Source of the DNA: Nitrososphaeraceae archaeon
GTDB lineage: Archaea > Thermoproteota > Nitrososphaeria > Nitrososphaerales > Nitrososphaeraceae
Assembly (NCBI GenBank): GCA_016782225.1
Contig: JADDOW010000043.1
Coordinates: forward strand, 54,263-100,255
Direction of reading: 5' to 3'
Length of the DNA: 45,993 nucleotides
The notes under the pieces were generated by a model. It was not told where the DNA came from. It saw nothing but the letters and a program-made list of their open reading frames with translations, and searched no databases. Position 1 is the stretch's first letter, and every line of letters starts with the position of its first letter. This document shows, piece by piece, positions 1 to 45,993 of this stretch. The position numbers and the translations under genes were made by a program.

Positions 1-77
1 TACGTTGGGAGTGGTGGTGCTTTCAGGTTTGATTACGTTGGGAGTGGTGGTGCTTTCAGGTTTGATTACGTTGGGAG
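1..77. repeat. 33-bp tandem repeat inside the surface protein
   Basis: Two perfect 33-bp units (1-33, 34-66) are followed by the first 11 bp of a third (67-77). The unit is a multiple of three and encodes an 11-residue Thr/Pro repeat, so copy number can change without shifting the frame. The array continues beyond the window edge. Confidence 0.85.
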
Positions 78-327
78 CATCGTCAGAAGGGGGATTAACT
101 TTACTTGTGTTTTCAGTGCAATCCTGAGGAGAACCAACAATAGTACTTGTCATCATGCTGGCCATGCAATCGGTTGTATAAGCAATTAATGGACTATCAG
201 AATAAAGGCCTGCTTGTCCATAGGAAACTGCAATGTTTGAGGGGTATAGTGAGACTAGCGATACAAATAAAAATATCACCATAAAAGAATGGGTTTTGCT
301 TGATATATACACAATAAAATTAAACAT
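1..327 (-). CDS. Secreted repeat protein, N-terminal part (runs off left edge)
   Basis: This is an open minus-strand frame from an ATG at 327 to the window edge, 109 codons with no stop. The N-terminus is a signal peptide or anchor (hydrophobic core MVIFLFVSLVSLY, then a small-residue region AVSYGQA). The mature part begins with two cysteines (DCMASM, QDCTEN) and then enters perfect 11-residue repeats of the type TTTPNVIKPES, rich in Thr, Pro and Ser. Such repeats suggest an extended, possibly O-glycosylated cell-surface stalk. The frame is not contradicted by any stop. The C-terminal part is outside the window, so the family cannot be named. Confidence 0.6.
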   Translation of the reverse strand, partial: MFNFIVYISSKTHSFMVIFLFVSLVSLYPSNIAVSYGQAGLYSDSPLIAYTTDCMASMMTSTIVGSPQDCTENTSKVNPPSDDAPNVIKPESTTTPNVIKPESTTTPNV

Positions 328-916
328 TCATACTTTATATTGCGCACTTTAGAATTCTAGTAGCAAATTTGCAATACGACTATTACGCATAATTAAGACA
401 GGTTTTTTTTATAAATAAACACATTTGAAGTATGCGTAATAATAAAGATAATACAAATTTAATGAATGTATTTTTTTGTACGATAATTACTTTACAAAAT
501 CATGATCATAAGACATGGATTTTATTTCTCATTATAGTAACCTAATTTATTAGATGCAACATATATTGATGTTAAAACCATAATCTTTTGTAACAGAGCA
601 TATAATTGCCTGTTTCTGGATAATTGTAGAATATGCAAAAAAACTGCCTACCGTTTAGCCATTACCTCTTTTAGTTTAGGGGCCAAAATGGCAATAATGA
701 TATTAAAATGAATCAATCCATTAAAAACAACATAGAATACCATATCCTAAGCATGGTTTTGTTAAATCCTTTTATATTAAAATATATATATAATAAATAT
801 ACTTATTATAAATATTATATTATATAATGATTTTATGATATATTTCACTGCAATGCAAAGAACACATTGATCATTTAAACATGTTATATAAAAAAAAGGA
901 TGGTTGATTAGTAATA
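328..916. other. AT-rich intergenic region with the glnK promoter
   Basis: No gene is supported here. The stretch is very AT-rich. Its only clear signal is a TATA-like element at 884-893 (TTATATAAAA), centred about 28 nt before the glnK ATG, which fits a leaderless promoter. A T-run near 402-410 could end transcription from either side. Confidence 0.5.
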
Positions 917-1255
917 ATGAAAAAAATTGAGATAATAGTTCCAGACCGACAATTAGATACTGTTAGTGGAATTTTAAAAGATAACAATATAGGCGGAATG
1001 AATCACTATCGTGTCCAAGGAAAAGGAAATATTAAAGCTGAACCAGTCTCTGTTGGACGAGGTACTATGCAGTATACTCCTGAATTTATACCCAGAACAA
1101 AAATTGAAACTATAGTAAAGGATGAATTGGTTGAAACAATTGTAAAAAGCCTATTAGACAGCTTAAGCAACAAAATAGGTGGCAAAATTTTTATAACTGA
1201 TGTTCAAGAGGCAATCGACATAAGAACTAAATCTAGAGGCGATTCCGCTATTTAA
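917..1255 (+). CDS. glnK: PII nitrogen regulatory protein
   Basis: The product is a 112-residue PII family signal protein, the usual length. It starts KKIEIIVPDRQLDTV and ends with the family's conserved block GGKIFITDVQEAIDIRTKSRGDSAI-like, which forms the ATP-binding B and C loops. The T-loop region reads GRGTMQYTPEFIPRTKIE and keeps a Tyr near the position of the modified bacterial tyrosine. PII proteins bind ATP/ADP and 2-oxoglutarate and control ammonium transporters or other nitrogen targets. No amtB or glnA is adjacent, so the partner cannot be read from context. The ATG lies about 28 nt after a TATA box. Confidence 0.92.
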   Translation: MKKIEIIVPDRQLDTVSGILKDNNIGGMNHYRVQGKGNIKAEPVSVGRGTMQYTPEFIPRTKIETIVKDELVETIVKSLLDSLSNKIGGKIFITDVQEAIDIRTKSRGDSAI

Positions 1256-1456
1256 TATTTTTATTTTTGTGCCTTAACAATTAATTATAATAATTTTATT
1301 GATTCATTTATTAGTAATGCTTAAAAAGATTATTACTTTTTTTATGTCATGGACAAGCTAGTATGGTGTTTTAACTGCAATTCTCTTCAATCAATTTGTC
1401 TGCATGATAATTGTAATGTTCATTGTTCTTTATGTTTTAAAATAAATGAGATATTC

Positions 1457-2539
1457 TTAAAAGGTAACACCTAATCTCCTTTCGATTTTGATAATTTCCC
1501 CCACAGTTTGATTCATTGCAGATTCTGCAATATCACTGGCATGCTCTACAGTTCTACGGATATCTTCCAACATTAATTTGATACTGGCATTAGTATTTTG
1601 GGCATTTGCAATTTTGTTTTCCCCAGAATCCAAGAACCTCACAAGTTCTTTTTCTAAACTCAATACATTTTCTGATTTATCTGCTATTTTATCTGCCAAA
1701 TAATAATCCCGTTTTAAGAACGCCTCCACAGATGAGGTTAAAACCTGCAATGAGGAGTCGCTTAACCTTTCTAGTTTTTCCATTATCGATACGGGAACTG
1801 GATAGGGGTTATCCATGGACTTTATTGCAATTCTGGTTGCATGATCGGCCACTCTCTCAATACTTTTTACAGTAGCTCTATAACTGAGACAGTCTGATGG
1901 ATGTCTTAACCCTATCTCATGCAGGATTCTTTCATTATTTGTTGCCATTACTAGGTTCCTTAGTATATATAGACTGAATCTGTCCACCTCATCGTCGGAT
2001 TTAACTACGCCATTTGCCATTTCATAATTTTTTTCTTTTAATGCAGTTATTACATCTCTATGCATTGAGGACGCTATTAAGAACATTCTTCTTACTGCAG
2101 TATTAACCGATAATTCGGGTAATGTCAACAACACCTGGATTGTAATTATATCCGATGAGTCTGCAATAATTTCTGTTCCAATCAAGCTTCGTCGCACTAT
2201 TTCCCTTACTGCTTCTCTTTGTATTGGTTGGATCCGCCCTGTCTTTGACTTTAGATTGATATAATTGTATCCTGATAGATAAATTGATACAATTTTTCTC
2301 TTTAGCGTATTTGGTCCCTCATCAATTAAAACTAGAGCAGTAACCTCATTTATTGAGTCTTGTAGTCTTTTTTCTTGTTCTGTGGTGATAGATAATGAAT
2401 TATTGGAGGTTCTAGATATGGAAACATGATCCCCAGCTTTTAGTTTCATTTCCTCAATCCATTTTTTTGGTAATGACAGTATGTATGTGGATCTTCCTGT
2501 GAATTGAATTTTTCTGACATCAGAGTGTGTATTCTCCAA
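1457..2539 (-). CDS. phoU: PhoU-like phosphate/transport regulator with AbrB domain
   Basis: The 360-residue protein has an N-terminal SpoVT/AbrB-type DNA-binding fold (about residues 8-55: RKIQFTGRSTYILSLPKKWIEEMKLKAGDHV). Two helical PhoU-type repeats follow; the conserved pattern DEVDRFSLYILRNL and the VADHATRIA and VEHASDIAES stretches are typical. Archaeal proteins with this architecture are generally taken as regulators of phosphate uptake, with the AbrB domain binding DNA and the PhoU helices sensing. No pst transporter is adjacent. The first in-frame ATG at 2539 gives the complete AbrB fold. Confidence 0.85.
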   Translation of the reverse strand: MENTHSDVRKIQFTGRSTYILSLPKKWIEEMKLKAGDHVSISRTSNNSLSITTEQEKRLQDSINEVTALVLIDEGPNTLKRKIVSIYLSGYNYINLKSKTGRIQPIQREAVREIVRRSLIGTEIIADSSDIITIQVLLTLPELSVNTAVRRMFLIASSMHRDVITALKEKNYEMANGVVKSDDEVDRFSLYILRNLVMATNNERILHEIGLRHPSDCLSYRATVKSIERVADHATRIAIKSMDNPYPVPVSIMEKLERLSDSSLQVLTSSVEAFLKRDYYLADKIADKSENVLSLEKELVRFLDSGENKIANAQNTNASIKLMLEDIRRTVEHASDIAESAMNQTVGEIIKIERRLGVTF

Positions 2540-2700
2540 TAGACTGAGTATATTTTAATAATTATATATAGATGTATTAAATCATCATAGAATATCTCCA
2601 AATGTATATACCATCAGTTTTTTGTATTAGATAAACCTTGGTTATATTAGAAAGATATTGCAGAAATTAATAATAGAATATATTATCGGAATTTAAACAA

Positions 2701-2916
2701 GTGTTATTGACAGAAAATTCTGTCAGAGATATAAATAATATCAAAGAATTAGAATCAATAAAATACGAATTCCAAATTAGGTGCAGTCATTATCAACTTG
2801 AATATTCCTCAAATGACAAAGCAATAAACTGTCCAATCTGTGGAAAAATATGGAATTTTGTAGAGGAAAAAGGGTTTTCCAAATTGATTCAAGTCTATAA
2901 AGCAGAATTAGATTAA
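2701..2916 (+). CDS. Small putative zinc-binding protein
   Basis: The 71-residue product has a GTG start. The central stretch RCSHYQLEYSSNDKAINCPICGKIW holds C-x-H ... C-x2-C, a plausible zinc-binding site, followed by an aromatic C-terminus. I do not recognise the family. An AT-rich TATA-like stretch lies 20-30 nt upstream. The gene converges with the next one and their stop regions overlap by 4 nt. It could be a transcription- or RNA-related zinc protein, but that is only inference. Confidence 0.55.
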   Translation: MLLTENSVRDINNIKELESIKYEFQIRCSHYQLEYSSNDKAINCPICGKIWNFVEEKGFSKLIQVYKAELD

Positions 2917-3170
2917 CCTTTTTCTTTATCCAATAGCTTTTTAAAAAGATATATTTTTTTAAATTTATTTAATATGTATATCAATATGCCTACTATTATA
3001 ACCGCTAAAATCGCCTGAATAAGTGAGGTTTGGATAACTATTATAGAGTATATTTGGTGGATTTGTTGTTGTTTACTTATCGGCGCTATGATAAAAATAA
3101 AGGAAAGGCAGGCTATCATAACCAATCCCCACATAAACAAGATGAAAAATCTGAGATCTAAAAATTTCAT
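2913..3170 (-). CDS. Small membrane protein, two TM helices
   Basis: The 85-residue protein has two clear hydrophobic segments (about residues 6-30 and 45-66) and a basic C-terminus (KFKKIYLFKKLLDKEKG), which suggests both ends face the cytoplasm. It sits 15 nt downstream of the GlcNAc-1-P-transferase-like gene on the same strand, so the two are probably co-transcribed. The function is unknown; it may be an accessory subunit of the lipid-linked sugar enzyme, by position only. Confidence 0.55.
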   Translation of the reverse strand: MKFLDLRFFILFMWGLVMIACLSFIFIIAPISKQQQIHQIYSIIVIQTSLIQAILAVIIVGILIYILNKFKKIYLFKKLLDKEKG

Positions 3171-3185
3171 TTTTTATCACTTTTT

Positions 3186-4196
3186 TTATTTTATATTTAA
3201 TATAAAATATTGTAATAATATAGTAATAAAAGACAAACAAGATGAAAAAAATCCTAATTTATAGATCTTATTCACTATTTGTTTCTCTGAAAGTGGGCCA
3301 TCTAATAAAATTAACCTTACTAATGTAATTGGTGCATCTTTTTCTTTTGAGGCTTCAAGCCTATAATCATCTTTAAGGATAGTGGGTCTTGCTTTTATTT
3401 GTCTATGCTCAACAATTTTCCTAACACTGCTCAAAAATAAAAACGAATTCATTATTGCAGGTAATAAAGCTATTATCGCAATAATTTCGGATTGGGATGC
3501 AATAGCAAAGGAACCATACATGGCACCCATTATCAATGTACCAGAGTCTCCGGGAAATATTTTACTAGGGTATTTATGGAATTTATAAAACGCCAACAGG
3601 GAGGCAAAGAACGGTAGCTCTATTAAAAAGATATCGAGATTTCCAAACAACAAAGAACTTGACAATAAAGGAACCATTGTTATGATTAAAAATCCTGTAG
3701 CGGCACCATTAAATACATCAATAGAATTTATAGTGTTTCCTACCAATGGTATTGCAATTAGTATCAATGGTATATACAATAACGGTATAAACACATTTCC
3801 AAAAATAACATTTAATTGATTATCATATGCATGAAACATTATAATCGGTATTGAAGCCAATATCAAAGCAGCTGGTTTAAACCATCCTGGCATTATTTTA
3901 AAGTCATCTATAAATCCAACTACAAACGCTATTGCAGTGGTAATAATTATGCCCATTATCTCATTAATGCCCGTCATAAAAAACAGTATTAATTCACCTG
4001 CGATAATGCTTAATAATAAAACTGGTCCACCTGGCCTAGGAACCATCGGTTTATTTGGTTTATGGCTATCATTCACTACTTTTCCTTTTGAGATAAGAAA
4101 CCTGATAAAAATTGGCATTATGATTAGCGTTATAAGAAAGGAAACTAGGGATGCAATAATTGAAAAAACAATGAATTCATAACTAGGCGGATACAA
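3186..4196 (-). CDS. MraY/WecA/Alg7-like phospho-sugar transferase
   Basis: The 336-residue polytopic protein (about ten hydrophobic helices) belongs to the polyprenyl-phosphate HexNAc-1-P transferase family. Signature elements are DDFKIMPG (the Asp-Asp motif after the early TMs), NTINSIDVFNGAATG (the N-x3-D-x2-NG loop) and FPGDSGTL (the F-x-GD-x-G loop). Members transfer a sugar-1-phosphate from a UDP-sugar to dolichyl or polyprenyl phosphate at the membrane, the first step of N-glycan or surface glycan assembly. The TTG start at 4196 is about 27 nt after an ATATATAG box, supporting a leaderless TTG. The exact sugar cannot be told. Confidence 0.82.
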   Translation of the reverse strand: MYPPSYEFIVFSIIASLVSFLITLIIMPIFIRFLISKGKVVNDSHKPNKPMVPRPGGPVLLLSIIAGELILFFMTGINEIMGIIITTAIAFVVGFIDDFKIMPGWFKPAALILASIPIIMFHAYDNQLNVIFGNVFIPLLYIPLILIAIPLVGNTINSIDVFNGAATGFLIITMVPLLSSSLLFGNLDIFLIELPFFASLLAFYKFHKYPSKIFPGDSGTLIMGAMYGSFAIASQSEIIAIIALLPAIMNSFLFLSSVRKIVEHRQIKARPTILKDDYRLEASKEKDAPITLVRLILLDGPLSEKQIVNKIYKLGFFSSCLSFITILLQYFILNIK

Positions 4197-4502
4197 TTTG
4201 ATTTATTAGATAGATTATCTATATATAATATAACCTGGCTCTCATGTTTTATACACAAATAATTACAATGCGATTTAATAAAATTTTTTACTTAACTTAA
4301 GCAACAGTCTCTTGCATGCATAACCTAAAAATGGTTTTGTAATTTAATATTTGTAAGCCATTTTTTTTAATTTTCCGTTTAAAGTAATTGATGATTATTA
4401 ACAAAAAGGAGACACCATATTCTAAAAAACACGCCAACTCTTGGATTACTTGGCACATCCTTCAGGTAAGATGACTTTTATATCTTTATTCTACTGTTTT
4501 CT
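4197..4502. other. Intergenic region, divergent promoters
   Basis: This AT-rich spacer lies between two divergent genes. A TATA-like box at about 4220-4230 faces left toward the transferase. A second at 4476-4484 (TTTTATATC) faces right and is centred about 23-25 nt before the ATG of the Cys-rich microprotein. No gene is supported in between. Confidence 0.45.
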
Positions 4503-4601
4503 ATGGGTATAAAGAAGTTAAGTTGTTGCTGCTGTTATTGCGTTACTTCAAACATATGCTTTTTTTGTTGTACTTGTCTATGCCTAAATTGTTGTATATA
4601 A
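4503..4601 (+). CDS. Cys-rich leaderless microprotein (32 aa, 12 Cys)
   Basis: The 32-codon frame runs from the ATG at 4503 to the TAA at 4599. The peptide begins MGIKKLSCCCCYC and ends LCLNCCI; 12 of 32 residues are cysteine, far above chance. Codons alternate TGT and TGC. A TATA box (4476-4484) lies at the spacing expected for a leaderless start. Cys runs with intervening hydrophobic residues suggest metal binding or a membrane-associated, acylated or thiol-rich peptide. No family is known to me. Low-complexity coincidence in T-rich DNA is the alternative. Confidence 0.4.
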   Translation: MGIKKLSCCCCYCVTSNICFFCCTCLCLNCCI

Positions 4602-4768
4602 CAAAAAAACATTTTATTAGTTTATTATTGATAAAATAAAAGAAATGTTATTAGTCTATCATAACATAAAGTATTATGGCAAATTAATATTTCAAAACTC
4701 TTTTTCTTTTGATCTTTCGCATATGGTTTACCAAAAAGGGACTATATCAGGTAATTGAATAATATAAT

Positions 4769-4835
4769 TCTACAAATGTTCTGATCGAAAGATATGATCA
4801 AAAGGTGTGATCGAAAGAAGAGCTTTTTATATATA
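4769..4835 (+). promoter_or_regulatory. 13-bp iteron operator plus TATA box, cassette copy 1
   Basis: Three direct repeats with a strict 13-bp period start at 4782, 4795 and 4808 (TGATCGAAAG, TGATCAAAAG, TGATCGAAAG). A decayed fourth unit is at 4769-4781. They end just upstream of a TATA box TTTTTATATATA (4824-4835). The expected transcription start is therefore near 4856. A period of 13 bp places successive sites at a rotating angle on the helix, as in cooperative regulator binding. Confidence 0.7.
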
Positions 4836-5091
4836 CCTGATCTACAATGTTCTATTCGATAATAATGAAATATAGAAGTAGAACAGAAATAACTGTATTA
4901 ATTCTAGAAGCAGCAAACGGAGGCGCTACCAAGACAAAAATCATGTACAAATCATTCCTTTCATACGCACAGCTAAAAGAGTACTTTTCAATGTTGATAG
5001 AAAACGCATTGATAGAATATGAGGATGGAACACAAAAGTACAGAACAACAGAGAAAGGGTTGCGTTTATTAAAAATATTCAATCAGATAGA
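4773..5091 (+). repeat. Winged-helix cassette repeat, copy 1
   Basis: These 319 bp are identical, base for base as far as I can align by eye, to the reverse complement of part of 5819-6162. The unit contains the promoter iterons, TATA box and all but the last codons of the winged-helix gene. Identity stops abruptly at 5091, just before the C-terminal tail. Confidence 0.9.
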
Positions 5092-5122
5092 AGAGATAAT
5101 ACCTCACATAAATAACAACTAA
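4865..5122 (+). CDS. Small winged-helix regulator, HTH_45 type, copy 1
   Basis: The 85-residue protein begins MKYRSRTEITVLILEAANGG and resembles archaeal HTH_45 winged-helix proteins. It has a recognition region (TKTKIMYKSFLSYAQLKEYFSMLIENALIEY) and a wing (QKYRTTEKGLRLLKIF). An ATG at 4847 would add MFYSII, but it lies upstream of the start of transcription predicted from the TATA box, and the divergent paralogue at 21738 begins exactly at this residue. I therefore choose 4865. It is nearly identical to the copies at 5788 and 7125 except in the last residues. The 13-bp iterons upstream suggest autoregulation (inference). Confidence 0.85.
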   Translation: MKYRSRTEITVLILEAANGGATKTKIMYKSFLSYAQLKEYFSMLIENALIEYEDGTQKYRTTEKGLRLLKIFNQIEEIIPHINNN

Positions 5123-5225
5123 CAGAATTTTTAAAGCAAAATAAGGTTATTTGCTTGACCATAACGCTATAGCATATTTGTCTTTACTTTCAAAAGCTAA
5201 GTTTAGTAACAGACTGGAACAGAAA

Positions 5226-5654
5226 TTACTTTACTACATAGACAGGGTTTTTACTATGATGAACAACTTTGTTAGATATACTACCTAATAATGAAGTTTT
5301 TATCTTTCCTTTGCCCTTACTTCCGATAACAATTAGATCAAAGTTATTTTTTTCGCCATGTTCAATTATAATAGATGCAATGTCGCTGCCTTCTAGAAAT
5401 AGAATTTCAGGTTCCACATTATATTTTTTTGCTTGATTTCGCCCCTCTTCAAGAGTATCCTTTGCTTCTTTTTCTAATGATGCCATCACAGAATTAACAA
5501 TTTTTTGGGAATATACAACAAATGGCGGGACTTCTATAACAAATAGAATGGTTAATTTTATTTTTAGATTTGAACTTAAGAATAATCCATGATTCAAAGC
5601 TCTCATAGAATTTTCAGATCCATCAATTGGAACAAGAATCTTTGAAATCAACAA
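5226..5654 (-). CDS. uspA: Universal stress protein UspA family
   Basis: The 142-residue single-domain Usp starts ISKILVPIDGSENSMRALNH and ends with the ATP-binding pattern GSKGKGKIKTSLLGSISNKVV ... NPVYVVK (G-x2-G-x9-G-S). It is probably an ATP-binding homodimer of the cytoplasm with a stress-related role; the client is unknown. The start is TTG at 5654, about 27 nt after a TATA-like box (about 5677-5690). The gene lies between two inverted copies of the winged-helix cassette, so recombination could invert it. Confidence 0.88.
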   Translation of the reverse strand: MLISKILVPIDGSENSMRALNHGLFLSSNLKIKLTILFVIEVPPFVVYSQKIVNSVMASLEKEAKDTLEEGRNQAKKYNVEPEILFLEGSDIASIIIEHGEKNNFDLIVIGSKGKGKIKTSLLGSISNKVVHHSKNPVYVVK

Positions 5655-5787
5655 AAGACTAAAAGAATACCGATGATATAAATTTAATGAGATTCAATAT
5701 ATTGTTCATTATCAATAACAGAATAAATTTAACTTTATAATCAATTAAAAATCATTATCATATCAAAACAAAAAAAAGAAAAAATAG

Positions 5788-6063
5788 TTAAAATGGATCT
5801 CTAGGTATTGAGTTGACAGTGTTTGGGATCAATTCCTCTATCTGATTGAATATTTTTAATAAACGCAACCCTTTCTCTGTTGTTCTGTACTTTTGTGTTC
5901 CATCCTCATATTCTATCAATGCGTTTTCTATCAACATTGAAAAGTACTCTTTTAGCTGTGCGTATGAAAGGAATGATTTGTACATGATTTTTGTCTTGGT
6001 AGCGCCTCCGTTTGCTGCTTCTAGAATTAATACAGTTATTTCTGTTCTACTTCTATATTTCAT
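5788..6063 (-). CDS. Small winged-helix regulator, HTH_45 type, copy 2
   Basis: The 91-residue product is identical in sequence to copy 1 up to FNQIEE and then has its own tail LIPNTVNSIPRDPF. By the same TATA argument the start is the ATG at 6063; an in-frame ATG at 6081 is possible but lies upstream of the predicted transcript start. All four 13-bp iterons are intact here. It is transcribed toward uspA and copy 1. Confidence 0.85.
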   Translation of the reverse strand: MKYRSRTEITVLILEAANGGATKTKIMYKSFLSYAQLKEYFSMLIENALIEYEDGTQKYRTTEKGLRLLKIFNQIEELIPNTVNSIPRDPF

Positions 6064-6162
6064 TATTATCGAATAGAACATTGTAGATCAGGTATATATA
6101 AAAAGCTCTTCTTTCGATCACACCTTTTGATCATATCTTTCGATCAGAACATTTGATCATAC
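5819..6162 (-). repeat. Winged-helix cassette repeat, copy 2
   Basis: This 344-bp unit is the same length as copy 3 (7135-7478) and differs from it at one base that I can see (A/T near 5850, giving F or Y in FNQIEE/YNQIEE). It is inverted relative to copy 1 and in direct orientation to copy 3. I saw no terminal inverted repeats or target-site duplication at the edges. Confidence 0.9.
6085..6159 (-). promoter_or_regulatory. 13-bp iteron operator plus TATA box, cassette copy 2
   Basis: Read on the minus strand, four 13-bp direct repeats fill 6159 to 6108 (TGATCAAATGTTC, TGATCGAAAGATA, TGATCAAAAGGTG, TGATCGAAAGAAG). They are followed by the TTTTTATATATA box and then the gene. This is the complete form of the operator seen in copy 1. 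Confidence 0.7.
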
Positions 6163-6698
6163 GTAAAACCCAATTATGTTATAAAATCAATAATTAGCAT
6201 AAATATAAAATCACATAAAAAAAAGAAAATGCCAATGAGTTAATTTCAATGTCATTTTCAATACATGTTTGATTTATAGTCATTGAAGATATGAAGGCAA
6301 TCTCATGCCATATGCAAAACCACCTTCACAAATGCTAATAGATATCGACAACAATAATGATTTTAATTATGCTTTGCAATAGATGCAACAATCATCTAAT
6401 TAAAATATTATTGGAAAAGAGATCTCACAATATGCATCTAGGAGTAAAACCGAAAATCCATTAATCAAAGCATAATCGGTTTTTCAGTCAGTGTTGTATT
6501 GTTATGAGATAGGGAATTAATCTTGAGGCCAATTAATGTATTGGGGAAGAGTTGGCTCTAAGTGCCTTTTTTTTGTGATGTATATACCTTTGTGGTAGTC
6601 ATATAGATAATTAGAGTTAATACGTTCTCAAACCTGATAAACATACAGGTATAGGGATTACTAGACAATTTTTTAAGTGTAATAGTATAAATAAAATC
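6163..6698. other. Intergenic region without a supported gene
   Basis: The region is AT-rich. A 25-codon frame at about 6307 (MPYAKPPSQ...) has no upstream promoter or family match and is not called. A T-run near 6568-6575 could be a terminator. The last 30 nt hold an AT-rich stretch suitable as promoter for the gene at 6699. Confidence 0.4.
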
Positions 6699-7007
6699 AT
6701 GTCATTTGGTTATGATAAGGTAAACTCATCTGAGATTTCTTCTAAAAAATTATTTATGATATTTGGACTGATTGTTTTAGGAGTATTTATCATTCTGGGA
6801 GTTTTTGTATTTCCAATAAAAAACCTAATTAGGGAAGAGAATTCAGCTGAAGCTAAAATAATAACTAAAAATAATGGAATTTGTGTTGTGGATACCCCTG
6901 ACCATCCTAGGGGCATAAATAATTGCGATTATAAGATAGGCGATATTGTTGTTGTGAAATACAAAGAAGGAACTGCAGAAGTTTTAAGTCATGCATTGAA
7001 ATATTGA
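6699..7007 (+). CDS. Single-pass membrane-anchored small protein
   Basis: The 102-residue product has a cytoplasmic N-tail of about 18 residues, one strong TM helix (about 19-42, LFMIFGLIVLGVFIILGVFVF) and a small outer domain. That domain contains two cysteines (ICVVDT and NNCDYKIGD, probably a disulfide pair) and a beta-rich end (IGDIVVVKYKEGTAEVL). I do not recognise a family. The outer domain has the look of a small beta-barrel. It lies alone between two winged-helix cassettes. Confidence 0.6.
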   Translation: MSFGYDKVNSSEISSKKLFMIFGLIVLGVFIILGVFVFPIKNLIREENSAEAKIITKNNGICVVDTPDHPRGINNCDYKIGDIVVVKYKEGTAEVLSHALKY

Positions 7008-7124
7008 TTATGTAATAAATGACATTAGATTAAGTGTATTGATATTTAATTGAATAAAGAAAACGATATTGAATTATTGTATCTCTTGGGTATTGTTTTT
7101 TCATAGGAGAATAAAGAATAAAAG

Positions 7125-7379
7125 TTATTTGATTGTGTTTGGGATCAATTCCTCTATCTGATTGTATATTTTTAATAAACGCAACCCTTTCTCTGTTGTT
7201 CTGTACTTTTGTGTTCCATCCTCATATTCTATCAATGCGTTTTCTATCAACATTGAAAAGTACTCTTTTAGCTGTGCGTATGAAAGGAATGATTTGTACA
7301 TGATTTTTGTCTTGGTAGCGCCTCCGTTTGCTGCTTCTAGAATTAATACAGTTATTTCTGTTCTACTTCTATATTTCAT
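7125..7379 (-). CDS. Small winged-helix regulator, HTH_45 type, copy 3
   Basis: This 84-residue product is the shortest of the three near-identical copies and ends LIPNTIK. It differs from copy 2 by one residue (Y for F before NQIEE) and by the tail. The start at 7379 is chosen as for copies 1 and 2 (alternative ATG at 7397). Its promoter begins 23 nt past the cdc6 stop codon, on the same strand. Confidence 0.85.
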   Translation of the reverse strand: MKYRSRTEITVLILEAANGGATKTKIMYKSFLSYAQLKEYFSMLIENALIEYEDGTQKYRTTEKGLRLLKIYNQIEELIPNTIK

Positions 7380-7478
7380 TATTATCGAATAGAACATTGT
7401 AGATCAGGTATATATAAAAAGCTCTTCTTTCGATCACACCTTTTGATCATATCTTTCGATCAGAACATTTGATCATAC
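7135..7478 (-). repeat. Winged-helix cassette repeat, copy 3
   Basis: This 344-bp direct copy of 5819-6162 includes four intact 13-bp iterons (7424-7475 on the minus strand), the TATA box and the gene. Outside these limits the flanking DNA of the copies is unrelated, which marks the unit as a discrete duplicated module. Confidence 0.9.
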
Positions 7479-7500
7479 AGGGGGTAAAAATAATGCTTAT

Positions 7501-8724
7501 TTATAATAATGTAGACATAAAAGGATCATCTTTTAGTGCATTCATTATTGTATTAGAAGAAACAGCAATTTTTATTATTTGGGAGCGTCCATAACGTCCG
7601 TGACTTACTACGTTTGATGTAATCAATCCTAATTGGTCTAATTCACTTACTATTTGAGTAATTCTTCTCTGAGTCAATGCGTCTTGATCCATCATTTTGC
7701 ATAATGAAATATAGTTATCATAAACCTCTCCTGTCATGCCAGTTTGGGATTTTAATATAGATAGAACTACTAATTTGGTATGGGTAGTTGAGTTTTTAAT
7801 TACTTCATAATTGGTGTCTTTTTCTATTTTTTCCTGTGCCTCTCTAATGTGCTTTTCAATAACTATTGTTGCTCGCTCTCTTTCGGCTATTTCTGCGGCT
7901 ACCCTTAAAAGATCTATTGCTTTTCTAGCATCACCATTTTCCTTTCCTGCAACTGCAGCGCATAGGTTAATCGCAGCCTGGGAGATAGATCCTTCATTAA
8001 AAGCAAGTTGCGCACGCTCATTTAAAATTTCTTTTAATTGCAGTACTGTATAGGGATTGAATACCAATTCTTCCTCACTTAGGCTGCTTCTGACCCTTGG
8101 ATCTAATTTGTCTTTGAATGTTAAACTATTAGATATCCCTATTAGAGAGATAAAACCCGATTCTGTCAACCGCTCATTAGCTCTAGTAAAACTATAAAGA
8201 ATATCGTCACCATTTCTATCCACTAAAGAATCTATCTCATCGATAACCAAAATTACCTGAAGTTGATTTTTTTTTACATATTCAAGAATTCGATCTGTTG
8301 CTTCCCCCATAGATAACCCAGTAAAATGAACTTTTAGTTTTTTATCAATTTTGTTTGTTCCCATCTCTTCAGCAATATCATATAAAACTTTGTAAGAGGT
8401 ATTTGCGGTCTTTGCGTTTACAATTGTAACTGTTATACCAATTCCATGCTCTTTTGATTTCCTTTTTAATCTGTTAATTACATTTTTTACAACAGCAGTT
8501 TTGCCGGTTCCAGGTTTTCCAAAAACTAAAAGGTTTGATGGTCTTCCGTCTTTTAAAACAACAGATAACACCTGAGCAATAGTTTTTGATTCCTCATCTC
8601 TAAATGGTAGTTTTTCCGGCACATAATCTATTGTCAAAGTTTTTCTATTTTTAATCAGACTGTTTCCAATTACCGCTTTTTCAAAGATATTATCCAAATA
8701 ATCCGAATCCATTATTTCTTTCAC
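7501..8724 (-). CDS. cdc6: Orc1/Cdc6 replication initiator
   Basis: The 407-residue archaeal Orc1/Cdc6 has Walker A FGKPGTGKT (about residues 68-76), Walker B VILVIDEIDSL (about 157-167), sensor 1 GISNSL (about 197-202) and the arginine-finger region DPRVRSSL. A C-terminal winged helix (about 330-400) binds origin DNA. The GTG at 8724 is the longest start; an ATG at 8712 in the same frame is possible. It points away from the origin region 8725-9237, the usual arrangement of an initiator gene beside its own origin. Confidence 0.95.
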   Translation of the reverse strand: MKEIMDSDYLDNIFEKAVIGNSLIKNRKTLTIDYVPEKLPFRDEESKTIAQVLSVVLKDGRPSNLLVFGKPGTGKTAVVKNVINRLKRKSKEHGIGITVTIVNAKTANTSYKVLYDIAEEMGTNKIDKKLKVHFTGLSMGEATDRILEYVKKNQLQVILVIDEIDSLVDRNGDDILYSFTRANERLTESGFISLIGISNSLTFKDKLDPRVRSSLSEEELVFNPYTVLQLKEILNERAQLAFNEGSISQAAINLCAAVAGKENGDARKAIDLLRVAAEIAERERATIVIEKHIREAQEKIEKDTNYEVIKNSTTHTKLVVLSILKSQTGMTGEVYDNYISLCKMMDQDALTQRRITQIVSELDQLGLITSNVVSHGRYGRSQIIKIAVSSNTIMNALKDDPFMSTLL

Positions 8725-8978
8725 CTAACCTTAGATCGAGAGATATTGACACAGACACCCCTTCTTTTCTATTCGAACAATAAAAGATAATAACATTATA
8801 ATTATGTTAACAGTTAATTAAAAATGGTTAAAAAGACCTTAATCAACTATTATAAACTAAATAATAAAAACTACATATATGAATCTGAATTTAAATTATT
8901 ATAAATTGCATTAGAAACCAAGGGGTGTGGGAGTATTTCTTTTAGCTTAACAATGTGCTTAACAGATAAATAATTTTT

Positions 8979-9020
8979 GTTAATAACCGTGAATCAACCC
9001 CTTTATTTCCACTGGAACCT
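8979..9020 (-). repeat. 42-bp origin repeat A containing an ORB
   Basis: This is identical over 42 bp to 9040-9081, with starts 61 bp apart. It is longer than a minimal ORB: the extension TTGATTCACGGTTATTAAC beyond the G-string is also perfectly kept, suggesting extra initiator contacts or recent duplication. Confidence 0.9.
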
Positions 9021-9039
9021 TGTTTTTTATTTTAACATG

Positions 9040-9081
9040 GTTAATAACCGTGAATCAACCCCTTTATTTCCACTGGAACCT
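9040..9081 (-). repeat. 42-bp origin repeat B containing an ORB
   Basis: The second perfect copy has the same orientation as repeat A. Both point their G-string toward cdc6. Confidence 0.9.
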
Positions 9082-9194
9082 ATTGCAACCGTATTTATAA
9101 ATACCAATTATCATTTATTTTTCTCCGCAATAATAAATCACGCTTATTTTAGCTAAAAAAAACTTAGCTATTAGTTATCAAAATTAACACTATA

Positions 9195-9209
9195 CTGTTA
9201 AGTTAACAG
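9195..9209. promoter_or_regulatory. 15-bp perfect palindrome before the origin-side gene
   Basis: CTGTTAAGTTAACAG has two 7-bp arms around one G. It lies 29 nt before the TTG start of the gene at 9238, where a TATA box would be expected and none is evident. It could be an operator for that gene or an origin-associated site. Confidence 0.4.
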
Positions 9210-9237
9210 ACGTTGTCAAGTTCACAGAGACGATAGA

Positions 9238-9834
9238 TTGTCCACCGGAAAGAAAAAGATAAAAATAGAACTTGAAGATGATGAAGGTGGAAAGTATAAT
9301 TTATCTTTAGAAGGCAATCTATCAAAAGATAAAATTCAGAAGGTTCTCCAGTTGGTAGAATCACTAAATATTTCCAAGGAAGAATCAAATTCTTTCACTA
9401 AACCAGATTATAACACCAATGCCAATGCTAATAGCAATCAAAAACATACAAATAAAATCAACACTTCTCTGCACTCCATAGAATCAAGGATATGGTCACT
9501 TATTGAGAATAACTTTGCATTCAGCTCTTTTACGTCTTCAAACGTTGTAGAGTCTTATGAGATTCTTTATGGTGAACAACTTCAATTGAGTTTGATCTCT
9601 ACATACCTATCAAGATATTATGAAAAAAATAAATTAATGAGAAGTAAAAGGGGAAAAGAATGGATCTATAAGCTGATAAGAACCCAAAAGGATGTCACTC
9701 CGAATTTAAATTCACAGGATATTGGTTCTCAGTCAAACCAGATGTTAAATTCCCGCTATTCCACTGATAATCATGACGCGGATCATTACTTGAAAAAGAG
9801 TGTTTTATCAACAGTTTACGACCTTCGTTTGTAA
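9238..9834 (+). CDS. Origin-adjacent protein with C-terminal winged helix-like domain
   Basis: The 198-residue protein has a TTG start. The N-terminal 45 residues (KKKIKIELEDDEGGKYNLSLEGNLSKDKIQKVLQLVESL) look like a small beta-hairpin/helix unit. An Asn-rich linker follows, then a helical domain of about 75 residues (about 78-150, SIESRIWSLIENNF ... ISTYLSRYYEKNKLMRSKRGKEWIYKLI) with winged-helix character. It is divergent from cdc6 across the origin, a position that favours a role in replication or its control, but I cannot name a family. The last 140 nt overlap the 3' end of the opposite-strand gene. Confidence 0.65.
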   Translation: MSTGKKKIKIELEDDEGGKYNLSLEGNLSKDKIQKVLQLVESLNISKEESNSFTKPDYNTNANANSNQKHTNKINTSLHSIESRIWSLIENNFAFSSFTSSNVVESYEILYGEQLQLSLISTYLSRYYEKNKLMRSKRGKEWIYKLIRTQKDVTPNLNSQDIGSQSNQMLNSRYSTDNHDADHYLKKSVLSTVYDLRL

Positions 9835-10447
9835 TAGTGTACCTAAAAGGTTTTGATTCCATATCTCTATCTACGAATTTATTGTCGTATAGTTTTTTCA
9901 TAAGCCTTGATGTGTGCTCTCTAGTTCTGCCAATAATTCGTTGTATTTCTCGTGTGGTCAATGAGTTATGTTCTAACCTTTTTAAAATATACTCAATAGT
10001 ACTATTTTGATTATTGTCATTATTGTCAATGCTCTCTTTTTCTATTTGTGGATGTGATAACATAATGGGGTTTGGCTGTGATTGTTCGTGGTTTGGGTTG
10101 CTGCTTACATGAGGTTGTTGTGGTGATATGTATTGATATTGTGATGTATTTTTATTTATAATATTGTGATCTAAAATTTTCATAAGGCTATGTATGTTGT
10201 CCAATTTTGAATTGCTCTCATTCGTTCTTTTGACTATAATATCTGCCAATAAGTTAGTTTTTTCTATTTGATTTTTTAGCTCCTTCTCAAGATCTAAAAT
10301 TTTTAGCTCTAAATAGCGATATTTTCCTTTATTTTTTTTCTTCAATTTGCTATAAGATTTGACTATTAATGCTGTTGTAACTAGGCTAAGGCAAAATGGG
10401 ATTGCAAAATAGTATAAAAACAGTGATACAATATCATCTATGCTCAC
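9695..10447 (-). CDS. Membrane-anchored coiled-coil winged-helix protein
   Basis: The 250-residue protein has one N-terminal TM helix (about residues 7-28), then a basic, strongly helical segment (about 30-95, coiled coil), then an Asn/Gln/Pro-rich linker (about 100-145). A winged-helix domain follows (about 148-215, ILKRLEHNSLTTREIQRIIGRTREHTSRLMKKLYDNKFVDRD). The tail is polar. The layout suggests a regulator or DNA tether held at the membrane close to the origin. The C-terminal 47 codons overlap the convergent gene 9238-9834. Family unknown. Confidence 0.72.
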   Translation of the reverse strand: MSIDDIVSLFLYYFAIPFCLSLVTTALIVKSYSKLKKKNKGKYRYLELKILDLEKELKNQIEKTNLLADIIVKRTNESNSKLDNIHSLMKILDHNIINKNTSQYQYISPQQPHVSSNPNHEQSQPNPIMLSHPQIEKESIDNNDNNQNSTIEYILKRLEHNSLTTREIQRIIGRTREHTSRLMKKLYDNKFVDRDMESKPFRYTITNEGRKLLIKHSFSSNDPRHDYQWNSGNLTSGLTENQYPVNLNSE

Positions 10448-10525
10448 ATCTTATATGATAGCAAGGCGTGATATATTTTTTTTGATGTGATTATTATGGA
10501 GTTTCGTGGTAATTTACTATTGAAT

Positions 10526-10891
10526 TTATAATAATATCATCTTGTCTAGTAGCTTTTCGATGATGTGAATCACAGGCTCCGAGGCATTATTGTGATGCAT
10601 ATTGTGATTATCTTTTAGCTTTTCCAGTTTGTGAATAAGTGAGTTTAATGTTGTTAATTGCTCACTGTTTAAAACACCAATCAAGTTTAGGAGAATGATG
10701 GAATAATACAATTTTCTGATTTTGTCTTTACATTGTTTTACTTCTCTGTAATATGCACCTGAACTTATGTCTTTGAGTCTTTCCTCCCTATTGTAAATTT
10801 TATAAATTATTTGTATTTGTCGTTTTGTAAATGAAGAATTCTCTATAAATTTGTTTAATAATAAATTATTTACATTATTGTTATTAGTCAT
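10526..10891 (-). CDS. Small helical protein of unknown function
   Basis: The 121-residue product is predominantly helical with an Asn-rich N-terminus. The segment FTKRQIQIIYKIYNREERLKDISSGAYYREVKQCKDKIRKLYYSIILLNLIGVL resembles a helix-turn-helix followed by a dimer helix. Its compact size and position beside the membrane-anchored winged-helix gene (78 nt downstream on the same strand) suggest a small DNA-binding protein. No family is recognised. Confidence 0.6.
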   Translation of the reverse strand: MTNNNNVNNLLLNKFIENSSFTKRQIQIIYKIYNREERLKDISSGAYYREVKQCKDKIRKLYYSIILLNLIGVLNSEQLTTLNSLIHKLEKLKDNHNMHHNNASEPVIHIIEKLLDKMILL

Positions 10892-10986
10892 AAATAATAC
10901 AAATTTGTATAGCTTTCTTATATAACTATTTAATTATTTATCGATAGCATAAATAATAAATTAAAAAAAAGTTAATGTTAGTTTAA

Positions 10987-11730
10987 TTGAAATTGAATTG
11001 GGTAGAAAACTATTTAAATGAAGAGCTTAAAAAATACAAAAAGATATGCTTCGCTTTATTAGATTCTGAAAATTTCAATGATGTATCCTATGTGGCAAAA
11101 AAAGTGGAGTCATTGGGCGCTTCTGCTATATTGGTAGGGGGTTCTTCTGCTATTGATCAGTTAGATTTAGATAAATTAGTTTTATACATAAAATCTTTAG
11201 TTTCTATACCAGTTATCCTATTTCCTGGCAATGTCACAGGTGTTTCTCCAAATGCCGATGCCATATTATTCACTTCATTACTTAACTCGGAGGATCCATA
11301 CTTTATTTCTGGTGCTCAAGCTCTGGGCGCTCTGTTAGTAAAAAAATATAAGATAGAGCCCCTACCAACAGGTTACATAATAATTGGGGAAAATACTACA
11401 GCGTGGTTTGTAGGACGCGCCAAGGGAATACCTTTTGAAAAGAATAAAATTGCTGTAATGTACTCACTTGCTGCACAATATCTCGGAATGAGGTTTGTAT
11501 ATTTAGAAGCAGGTTCTGGATCTCAAAAAAATATTACCTCTAGCATGGTCTCTAGTGTGAGAAAATACTTTGATGGTATGTTAATTGTGGGTGGAGGCAT
11601 AAAAGATTCAGATGTTGCAAAAGAACTAGTAGATGCAGGGGCCGATATATTGGTTATTGGAACATTACTTGAGCAGGACCCGGATTGGGAAAAAAAATTT
11701 TCCAATATCATAAGCGCCATACGTGCATAA
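10987..11730 (+). CDS. Geranylgeranylglyceryl phosphate synthase
   Basis: This 247-residue TIM-barrel enzyme forms the first ether bond of archaeal membrane lipids from sn-glycerol-1-phosphate and GGPP. Signatures are ILVGGSSAID, FPGNVTGVSPNADAILFTSLLNS, the YIIIGENTTAWFVGRA loop, YLEAGSGS and the phosphate-binding IVGGGIKDSD and ADILVIGTLLEQD. The TTG at 10987 is chosen because the frame closes soon upstream; TTG 10993 is also possible. It lies 6 nt before the PolD large subunit, so the two are co-transcribed. Confidence 0.92.
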   Translation: MKLNWVENYLNEELKKYKKICFALLDSENFNDVSYVAKKVESLGASAILVGGSSAIDQLDLDKLVLYIKSLVSIPVILFPGNVTGVSPNADAILFTSLLNSEDPYFISGAQALGALLVKKYKIEPLPTGYIIIGENTTAWFVGRAKGIPFEKNKIAVMYSLAAQYLGMRFVYLEAGSGSQKNITSSMVSSVRKYFDGMLIVGGGIKDSDVAKELVDAGADILVIGTLLEQDPDWEKKFSNIISAIRA

Positions 11731-11736
11731 ATTTAT

Positions 11737-14700
11737 GTGAAAAATATGACTTTAGTAGATGAGGCCAAAATAAGATTACAGAGCATATCTATTCCGCAGC
11801 ATTATGTGAATTACCAAATAAGTATTTTAGAACAAGTCAATAAGTTATATACCTTAATTCAAAAAGCAAGACAAAAAGGGTATGATGTTACTACTACTGT
11901 AGAACCAAAAATAGCATATGACCTTTCAGACAGGGTAGCTAAAATGCATAATATCGATATATCTGATAGGTTAAGGTCTCTGCTAAGCTATACCACAAAA
12001 GAAAAGGCCGCTTTAAAAATAGCTGAGGAGATTGCATTAGGGGAATATGGGAGCGGTGATCTTAGGACAAGACTAGAAAACGCAGTTAGAGTAAGTTTGG
12101 CCGTTGTTACGGAAGGAGTTACTGTAGCCCCTCTTCAAGGAATATCAGATGTACAAATCAAGGATAACAAAGATGGTTCAAAATATCTTTCTATTTCTTT
12201 TGCTGGACCTATAAGATCAGCTGGTGGAACCGAAGCTGCTCTTACTATGTTGATTGCAGACCAAGTCAGGAAAGTTACCGGGCTTGATAAATATCAAGCT
12301 AATTCCTTTGATGATGAAACCGGGCGATTCATTGAAGAATTAAGATTATATGAAAGGGAAGTAGGCAACTTTCAATTTAAGATATTAGATGAAGACATCC
12401 ACAACTGTATATCAAATTTACCGGTTGAACTGGATGGAGTGGATACAGATCCCGTTGAATTGGTAATCCACAGAGGATTAAAAAGAATTCAAACCAATAG
12501 AGTTAGGGGAGGGGCTTTGAGAGTCATGAACGACGGTTTAATTGGTAGAAATAAAAAACTCTTAAAATTAGTGGAAACTTTGAACTTGGAAGGTTGGGAT
12601 TGGCTTGGAAAGGTAAAGGGCGCAATCCAAACTGGAGATGACGATACCGTAAGTCACAGGATGTCTGAAGTAATTACGGGCAGACCTGTTTTATCAATGA
12701 ACAAAAATATTGGGGGATTTAGATTACGTTATGGGCGATGTTTTAATACTGGTTTTGCAACCATAGGCATTCACGATACCATCCCTATTCTGTTAAATAA
12801 TGCTGTTGTTGTTGGCACACAGATAAAGATGGATGTACCTGGCAAAGCTTCAACTATTGCCCTGATAAATACAATTGAGCCTCCTATTGTAAAACTAAAT
12901 GATGGAACTGTTTTACAGATCAGCACTAAAGAGCAGGCAGAGAAACTAAAGTCCCAAGTTAGCAAGATATTGTATTTGGGAGATATTCTAATTAGTTATG
13001 GTGATTTTTTGGAAAATAATGCGCAGCTATTACCTGCAAGTTATGTTGAGGAAATCTGGGCTTTAGAGTTATTTGAAAAGATGAAAGAAACTGATGATAC
13101 TAATGAAATAAACAAAATTTCTAATTATTTAAAATACGATAGGCTAGTTGACCTTTACTTAAATCCATACACAACAATACCCTCTATTGGGGAAGCAATA
13201 AAAATATCCATGCAGTTTAATATTCCACTGCATCCAAAATATTCCTTTTATTGGGAATCAATTAATATAAAAGAATTTTTATTTCTCCGAAATAATTTGC
13301 TATCCGCCATTGAAGATGATCATGGTAAACTGATGACAGTTGGCTTCTTGTATAATGATGATTTAAAAACCATATTCGAAAAACTCGGTATATTTCATAG
13401 CGTCAGTAATGCCGGGCAAACTATCATATTAGACGATTTAGCGCAGACTGTTTCTCTAATTTGTTTATGCATTCCTGAAACCCAGTCACCATGCTTTTTA
13501 GGAGAGTTCTCTGATGACATCTCCATATCAGAACTTTTAGGTTCATTAGAAAAAGGTAATTTTATTTTGAACTTTGAAAGTAAAATTAACAAATTAATTG
13601 AAAATGATAACAATAACATTAACAATAACGGTATCGACAGTCACAAAGTTGTTGAACTAATAAATTCAATATCTGACATAAAAATACGTTCAAAATTCTC
13701 TTCTTCTATTTCTGTAAGAGTGGGTAGACCTGAAAAGGCTGCAGAACGCAAAATGAAACCCCCAATCCATGTTTTATTCCCGGTAGGCAACAAAGGTGGG
13801 CCCATGAGAGACATATTAAAGGCTTCAGGGTCGTTTTCTTTTTACTCCGATAAATCAAATCGATTCTGCCATAACTGCAACACACCGTCTTTAGGCACTA
13901 AATGCATTTATTGTGACACCTCTACACCTATCAAGGTTGTTTGTAAGGTATGTAAAGTAGAATCTTTAGAAATATCTCTAGATACAATTAATGATGATAG
14001 AAGAAAAAACAAATGCATAAAATGCGGTAACGAATGTAAAACATTTTCTCCGATTCATTTTCCCTTAAAGTCTATACTTGAAAAAGCCGAATTAAAGTTA
14101 GGCTTCAAAATATCTTCCCCACTAAAAGGTGTAAAATCATTGATGGGTAAAGATAAAGAAGCAGAACCAATCGAAAAAGGCATGCTTAGGCAAAAATATG
14201 GACTGTCTGTGTTTAAGGATGGTACAATAAGATTTGATGCCACAAATGAACCTCTTACCCATTTTATGCCCTCTTTTATCAATACGCCTATTTTGAAATT
14301 ACACGATTTAGGGTATACCCAAGACCATAAAAACAATGAGATAGTTTCTAAAGATCAAGTCATAGAGCTCCTAAACCAAGATGTCATAATTCCTTTAGAT
14401 TCGGCAAAACACTTGTTAAAAATTGCTAAATTTATTGATGAAGAACTTGTAACAATATACAACTTATCTCCAATTTATAATGCCTACACTGTTGATGACT
14501 TGGTTGGGCATTTGATAGTCGGACTGGCGCCGCATACTTCTGTTGGTATTATTGGCCGGATAATTGGATTTACAGAATCACAGGTCTGCTTGGGTTCCCC
14601 TATCTGGCACTCCGCTAAACGAAGGGACTGCGATGGTGATGCAGATTCCATCATGCTGTTATCTGATGCATTTTTAAACTTTTCATATTCATTTTTACCT

Positions 14701-15378
14701 GATAAAATAGGAGGCTTAATGGATGCGCCTTTGCTTATTCAACCCATTGTATTGCCACATGAAGTGCAAAGACAAGCGCATAATGTTGATGTCGATGAGA
14801 GATACCCACTTGAATTTTATAATTATACCTGGCAGGGGGTTAAAGCGGCAGACGCCTCTACTTTAATTGAGACATTGAAAAACAGGATAGGTGAGGATAA
14901 ACAATTTTATGGTTATGGGTTTACTCATTATAGTAATGTTCTTATCTCCATTGTTAACCGTAGCGCATATTCTACTCTAAACACAATGGGGGAAAAATTA
15001 GAAATGCAAATTGCCACCGCAAATTTAATTAATTCAGTAGACACAAATGAGGTTATTTCAATGGTATTAACTACTCATATAATACCTGATATAATGGGCA
15101 ATATGCGTTCTTATTCGTCACAGTCTTTTAGGTGTAATAAATGTGGGGAAAAATATCGGAGAATTCCACTATTGGGCAAATGTGGTGGTTGTGGAAACAC
15201 ATTACTACAAACAGTAACACGTGGCTCTGTTGAAAAATATATTGTTTTGGCAGAGAACCTATGCAATAACTTCAAAGTTACAGGTTATCTAAAAAGCCGG
15301 GTTGAGTCATTGATTGTTGAGTTGAATTTTATTTTTAAAACGAAGGAGGTTCAGCCTACATTGCTTGATTTTTTATAA
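11737..15378 (+). CDS. polC: DNA polymerase D large subunit DP2
   Basis: The 1213-residue catalytic subunit of archaeal family-D polymerase is of normal length with no intein seen. The active-site loop RDCDGDADSIM (about residues 962-972) carries the catalytic acidic residues. Zinc sites are at about 711-726 (CHNC ... CIYC), about 735-768 (CKVC ... CIKCGNEC) and near the C-terminus (about 1132-1152, CNKCGEKY ... CGGCG). The protein ends QPTLLDFL, a good PCNA-interacting motif. A GTG start is used. Its stop overlaps the convergent DP1 gene by 6 nt. Confidence 0.96.
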   Translation: MKNMTLVDEAKIRLQSISIPQHYVNYQISILEQVNKLYTLIQKARQKGYDVTTTVEPKIAYDLSDRVAKMHNIDISDRLRSLLSYTTKEKAALKIAEEIALGEYGSGDLRTRLENAVRVSLAVVTEGVTVAPLQGISDVQIKDNKDGSKYLSISFAGPIRSAGGTEAALTMLIADQVRKVTGLDKYQANSFDDETGRFIEELRLYEREVGNFQFKILDEDIHNCISNLPVELDGVDTDPVELVIHRGLKRIQTNRVRGGALRVMNDGLIGRNKKLLKLVETLNLEGWDWLGKVKGAIQTGDDDTVSHRMSEVITGRPVLSMNKNIGGFRLRYGRCFNTGFATIGIHDTIPILLNNAVVVGTQIKMDVPGKASTIALINTIEPPIVKLNDGTVLQISTKEQAEKLKSQVSKILYLGDILISYGDFLENNAQLLPASYVEEIWALELFEKMKETDDTNEINKISNYLKYDRLVDLYLNPYTTIPSIGEAIKISMQFNIPLHPKYSFYWESINIKEFLFLRNNLLSAIEDDHGKLMTVGFLYNDDLKTIFEKLGIFHSVSNAGQTIILDDLAQTVSLICLCIPETQSPCFLGEFSDDISISELLGSLEKGNFILNFESKINKLIENDNNNINNNGIDSHKVVELINSISDIKIRSKFSSSISVRVGRPEKAAERKMKPPIHVLFPVGNKGGPMRDILKASGSFSFYSDKSNRFCHNCNTPSLGTKCIYCDTSTPIKVVCKVCKVESLEISLDTINDDRRKNKCIKCGNECKTFSPIHFPLKSILEKAELKLGFKISSPLKGVKSLMGKDKEAEPIEKGMLRQKYGLSVFKDGTIRFDATNEPLTHFMPSFINTPILKLHDLGYTQDHKNNEIVSKDQVIELLNQDVIIPLDSAKHLLKIAKFIDEELVTIYNLSPIYNAYTVDDLVGHLIVGLAPHTSVGIIGRIIGFTESQVCLGSPIWHSAKRRDCDGDADSIMLLSDAFLNFSYSFLPDKIGGLMDAPLLIQPIVLPHEVQRQAHNVDVDERYPLEFYNYTWQGVKAADASTLIETLKNRIGEDKQFYGYGFTHYSNVLISIVNRSAYSTLNTMGEKLEMQIATANLINSVDTNEVISMVLTTHIIPDIMGNMRSYSSQSFRCNKCGEKYRRIPLLGKCGGCGNTLLQTVTRGSVEKYIVLAENLCNNFKVTGYLKSRVESLIVELNFIFKTKEVQPTLLDFL

Positions 15379-17055
15379 GCTAAAATCGCCAAAACCATTA
15401 AAATCTATTTTGTAGGGTTTTAAACTAGATAGGTTGATTGCTATTGCTATTCCTGGAGTGGGTGTTATGCCCATTGTTTGCTGAAAAGGGGTTTGAGATT
15501 GCCATGCCCCCGAATTCACAAGCAATGTACCCTTATAGCTATCCACATCTATTACATGGACATGGCCCGAATGAAGAATATCCGGAACTTCCTCTATTAT
15601 CATCATATCCTCCTTCTCCGGGGCTATGGGGGTCCTTTGGCCGTATATTGGCGATAGATGCCTTGATTTTAGTAATATCTTCATAGCTTCTGCAGGCTTA
15701 GAATAGCTTAGGCCTGGTATGGATGCAATTATATCGTCCAAACTCTGTCCATGAAACATCAGTATCTTTATCCCCTCCATGTTTATCATACAGGGATTGC
15801 CTAGCATAGTAACATTGTCCAAGGAATACAGTTTCTCCGCGTATTTTTTTGGTATGGATGGCTGGGGTAACGCTCTTCTCCCCAAATCATGATTGCCTGG
15901 AATTAGGAATACTTTCATATGTTTTGGTATTTTAGATAAAATTTTAATTGCATGGTCCATTTGAGAATAAGAGTCTTTTTCCAATAGTTCCCTGTCCTGG
16001 TTTGGGAATATCCCAATTCCATCAATTAAATCACCACAAATACAAATGTATTTTATTTTAGAAATAATGTCATTATTACTGTTCTCATCTCCATTTAACC
16101 AATCTAAAAAATTTTGGAATTCCTTTTCCATAAAAAACTTACTTCCTATGTGTAAGTCAGAGATCAAAATGCTAAATACTTCCGATTTTGCTTTATTTGC
16201 AATCCTATCGGGAACATCCAAAGAATATAGATTTTTTATTGTGCTCTTTCTCTTTTTGAAGCCGTTCTCAAATTCGATCATAACCATTTGATCCACAGTC
16301 AACATGGAAATCTGTTTTTTTAAATCCTCATCATAAGTAGTAGCTGTTAATAATCCTGTTTGATCATCAATAGTTATGTTATAGCTGTTATTTCTTATTT
16401 CCTTATTCATTATTAATCCCGCTGCAAACAAAGAGCTATTAGAGTTTTCTTTTGACATTGAATTTGTGTTTGTTTTTGGTTGATTGAAGAGCTGTTTGAT
16501 TGTTTCTATTTTCTTTACCTTTTTGCTGTTTTGCCTTAAAGAGAGTATTCTTAATGATTTCTCATACCTACTCCTAAATAATGATGTATAACCTTCTACA
16601 CCTTCTCCGCTATTGATTTTGTCATTTGAATCATAAATAATTTTGAAGTTTTCGTCTGTTTTTTCTTTGTGTTTGTCAATGCCGTCTCTTTTGATTGATA
16701 AAATGGTTTTAGCTGTCTTTATTTCCTTATCCCCATTATATCGATAATGATCTTCTATTGTTGATGATGTTGATGATGATGTTCTAGAAGCCATTAACCT
16801 GCCTCTACCGTTGTTGTCATTATTGTCTTCTTTAGGTATTTTGTATGATGAAAGTTTTACAAAATTCCTTATATCGTCTGATATTATAACCATGGATTCT
16901 TTCTTTTTTTCCTTTTTATCTTTAAGGATGTCCTCCATTATTTTGAAAAAGTCTTCTTGGAAGCCTTCTATTAAATTTAATGCTTCAGGATGAATTTGAA
17001 AGCCTTTACTTGTAACAAGGGAAATTATTTTGGATAAATTATTATTAGCCGTCAC
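15373..17055 (-). CDS. polB: DNA polymerase D small subunit DP1 (3'-5' exonuclease)
   Basis: The 560-residue proofreading subunit begins with a helical DP1 N-domain and a long charged, low-complexity linker (about 90-190). An OB-like domain follows, then a calcineurin-like phosphoesterase with metal motifs DLHIGSKFF, CGDLIDGIG, PGNHD, FHGQSLDD and HSGHVHV in the usual order. The GTG start at 17055 is about 25 nt after an AT-rich TATA-like element. It is convergent with its partner subunit, an arrangement that gives antisense overlap at the two stop codons. Confidence 0.94.
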   Translation of the reverse strand: MTANNNLSKIISLVTSKGFQIHPEALNLIEGFQEDFFKIMEDILKDKKEKKKESMVIISDDIRNFVKLSSYKIPKEDNNDNNGRGRLMASRTSSSTSSTIEDHYRYNGDKEIKTAKTILSIKRDGIDKHKEKTDENFKIIYDSNDKINSGEGVEGYTSLFRSRYEKSLRILSLRQNSKKVKKIETIKQLFNQPKTNTNSMSKENSNSSLFAAGLIMNKEIRNNSYNITIDDQTGLLTATTYDEDLKKQISMLTVDQMVMIEFENGFKKRKSTIKNLYSLDVPDRIANKAKSEVFSILISDLHIGSKFFMEKEFQNFLDWLNGDENSNNDIISKIKYICICGDLIDGIGIFPNQDRELLEKDSYSQMDHAIKILSKIPKHMKVFLIPGNHDLGRRALPQPSIPKKYAEKLYSLDNVTMLGNPCMINMEGIKILMFHGQSLDDIIASIPGLSYSKPAEAMKILLKSRHLSPIYGQRTPIAPEKEDMMIIEEVPDILHSGHVHVIDVDSYKGTLLVNSGAWQSQTPFQQTMGITPTPGIAIAINLSSLKPYKIDFNGFGDFSL

Positions 17056-17137
17056 TACCCAATTACACTTTTAAAAGATATTTTTTAAATCTTTACAATG
17101 ACAAATTTTTATATCCATATAAAAATATCATGGTTAG

Positions 17138-17662
17138 ATGTTATTTAACTTTAAAAAAAGGCTGATTTTTTTCTTTTTGGCTATGTTCTTGTTCTTAGGC
17201 CTTTTTCAACTGGGGTTCTCAATCAAATTGGATAAATCTTTCTCTGAAGAATTATCGGAAAACTTTAAGAATCAAATACAGGGCATTGATGAAATTGGCA
17301 TATTTTTAAATAACCTCAAAATAGCCCTAGTTATGTTTATTCCTATTTTAGGTATTGTTGTAGGGAGCTTTTCTGCGTTTTCCACTGGGCTGATATTTAA
17401 TTCAATAGTGAATCTGTCCAATGCTAACTTTGCCAATCCATTGATAGTTTTTCTTACACCTTTTGGGATTTTGGAATTAGTATCGTATGGTTTAGCAATT
17501 TCCAGAGGGGGCATTTTTTTATATGAGATTTTAAAAAAGAGCGTATCAAAAAAATCTATAACATACTTATTTGTTGAGGTTAGCTTAGTTGCTGTTATGT
17601 TGTTTGTTGGCGCATTAATTGAATGGAGCATGATACAGAATATCCCAAATGATTTATTGTGA
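17138..17662 (+). CDS. SpoIIM-like membrane protein
   Basis: This 174-residue protein has about five hydrophobic helices. The pattern NLKIALVMFIPILGIVVGSFSAFSTGLIFNSIV followed by LTPFGILELVSYGLAISRGG is the hallmark of the stage II sporulation protein M/CorC-like membrane family found widely in archaea. Its function in non-sporulating cells is unknown. The ATG at 17138 lies about 26 nt after a TTTTTATATCC box, so it is leaderless. Confidence 0.8.
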   Translation: MLFNFKKRLIFFFLAMFLFLGLFQLGFSIKLDKSFSEELSENFKNQIQGIDEIGIFLNNLKIALVMFIPILGIVVGSFSAFSTGLIFNSIVNLSNANFANPLIVFLTPFGILELVSYGLAISRGGIFLYEILKKSVSKKSITYLFVEVSLVAVMLFVGALIEWSMIQNIPNDLL

Positions 17663-17736
17663 TTAATTTATATCGTTGTTATAAAATGCCATAGTGTTTA
17701 AATAGTTTTAGAGGAAAACTACCCTCAGTGAATTAG

Positions 17737-18030
17737 ATGCCAGTTGCAATTCTTCCGGATATTAGTGAACAACATTGTATTGGATGTGCTTTATGTGTAG
17801 AAATTTGTACAGCTCTTGGTCCAGATGTTTTGAGAGTAAAACCTGTTGAAGGCTGGAAAAGAGGCAAAGCATTTGTCTTTTACCCAGAACGATGTATTTC
17901 TGATGGTGCGTGTATTGGTGTTTGTCCAACAAAAGCAATTTTTTGGATGAGACCAATGGAGTATACTCCAGGACAACCAATCCCATTAAAGAAAAACGCC
18001 GTTTTTACAAAAGGCTGGGAAGAGGGCTAA
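17737..18030 (+). CDS. 2[4Fe-4S] ferredoxin-type protein
   Basis: This 97-residue protein has two cluster-binding motifs: CIGCALCVEIC (about residues 12-22) and CISDGACIGVCP (about 52-63, with a longer first spacer). The first motif is followed by a loop before the second, and the C-terminus is polar. It probably carries electrons for oxidoreductases in the cytoplasm; no partner is adjacent. An eight-T run at 18046-18053 follows the stop. Confidence 0.9.
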   Translation: MPVAILPDISEQHCIGCALCVEICTALGPDVLRVKPVEGWKRGKAFVFYPERCISDGACIGVCPTKAIFWMRPMEYTPGQPIPLKKNAVFTKGWEEG

Positions 18031-18045
18031 GCTTCCATCCAAATA

Positions 18046-18053
18046 TTTTTTTT
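18046..18053 (+). terminator. Oligo-T terminator after the ferredoxin gene
   Basis: Eight consecutive T residues lie 16 nt past the stop codon, followed by a further T-rich stretch. This fits intrinsic archaeal termination, which needs a T-tract and no hairpin. Confidence 0.45.
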
Positions 18054-18165
18054 ATTTTAAAACATATTTTCTAGTTTTAGGCTTTTAGACATTTATTATT
18101 ATATCTTCTATTTCCATTTCATAGGATTATTAGAATTTAAATAACAATTCGAATTACTGATTAAT

Positions 18166-18894
18166 TTGGATTTGACAAAAAAGCTATTTGTTGTAGGCGT
18201 AGGTCCGGGTTCAACGAAATACCTTACAGACTATTCAAAAGAAGCAATTAAAAACTCTAATCTTATTGTAGGGTACAAGTACACTCTATCTACAATTGAG
18301 CATGTTATAGATAAATCTATACAAAAAGTTTTTGAAATAACAATGAAAAATCAGGAGGAGATATACCAGCATGTATTCAATGATTTGATGAAAGATAATG
18401 ATCGGTGCACTGTTCCCTTTACCGGTGATGTAAACTTTTCTGAATCAGAGGTGGTGGATAGGTTGTTGGATCTTTTTGGGGACGATAATGTGGAAATAAT
18501 CCCGGGAATCAGTTCAATACAGATTGCATCTGCAAAATCTAGGGTACCATTGGATAAGGCAACAATCATAACGTTTCATATCACAGGAGATATTGAAGAA
18601 AAAAAAATAGAGCTTGTAAAATCCGTAGCAGATGGTAAAAGCATAATACTGGTGCCTCGGCCATGGCCATCAAATCCATCCAAGAACTTCATGCCTTCTG
18701 ATATCTCTTTATTTTTAAGAAAAAATGGAGTAGATACTTCGAAAATTGATGTTTGGGTATTTGAAAACTTAACGAACAATGAAAAAGAGACTATATACAA
18801 AGGAAAAATGGATTCGTTGGAAAACAAAGACTTTAGTGCTTTGTCTGTAATGGTGATAGATCAAAACATAAGGCAAACTTACCTGGAGTTTTAG
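18166..18894 (+). CDS. cbiE: Cobalt-precorrin-7 C5-methyltransferase CbiE
   Basis: This 242-residue SAM-dependent tetrapyrrole methylase has the N-terminal glycine-rich motif VVGVGPGSTKYLT, the central FTGDVNFSESEVVDRLLDLFG element and the IIPGISSIQIASAKSRVPLDKATIITFH block typical of CbiE/CobL-N. It acts in corrin ring assembly for cobalamin. No other cob/cbi gene is in the window, so the pathway genes are dispersed. A TTG start is used (18166; TTG 18172 is equally possible). Confidence 0.88.
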   Translation: MDLTKKLFVVGVGPGSTKYLTDYSKEAIKNSNLIVGYKYTLSTIEHVIDKSIQKVFEITMKNQEEIYQHVFNDLMKDNDRCTVPFTGDVNFSESEVVDRLLDLFGDDNVEIIPGISSIQIASAKSRVPLDKATIITFHITGDIEEKKIELVKSVADGKSIILVPRPWPSNPSKNFMPSDISLFLRKNGVDTSKIDVWVFENLTNNEKETIYKGKMDSLENKDFSALSVMVIDQNIRQTYLEF

Positions 18895-18960
18895 TAAACC
18901 TGATTTATCAACAACCCCAAATGCAAATAATATATTAGAAGTAGATGTCTATATTGTATG

Positions 18961-19056
18961 ATGAGCAAAAACGAAATTAGATATTGTATTGAATGTGGTT
19001 CAAAAATGTCTAAGACCACCAAGCTATGCCCGGCTTGTGGGGAGTCTCAAATATAA
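18961..19056 (+). CDS. Zinc-ribbon microprotein (31 aa)
   Basis: The 31-residue product is a single zinc ribbon with two Cys pairs: YCIECGSKMSK and LCPACGESQ. It resembles the zinc-ribbon pattern used by many archaeal nucleic-acid and adaptor proteins, but nothing else is attached. A TATA-like stretch (about 18926-18937) lies about 27-30 nt before the ATG pair at 18958/18961, as for a leaderless gene. Confidence 0.6.
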   Translation: MSKNEIRYCIECGSKMSKTTKLCPACGESQI

Positions 19057-19159
19057 TATCCAAAAATATATTTTGGTTATGCCATATTTTTCATTTAATT
19101 TTGTGTTATGTTGTTAATGATTTTTATTAAAATAGATTTACTTTTATTAATGATTAGAT

Positions 19160-19651
19160 GTGGTAAACAAAATAACCCTTCTTGTTCCTATAATTGTTTC
19201 TTCCATAATAATAGGAATTTTGGGATTAGTGTTTGTTCCATCAGATATTAAAAACAGAAACCTTGATTTTTCAACAGGGACAATAAAGATTGATGACATG
19301 ATCATCAATGTTGAGGTAGCTGATTCAGATGATGAGAGGCAGAGATGGTTGATGTTTAGAGAGGAAAACCTGCCGCCAAATTCCGGGTTATTGTTGGTTT
19401 ACGATAAGCCTGATTTGCATTCTATGTGGTTGCTAAATATTAGATATCCGTTAGATTTACTTTGGTTTGATCAGCAGGGAAATCTCGTTTACACTGTGAG
19501 AGATGCGCAACCCTGTGATAATTTTCTGGATTTCTCTGCATGTACATTTAAAAATACAAAACCGTCAAAATTTGTTCTAGCCGCTCATTCGGGGTTTATT
19601 AGCCAAAATAACATAGCCAATGCGTCAAATTTAGAAATTCTTTCCATCTAG
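19160..19651 (+). CDS. DUF192 family, membrane-anchored
   Basis: This 163-residue protein has an N-terminal hydrophobic helix (about 4-27) and then a DUF192 domain. It shows VEVADSDDERQRWLMFREENLPPNSGLLLVYDKPDLHSMWLLNIRYPLDLLWFDQQGNLVY, which is the conserved core, and ends with the DUF192 finger (PSKFVLAA). Function unknown; the domain likely sits outside the membrane. A GTG start is used. Confidence 0.82.
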   Translation: MVNKITLLVPIIVSSIIIGILGLVFVPSDIKNRNLDFSTGTIKIDDMIINVEVADSDDERQRWLMFREENLPPNSGLLLVYDKPDLHSMWLLNIRYPLDLLWFDQQGNLVYTVRDAQPCDNFLDFSACTFKNTKPSKFVLAAHSGFISQNNIANASNLEILSI

Positions 19652-19680
19652 CTTTAAAATAATAAAAATACCGAACTACG

Positions 19681-21615
19681 CTAGATGTATTTTTTGATTT
19701 GATTTATTTCATGAATTATCTCCTCGATAGAAGCCTCGTCCTCTATGGTTGTTACGTCTCCAATAGTTTCTTTATTTATTATTGATCTCAACAGCCTTCT
19801 CATTATTTTACCACTTCGTGTTTTCGGTAGTTTATTTACAAAATATATCTTTTCGGCAATAGCAATCGGCCCTATGGTATTTCTTATGTGCTCATTCATT
19901 TCCTTATTCAATTGCTCGGAGGAAACAAATCCTGACTTGAGCACCAAAAACGCTATTATCGTTTCACCTTTTATTTCATCAAATTTACTGGTAACTGCAG
20001 CCTCTGCTACTGATTGATGGGATACAAATGCACTTTCTATTTCTATCGTTCCTAATCTGTGTCCTGCAACCTTTAGTATGTCATCTGATCTTCCTAATAT
20101 CCAAACATAGTTATCCTTATCTGTGTATGCAAAATCTCCCGCAAAATAACGATTGGGCACTTTTTCCCAGTATGTCTTTTTATATCTCTCATCATCATTC
20201 CATAATGACAACAACATTCCGGGCCATGGCTTTTTGATGGTTAGATAGCCCTTTTTCCCGCTTTCCACTTTTTGACCGTTCTCATCCACTATTTCTATCT
20301 CTATTCCCGGAAGTGGAAGGGTTCCTGACCCGGGTTTCATTCTGATGTTCTCTATGCCACTACACATACTGACCATTATTCCGCCGGTTTCAGTTTGCCA
20401 CCAGGTATCGACAATAGGGCAATTTTGCTTCCCGATTACATTATAGTACCATAGCCAAACCTCTGGATTTATTGGTTCTCCTACTGTACCCAATAAACGT
20501 AATGTGGATAAATCAAAAGAGTTAGGGATCTCATCACCATGCCTCATATACGCCCTTAACGCAGTTGGTGTCGTATAGAGGATGGTGGCGCCATATTTTT
20601 CCACTATTTTCCAGTATCTTCCCTGATCCGGAAAATCAGGTGCTCCTTCATACATTATCTCTGTAACTCCATGCATCAACGGTGCATAAACAACATAACT
20701 GTGCCCTGTTACCCAACCTATGTCGGCTGTGCAAAAGAAAATGTCCGTTGCCATAAAATTAAAAACCCACTTGGCTGAGTTGTATAAATGCGTTAGATAT
20801 CCTCCTGTGCCATGAACGACTCCCTTTGGCTTCCCCGTGGTTCCTGAAGTATACAATATGAATAACGGGTCAGTGCTATCCATCCATTCTGATTCGCATA
20901 GGTTGGATTCTTTATTGGTTATGTCATCAAACCAAAGATCCCTCTCACCCATTGTTATTTCCTTATTTGTCCTTTTGACTACGATTACTTTTTCAACATG
21001 GGGAATTTTCTTTACTGCATCGTCTGTTATATTTTTTAATGGGATTATTTTCCCCCTTCTGTAACCCCCGTCTGCTGTTATAATAATTCTGGATTTAGAA
21101 TCATTTGCCCTGTCGGCTATTGATTGTGAGCTAAACCCCGAAAAAACTACCGAATGAATCGCTCCTATTCTCGCGCATGCAAGCATTGAGATGGGCAATT
21201 CTGGTATCATTGGGAGATAAATTGTAATTCGATCTCCTTTTTTGATTCCGAGCCTTATTAAGGCATTAGCTAATTGATTTACTTTATAGTATACCTGATT
21301 GTATGTCAGGGTAACTGATTCTCCATTTTCTCCTTCCCAAACAATGGCTGCCTTATTTTTTGTTTCCGATTCTATATGCTTATCAAGGCAATTGTATGCT
21401 GCATTTATTTTACCGCCCTGAAACCATTTCGCAAAAGGGGGGTCCCAGTCCAATATTTTATCCCATTGCTTAAACCATGCCAAATTCTTTGCACATTCTG
21501 CCCAGAATTGCTCGGGATTGCCTGATGCCCTTTTTTTTATTTTTTCAATTTTTTTGCCTTCAAGCGATATATTATCGGTACCATCGATATTTTCTGATTT
21601 TGAAATGTTAGCCAT
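19681..21615 (-). CDS. acs: Acetyl-CoA synthetase (AMP-forming)
   Basis: This 644-residue enzyme activates acetate with ATP and CoA. Signatures are the P-loop-like YTSGTTGKPKGVVHG, the adenylate motif DTWWQTETGG, the hinge GRSDDILKVAGHRLGTIEIE and the acetylation-site lysine near the C-terminus in PKTRSGKIMRRLLR. Length is normal. It is typical of thaumarchaeal carbon metabolism, where it may recycle acetate or feed acetyl-CoA. The ATG at 21615 is preceded by an AT-rich stretch. Confidence 0.95.
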   Translation of the reverse strand: MANISKSENIDGTDNISLEGKKIEKIKKRASGNPEQFWAECAKNLAWFKQWDKILDWDPPFAKWFQGGKINAAYNCLDKHIESETKNKAAIVWEGENGESVTLTYNQVYYKVNQLANALIRLGIKKGDRITIYLPMIPELPISMLACARIGAIHSVVFSGFSSQSIADRANDSKSRIIITADGGYRRGKIIPLKNITDDAVKKIPHVEKVIVVKRTNKEITMGERDLWFDDITNKESNLCESEWMDSTDPLFILYTSGTTGKPKGVVHGTGGYLTHLYNSAKWVFNFMATDIFFCTADIGWVTGHSYVVYAPLMHGVTEIMYEGAPDFPDQGRYWKIVEKYGATILYTTPTALRAYMRHGDEIPNSFDLSTLRLLGTVGEPINPEVWLWYYNVIGKQNCPIVDTWWQTETGGIMVSMCSGIENIRMKPGSGTLPLPGIEIEIVDENGQKVESGKKGYLTIKKPWPGMLLSLWNDDERYKKTYWEKVPNRYFAGDFAYTDKDNYVWILGRSDDILKVAGHRLGTIEIESAFVSHQSVAEAAVTSKFDEIKGETIIAFLVLKSGFVSSEQLNKEMNEHIRNTIGPIAIAEKIYFVNKLPKTRSGKIMRRLLRSIINKETIGDVTTIEDEASIEEIIHEINQIKKYI

Positions 21616-21737
21616 GAAAACTGAAATGGAAGTTGTTTACTTAAATGCTTTTTTTAAATAACATGATAAATCTATAGATAAATCTTACATGTAATTGTAG
21701 CAATAAATTAAAATAAATAAAGTGAACGAAAATAGAT

Positions 21738-21995
21738 GTGAAGTATAGAAGTAGAACAGAAATAGTAGCAATGATTCTTGACGCAGCAAATGGCGGTGCT
21801 ACCAAGACAAAAATTATGTATAAAGCATTCTTAAGCTATGCGCAGTTACGTGAGTATTTATCTGTACTAATTGAAAATAATTTAATTGAATACATTGAAG
21901 GTTTACAGACATACAAAACAACGGAAAAAGGGCTAAACTTTCTAAAGATGCATAATGAAATAGGCGAACTTTTAAATCCACAAAAACAGGAATAA
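21738..21995 (+). CDS. Small winged-helix regulator, HTH_45 type, copy 4 (divergent)
   Basis: This 85-residue paralogue of the three cassette proteins starts at GTG with KYRSRTEIVAMILDAANGGATKTKIMYKAFLSYAQLREYLSVLIENNLIEY. It agrees with them in the recognition helices but diverges at many positions and lacks the iteron promoter. It therefore looks like an older copy or the ancestor of the amplified cassettes. Its start fixes the correct N-terminus of the other three. Confidence 0.85.
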   Translation: MKYRSRTEIVAMILDAANGGATKTKIMYKAFLSYAQLREYLSVLIENNLIEYIEGLQTYKTTEKGLNFLKMHNEIGELLNPQKQE

Positions 21996-22163
21996 TCCTT
22001 TATTTTTATATTTTTAGTATTTCATCCAAATCAATTCAATAGAGTATCAAATATAGCAATTCCTGATAATCAAAAGCAGCAGCAGCATAAAATAAAATGG
22101 AATTTAAAATGTGAATTAATGCATTGCTTTTTTTGTCGCTGTTGTTGTTGTGGTGCTAATACT

Positions 22164-23024
22164 CTAATTAGCAGATGTAATTATTTGGCTTATTTCGTTA
22201 TGCTCATTCTCATTTTCAATAGCATTAGAAATGTCGGGAACAGAGTCTTCTAATTCCTTTTTAATTCCTTCATCTCCCTCCTCCTCTTTTTGTAATTCTT
22301 GATTGTTGTCATTTATGCTGTTGTTACCTAACTCCTCCTCATTTATTTGGCTGTTTTCCAATGTCACTTTATCTTCATTTTGAAGGCTTATTGTATTCTC
22401 AGCTGCCTCATTGGTTGAAGATACTGTTGTATTGTCTACGGTTTGTTTGGTTAGTTTGTTAATTATATTTTTAATTTCTGAATTCTCTAGATTGATGTGA
22501 TCCATTAATTCGTTGGTGTGCAGGTTAATCTGCTGATGTACATCCTCTGTTATCTCGCTGCTTTTATATTGCAGTTTTGCGTCAAATAACACCGATTTTA
22601 TTCTTCTTGATTCTATATCCAGTTCCGATATTCTTTGGTGAAGTTTTTCGATTATTTCTTTGGTGTTTTCACCTAACTTATCGAGTCTTTTTTCGTATTT
22701 TAAATAGACCAACTCTGCATCGTCTTTCATGCCATCATTTTCAGAAACAATATCCTGTAATGCCCTTATTCTTTTTAATGCCAAAGATTTTTCACGCAAT
22801 AGTTTTTGAGCATCAAGTCTCCATCTTGGAATAAAAATAACATAGTCTCCTTGAACTAAAAGCTGCTCATATGGTAAATTTTTTATACCACCAGAGCCAC
22901 AATCGACACTAACTGATTCTACAGATCCTTCAATATCTGTTATTATGCCTATAACCTTTCCTATGTATGTTCCATACATATCTTTAACTTTTTTACCCAC
23001 AAATTCGAGCTTCAATTCGCTCAT
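22164..23024 (-). CDS. cdvA: CdvA-like cell division protein
   Basis: This 286-residue protein has an N-terminal beta-rich PRC-barrel-like domain (about residues 1-70, LEFVGKKVKDMYGTYIGKVIGIITD ... YVIFIPRW), then a coiled coil (about 75-190), then an acidic, Asn/Glu-rich tail. This is the order seen in CdvA, which binds membrane and DNA and recruits CdvB/ESCRT-III in TACK archaea. No CdvB or CdvC is in the window. I did not see a clear CdvB-binding C-terminal motif beyond SVPDISNAIE. Confidence 0.78.
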   Translation of the reverse strand: MSELKLEFVGKKVKDMYGTYIGKVIGIITDIEGSVESVSVDCGSGGIKNLPYEQLLVQGDYVIFIPRWRLDAQKLLREKSLALKRIRALQDIVSENDGMKDDAELVYLKYEKRLDKLGENTKEIIEKLHQRISELDIESRRIKSVLFDAKLQYKSSEITEDVHQQINLHTNELMDHINLENSEIKNIINKLTKQTVDNTTVSSTNEAAENTISLQNEDKVTLENSQINEEELGNNSINDNNQELQKEEEGDEGIKKELEDSVPDISNAIENENEHNEISQIITSAN

Positions 23025-23139
23025 GGATTTTCATTTAAAAGTTGGTATAATGCTCACTGTGTGAAAATATATTAATTAATTTATAATAATAATTTAACTA
23101 CATTATTGTAGTAATTGATAATAAAGCAAATTGTGCTTT

Positions 23140-24822
23140 ATGGAAAATATGTACCAGGAAAATTTTACTTTTGATGAAAAACAAAAACTTGAATCCCATT
23201 TTTCCAATTCCGATAGGGCGGTATTTGTAATCATTACCCCTAATCAGGTTGATCGTGGGGCACTAATGTCCAGATATTCCAGAACCGATAAGACAATGCG
23301 GCGCATATTTATAGACGAGTTTTTATCCAATCCTAACAGAGGAACGGAATTCTATAACAAAGTCCTGCTAGAATATGGCGATGATTCTGTTGCCGAACTC
23401 GGAACGGCGCAATGTGCCATAGAGTGGATTTCCAACATAGGTGCTCAAAAAATCGAGGACCATCGAATTGGTTTGTCGTTTTTAGAAAAGTCCTCCCGTT
23501 ATGTGGCTTTTGACAAAAAGGTCAATGGAGTCTATAAATACCATAGGGATAAAAAAATAATGTCCTCTTCCTTCGCTGATAACTTTATACGGTCATGCGA
23601 TTTCTCGTTTGAAACTTATTCTAAAAATATCACACCTATGCAAAATTACCTTAAGGAAAAAATTCCTATCGATGATCTTTATTTTTATAACTCCACCGGT
23701 AATAGTGAAACTCCTTTTAACCACTTGAGCAATTTGGATGACATAGAGAACGCAAAAAAAATATACAACTCAACGATTAAGGCAAAGGCATTAGATATAT
23801 TGAGAAATCTCCTTCCATCTTCAACTCTTACAAACCTTGCAATTACCGGAAATGGTAGAGCATTTGAATATCTTTTATTTCACGTTCTTTATTCGGATTT
23901 GCATGAAATAAGGGACATAGGGAATCAGTTGTATGGTGAATTGGAAAAATACATCGAGCCGTTTATCAAACGTTCAAAAGACAAGTACAGTGTTTTATAC
24001 AACGATTATCTGATAAAGACCCGGGACTCGATACACAAAATATTAGAGTCCGACTTGCAGATATATGGTGAAAGCAATTCAAATTCAAATTCAAATGGTT
24101 CTGGTGCAAATGTTAAACTGCTCTCCTATATCCCAAACCATGAAGCCGAAGTAAAATTGGTCTCATCTATATTATATGAGTATGGAAAAGACCTTTCGCA
24201 GGAATTTCTATTGGATTACTCCAATTCGTTAACTGATGACAAAAGGCATGAAATAATCAGGCTTTATACTCAATTTAGGCAAAATAGGCGACACCGGCCA
24301 GGGCGAGCCTTTGAGGTAATCGACTATTCATTTGGATTGATGACAAATTATGGGATGTTTAGGGATCTCCACAGGCATAGAATGTTAACAATGAGCAGAC
24401 AATTGTTGTCTACAAAATACGGATATGACATTCCGCGTGAAATAACTGAGTTAGGGATAGAGAAAGACTACAATGATTGCATGTATCTTTGTGATGAATC
24501 CTATAAACTAATCTCGCCAAAGATGCCTAGTGAATCTCAGTATGTGGTTAATTTTGCCTACAGATACCCGTATTTCATAAAGATGAATCTTCGTGAAGCG
24601 TGCCATATGATTGAGCTCCGAACGACTCCCCAGGGTCATCTTGATTATAGAAATATTTGTCAACAGATGTATTCCTTGATAAAAGAGGTCAACCCTGTTA
24701 TTGCCAATGGGATAAAGTTTGTTGATATGAATAACTATGATTTGGAGCGATTTAAATCCGAAAAAAACACTGCAATGAAAAAATCCAAGTTAAACCTTGA
24801 GTCCAGCAGCAATATAAATTGA
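23140..24822 (+). CDS. Tandem ThyX-like protein with degenerate active sites
   Basis: The product is about 560 residues, twice a normal ThyX. The N-half carries ThyX-like [16 protein letters not shown] (the RHR-x7-S position) and [23 protein letters not shown] ... LHEIRDIG. The C-half carries [21 protein letters not shown] and [23 protein letters not shown]. Neither half has the exact ThyX motif, so thymidylate synthesis is uncertain; an ancient duplication is clear. The ATG at 23140 is preferred over the upstream TTG at 23131. Confidence 0.8.
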
Positions 24823-24838
24823 TTTTATTGTTTATTTG

Positions 24839-25867
24839 TTAAAACCATTTGTCAAGGGATTGGCTCTTTTTAAGAATGTGTTTATCGAGCTTTTCTATAT
24901 AATTATTTACTCTTTCGTAGGAAAAGTTTTTCTCATCGCAAAGGAACTTTATAGTTTTCTCTTTGTCGAGATCTTTGAATTGAAGGTTTAGATCCCCTAT
25001 ATCTATAACCTCTGGATTCAAAAAAATTTCTCTTATTTCCTGATAGGGGGTATTTGAGAGCTCATCTCTTATTTTATCAATATCCTCTAGTTTTTTATGT
25101 TTTTGAATCAATTTTAAGGCATTTTTGGGTCCGATACCGCTAAAGCCGTCCGGATTGAAATCTGTCCCAATCAAGATGCCTAAATCTATTAACTGCTCGT
25201 GGGTTAGATTGTTGCTTTTTAGCACCTGGTCATATTCTATCAATTCCGGCTCTATGTCTATGTAGACATTTCTGTTTGGGATTTTTCTTTTTCCGCTAAC
25301 CGTTAAGTTTCTTATTAGCCTTTTTGCGCCAAATAAGATGGAGTCATAATCCTGACTAACGCAAGAATATGCCACTTCCTGTTTTGAAAGATATGCGGCT
25401 GTGGATTCTCCCTCTGAAGGCGCAGTGATATGCGGAATTCCCATTAGTGACAAGATGTTTTTTGACTCTTCAACTATATTTGAGGTAAGCATGGAGGTTC
25501 CTTGGCTGAATTTTTTTGCATCATCTATTCTTCCCTCCTGTAAAGCCAAATTGTATTTTTCAGTTGCATCTTGTTTAGCTTTTCTTCTCCTCTCAATCTC
25601 GCCTGTCTTTAACTTATGAGGCCGTCCATCGAAAATATAGATCAACTGGATTCCATCGCACATCAAGTTTATATTCCTATAGAAAAGACCACTGAGATGG
25701 CTTGTCGGGTCCCCTTGGTTATTTGTCAGCAACTCTCCCGTAGGCCCCCTAATTGTTGCTAAAAACTGGTAAATTACATTGAAAGCGTCTATTGATACCA
25801 CCTTTCTATTTAAATCTGAAATTTTAATAGGGTTTGAAGTGACCAATGGTTTTAGATTTAATCCCAT
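24839..25867 (-). CDS. fen: Flap endonuclease 1
   Basis: This 342-residue FEN-1/XPG nuclease acts in Okazaki fragment maturation. It shows the N-terminal VVSIDAFNVIYQFLATIRG, the catalytic IFDGRPHKLK and PSEGESTAAYL acidic clusters, SQDYDSILFGA and the helix-hairpin-helix DFNPDGFSGIGPKNALKLI. The C-terminus ends QSLDKWF, a PCNA-box-like tail one residue shorter than the canonical Q-x2-L spacing. It is convergent with the ThyX-like gene. Confidence 0.94.
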   Translation of the reverse strand: MGLNLKPLVTSNPIKISDLNRKVVSIDAFNVIYQFLATIRGPTGELLTNNQGDPTSHLSGLFYRNINLMCDGIQLIYIFDGRPHKLKTGEIERRRKAKQDATEKYNLALQEGRIDDAKKFSQGTSMLTSNIVEESKNILSLMGIPHITAPSEGESTAAYLSKQEVAYSCVSQDYDSILFGAKRLIRNLTVSGKRKIPNRNVYIDIEPELIEYDQVLKSNNLTHEQLIDLGILIGTDFNPDGFSGIGPKNALKLIQKHKKLEDIDKIRDELSNTPYQEIREIFLNPEVIDIGDLNLQFKDLDKEKTIKFLCDEKNFSYERVNNYIEKLDKHILKKSQSLDKWF

Positions 25868-26061
25868 GCTTTAATCCAAATACAACCAAATGATTTTTAA
25901 ATTTTTGAGATGTTGCTTGGTGGGCATTTGTTGGTTTGAACAGTTGTTTTAGATAGGCAAATAGACTATTATACAATCAAGTTAATTAACAATACCCCCT
26001 CTGCGTGTGTTTGTAAACAGATAATCTTGCTATTATCTGCTTAGTCACCTTTGCTTTAGGC

Positions 26062-26829
26062 CTATAACTTTGCTGAAATCCCGCCATCTATATTCATAAT
26101 TGTACCGGTCACCCACCTGGACTCGTCTGAAGCCAAAAACAAAATGGCACTTGTGACATCCTCTGGGTCACCAATTCTTTTTAAGGGAAATGAGTTTTCC
26201 AAAACTTTTTTTGCGTTCTCGTCCTGTAAATACGGCTCCAAAATCGGACTCCTAATTGTTGACGGTGCAACGCAATTACACCTTATGTTATATTGGCCGT
26301 ACTCTACGGCAATACTTTTTGTTAGCATTATGACGCCTGCTTTCGTAACCCCGTATACTGAGAATGGGACTTTGGGTATTGCTCTTATCCCCAACAGTGA
26401 TGAAATGTTTATTATGTTTCCGTAATTCTGCTCTATCATAATTGGGATTACGGCCTTGATGGGCTGAAATGTCCCTTTTAGATTCACATTCATTAGGTTT
26501 GTCCATTGATCTTCTGTCATTAAATGAAAGGGCGCAGGGTCATTAATTATTGCTGCACAGTTTATCAGAACATCTATTTTGTCAAATGTGGATATTGTTT
26601 GCTCTATGACATTTAACACTTCAGATTCATGGGCTACATCTGAAGTTACAGCTAAAATATTGTTATTGTTATTGTTATTATCAAGCTCATCTAAAGTCTT
26701 TTTTAATTTTTTTTTATCTCGTGCTACTAAAACAACTTTACTGCCTTCATCAAGTAGCCTTTTTGCTGTGGATTTTCCTATCCCACCACTAGCTCCAGTA
26801 ATAACGGATACCTTTCCTTTTAGTTTCAC
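26062..26829 (-). CDS. Short-chain dehydrogenase/reductase (FabG-like)
   Basis: This 255-residue SDR has the nucleotide motif TGASGGIGKSTAKRL, the NCAAI motif, catalytic Ser in ISSLLG and the Y-x3-K motif YGVTKAG, plus the C-terminal VTGTIMNIDGG loop. An Asn run (about residues 52-56) sits in a surface loop. Substrate unknown; it may act in fatty-acid, sugar or ketone metabolism. Confidence 0.9.
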   Translation of the reverse strand: MKLKGKVSVITGASGGIGKSTAKRLLDEGSKVVLVARDKKKLKKTLDELDNNNNNNNILAVTSDVAHESEVLNVIEQTISTFDKIDVLINCAAIINDPAPFHLMTEDQWTNLMNVNLKGTFQPIKAVIPIMIEQNYGNIINISSLLGIRAIPKVPFSVYGVTKAGVIMLTKSIAVEYGQYNIRCNCVAPSTIRSPILEPYLQDENAKKVLENSFPLKRIGDPEDVTSAILFLASDESRWVTGTIMNIDGGISAKL

Positions 26830-27477
26830 ATGTTTTTTTCTTTACAATCGATTAAAAGTCTTTTTATTTTTCTGGGTTATAGGAAAATTTTATAAATGGG
26901 TATATAAAATGCCATAAAAATATTGCTATGCTGCTGCCACCAATACCCTAGTAATTTTTGGTTACCTCCATAATGGGAATTGTACTGCATGGGCGTCAAC
27001 AGATGAAAATATGTTTTATAGCTCAAGCAAGCGCAAGATAATACTGGCATGAAAAACCTTGTTTTAGGTATATGACTTTCAATATCTCCATTCCTAATTC
27101 TATGGTTTCGACAAAAGGGTCTATCTTACAGTTTTTATTGTTTATTTACTGGCTGGCAATAATTGTGTTAGACACATATGGACCTTGATGTTCCATATGG
27201 AACTTTCAAACATATATATAAATTACCTTTAGTTTCACATAATTATCTCAATCAGCTTCCCAACATGTCAACCTAAAAAGAAAGAAATCTCCACAAACAA
27301 AACTTATTTGTAGATTAAATCTATTTGAAGGCCTGCACAGGCGGTTGGAGCGCCATGGACATAGAAAAGTTACATGTTTTTTCTATTCTATATTGCTATT
27401 ACACACAATAGGAAAAAATGTGTTAGACACATATAGACCTTGATGTTCCATATGGAACTTTTGAATACATATCTAAA
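26830..27477. other. Gene-poor region with duplicated 61-bp promoter element
   Basis: No gene is supported over about 650 bp. The clear content is two 61-bp copies of one regulatory element at 27164-27224 and 27419-27479. The first copy has a good TATA stretch (CATATATATAAATT) but no open frame behind it, suggesting a lost gene or an RNA. Confidence 0.6.
27164..27224 (+). repeat. 61-bp promoter/operator repeat, copy A
   Basis: It starts TGTGTTAGACACA (arms TGTGT/ACACA), contains the perfect 14-bp palindrome GTTCCATATGGAAC at 27190-27203 and ends in a TATA-like stretch. The first 43 bp match copy B with one mismatch. Confidence 0.8.
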
Positions 27478-27479
27478 TT
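27419..27479 (+). promoter_or_regulatory. 61-bp promoter/operator repeat, copy B, before winged-helix gene
   Basis: This has the same architecture as copy A, with the palindrome GTTCCATATGGAAC at 27445-27458 about 10-15 bp before a weaker TATA stretch. It sits immediately in front of the gene at 27478. A regulator bound to the palindrome would sit at the TFB/TBP site, so repression is the likely mode (inference). Confidence 0.6.
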
Positions 27480-28383
27480 GTTTTCTTCTATTATTGAACT
27501 GCATGAGATTGATGATAGTGTGATGCAAATATTGTCACATTTTATTTTGAAAAAGCATCTATCCGCATACCAAATATTTAAAAAAGAGAAATCCCTTAAC
27601 AACAAACTCGATTATAGCATTACCAATAAAAAGGTCAAGAGGATTTTGGACCTTGATCTAATAGAAAAGATAAAAGACTATACACAACTTTCAGAAGTGG
27701 AGTTAAAACGTAATGCAATATACTATAAATTAACAGAGCATGGGCTGTTTGCTTTATATTTAAAGCACAAAACGTACTCTCCACGTCCAACAGTTGTTAC
27801 AGTGAAAGGGAAAGAAAGGCTCATACCCATTACTTTATCAAAGAATTCGTTATTGAGATATAGGGAATATGATTTTTATAAGTTCTGTTTGTATCCTTGG
27901 ATGGATCATAATACAATTGCTAGTTGTAGCCAGCAATTTGCAAAAAAGATACATGACTCATTAAGTGACATCAGTCAATATGTGGAGAAGTATCTTTTAT
28001 CTGCGTATTATGAGAATTTGCTTTCTGCACAATCTAAAAAATCTGATGATTCTCCAGGAGGAATAGATCCCGATAGCGTTGATCATATAGAATCTTTATC
28101 TAAAAAATTTGAATATTCAAAGGATAGTGGAGAAATCATACCTTTATCATATCTTAACTTTAACGAAAAAAAAATTTTTGATCAAATGTTGTATGACACT
28201 TATAAACGAGTAGTATCTATTAACCTTAAATCCTTGTATTACAGGGCTATTTTTTCGTTGGTAAGTGAAAATATAAAAGATGGGGATAAGAAAATAGTCC
28301 AGCAAGATTTAAAATTCAAAAAAATACTGACTCAATTAAACAACCACTTTCAGAGCAACTATAATTCATTATGTGAAACCTAA
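27478..28383 (+). CDS. Winged-helix protein with helical C-terminal domain
   Basis: The frame is up to 301 residues long. The N-terminus looks like a winged helix (about 15-100, ILSHFILKKHLSAYQIFKKEKS ... YYKLTEHGLFALYL), followed by an alpha-rich domain with YDFYKFCLYPWMDHNTIASCSQQFAKKIHDSL and aromatic, charged helices to the end. I do not recognise a family. The TTG at 27478 falls inside the TATA region of copy B, so GTG 27520 or ATG 27523 may be the true start; the longest frame is listed. Confidence 0.65.
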   Translation: MFSSIIELHEIDDSVMQILSHFILKKHLSAYQIFKKEKSLNNKLDYSITNKKVKRILDLDLIEKIKDYTQLSEVELKRNAIYYKLTEHGLFALYLKHKTYSPRPTVVTVKGKERLIPITLSKNSLLRYREYDFYKFCLYPWMDHNTIASCSQQFAKKIHDSLSDISQYVEKYLLSAYYENLLSAQSKKSDDSPGGIDPDSVDHIESLSKKFEYSKDSGEIIPLSYLNFNEKKIFDQMLYDTYKRVVSINLKSLYYRAIFSLVSENIKDGDKKIVQQDLKFKKILTQLNNHFQSNYNSLCET

Positions 28384-29030
28384 GAATATGGGTAATCTTG
28401 ATGGATGATCAATTGACTAAAGTTTGTTATATGCATTATAAAGAAAATGATGCTGTAAATATGCAGTCTATGCCGATAATAAAAAATTAAGTAATGGCAT
28501 GCCTGCCAATAAATGAAACTATCGTGGGCAGCAGTATATGATGGCACATGGAAAAATGGTGATGGCTAGACAAAGAGAGAAGAAAAATATCTAGATTCAC
28601 AAGGCGAAAAAGGAGACACTGCTGAAATAATGTATTTAAGGGTTGCAAGATGAAAGATAAAGGATAGACAGAAACAAAATATGAATCATAAAGAGAAATA
28701 GATGCTTCAAAAAAAAGCTAACATTTTCTTTTGGACTTGTCATATCTGTATCCAATACCCATTGATAATTGTAATAGGGGCAATAAATACAAAACATCTG
28801 CTATGGGTACTATTGGGGGGACCATCCTAGTATGACCATTCTACCTAATCATTATACGCTTTGTATTAGATAAAAAAATAATCAAGATTCTATAAACTTT
28901 TTATTCCTATACAATAAATTACTGTTTTGTTAAAGGAGATTTAAATTAATAATAAAATTAGTTATAAATATTTGTAGAAGCTTGTTTCACCATCTAGATA
29001 TACCATATAAAATAGGCATTATGAGCATAG
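28384..29030. other. Gene-poor region with the deacetylase promoter
   Basis: I see no supported gene in this stretch. A 29-codon frame at about 28401 has no family or promoter. The TATA-like ACCATATAAAATAGG at about 29001-29014 is centred about 25 nt before the TTG at 29031. Confidence 0.4.
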
Positions 29031-30218
29031 TTGGGAATAAAAATATATTATACTTTATCTTTTGCGATTTTGTCAATCCTTTTTATGGGTCTAACCCAAT
29101 ACATCTATGTTAACGCCGTTTTAGAAGATGAGGGTAATATAGTTCCATTTGTTGTTTCCAGTCCTGATATAGATACTTCATGGAGTAACGACATAACTAA
29201 TGGGTATAGCGATAGTTTCCCGGAAACGGAGAATGGAGATATTGATGGTGGTGGTAGTGGTGTTGGAGAACCATCCGCTCCAGAAAATAGGCAATTTGCA
29301 CCTGATGATGATGGCATGGACAATACCAAAGCCAATGATTTTGGGGATGTCATTCCTGAACCAAAAGCCGATGGTTTTACTAACAGTGGTGATAGAAAAT
29401 ATGATGATGCATATTATATCCCTGAGAATCAAGCCAAAGACAATACCCGTGATGCATATTCTGCAAATACTGAAGATACCATACAAGGCAGCATGCAACA
29501 AATCGACAACACTGAAAAAATGGCAATCGTTACTTTTGATGACGGTTGGAAAAGTCAATATGAAAATGCAAAACCAATTCTAGACGAATTTAATTTCAAG
29601 GCCACGTTTTATCTTGTATGTGACTATATTGGAAAAGAAAATAGGCTTACCTGGGAAGAGATCGCGATTTTACAGAATGAAGGGCATGGGATGGGTGCCC
29701 ATACCATGGGTCATGCGAATTTGGACAATATACCAATAGACTATCATAGGTATGAAATAGTTGAATCAAAGAAATGCCTTGAGGATAATGGAATTCAGGC
29801 CAATAGTTTTGCCTATCCCTTTAATTCAGGAGACGATAATGCAAATGTACTGGATTTAGTATCAGAAAATTATGATTTTGCCAGAACTGCCGGTGATGTT
29901 GCAAGAAATGACATGTATCCAAAATATACAATTGCAGGATGGAGCCATGATGCTGACAGAAAAAAGCATGGATATTCAGATTTTGAAATGCTTAATGAAT
30001 TCAAAAAACATGTTGACGGCTTTTCTAATAAAAATGGCGACGATAATCAATCCCCCTATGGCATTCCTATATTGATATATCACAAAATAGGTGATGAAAA
30101 AATGGCTGGTGACAATGGCGAAGGGTACAGCACAAGCACTGAATTGTTTAGGGCAGAAATGGAGTATCTTTACAACAATAATTTCAAAGTAGTTGCAATG
30201 GATAAGGTGTTTGGATGA
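29031..30218 (+). CDS. Secreted polysaccharide deacetylase (NodB-like)
   Basis: This 395-residue protein has an N-terminal signal/anchor (about 1-29), a long acidic, Gly/Asn/Asp-rich linker (about 30-160) and a NodB-type deacetylase domain (about 160-395). Metal and catalytic motifs are MAIVTFDDGWKSQ, GAHTMGHANL (H-x3-H) and FAYPFN. It probably removes acetyl groups from surface or extracellular polysaccharide outside the cell. The TTG at 29031 is leaderless-compatible with the TATA box; an ATG at 29021 is out of frame. Confidence 0.85.
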   Translation: MGIKIYYTLSFAILSILFMGLTQYIYVNAVLEDEGNIVPFVVSSPDIDTSWSNDITNGYSDSFPETENGDIDGGGSGVGEPSAPENRQFAPDDDGMDNTKANDFGDVIPEPKADGFTNSGDRKYDDAYYIPENQAKDNTRDAYSANTEDTIQGSMQQIDNTEKMAIVTFDDGWKSQYENAKPILDEFNFKATFYLVCDYIGKENRLTWEEIAILQNEGHGMGAHTMGHANLDNIPIDYHRYEIVESKKCLEDNGIQANSFAYPFNSGDDNANVLDLVSENYDFARTAGDVARNDMYPKYTIAGWSHDADRKKHGYSDFEMLNEFKKHVDGFSNKNGDDNQSPYGIPILIYHKIGDEKMAGDNGEGYSTSTELFRAEMEYLYNNNFKVVAMDKVFG

Positions 30219-30269
30219 GCAGGTTACATAATGATGAAATTGCATGCCCATTCATTCTATCCTGACTAA

Positions 30270-30455
30270 CTACAAGAGCAACTTTGAACCGTCTACATTT
30301 CTTTCAGAAGACGTGATGACTAGATCATTTGCTTTCAGATATACCTTCGAATTCACAGGCAGTGTTTTTTGTAATGGCTCTAATCTAGGATCTGCCAAAA
30401 CAAATCGCGCAAGTTCTAACTTATCTCTAATTTGTCCAAAAGGATTCTTTTGCAT
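30270..30455 (-). CDS. Small protein of unknown function (61 aa)
   Basis: The frame starts ATG with QKNPFGQIRDKLELARFVLADPRLEPLQ and continues KVYLKANDLVITSSERN. The amino-acid composition is protein-like (mixed charges, amphipathic helix, then a beta-like stretch) rather than low-complexity. No family or strong promoter is visible. It may be the tail of a decayed gene together with the next entry. Confidence 0.3.
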   Translation of the reverse strand: MQKNPFGQIRDKLELARFVLADPRLEPLQKTLPVNSKVYLKANDLVITSSERNVDGSKLLL

Positions 30456-30540
30456 TTCTGAGTGTTCATGTTATCAGGATTAGATGTTACAGAGAATCTT
30501 GCTTTAGTACCATTTTATCTTTAAAATTAGTTTCACACAA

Positions 30541-30793
30541 TTAGACCACTTCGCCTTCATCTTTATCCAATAGTCTGGCAAGTGCTGCCAAACTAAAATT
30601 CCCTTGCATTCGTGTTTATAGCTTCATAAACGTGTGGGATTTTTAATTCTTGACCTGTTCTATCGGAGAAATAGGTAATAATATTCTCTAATTCAAATAA
30701 TGCTTCTCTTATCATTTCCGAAATTACTTGAAAAACATGATTTGGTCTCTTTACAGTATCAATTACAACTCTTGCAAGCCACTTCTTACACAC
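30541..30793 (-). pseudogene. Possible frameshifted small gene
   Basis: A GTG-start frame (MCKKWLARVVIDTVKRPNHVF ... ELKIPHVYEAINTNA) hits a stop at 30593. Another frame then continues in protein-like sequence (GNFSLAALARLLDKDEGEVV) to a TAA at 30541. A single indel near 30595-30610 would join them into about 83 residues. Family unknown. Confidence 0.3.
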
Positions 30794-31092
30794 AACAGAT
30801 TAGAATCAGCCAACCAACCGAATCCTTAACCATTGGTTATTCATTTTCCTTGCCAGATCAAGCAAGCAATAAGTCGGTTCTTTTTTCCATAAAATATTGA
30901 ATTTATATATTAAATATTGTATATTATATTTAAAATGAAAACAACATAACATAATTACAACTGATTCTATAACGCTAATGCCGCCATTAGTCTAAGATTT
31001 TCTTTCCATATGGTCGACGTATATATTATATGCATATATTGTGTCATGATTATTACAAACAAGTTAAATACCTTAAAATTATTTTAATTTCG

Positions 31093-31365
31093 ATGGGTAT
31101 AAAATGTCCTAATTGTTCTGATGAAATGATTTTGACTGATAGATATGGTGTCGAGATAGATCACTGTCCAAGATGCAAAGGTGTGTGGCTTGACAGGGGG
31201 GAACTAGAAAAAGTAGCAAAAATGCAGAACAAGTATGATGATGACCATTATAACAAGTACCATTTTGGCAAGGATCGTGACTATGATGATGATGATGATG
31301 ATTATTACTCTAGAAGAAGACACAAAAAGAGAGGATTTCTTGAAGATATGTTTGATTTTGGCTGA
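31093..31365 (+). CDS. zf-TFIIB-type zinc ribbon protein with acidic tail
   Basis: The 90-residue product has an N-terminal zinc finger MGIKCPNCSDEMIL ... DHCPRCKGVWLDRGELEKV, the pattern of the transcription-factor zinc-finger family (PF13453-like). An Asp-rich middle (DYDDDDDDYY) and a basic RRRHKKRGFLEDMFDFG tail follow. The start is the ATG at 31093; a longer upstream frame would add poorly conserved residues in front of the zinc finger. Confidence 0.75.
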   Translation: MGIKCPNCSDEMILTDRYGVEIDHCPRCKGVWLDRGELEKVAKMQNKYDDDHYNKYHFGKDRDYDDDDDDYYSRRRHKKRGFLEDMFDFG

Positions 31366-31806
31366 TTAATTAGCAGATAGTTTTTACCAGCCATTATTAT
31401 TGTTTTGGGATAAATGCTTTTTTTTTATTTGTATATCCTGTAACTTTTCAGCTATAGTGACTATTTGCTATGGTGCCATTAAGAAGGTGATAAGACTGAT
31501 TGCTTTTGATAAAGCAAAAAATTGCTTTAATGATTATTTCCAATACAAAAATCGCTTCAATATTGTAAAGAGTATCATCGTTATACCAAATGTTTTAGAT
31601 CAATATCAACTATAGATCAATCAATCAAATATTGCCAAAAAAATTAAAACCCGCTGATTATTGGTTTACATGAGTTCAATGTTGTTAAACGATATTAAAT
31701 TTTAGACCACCTGGAGAATACAATACCAACGTTTTCACATGTTATGTTGTGGTAATTTGATATACTGCCGAAAAAAACACAATGTAGCGAATTCTTTGTG
31801 GATTTA
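31366..31806. other. Intergenic region without a supported gene
   Basis: A 71-codon frame at 31400 is Phe/Ile/Cys-rich with no promoter or family support and is not called. Nothing else is recognised. Confidence 0.35.
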
Positions 31807-32493
31807 CTATTGATCGGTGATTGAGTGCTTGTAAAGTGTATTCCAAAAAAGTAGTTCATAATCAAGAATCAATCTTGCAGATGTACGTATAGATTTTTCA
31901 CTATATGGAAAATTGACTGACGAAAGTATCAATTCATTGGATTTGCCGATAAATTCTTTTGGTAATGGAGAAGCAAAGCTGTCCAAAAATACGCAGGAAT
32001 TACCTTCAAGACCGTGATTCTTTTGCAATATGGAACTCATTTTGCCACAATTGTATCCCCAAACTGGGAGATCTATGAGAAGAGCTGTGAAAACCTCGGC
32101 ATCTGATCCATATACCGCAAGTTTCGTAAGGTAGTTTGTATATGCCTGGCATCCAGATAGGGGCTCATAGGATTCCATCTTCCTGCTATCAATATTCATC
32201 GCTTCTGCAAGGATATTCAGACTCTCAGAGCATTTATTTCTGTATTTAAACAATCAGTAAAAAGTTCGCTGGCCATGTCGTTTGATGTTTTTGATATCAT
32301 GAAAGCAAAATTCCTTTTGTCATTCGCAATTATTTTGTATTGTTCACAAACAAATATTTCTAATTTGCATTTGGATATTTTGCTTCTTTTCTAACGCGTC
32401 TATGTAGGGATGATTGTGAATTGTGTTTATAGTATTAGAGAGCTCTCTTTGTATATTCTCTATTAAAGTCAATTTACTAATATTATAAGTCAT
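31807..32493 (-). pseudogene. TenA/thiaminase II-family pseudogene, two frameshifts
   Basis: The C-terminal 148 codons are an intact TenA-like segment (LIDLPVWGYNCGKMSSIL, then LDYELLFWNTLYKH at the end). Upstream, the same family continues in two other frames: MTYNISKLTLIENIQRELSN ... LEKK from an ATG at 32493, then IFVCEQYKIIANDKRNFAFMISKTSND. Shifts near 32375-32392 and 32225-32250 break the gene. TenA proteins salvage thiamine precursors. It lies head-to-head with an intact TenA-family gene. Confidence 0.8.
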
Positions 32494-32729
32494 GTGAAAT
32501 CAGGACTGTATTATGCATTTGTATTTTGCATATATCATTCATGCTGTTATTCTATGATTCTTGATATTTTCATTTCATATATTATGTCAATACGTGCAGA
32601 TGGTCGTTCAGGTTGATTTGCAACCAAAAAATTTCGGGTATTTGATAAACGATCTATGTGATGTGTTTATGGAAACGCGTTGTTAACATATTATATCCTT
32701 CTATCAGTTAGATAAACGATGGAATTACT

Positions 32730-33410
32730 ATGACAATAACATTTGCAGATGAAATGAAACAATGCTCGATTAAAAAGTGGCAAAAAATACTAAGCCATAA
32801 ATTCGTAACAGAGATTTCCAAGGGTATTTTGCCTATGAATAAATTTTTATTTTATTTAGAGCAGGACAACTATTTCCTTCAGGTGTTTTCAGGTTTTTTG
32901 CAATCAGCAAAACAAAAAACTACTGACATCCAAATGAAAGAGTGGCTAGACAGTCTTTACAACAGTACGGTTGATTTTGAAATGGGAATGCAAAAACAAT
33001 TGCTTGATAAAATTTCTGGTGTTTCTAGTAATTCAGATATTACTAGACAAAATTTTTCTCCAAGTAGCACTACATTGGAATACACCAGTTTTCTATTGCA
33101 GATATCCTATAATGGCACTATTAATGAAATCGTATCAGCCATGGCTCCATGCCCATGGACATACCTTGAGATAGCGCAACTATTGTCAAAACACCATATC
33201 GACAATGAGGTTTACAGGAATTGGGTAGAATTCTATTGCTCAAATGAATCGCAAAAGCAAGTAGAGGAGTTAAAACATGTTCTAAACACATTGGGTGAAA
33301 ATGAGAATCAGGATGAAGAATCTAAGGAGAGAATGAAAAATCATTTTGCTTTTGCGTGTAATTATGAGTACCGCTTCTGGGATATGGCATATAATTTAGC
33401 TAAGCCATGA
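32730..33410 (+). CDS. tenA: TenA/thiaminase II-family protein
   Basis: This 226-residue helical TenA-type protein (FVTEISKGILPMNKFLFYLEQDNYFL, AMAPCPWTYLEI with the active-site Cys region, and NYEYRFWDMAYNLA with the C-terminal Glu) is of normal length. TenA enzymes hydrolyse thiamine degradation products such as aminopyrimidines for salvage. The ATG at 32730 lies about 38 nt after an AT-rich TATA-like box (about 32686-32698), so a short leader is likely. Confidence 0.85.
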   Translation: MTITFADEMKQCSIKKWQKILSHKFVTEISKGILPMNKFLFYLEQDNYFLQVFSGFLQSAKQKTTDIQMKEWLDSLYNSTVDFEMGMQKQLLDKISGVSSNSDITRQNFSPSSTTLEYTSFLLQISYNGTINEIVSAMAPCPWTYLEIAQLLSKHHIDNEVYRNWVEFYCSNESQKQVEELKHVLNTLGENENQDEESKERMKNHFAFACNYEYRFWDMAYNLAKP

Positions 33411-33638
33411 ATGAGAATTTCTTTATATCTTTTATATGTGTGATTTATCTACCTTTGAGCATACATAATTTCCCCATAGCCTCCATGCCACCAAAAAAGA
33501 AACATCATGCCATTATAACGTAATATCTGAAGTCTTGGAAGCAGAGGGAGAGAGCGCGGAGGTGCCTTTATTTTATTTGATGGTTTTTGATACTACAACA
33601 CTTTTAAATTTATATTCCTCTCTTCTTTGGCCTTTTTT

Positions 33639-33761
33639 ATGATAATAAAATGTGCAGATTGTGGCTGTAATCCTCAAGACTGTAAAAAGGGAAAATGCCC
33701 TGACTGCACGTTAGATGTTTGTTGTTGTTTATACACCAATTCCTATGCACCCAAAAAATAA
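33639..33761 (+). CDS. Cys-rich metallothionein-like microprotein (40 aa, 9 Cys)
   Basis: The 40-residue product MIIKCADCGCNPQDC ... CPDCTLDVCCCLYTNSYAPKK has nine cysteines in C-x2-C, C-x-C and CCC arrangements, which is metallothionein-like. A TATA stretch TTTAAATTTATAT is centred about 29 nt before the ATG. The start is unambiguous and the stop TAA is at 33759. It is probably a metal-binding microprotein of the cytoplasm; the metal cannot be told. Confidence 0.6.
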   Translation: MIIKCADCGCNPQDCKKGKCPDCTLDVCCCLYTNSYAPKK

Positions 33762-34521
33762 CACCTATAGAGTAGACAGAACCAAATTTTATGATAAAAC
33801 ATACAACCTGTCATAAACTGATCAATTTACCTCCAAAGCCTCCATGCCCCAAGAGATTAGGTGTCAGGCGATTAATCATCAAATTACAAATATTTAGAAA
33901 TAAAACACCGCCAAAAACAAAAAATATTTACCCCATATTGGTATCGTATAGTCTAAGGCTTGGAACCACCGAAGGTAACACCATTTTTATCACATTAATC
34001 GAAAATAATTTTTATATATTGTGTAACCAAATGCAGTATTCCTAAACATGCCTCAATTTATAATACTTCATTATTATGTTTAGACACTACCAGATACTTG
34101 TTGCCCCCAAAACCATCCAATAGTGCCATTGGCATTGAAAGTTATTTTTAATATTACATAATTATCGTTTTAATAACTATGTATTTTTCCAATTGACGTA
34201 ACAACACCATCTTCAGTGTTACTCATAGTAATAATTATTAGTTGTTGATGCTCAATCAGTATAACAAATACATAGTTAAGATATGTAATAGATAACAATA
34301 TTGTTTAATTCCATATTATACCAACTGAATCTAAATGCGACTTAATCATTAGTATTTGGTTACATAGGATATTTAAAAAAGTGCAAGTTGTAGTAGATGC
34401 CAAATAGATTATTGTGTTCAATGTTTTCTATTAATAATAAATAAAAACCTAAGATTGCAAATCTGGATCATGTTTTGTTGCATGTTTTAACAATAATATT
34501 AACTATCAGATAACCAAATAT
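33762..34521. other. Gene-poor region, possible peptide debris
   Basis: No gene is supported. An 84-codon plus frame at 33791 lacks protein character. Short minus-strand peptides with a G-G-F-G core lie at 33811-33879 and 34058-34135 (see findings). The 200 bp before 34522 are AT-rich promoter DNA. Confidence 0.35.
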
Positions 34522-35202
34522 ATGATTGACAAGGAAGAGGAAAAAAACGAATATTCTGATTCCTCAAAAGAATGGTCAGAAGCGGGATATGCTTTAGATT
34601 ATTTGGAAATAGCCGATCAAATCCCATACAAAAAGGATGGAGAACTGGTTTTGCTTGATCATATTCCTAAAACTGCAAAAAGATTACTCGACCTTGGAAC
34701 AGGTGATGGCAGGCTAATTAAACTACTAAGGACAAACCTTTCATCATTACAGGAAGCCGTAGGATTGGATGTTTCCCCGACAATGCTTAACATGGCCAGA
34801 GATTATTTCAAAAACGATCATTCAGTTAAGATTATGGCACATGACCTTTCATATCCACTTCCAAAGGATTTAGGACAGTTTGATGCGGTAGTATCTGGAT
34901 TTGCAATACATCATTTAACCCATGAGAGAAAACGGGCGCTCTATAGAGAGATATTTGATATGTTGAAACCCGGGGGGATATTTTGTAATTATGATCACGT
35001 TGCCTCATCCACCCAAAGGTTACATCAACAATTTTTAGCAAAAACCGCGGTCAAGAAGGAGGATAAATCCAATAAACTTCTGAATACTGAAGTTCAATTA
35101 GAATGGCTAAGAGAGATTGGTTTTACAGATGTTGATTGCTATTGGAAATGGCTTGAGTATGCTTTGATGATTGGTGTTAAACCCTGGGATATTATGACTT
35201 AG
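34522..35202 (+). CDS. Class I SAM-dependent methyltransferase
   Basis: This 226-residue Rossmann methyltransferase shows motif I LLDLGTGDGRLIKLL, the ribose-binding GLDVSPTMLNMA, FDAVVSGFAIHHL and the post-motif LKPGGIFCNYDHV. Substrate unknown. The C-terminal helical region (WLREIGFTDVDCYWKWLEY) is compatible with small-molecule or lipid substrates. ATG start. Confidence 0.88.
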   Translation: MIDKEEEKNEYSDSSKEWSEAGYALDYLEIADQIPYKKDGELVLLDHIPKTAKRLLDLGTGDGRLIKLLRTNLSSLQEAVGLDVSPTMLNMARDYFKNDHSVKIMAHDLSYPLPKDLGQFDAVVSGFAIHHLTHERKRALYREIFDMLKPGGIFCNYDHVASSTQRLHQQFLAKTAVKKEDKSNKLLNTEVQLEWLREIGFTDVDCYWKWLEYALMIGVKPWDIMT

Positions 35203-35266
35203 GTTCACATCTAGAAAAGAAAACGCAGGACCGATAACCAATTTCAAATACGTCACCTAGTGAATA

Positions 35267-35444
35267 ATGATACCTGTCACAGCAGATTGGGCACAACAGA
35301 TCCATCGAGCGTTCCCATATTTGCTAAATAAATGGGAAAAGTCAGGATTCGGTACCAAGAAATAAAGTCACACTCTATGATGCTTATGGAGCCTTTAAGC
35401 AATCACCCAAATTTACTTTGAAGCCAATAAGTTACAATGTTTGA
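35267..35444 (+). pseudogene. Short decayed gene remnant
   Basis: A 32-codon frame (MIPVTADWAQQIHRAFPYLLNKWEKSG) stops at 35365 and protein-like sequence continues one frame over (KVTLYDAYGAFKQSPKF ... PISYNV) to 35444. This could be a gene broken by a small indel; the family is not recognisable. Confidence 0.25.
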
Positions 35445-35584
35445 GTTTTTGTTTTTATAATCTTAACCAAGACACGACATTAAATTTAATTTATGTTAAT
35501 AATCAAAGTACCATTTTAACGATTATACCAAAAATTTAACCGATAAAGACAACTGATATACATAATAATACCTGAAAAGGTTTA

Positions 35585-35686
35585 ATGTCATCAAACAGTG
35601 GCCAATTCAGATGTGAAGCATGTGGAACTTCTTTTAATTCCCAACAAGAAATGGAGGAGCATGGAAAAAGGGAACATAACAAATAA
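35585..35686 (+). CDS. Single C2H2 zinc-finger microprotein (33 aa)
   Basis: The 33-residue product MSSNSGQFRCEACGTSFNSQ ... MEEHGKREHNK is one C2H2 zinc finger (C-x2-C and H-x4-H) and nothing else. Such stand-alone fingers occur in thaumarchaea. AT-rich DNA with a possible TATA about 25-30 nt upstream supports expression. It could bind DNA or act as an adaptor by itself. Confidence 0.6.
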   Translation: MSSNSGQFRCEACGTSFNSQQEMEEHGKREHNK

Positions 35687-36136
35687 AAGAAGGTCTCAAT
35701 ACTGCAATAAAAGACAACAGTAATATTTTTTTAATTAAATGAAACAATCAACACCCTATTTTTTTCTTATCAAACACCTTTTTGTAATCATTTTCTAATT
35801 GTCAATCACTGTTACCATCTGCTTTTCATCTTTGGGAAGTATATACAGTAGGATTAGTTAAAGCATGTTGTTTCATTCACATTTTATAGCATCAATATCA
35901 ATATTATCATCATTATACAACAGCTTTGTAAACGTTGTATTTCTCATTGTATGTAACTGTCCATAGGATATATCTTATTATGGTTGAATTTAAGACTGGC
36001 TTTATAACAAAGAGGTGATATAAATTTCTGTAATTGAATTATGGTAATGATATCATATTTGTATATGCAATCATATGCTAAATTCGCAGTAAAAGAAGTA
36101 ACTTGTGTACGACTATAGAGATCATATTCAAATGGA
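35687..36136. other. AT-rich intergenic region
   Basis: No gene is supported here. T-rich runs near 35729-35735 and 35757-35764 could terminate transcription from the microprotein gene. The right part is upstream of nothing, since the next gene converges here. Confidence 0.35.
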
Positions 36137-38362
36137 TCATGTTGTATCTGAAAATGCTTTAAGCCGTGTTACGTCGTGTTTAAAGAACATATCTAATGTC
36201 CAATCAATCAACACCCTCATTTTTTTCTCCAATGTAGGTAGATTCAGCAAATAGAAGGTCCGCCAAAGCCACCATGCCCAAAAACCGTGTATTTTAAATC
36301 CAAGTATTATTGCAACACCGTTCCTATTGCCTACTGTGGCCATATTGCCTTTTGTCTTGTAATGAAATGATTTTAAGTTATGGTACGCTGTATCTTTACC
36401 TTTCCCACGTATGACAAAACTGCCATCATTATGCTCGTTACTGTTATCTTTAACCTTTTTGAGTATAGAAACGATATTTTCTGCCACCACCTTTGCTTCT
36501 CTGAGTGCATGCTGCGCAGTAGGGGGATAGGGTTTTCCCGTGTCTGTATCTATTATGTGAGCACAATCTCCTATTGCAAAAACATTGGGATACCCTACAA
36601 GCTGAAGGTAATGGTTATCTTTTATTCGCCCACTTTTATCATGTTCACAAGGCAATCTTGAAATTAACGGATCAGGCGAGACACCCGCAGACCACACTAT
36701 TGTTTGTGTTCGGATCACCTCCCCGTTATCCAATTTTACTGTATTTTCTGAAGCTTCTGTAGCGTGTGCATCAAGGACTACTTCCACACCTTTTTCTTCA
36801 AGCTTTTTTAAAGCAAAATCCCCTAATTCCTGGGTCATCTCCGGTAAAAGGTGTCTTGTAGCACTCACCAATATTACACGAATATCCCTATCATTATCTA
36901 TATTATGATAATATGTCTTTACAGAATCTCGTACAAAATCGTTTAGCGCTCCCACTGTTTCAACTCCTCCAAATCCACCTCCAACTACCACAAACGTCAT
37001 TAATTCTCTTTTTAGGTATCCATCATTTTCATCTTTGTTTTGATCATTCATCTTTATTATTTCTGCTTCTTCTAGCATACTGATAACATGGTTTCTCAAA
37101 ATAATTGCATCGCTTAGTGTCTTCATAGAGAAAGCATATCTTTTCATGCTGTTGATTCCAAAATATTTAGTTTCGCCTCCCAATGCTATAACAAGATAAT
37201 CGTATTTTAGGGTGAGATGTTGTTTATCCATATTATTATCGATATTGCTAGTGTATGAGTTTTGTGATGATGGTTGGTCTGTAGAAGACTCTGGTGAATG
37301 TGATTGCATCAATGGTAATTTTTTAGACGCATTTGTATTGTTGAGTCTGTTGCTTTTGCCAATCCGATATGCTATATTTACGGTCTTATCCTTCAGATCT
37401 ATTGCATCAACAGTAGCTTCATAAAATTTTGCCCTTTTGCAAAATGCTCTAATTGATGTTGTTATATGCCTTGTTTCTATTGCACCTGTAGATACCTCGT
37501 GTAGCATCGGCGTAAATAAAAAGTAGTTGTCTTTATTGACAATGGTCATATCTATACCTATGTCATTTTGAAATTCTTTTTGCAGTTTTTTTAAAACTTC
37601 TATTCCCCCAAATCCCCCTCCTAGTATCAATATACGCTTTTTGTCAATTGGCTTTAGCCCATGAATAGTTTCCCTATGCTTTTGATATATATCAATTCTT
37701 GGAAAAGATATGTCACATTCTGGACATCTGTATCTTGTTCCTAATTTGATTGATAGAAGGGATGAGGTTATCCCCAATGTTATTCCAAATATTATGTGTA
37801 TAATAGCAGAGCCTGCCAAGATGCTCAGTTGATTGCTCTTTATCTGCTCTGCGATTTGATCTTCTGGTATAGACGGGCCTAATTCTGCCAAAGTTTCTAT
37901 TGTCTCGGGTGCCAAAACAAAATGCTGCACGGGTATATAAAAGATAAAAAATACAACAGTGCCTGTAAAAAGGCCATACAACAAGCCATTTGATGGCTTG
38001 CTTATATTCAAAATACCTGTCTTATAGAGAAAAATACCGGTTACTATTCCTATTGATATTGCAGTAACTAAATGTATGGCCGTTCCTGCCAATATTGTTG
38101 CTGCATATTCCCCTCCATAATCAGAATGAACACCGATAACATGACTAAACACCATCCATGTAAAATAGTAAGGAAGACCCATTTCAATATCTGTTATTGT
38201 TTTGGAGATCATAATTGCTATGGCACCAAGTATTGCACCGGATACTACAAAGAGAACTTCCCTTCTTAAGGAGAAGTCTATCTTTATTGTCTCTTGACCC
38301 TTTTTTTGTTGTTGTTTTTGTTCTCTTCTTTTTCCTCCGGTATTGTTTGAATTAAATGGCAT
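36137..38362 (-). CDS. NDH-2-type dehydrogenase fused to membrane module and zinc finger
   Basis: This 741-residue fusion has a basic cytoplasmic N-tail (1-30) and a membrane domain with about five hydrophobic helices (about 35-205; conserved His 97 and His 189 inside helices). A single C2H2 finger follows (Cys213, Cys216, His229, His234), then an NDH-2 pyridine-nucleotide oxidoreductase (about 241-741). That part has FAD motif GGGFGG (248-253), the second Rossmann VVVGGGFGGVETVGAL, and TIVWSAGV and VFAIGDCAH. The C-terminus carries the amphipathic membrane helix WAWWLWRTFYLLNLPTLEKK. It probably oxidises NAD(P)H and reduces quinone. The start is the ATG at 38362. Confidence 0.88.
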   Translation of the reverse strand: MPFNSNNTGGKRREQKQQQKKGQETIKIDFSLRREVLFVVSGAILGAIAIMISKTITDIEMGLPYYFTWMVFSHVIGVHSDYGGEYAATILAGTAIHLVTAISIGIVTGIFLYKTGILNISKPSNGLLYGLFTGTVVFFIFYIPVQHFVLAPETIETLAELGPSIPEDQIAEQIKSNQLSILAGSAIIHIIFGITLGITSSLLSIKLGTRYRCPECDISFPRIDIYQKHRETIHGLKPIDKKRILILGGGFGGIEVLKKLQKEFQNDIGIDMTIVNKDNYFLFTPMLHEVSTGAIETRHITTSIRAFCKRAKFYEATVDAIDLKDKTVNIAYRIGKSNRLNNTNASKKLPLMQSHSPESSTDQPSSQNSYTSNIDNNMDKQHLTLKYDYLVIALGGETKYFGINSMKRYAFSMKTLSDAIILRNHVISMLEEAEIIKMNDQNKDENDGYLKRELMTFVVVGGGFGGVETVGALNDFVRDSVKTYYHNIDNDRDIRVILVSATRHLLPEMTQELGDFALKKLEEKGVEVVLDAHATEASENTVKLDNGEVIRTQTIVWSAGVSPDPLISRLPCEHDKSGRIKDNHYLQLVGYPNVFAIGDCAHIIDTDTGKPYPPTAQHALREAKVVAENIVSILKKVKDNSNEHNDGSFVIRGKGKDTAYHNLKSFHYKTKGNMATVGNRNGVAIILGFKIHGFWAWWLWRTFYLLNLPTLEKKMRVLIDWTLDMFFKHDVTRLKAFSDTT

Positions 38363-38369
38363 GTCTTTG

Positions 38370-38558
38370 CTAATCTCCTTTTTGCAATCTCATCTCAGAA
38401 CAACTTTGAATAAAATTCTCATAAATCTGCGTATGCCTGGATATTATTGGTGAGAATAATAGATCATCGGATAGTTTGATTTTTACTTTGGTTTTAGAAT
38501 TTGTTGTATGGCTACTGGAATTATCGAAATACTTCGTTATCGAATATTCTCCTTTCAT
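38370..38558 (-). CDS. Small polar protein upstream of the NDH-2 fusion
   Basis: This is a 62-residue frame in the same orientation, ending 7 nt before the NDH-2 ATG and carrying an AAAGGAG sequence at its end, usable as a ribosome-binding site for that gene. The N-terminus is polar (MKGEYSITKYFDNSSSH) and no family is recognised. A TATA-like TGTATATAAAG lies about 35-45 nt upstream. It may be a leader gene of the operon. Confidence 0.4.
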   Translation of the reverse strand: MKGEYSITKYFDNSSSHTTNSKTKVKIKLSDDLLFSPIISRHTQIYENFIQSCSEMRLQKGD

Positions 38559-38843
38559 TTAACATTTTGGAATTTTATAAGATATAATCTTTATATACAA
38601 GCCTTCAAGTATTCATTTAACCCTTTTATTTCTTCTATAGGGGCGTTATATGGAGACCCATGCATTTGTTATGTATTTAGGTATTTAGGTAACATTTTCC
38701 TAAAATAAAAAAGTTTTTTACCTTTTCATTCTGTCTTTCTATTTGTTTGAGTTTGCGTTTTATTACTTGACCAATTCCTTATGTTAAACCACATATTGTA
38801 ATTGATTGAAGGCTTTTAGTTTAAATTGAACAGTTGAAGGCAA

Positions 38844-39449
38844 TTGTTAAATTTCATCCTGATAAAAAAGCTTGTGAAAGAAATAAGAAAAGAAGAAAAC
38901 ATTCCAAATTCCTTGGAGTATCCTGTTGGAAAAAGTATAGCTTTTGGGGCTATAGGCGGATTTGTTGCGGGGTTGGTAATGGCCCCATTCCTTATGATAA
39001 CTGCCATGATGGCAGGAATGCCTGCGGATACAATGCCTACAGCCATGGGTCTTGCCTTTGGAGCTAATAAAGACAACGCAATGATGGCAGGATTTGGGAT
39101 GCACATGCTTACAAGTGTTCTTATAGGCATAGTATTTGGAGCTGTAACATCCATTAAAAAGCTAAGGATTACAGGGTTTGCAAAAGGTATTGCAGAAGGC
39201 ATTATAGCCGGGATGATCGCATTTGTAGTAATCTTTATACCAGTTTCCATGATTATGATGCCACCGGTATTGGTAGGTATGGTAAATCAGATGAATCCTG
39301 CCATGAGTGAGCCCCAAATAATGGGTATGCTACAGCAAAACATGCCATTGATGTTTGGAATGGGAATAGTAGAGCATTTGGCATATGGTGTGGTATTAGG
39401 AGCTGTTACTTCTGCGCTAATAATAAAAACAAGGCCAACCACCAAATAA
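38844..39449 (+). CDS. Stand-alone membrane module homologous to the NDH-2 N-terminus
   Basis: This protein of up to 201 residues (TTG 38844, or GTG 38874) has four to five helices in two halves: GAIGGFVAGLVMAPFL, then GMHMLTSVLIGIVFGAVTS; and GIAEGIIAGMIAFVVIFIPVSM, then GIVEHLAYGVVLGAVTSALI. Each half has one His in a helix (His87, His178) at the same place as in the fused protein, and both share IPV in the third helix. Met-rich loops (MMAGMPADTM, MNPAMSEPQIMGM) may bind copper. Function unknown. Confidence 0.75.
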   Translation: MLNFILIKKLVKEIRKEENIPNSLEYPVGKSIAFGAIGGFVAGLVMAPFLMITAMMAGMPADTMPTAMGLAFGANKDNAMMAGFGMHMLTSVLIGIVFGAVTSIKKLRITGFAKGIAEGIIAGMIAFVVIFIPVSMIMMPPVLVGMVNQMNPAMSEPQIMGMLQQNMPLMFGMGIVEHLAYGVVLGAVTSALIIKTRPTTK

Positions 39450-39519
39450 AAATGAGTCAATATCTGAAGGATCGCGAAGGATTGTTTGTGAATTTATTGA
39501 TGTCAGGAAAACAACCCTG

Positions 39520-39567
39520 GAATTCTTTTAACCGTTAAATTCTTTTCATAATGGTTAAAGAGAATTC
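39520..39567. promoter_or_regulatory. Inverted repeat upstream of the disulfide oxidoreductase gene
   Basis: The arms GAATTCTTTTAACC (39520-39533) and GGTTAAAGAGAATTC (39553-39567) are complementary except for one inserted base, 19 nt apart. It could be an operator or a hairpin in the leader of the next gene. Confidence 0.45.
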
Positions 39568-39604
39568 TTAATTATCTTGGACGACCATAAGGAGGATGAA
39601 TGAT

Positions 39605-41024
39605 ATGGCAACTAGTTTTGACCTTATAGTTATTGGTGCTGGCTCAGGTTTAGATGTTGCCAGTGCGGCTGCAGAACATGGTCTTAGAGTAGCTATAATA
39701 GAAAAGGACAGGATGGGAGGAACCTGTCTTAACAGGGGATGCATACCTACAAAGTTGCTTATACATAGTGCAGACATAGCAGAAACTATAAAAAATGCAT
39801 CTGTATTTGGCATTAACGTTAGTGGATTTTCGGTTGATTTTGATAAAATAATGAGAAGAGTAAATGGAATCACAGATACAGATTCAGATAGCATAAAAGA
39901 TGGATTAAAACAATCAGAAAACCCAAAGCTATTTGCAGGGGACTGTAAATTTATAGGAAATAAAAGAGTTGCAATTAGAACAAACAAAGATGAGGAGGAA
40001 CAGGTAATAACCGCAGAAAAAATACTGGTTGCTGCTGGTAGTAAGCCACGTACTCCAAAATTAAAAGGACTTTCAGAGGTGGATTATATTACTAGTGATG
40101 AAGCATTACGCCTTAGAAAACAACCTCGTGTGCTTACCTTTATTGGGGGAGGATACATTGCATGTGAACTGGCACACTTTTTTGGCAGTCTTGGAACAGA
40201 AATACACGTTATACAGCGTAATGATGTGCTAATACCAAACGAAGATAAAGAGATTTCCAAGAGGTTCACTGAAATTTTCTCAAAAAAATATAACGTACAT
40301 TTAGGATATACTGCAGAGTCCATATCAAAGAATAATGACACGAATAATAACGATTCAGAAACGACCTTTAGGGTGGAGGCAAAAGACAAATCAGGAAAAA
40401 TATTGGAGATCGATTCTGATCAAGTACTTGTCTCGGTAGGAAGGATTCCTTCTACTGCTTCACTAGATTTAGAAAAAACTGGAGTAAATGTAGATGAGAA
40501 AGGTTTCATAGTGGTGGACAATTATCTTGAGACCAATGTGAAAGGAGTTTTTGCGTTAGGCGATATAATAGGAAGATACATGTTCAAACATAATGCAAAT
40601 CTTGAGGCCCAGTATGCTTATACCAATATGTTACACAATGATGGAAAAATACCTGTAGATTATGCTGCCATGCCTCATGCTATATTTACCTCTCCTCAAA
40701 TAGCAGGAGTTGGATTTACAGAACAAGAATTGGTAAAGAAAGGCATAGATTATGTAAAGTCCACATATCCGTATATTCATACCGGAATGGGTGAAGCAAT
40801 TGAGGATAGAGACGGATTTGTAAAATTCCTTGTTGACTCAAAAAGTAGGAAAATTTTTAGGTTGCCACATTATGGGAACTGATGCTTCTGTTTTAATCCA
40901 TGAGGTATTAGTTGCTATGAGAACAGGCGATGGCACAACTGATGGTATTACCAATACAATACACATACACCCGGCCCTTTCGGAAGTGGTTGCCAGAGCT
41001 GCTGGTAATTTTAGGACAGGATAA
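39605..41024 (+). pseudogene. Pyridine nucleotide-disulfide oxidoreductase, frameshifted near the C-terminus
   Basis: The dihydrolipoamide dehydrogenase/mercuric-reductase-like fold has the FAD motif VIGAGSGLDVASAAAEHG, redox Cys pair GGTCLNRGCIPTK and NAD motif GGGYIACELAHFFGSLG. The main frame stops at 40882 (KIFRLPHYGN). The correct continuation, LGCHIMGTDASVLIHEVLVAMRTGDGTTDGI ... HIHPALSEVVARAAG with the catalytic His-Glu pair, lies one frame over to 41024. One extra T in TTTTT (40854-40858) explains it. A Shine-Dalgarno GGAGG (39591-39595) selects ATG 39605. Confidence 0.85.
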
Positions 41025-41331
41025 CAAACATATTATTTTTTCATTTAAGGGTTTTGTATATTGTTTGATTAATCAAATACATTTAAAAAAACTCATTATG
41101 GCATAAAGATCAATGAACAAACAGAGTTAAAAAAATGGAAAATTAATTCATACCGTATGGACAGGGACATATTGGCAGTATTTAAGAATAACTGATACCT
41201 GTCTGTTGCTCTCAATCATTTACTACACAAAAACTGTTATTTGAAAATAACTGTTAATGGATTTAATGGTTAAAATATAAATTTGACCTTCAAAGGTAAT
41301 TAATTTAAATGATTCAAATTACCAAAATATA

Positions 41332-41463
41332 ATGTATAAAGAAAAAGATACCACTGATAAAGACTTTTCATGGATAAAATTGGCTTGTCCCTCATGCGCT
41401 ATATATTATGGCATAAATGTTTTAATTTCCCGTATAAGGAATAGAGGAACTAAATCAAAATAA
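41332..41463 (+). CDS. Small CPSC-containing peptide gene
   Basis: The 43-codon frame MYKEKDTTDKDFSWIKLACPSCAIYYG ... ends at 41463. It has a single C-x2-C pair and a basic C-terminus. AT-rich sequence precedes the ATG, and there is no homology known to me. It could be a half zinc ribbon or chance. Confidence 0.3.
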   Translation: MYKEKDTTDKDFSWIKLACPSCAIYYGINVLISRIRNRGTKSK

Positions 41464-41832
41464 ACAGGCCATGATAATTTAATTACACGTGTATTTTACA
41501 AATTATATTTATTATTTATTTGTAATTAATGATGACATATTTGTAAATTGTAGATGTTTTTATGAAAAAAAATGTATTACATACCATAATAATTAATAAC
41601 TAATGTATTTTAAGGTGTAGACTGCTGTGATGGTTAATATGGTCATTCTATTTTAATGGAGATAACAATATTGAAATACCATGATCCTTCAAAATTAGAC
41701 AATGTCACAAATGACAAATCATCGTCTAAATGTAGATATTAAACAAACCCCAAACAATTCTATAAAAAGATTCAGAGGGCATCATTATCACAACTACAAT
41801 CATATGTTTGAGTATAAAGTTGTGGAATTTGT
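41464..41832. other. AT-rich intergenic region
   Basis: I see no supported gene or repeat in this stretch. Confidence 0.35.
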
Positions 41833-42528
41833 TTAGTAAAATTTTTTCCTAAATAGGAATGCAATGATAACAGTTCCAATAAATGTGGCTGTCCAATAGA
41901 GCCATAGGTTTGCTAACTCACCAGATAGCAAAGCAGGGGCTAATGAACGTGCGGGATTCATTGACGCTCCAGATATGAATGCCAAAAAGAGTATATCCAA
42001 GCCAACAATCCCGCCAATAGCGATTCCTCCAAACCCCCTTAGTCCTTTTTTTTGCACCACAACCAAAATAACGGCCATAAGCAGAGCAGAAGCCAATATC
42101 TCTACACCAAATACCAAAGGTAGAGGGTAAGCATAGTTTGGAGAATTGGCTCCTAGAAAAGCCTCATTTCCTATCATGTACTTTACAAAAATGCTCCCAA
42201 GTAAGGCACCCATTACCTCGGCTGTTATGTAAAGAACGGCAAGTCTTTTTGTGATGTGTTTTGTAACCAGAAAGCCCAATGTTACTGCAGGGTTAAAGTG
42301 CGCCATAGAGACTTTACCAAACATGTAAACACCAATTGCAACACCTACAGAGGGAGCGAATGCAATGAAGGGAATGCCCAATGCCCCATTTAGTTTGGAG
42401 TCTGTGACCACAGAACCTGTGGCCAACACTACCACAATAAAAGTACCAATAACCTCGGCAATGAATTTCTTTTGATTAGGGGATAAGTTATTCCTTATTA
42501 CCGTAGCAAGACTTGTTCTCTTAATCAT
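41833..42528 (-). CDS. Aquaporin/MIP family channel
   Basis: This 231-residue protein of six helices has both pore motifs: AHFNPAVTLG (NPA at about 79-81) and SGASMNPARSLAPAL (NPA at about 191-193 with the following Arg). It is the third gene after arsM and arsC on the same strand. In some bacteria an ars-linked aquaglyceroporin (AqpS) exports arsenite, so an arsenite channel role is plausible; water or glycerol transport is the alternative. Confidence 0.9.
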   Translation of the reverse strand: MIKRTSLATVIRNNLSPNQKKFIAEVIGTFIVVVLATGSVVTDSKLNGALGIPFIAFAPSVGVAIGVYMFGKVSMAHFNPAVTLGFLVTKHITKRLAVLYITAEVMGALLGSIFVKYMIGNEAFLGANSPNYAYPLPLVFGVEILASALLMAVILVVVQKKGLRGFGGIAIGGIVGLDILFLAFISGASMNPARSLAPALLSGELANLWLYWTATFIGTVIIAFLFRKKFY

Positions 42529-42595
42529 GCTTTTGCTCTTTTTGTTTTAAATATTCGTATCTGATGACAGGGGGAATGAGCCTTGATTTACTTGT

Positions 42596-43039
42596 TCATT
42601 TTTCTTTACCAATCTCTTCAACCATTTCTTTTATTTTTCTCTCAATCTCGTCTCTTATCTCCCTTACCTTTTCTATTGGTTTTCCTTTTGGGTCCTCTAT
42701 TCCCCAATCCAAGACTTTGGGAACAAACAATGTGGGGCAGAAATTCTTATCCATGCATCCCATATTGATGATTTTGTCGGCATTTCTTATCATTTCTTCG
42801 CTAAGCTCCTTTGGTTTTTGATTGCTAATGTCTATGCCAACCTCCCTCATTACTTCTGCAGCAAGAGGATTTATTTGAGATTTGGGAACGGTTCCCGCAC
42901 TTGTAGGCTCATAGTCTTTAGGTGCGTATTTCCTAAATAATCCCTCTGCCATTTGGCTACGCCCAGCATTCTCAACACACACAAACAGAACATACTTTTT
43001 TATTTTACCTTTAGGTTCGCCATTGAAAGAAAGGTTCAT
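42596..43039 (-). CDS. arsC: Thioredoxin-coupled arsenate reductase (low-MW PTPase type)
   Basis: The 147-residue product starts with the PTPase loop VLFVCVENAGRSQMAEG (Cys21) and has two further cysteines in INMGCMDKNFCPTLF (Cys95, Cys101). It matches the three-Cys relay of Staphylococcus-type ArsC. It reduces arsenate to arsenite, with thioredoxin resetting the disulfide. It lies 22 nt after arsM and 67 nt before the aquaporin gene; all three point the same way. Confidence 0.93.
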   Translation of the reverse strand: MNLSFNGEPKGKIKKYVLFVCVENAGRSQMAEGLFRKYAPKDYEPTSAGTVPKSQINPLAAEVMREVGIDISNQKPKELSEEMIRNADKIINMGCMDKNFCPTLFVPKVLDWGIEDPKGKPIEKVREIRDEIERKIKEMVEEIGKEK

Positions 43040-43061
43040 TTTGACTGAAATTGATTTGTTA

Positions 43062-43859
43062 TTACTTGATTGCCTTTACCACTAAACTCGAGATTTTTCT
43101 ACTGCCATCATAATTATCTTCAATCTCCATGTATGGTTTTTCATCCAACACCCCAATATTGGTAAATCCCGCTTCCCTTATGCAGTTGAGATAATTTTCC
43201 TTTGTTAGTGAGCCATCAATGCAGCTACACCAATCATCTGCATTTACTGAATGCTCGTCCATTTCTTTAGATGTAACCAAATCGGATATCACTATCTTTC
43301 CAATCCCATTTGGCTTTAGGATTCGGTAAATCTCTTTGAAGGTTTTCACCTTATTGGATGTGAGGTTGATGACACAGTTGCTTATAACCACATCCGCAGA
43401 ATTGTCCTCAACAGGTATCCTTTTTTCAATGTCCCCATGCCTAAACTCTACGTTTTTGTAATTGTCTTTTTCAGCGTTATCTCTTGCTTTCTCAAGCATC
43501 TTTTCGGTCATATCAACTCCAATGACCTTTCCGCTATCTTTCACAATATTGGCAGCCAGGAACACGTCAATGCCGGCACCAGAGCCTAAATCAACAACCA
43601 CATCATCTTCTTTTATGTGGGCAAACTTTGTCGGGTTGCCGCATCCCACACCTAAAATGGATGATTTAGGGATGGATGCCAATTCCGTTGGATTATATCC
43701 AATTGCCTCTATGGACTGTATTGTCGACTCAGCAGGATTTTCTTCGCTACTACAGCATTCTGAAGAAGGCGTGCAGCATGAATCCGAATTGCCAAACACA
43801 GCGATATTGCCATATCTTTCTTTGATTTTTTCTTTAATGTTTTTGTCATTATTGGTCAT
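43062..43859 (-). CDS. arsM: Arsenite S-adenosylmethionine methyltransferase
   Basis: This 265-residue methyltransferase has motif I VVDLGSGAGIDVFLAA. ArsM-type cysteines are present in VGCGNPTKF, VVISNCVINLT and the ADDWCSCIDGSLTKENYL segment. A Cys-rich N-tail (CCTPSSECCSS) is an added thiol cluster. It adds methyl groups to arsenite, giving volatile or less toxic products. The ATG at 43859 lies about 26 nt from a TATA box shared with the divergent regulator. Confidence 0.9.
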   Translation of the reverse strand: MTNNDKNIKEKIKERYGNIAVFGNSDSCCTPSSECCSSEENPAESTIQSIEAIGYNPTELASIPKSSILGVGCGNPTKFAHIKEDDVVVDLGSGAGIDVFLAANIVKDSGKVIGVDMTEKMLEKARDNAEKDNYKNVEFRHGDIEKRIPVEDNSADVVISNCVINLTSNKVKTFKEIYRILKPNGIGKIVISDLVTSKEMDEHSVNADDWCSCIDGSLTKENYLNCIREAGFTNIGVLDEKPYMEIEDNYDGSRKISSLVVKAIK

Positions 43860-43914
43860 ACATGAGTTTACAATAGAAACTATTTAAAATGGTAAGAGGA
43901 ATATGGTAAAGTAA
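43860..43914. promoter_or_regulatory. Divergent promoter with one symmetric TATA box
   Basis: The 55-bp gap between arsM and the HxlR gene contains one TATTTAAAAT at 43881-43890. It reads as a TATA box on both strands. Its centre is about 26.5 nt from the arsM ATG and about 29.5 nt from the GTG of the regulator, the right distance for two leaderless genes. No second TATA-like element is visible. Confidence 0.55.
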
Positions 43915-44352
43915 GTGAAATTAGGTAAACAAAAGGGTTCTAAAGCCGTTGAAGGAATTGATATGGCCAAGAATATGGCAGGTAGGTTACCAATAGTTCA
44001 AACTGATAGTGAGTTCTGCAATTTCCAGGGATACGATGTAGATGTCTTGATGAAAGAAACATCCTCATTAAGAAAGTTAATTACACAAAGGGGAACACTT
44101 GAAATTCTTCTGCCATTGTGTTGTTCTACTGATTCAGTAAGATACTTAAAGTTCAAAAAAACAATGAAAGGCTTTAGCAGCAAAACCCTTGCGAAAAGGC
44201 TAAAAGAATTGGAAAGAAACGGAATTTTGCACAGGCAAGCCTTTAACGAGATTCCCCCGAGAGTGGAGTACCAACTGACAGCCAAGGGACAAGAGTTAAC
44301 AGAATCCATAATTGATTTGTTGCAGTGGATGAGAAAATGGTCATCAAAATAA
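43915..44352 (+). CDS. HxlR-family transcriptional regulator
   Basis: The 145-residue protein has a winged helix and wing (about 55-140, LEILLPLCCSTDSVRYLKFKKTMKGFSSKTLAKRLKELERNGILHRQAFNEIPPRVEYQLTAKG), which is the HxlR signature. A Cys-Cys pair (LLPLCCST) lies in the first helix and could sense arsenite. The GTG at 43915 is supported by the TATA spacing; ATG 43963 is an alternative. Confidence 0.85.
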   Translation: MKLGKQKGSKAVEGIDMAKNMAGRLPIVQTDSEFCNFQGYDVDVLMKETSSLRKLITQRGTLEILLPLCCSTDSVRYLKFKKTMKGFSSKTLAKRLKELERNGILHRQAFNEIPPRVEYQLTAKGQELTESIIDLLQWMRKWSSK

Positions 44353-44482
44353 ATGATTATTTATCCAAGTTTTAATTTTCAATGTTTGGCAATATGGCAT
44401 AAATAGAATGCTATACTCATTATTCATTATCTTATTTTAAATATAAAAAGCAAAAGGGTGAAATGAAGTATAGGAACCATCA

Positions 44483-44962
44483 ATGAGTGAGGTTTGGGAT
44501 GGGGTATACAAATCAGCGTTGGACTGTTCTCTTGCTGGAATTGAACTGTTAAATAAAAAAGCCCTTTCAAAAGGATTAAAAATAAAATATCGAGTTTTTG
44601 ATGTTAGACATCCATTACCATTTCCAGATTCTTATTCTGATGCAGCATATGCAAGCATGGTTCTTAACATGAGGTTTTCAAAAGCCGAGATTTATAACCT
44701 ATTATCAGAAATAAGAATGGCGCTAAAGCCAAACGGACTAAACCTCGTTTCAGTTAGAAACAACCATGACAAATTCTATGGCAAAGGAGTTAAAATAGAA
44801 GATGGAGTTTATAACATAAATGGATTTGAAATAAGGTTTTTCTCAGAAAAAGAAATAGACGATTTAGTTTCTGAAGAAAACTTTAAGGCACTATGGATAA
44901 AGGAAGAACATGAAGAGCCAGTAACGCTTTATCTGGTATATTATACCTCAAAGCAAAAATAA
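44483..44962 (+). CDS. Methyltransferase lacking SAM motif I (internal deletion)
   Basis: This 159-residue product starts MSEVWDGVYKS and then jumps to ALDCSLAGIELLNKKALSKGLKIKYRVFDV, the segment that normally follows motif I. The remaining domain has VRHPLPFPDSYSDAAYASMVLNM and LSEIRMALKPNG, as in class I methyltransferases. The Gly-rich SAM loop is missing, so activity is doubtful. A deletion of about 30-40 codons is the simplest reading. Confidence 0.7.
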   Translation: MSEVWDGVYKSALDCSLAGIELLNKKALSKGLKIKYRVFDVRHPLPFPDSYSDAAYASMVLNMRFSKAEIYNLLSEIRMALKPNGLNLVSVRNNHDKFYGKGVKIEDGVYNINGFEIRFFSEKEIDDLVSEENFKALWIKEEHEEPVTLYLVYYTSKQK

Positions 44963-45046
44963 AGTTAAACTAGCATAAATACAATATTTTACAAATAATG
45001 TTGAGACGGTTGATTGTGACTTTAAACGGTGGCATAGTCGTATGAA

Positions 45047-45673
45047 TCAGTGTCCTTTGTGCTCTCCCGCCTGGAACTTCATAAACTGATTTATTGCCCT
45101 GGTCAGTTCTTTGTCGTTTGAAAACAGTATTAAGTTGGCGCCATTCTTCATATCATCAATACGGTATTCTATCAGCTCTCTTTTCAGATTCATGACATCC
45201 GTTCCAGGAACGTTTTCTGCATGTATAAAGAACGGCTTGGTAAAGTTGCCCTCTGAGAATTCCTTCTGAATGTCCATCGCATGGCTTTTTATTTGAGTGA
45301 TAGTTTTATTGTCACTGCTGTCCAAAGCGGATATCCTGATTATTCCGCCATCAGGTGTTGAAATAAATTGATGAGAGATTTTGTTCTGGTCAAAACCCAT
45401 GGCAATATTGCCCCTTTCATGCATTCCCGACACATCTGAATCATTCATTTTAAAATGTTTTTCATGCAATGAATCGTTGTTCATGTTAGTGGATATGGAA
45501 AGTGGTGAGATAACTGCAGATACAGATGATGACACTTTGATGAATGGACTCATCGCAACAACACCATGCGAGTATGAGTTTCTGTCCAGGAAATTGGGTA
45601 TGGCGTATAGCAACATAATTGACACAAACAGAAAAAATGTGGTTTTCGCATAAGCACAATAAGTCATTGGCAA
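45047..45673 (-). CDS. Exported protein of unknown function
   Basis: This 208-residue protein has an N-terminal hydrophobic signal (about 8-27, AKTTFFLFVSIMLLYAIPNF) and a soluble remainder. That part contains several His/Met residues (MHERGNIAMGFDQNKISHQF, IKSHAMDIQKEFSEGNFTKPFFIHAENVPG) and ends HKGH. The His/Met content suggests metal binding outside the cell (inference). I cannot name the family with certainty. Confidence 0.7.
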   Translation of the reverse strand: MPMTYCAYAKTTFFLFVSIMLLYAIPNFLDRNSYSHGVVAMSPFIKVSSSVSAVISPLSISTNMNNDSLHEKHFKMNDSDVSGMHERGNIAMGFDQNKISHQFISTPDGGIIRISALDSSDNKTITQIKSHAMDIQKEFSEGNFTKPFFIHAENVPGTDVMNLKRELIEYRIDDMKNGANLILFSNDKELTRAINQFMKFQAGEHKGH

Positions 45674-45993
45674 TAGTAACCAAATAACATAATTAAGGAT
45701 ATTTGTACAATAGTAGAACAGAAGTTGGGTGTGATTGTATTTGATAACCGCATTAAAATCACGTTAGACAAGGAGAGGTAAAGGTAATCAAAGATATCGA
45801 ATCTAAAAAATTAACAAAATATGTCGGTTCACTGTATTTGACTTAACCATTATTTCACAAGAACCTTGATCTCAATAAACCTTGAATGCATTTGAGCCTG
45901 CAATAGCAACATAAAGACTTTTTTATCTCAGCCAAATTTTGGGTCTGTATGTGAAACAAACTTGCCTATAACCATAACTCAAATCATTTATAG
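45674..45993. other. Right-end intergenic DNA
   Basis: The region is AT-rich with no supported gene; a gene may begin beyond the window. Confidence 0.3.

Follow-up and report, generated by a model that had tools for sequence, protein, structure and literature searches.

A DUF6789-like, histidine-bearing four-helix module fused to type II NADH dehydrogenase in Nitrososphaeraceae: a candidate quinone-binding or relay domain

Type II NADH dehydrogenase (NDH-2) has been described as a single-subunit monotopic protein with one flavin (PMC5220320). Here, we analysed a 45,993-nucleotide stretch (hereafter the window) of a 2.6-Mb genome from ammonia-oxidising soil archaea of the Nitrososphaeraceae. 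In this stretch, an NDH-2 gene begins with a four-helix membrane module and a C2H2 finger and stands divergently beside a separate gene for the same kind of module (Table 1). Compared with the Caldalkalibacillus thermarum NDH-2 (4NWZ), the fusion has both Rossmann domains, the NDH2_C anchor and the fold in common, but differs in its N-terminal four-helix module and C2H2 finger. The same two parts set it apart from the unfused NDH-2 paralogues of these archaea, with which it shares the NDH-2 enzyme. The Pfam family closest to the module, DUF6789 (PF20587), is to our knowledge a family of unknown function, and a literature search returned no paper on its function or on this module/NDH-2 fusion. 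The initial annotation of the locus had suggested that the module was undescribed, which agrees with the literature but not with Pfam, as the free-standing family falls into DUF6789.

Table 1. Coordinates and properties of the fusion gene, the free-standing module gene and the DM13-associated gene runs (window positions unless a locus is named).
Feature	Position	Strand	Basis or remark
Fusion gene: DUF6789-like membrane module, C2H2 finger and NDH-2, 741 aa	36137..38362	-	
Four-helix module of the fusion, residues 29-207	37742..38278	-	AlphaFold2 helices and homology to the free-standing protein
Fusion helices: TM1 32-60, short helix 67-75, TM2 86-115, TM3 123-161, short helix 167-176, TM4 178-207			AlphaFold2
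His97 codon, TM2 of the fusion	38072..38074	-	Read directly; invariant in 23/23 aligned NDH-2 fusions
His189 codon, TM4 of the fusion	37796..37798	-	12 His / 11 Asn in 23 fusions
C2H2 finger C213-x2-C216-x12-H229-x4-H234, between module and enzyme	37661..37726	-	
NDH-2 enzyme (Pyr_redox_2 + NDH2_C), residues 240-741	36140..37645	-	Pfam, Foldseek
Free-standing module, 201 aa, four TM helices	38844..39449	+	TTG start; likely alternative GTG 38874
His87 codon, TM2 of the free-standing module	39102..39104	+	Aligned to His97; His in 19/25 relatives
His178 codon, TM4 of the free-standing module	39375..39377	+	Aligned to His189; His in 23/25 relatives
Divergent intergenic region, 481 bp between start codons	38363..38843	.	
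His/His module-module-DM13 runs	L059:4515-6948, L128:5221-6997, L203:1684-4689, L204:3438-5953		First three genes abut or overlap

The fusion gene and its divergent neighbour

The enzyme part of the fusion matched the Pfam profiles PF07992 (Pyr_redox_2; 142.6 bits), PF00070 and PF22366 (NDH2_C; 34.6 bits against a cut-off of 27.7), and in Foldseek it matched the C. thermarum NDH-2 (4nwz_A) with an E-value of 9e-32 and a TMt of 0.90. Both the two nucleotide-binding domains and the NDH2 C-terminal domain expected of an NDH-2 are present, but the protein departs from the monotopic plan, since four long hydrophobic helices are predicted at its N-terminus. The AlphaFold2 model of the full fusion is of moderate confidence (pLDDT 73.8, pTM 0.58).

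As the initial annotation had proposed, a C2H2 finger links module to enzyme. Its pattern (C-x2-C-x12-H-x3-5-H) is kept in 22 of the 23 aligned fusions, with a Cys-to-His replacement in the remaining one; the Pfam zf-C2H2 score is below the cut-off, and PDB searches give zinc-finger matches. Mean pairwise identity is 54% for the module versus 58-69% for the NDH-2 parts, and TM2, which bears His97, is the most conserved of the four helices (66% identity). Judged by these alignments, the module is under constraint much like that on the enzyme. Fusions also keep His74 (22/23), Tyr65 and Trp69, located within or next to the short outer helix and missing from the free copies, and Tyr113 and Asn125 are likewise invariant or nearly so.

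The free-standing protein was modelled with a mean pLDDT of 88.2 and a pTM of 0.80, with helices at residues 28-56, 63-71, 76-102, 112-150, 156-165 and 167-195. Because a 95%-identical relative begins at the position equivalent to GTG 38874, the gene may start there rather than at TTG 38844, in which case its histidine numbers would fall by 10. A sigma-70 scan, which does not cover archaeal promoters, gave no informative promoter signal between the two genes. The genome holds further copies of the module on contig C80 and, in broken form, on contig C10. Apart from the genome studied here, only the sister genome (G001) has a free copy beside the fusion, and G022 retains a 65-aa remnant. The neighbouring copy is a paralogue that may or may not act together with the fusion.

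Kinship of the two modules and their relation to DUF6789

The initial annotation had claimed that one module occurs both fused to NDH-2 and free next door, and had named a profile-profile match as a check. We found that the N-terminal part of the fusion protein (about 207 of 741 residues) aligns with the free-standing protein in BLASTP over 196 aa (E 1e-15, 22% identity), pairing His97 with His87 and His189 with His178 as had been anticipated. In hhalign, the fused and free-standing families matched at 99.7% (E 4e-27). Block shuffling that retains the local hydrophobic profile yielded an E-value of 2.7e-9 at best in 40 controls. On sequence grounds, we thus consider the two modules paralogues and their kinship real.

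The suspected two-halves pattern also proved to be a repeat: within the free-standing family, half 1 aligned with half 2 at 89.7% (E 1.8e-6) with both histidines in register, whereas the reversed control gave 0.0019 and none of 40 shuffles did better than 8.5e-5. The halves of the fused family by themselves did not match significantly (hhalign 5.9%), so that the repeat signal is carried by the free-standing set. The G-x4-H spacing that had been read in the second helix of each half needs correcting, as TM2 has G-x3-H in both proteins.

The order of helices is identical in the two AlphaFold2 models (TM1, a short helix, TM2 with its histidine, TM3, a short helix, TM4 with its histidine), and each histidine sits 11 residues into TM2 or TM4 in both proteins. 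The models are not independent, because the alignment used for the free copy consists mostly of fused modules. The His or Asn side chains of TM2 and TM4 would lie equally deep, within the outer-middle membrane and above a glycine-packed inner half. Since the presumed cytoplasmic segments are rich in Lys and Arg and the outer ones acidic or neutral, both ends of the module are probably cytoplasmic, which would place the finger and NDH-2 in the cytoplasm. A fold search of the PDB with the module gave nothing at E < 0.001 (best E 0.38), and neither a sequence search of the PDB nor a viral fold search returned a relative of it; PHROGs gave one insignificant match and plasmids none.

DUF6789 was the sole recurring Pfam match of the free-standing family, found for 10 of 25 members at E < 0.1 (best 1.3e-8). 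The free copy of the window scores 23.2 bits, under the curated cut-off of 27.1, and the fused module has no direct match by itself. As neither passes the cut-off, their membership rests on homology to relatives that do, such as L061 (35.5 bits, 38% identical to the free copy of the window). By this transitivity through close relatives, both modules belong remotely to the DUF6789 superfamily. They resemble DUF6789 in size, in the four helices and in the Gly/Pro pattern, but a bona fide member (L123) lacks both histidines.

A sulfite-oxidase-type molybdoenzyme of the same genome (L117:3267-4973, G000:C89) also has an N-terminal four-helix domain that is weakly DUF6789-like, and matches occurred in 36 of 121 genomes searched, mostly in open frames of 500-600 aa. 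We treat this domain as a lead and do not count it as a second redox fusion, as its profile match (66%, E 6e-5) lies within the range of the shuffled controls and the histidine pair is not kept.

Occurrence of the fusion and settings of the module

Of 37 sampled Nitrososphaeraceae genomes, 15 have a module-finger-NDH-2 fusion when open frame length is used for counting and truncated contig copies are included. They cover 9 of 12 genera, and carriers of the fusion include Ca. Nitrosocosmicus and Nitrosopolaris. Remnants of the fusion are present in G011 and probably in G028. One further fusion (G172; 642 aa) has the same order of parts and both histidines and comes from family f9, which is probably Nitrosopumilaceae.

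The unfused NDH-2 paralogues (L181-L196) are about 440-480 aa long, start at the first Rossmann motif, are mostly 44-57% identical to the fused enzyme and coexist with fusions in several genomes. No module gene was found near them within the fetched neighbourhood. Mapped on a tree, the fused and unfused states need four label changes, and the fusion may have had a single origin. In one of these paralogues (L182, G035:C675), the first start codon lies inside the enzyme and the open frame continues upstream, possibly a broken fusion.

Near-sisters excepted, no conserved neighbour of the fusion was found among about 25 loci. Elsewhere in the window, positions 41833-43900 hold aquaporin-like, low-molecular-weight arsenate-reductase-like and methyltransferase-like genes, which we take to resemble an arsenic cluster; in Nitrosocosmicus sp. 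SS (L084), the same genes are located a few kb away from its NDH-2 fusion. A dihydrolipoamide-dehydrogenase-like open frame (39596-40882) is 428 aa long compared with 475 aa in the sister genome (L076:356-1783), possibly through a 3' frameshift.

In one f9 genus, four genomes carry two module genes closely followed by genes for DM13, which Pfam names 'Electron transfer DM13'; there are two DM13 genes in L059, L203 and L204 and at least one in L128. The DM13 link rests on this one genus. Two modules that lack both histidines lie beside heme-copper oxidase genes (L072:4346-5098 and L073:3495-4160), the latter in the same gene run as COX1, COX2 and a DUF1404/CtaG-like gene.

Other settings of the module include tandem copies, extra C-terminal domains and a C-terminal finger. 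The closest free relative after the sister copy (L055, 63%) carries its own C-terminal C2H2 finger. In L065, L066, L068, L069, L074 and L075, the module is followed in the same protein by a C-terminal domain of ~110 aa for which Pfam gives no match. A DUF6659 gene that clusters by BLAST with these ~110-aa-domain fusion proteins is found in L127, two genes after that of the module.

It is conceivable, if improbable, that the module is a sensor or regulator of quinone redox state, lipid or metal, with the finger relaying the signal to NDH-2 or partners. The recurrence of a single finger after the module, in the fusions and in L055, would fit such a role, as would the C-terminal domains of other Nitrososphaeraceae copies and the DUF6659 gene near the module in L127. 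Against this, none of the proteins has a recognised signalling domain, Pfam offers no match for the C-terminal domain of L065 and DUF6659 is itself of unknown function.

The histidine pair and candidate functions

Among 69 distinct related modules, the two positions were His/His in 47, His/Asn in 15, Phe or Tyr/His in 4, Ile/Tyr in 2 and Val/Ser in 1, so that 7 modules have lost one or both histidines. The His/His state extends to very distant members (L124, L130, family f30), down to about 20-25% identity. Within the NDH-2 fusions, the second position is only ever His or Asn, and as the His189Asn replacement fits a single change on the tree of full-length fusions, we do not count it as a repeated loss. 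A second His/Asn set comes from tandem proteins, in which it is the second repeat that has this state (L056, L067, L070, L071). Both histidines are absent from L072 and L073, beside COX1/COX2 genes, and from the DUF6789 protein L123; a general role of the family can therefore not need them. From this census, the pair is an old feature, retained in most members, in which the second position may also be Asn. The conservation expected by the initial annotation thus holds in part: for His97 in the fusions, but not for position 189 or for the family as a whole.

Paired histidines in TM2 and TM4 could ligate one heme b in His/His members and provide an electron path linking the NDH-2 side with the outer membrane face, which we judge unlikely. 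The 47 His/His modules and the association with DM13 and NDH-2 speak for it. In cytochrome b of the bc1 complex, the heme ligands come from the second and fourth members of a four-helix bundle, and the same two helices hold the histidines of the module, as in other di-heme or heme b four-helix cytochromes (b561). Unlike those proteins, however, the module has at most one histidine per half, the second is often Asn, and no sequence or fold match to them was found: the PDB search returned no cytochrome b and nothing structural at E < 0.001, and the sole Pfam match to cytochrome b561 is weak, below threshold and in a member that lacks both histidines. Of the 69 modules, 15 are His/Asn and 7 more lack a full pair, and about half of the NDH-2 fusions could not form bis-His ligation. 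Hydrogen bonds, either with a ligand or between the two residues, would agree with the occurrence of Asn at the second position, which is hard to explain for an obligatory bis-His heme. A family-wide bis-His heme is thus unlikely from the sequences, although His/His members alone may bind heme. For the electron-transfer module that had been envisaged, a link to electron transfer is supported by the fusion to NDH-2 in many genomes and by the DM13 gene run; bis-His heme b as a general rule is not supported.

Copper or other metal handling through Met-rich loops and His, also raised initially, has in our view a very slim chance of being correct. The free copy has 23 Met in 201 residues and the sister copy 24 in 191 (11-13%), but these loops are common only to the closest relatives, most others having 4-6% Met, and such a loop is absent from the fused copy. 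Met content is not conserved among relatives, and we rejected copper on this basis.

A purely structural role comes second in our ranking, at a somewhat low probability. The module would be a glycine-packed anchor or scaffold in which the pair merely forms an interhelical hydrogen bond, and the fusion would place NDH-2 at a membrane site or complex. In agreement with this, the free-standing family has Gly and Pro as its invariant residues, some members lack both histidines and the module recurs in many settings. However, attachment by itself fails to explain the fusion, because the enzyme keeps its own C-terminal membrane anchor and the unfused paralogues manage without the module. In addition, the (near-)invariance of His97, Tyr65, Trp69, His74, Tyr113 and Asn125 in the fusions goes beyond the needs of an anchor.

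We tentatively favour a duplicated-hairpin accessory domain that makes NDH-2 polytopic and whose His/His or His/Asn pair would form a site for quinone binding or relay within the outer half of the membrane; this reading ranks above the structural pair, heme b, sensor and copper readings, in that order, while itself being less than probable. The four-helix DUF6789-superfamily domain consists of two copies of a helix hairpin, and its polar pair might bind the headgroup of a quinone or else support an ordered relay of hydrogen bonds. Once fused, it would turn the normally monotopic enzyme polytopic and could channel or exchange quinone and quinol with the enzyme's own flavin-side site. Since position 189 is only His or Asn and His97 is fixed, a hydrogen-bonding pair (to a quinone carbonyl or as a polar pair) fits better than an obligatory heme ligand. 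The NDH-2 fusions and the module-module-DM13-DM13 run favour a link to electron transfer. A point against a quinone site in the module is that NDH-2 has its own at the flavin.

A more far-reaching possibility, which we consider quite unlikely, is that DUF6789-type proteins are membrane electron carriers of a new class that bind quinone or heme. The fusion would then let a single protein take electrons from cytoplasmic NADH by way of the His site to the outside of the archaeal membrane, the place of action of copper or DM13 proteins. In the textbook view NDH-2 is monotopic, and the quinone chemistry of ammonia oxidisers is only partly mapped. A widespread archaeal NDH-2 that is polytopic and His-bearing would be a new architecture of this enzyme. 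DUF6789 would gain its first testable hypothesis, a quinone or heme site in electron transfer, which is suggested by three genomic links: the NDH-2 fusion, the DM13 gene run and the terminal-oxidase neighbourhood.
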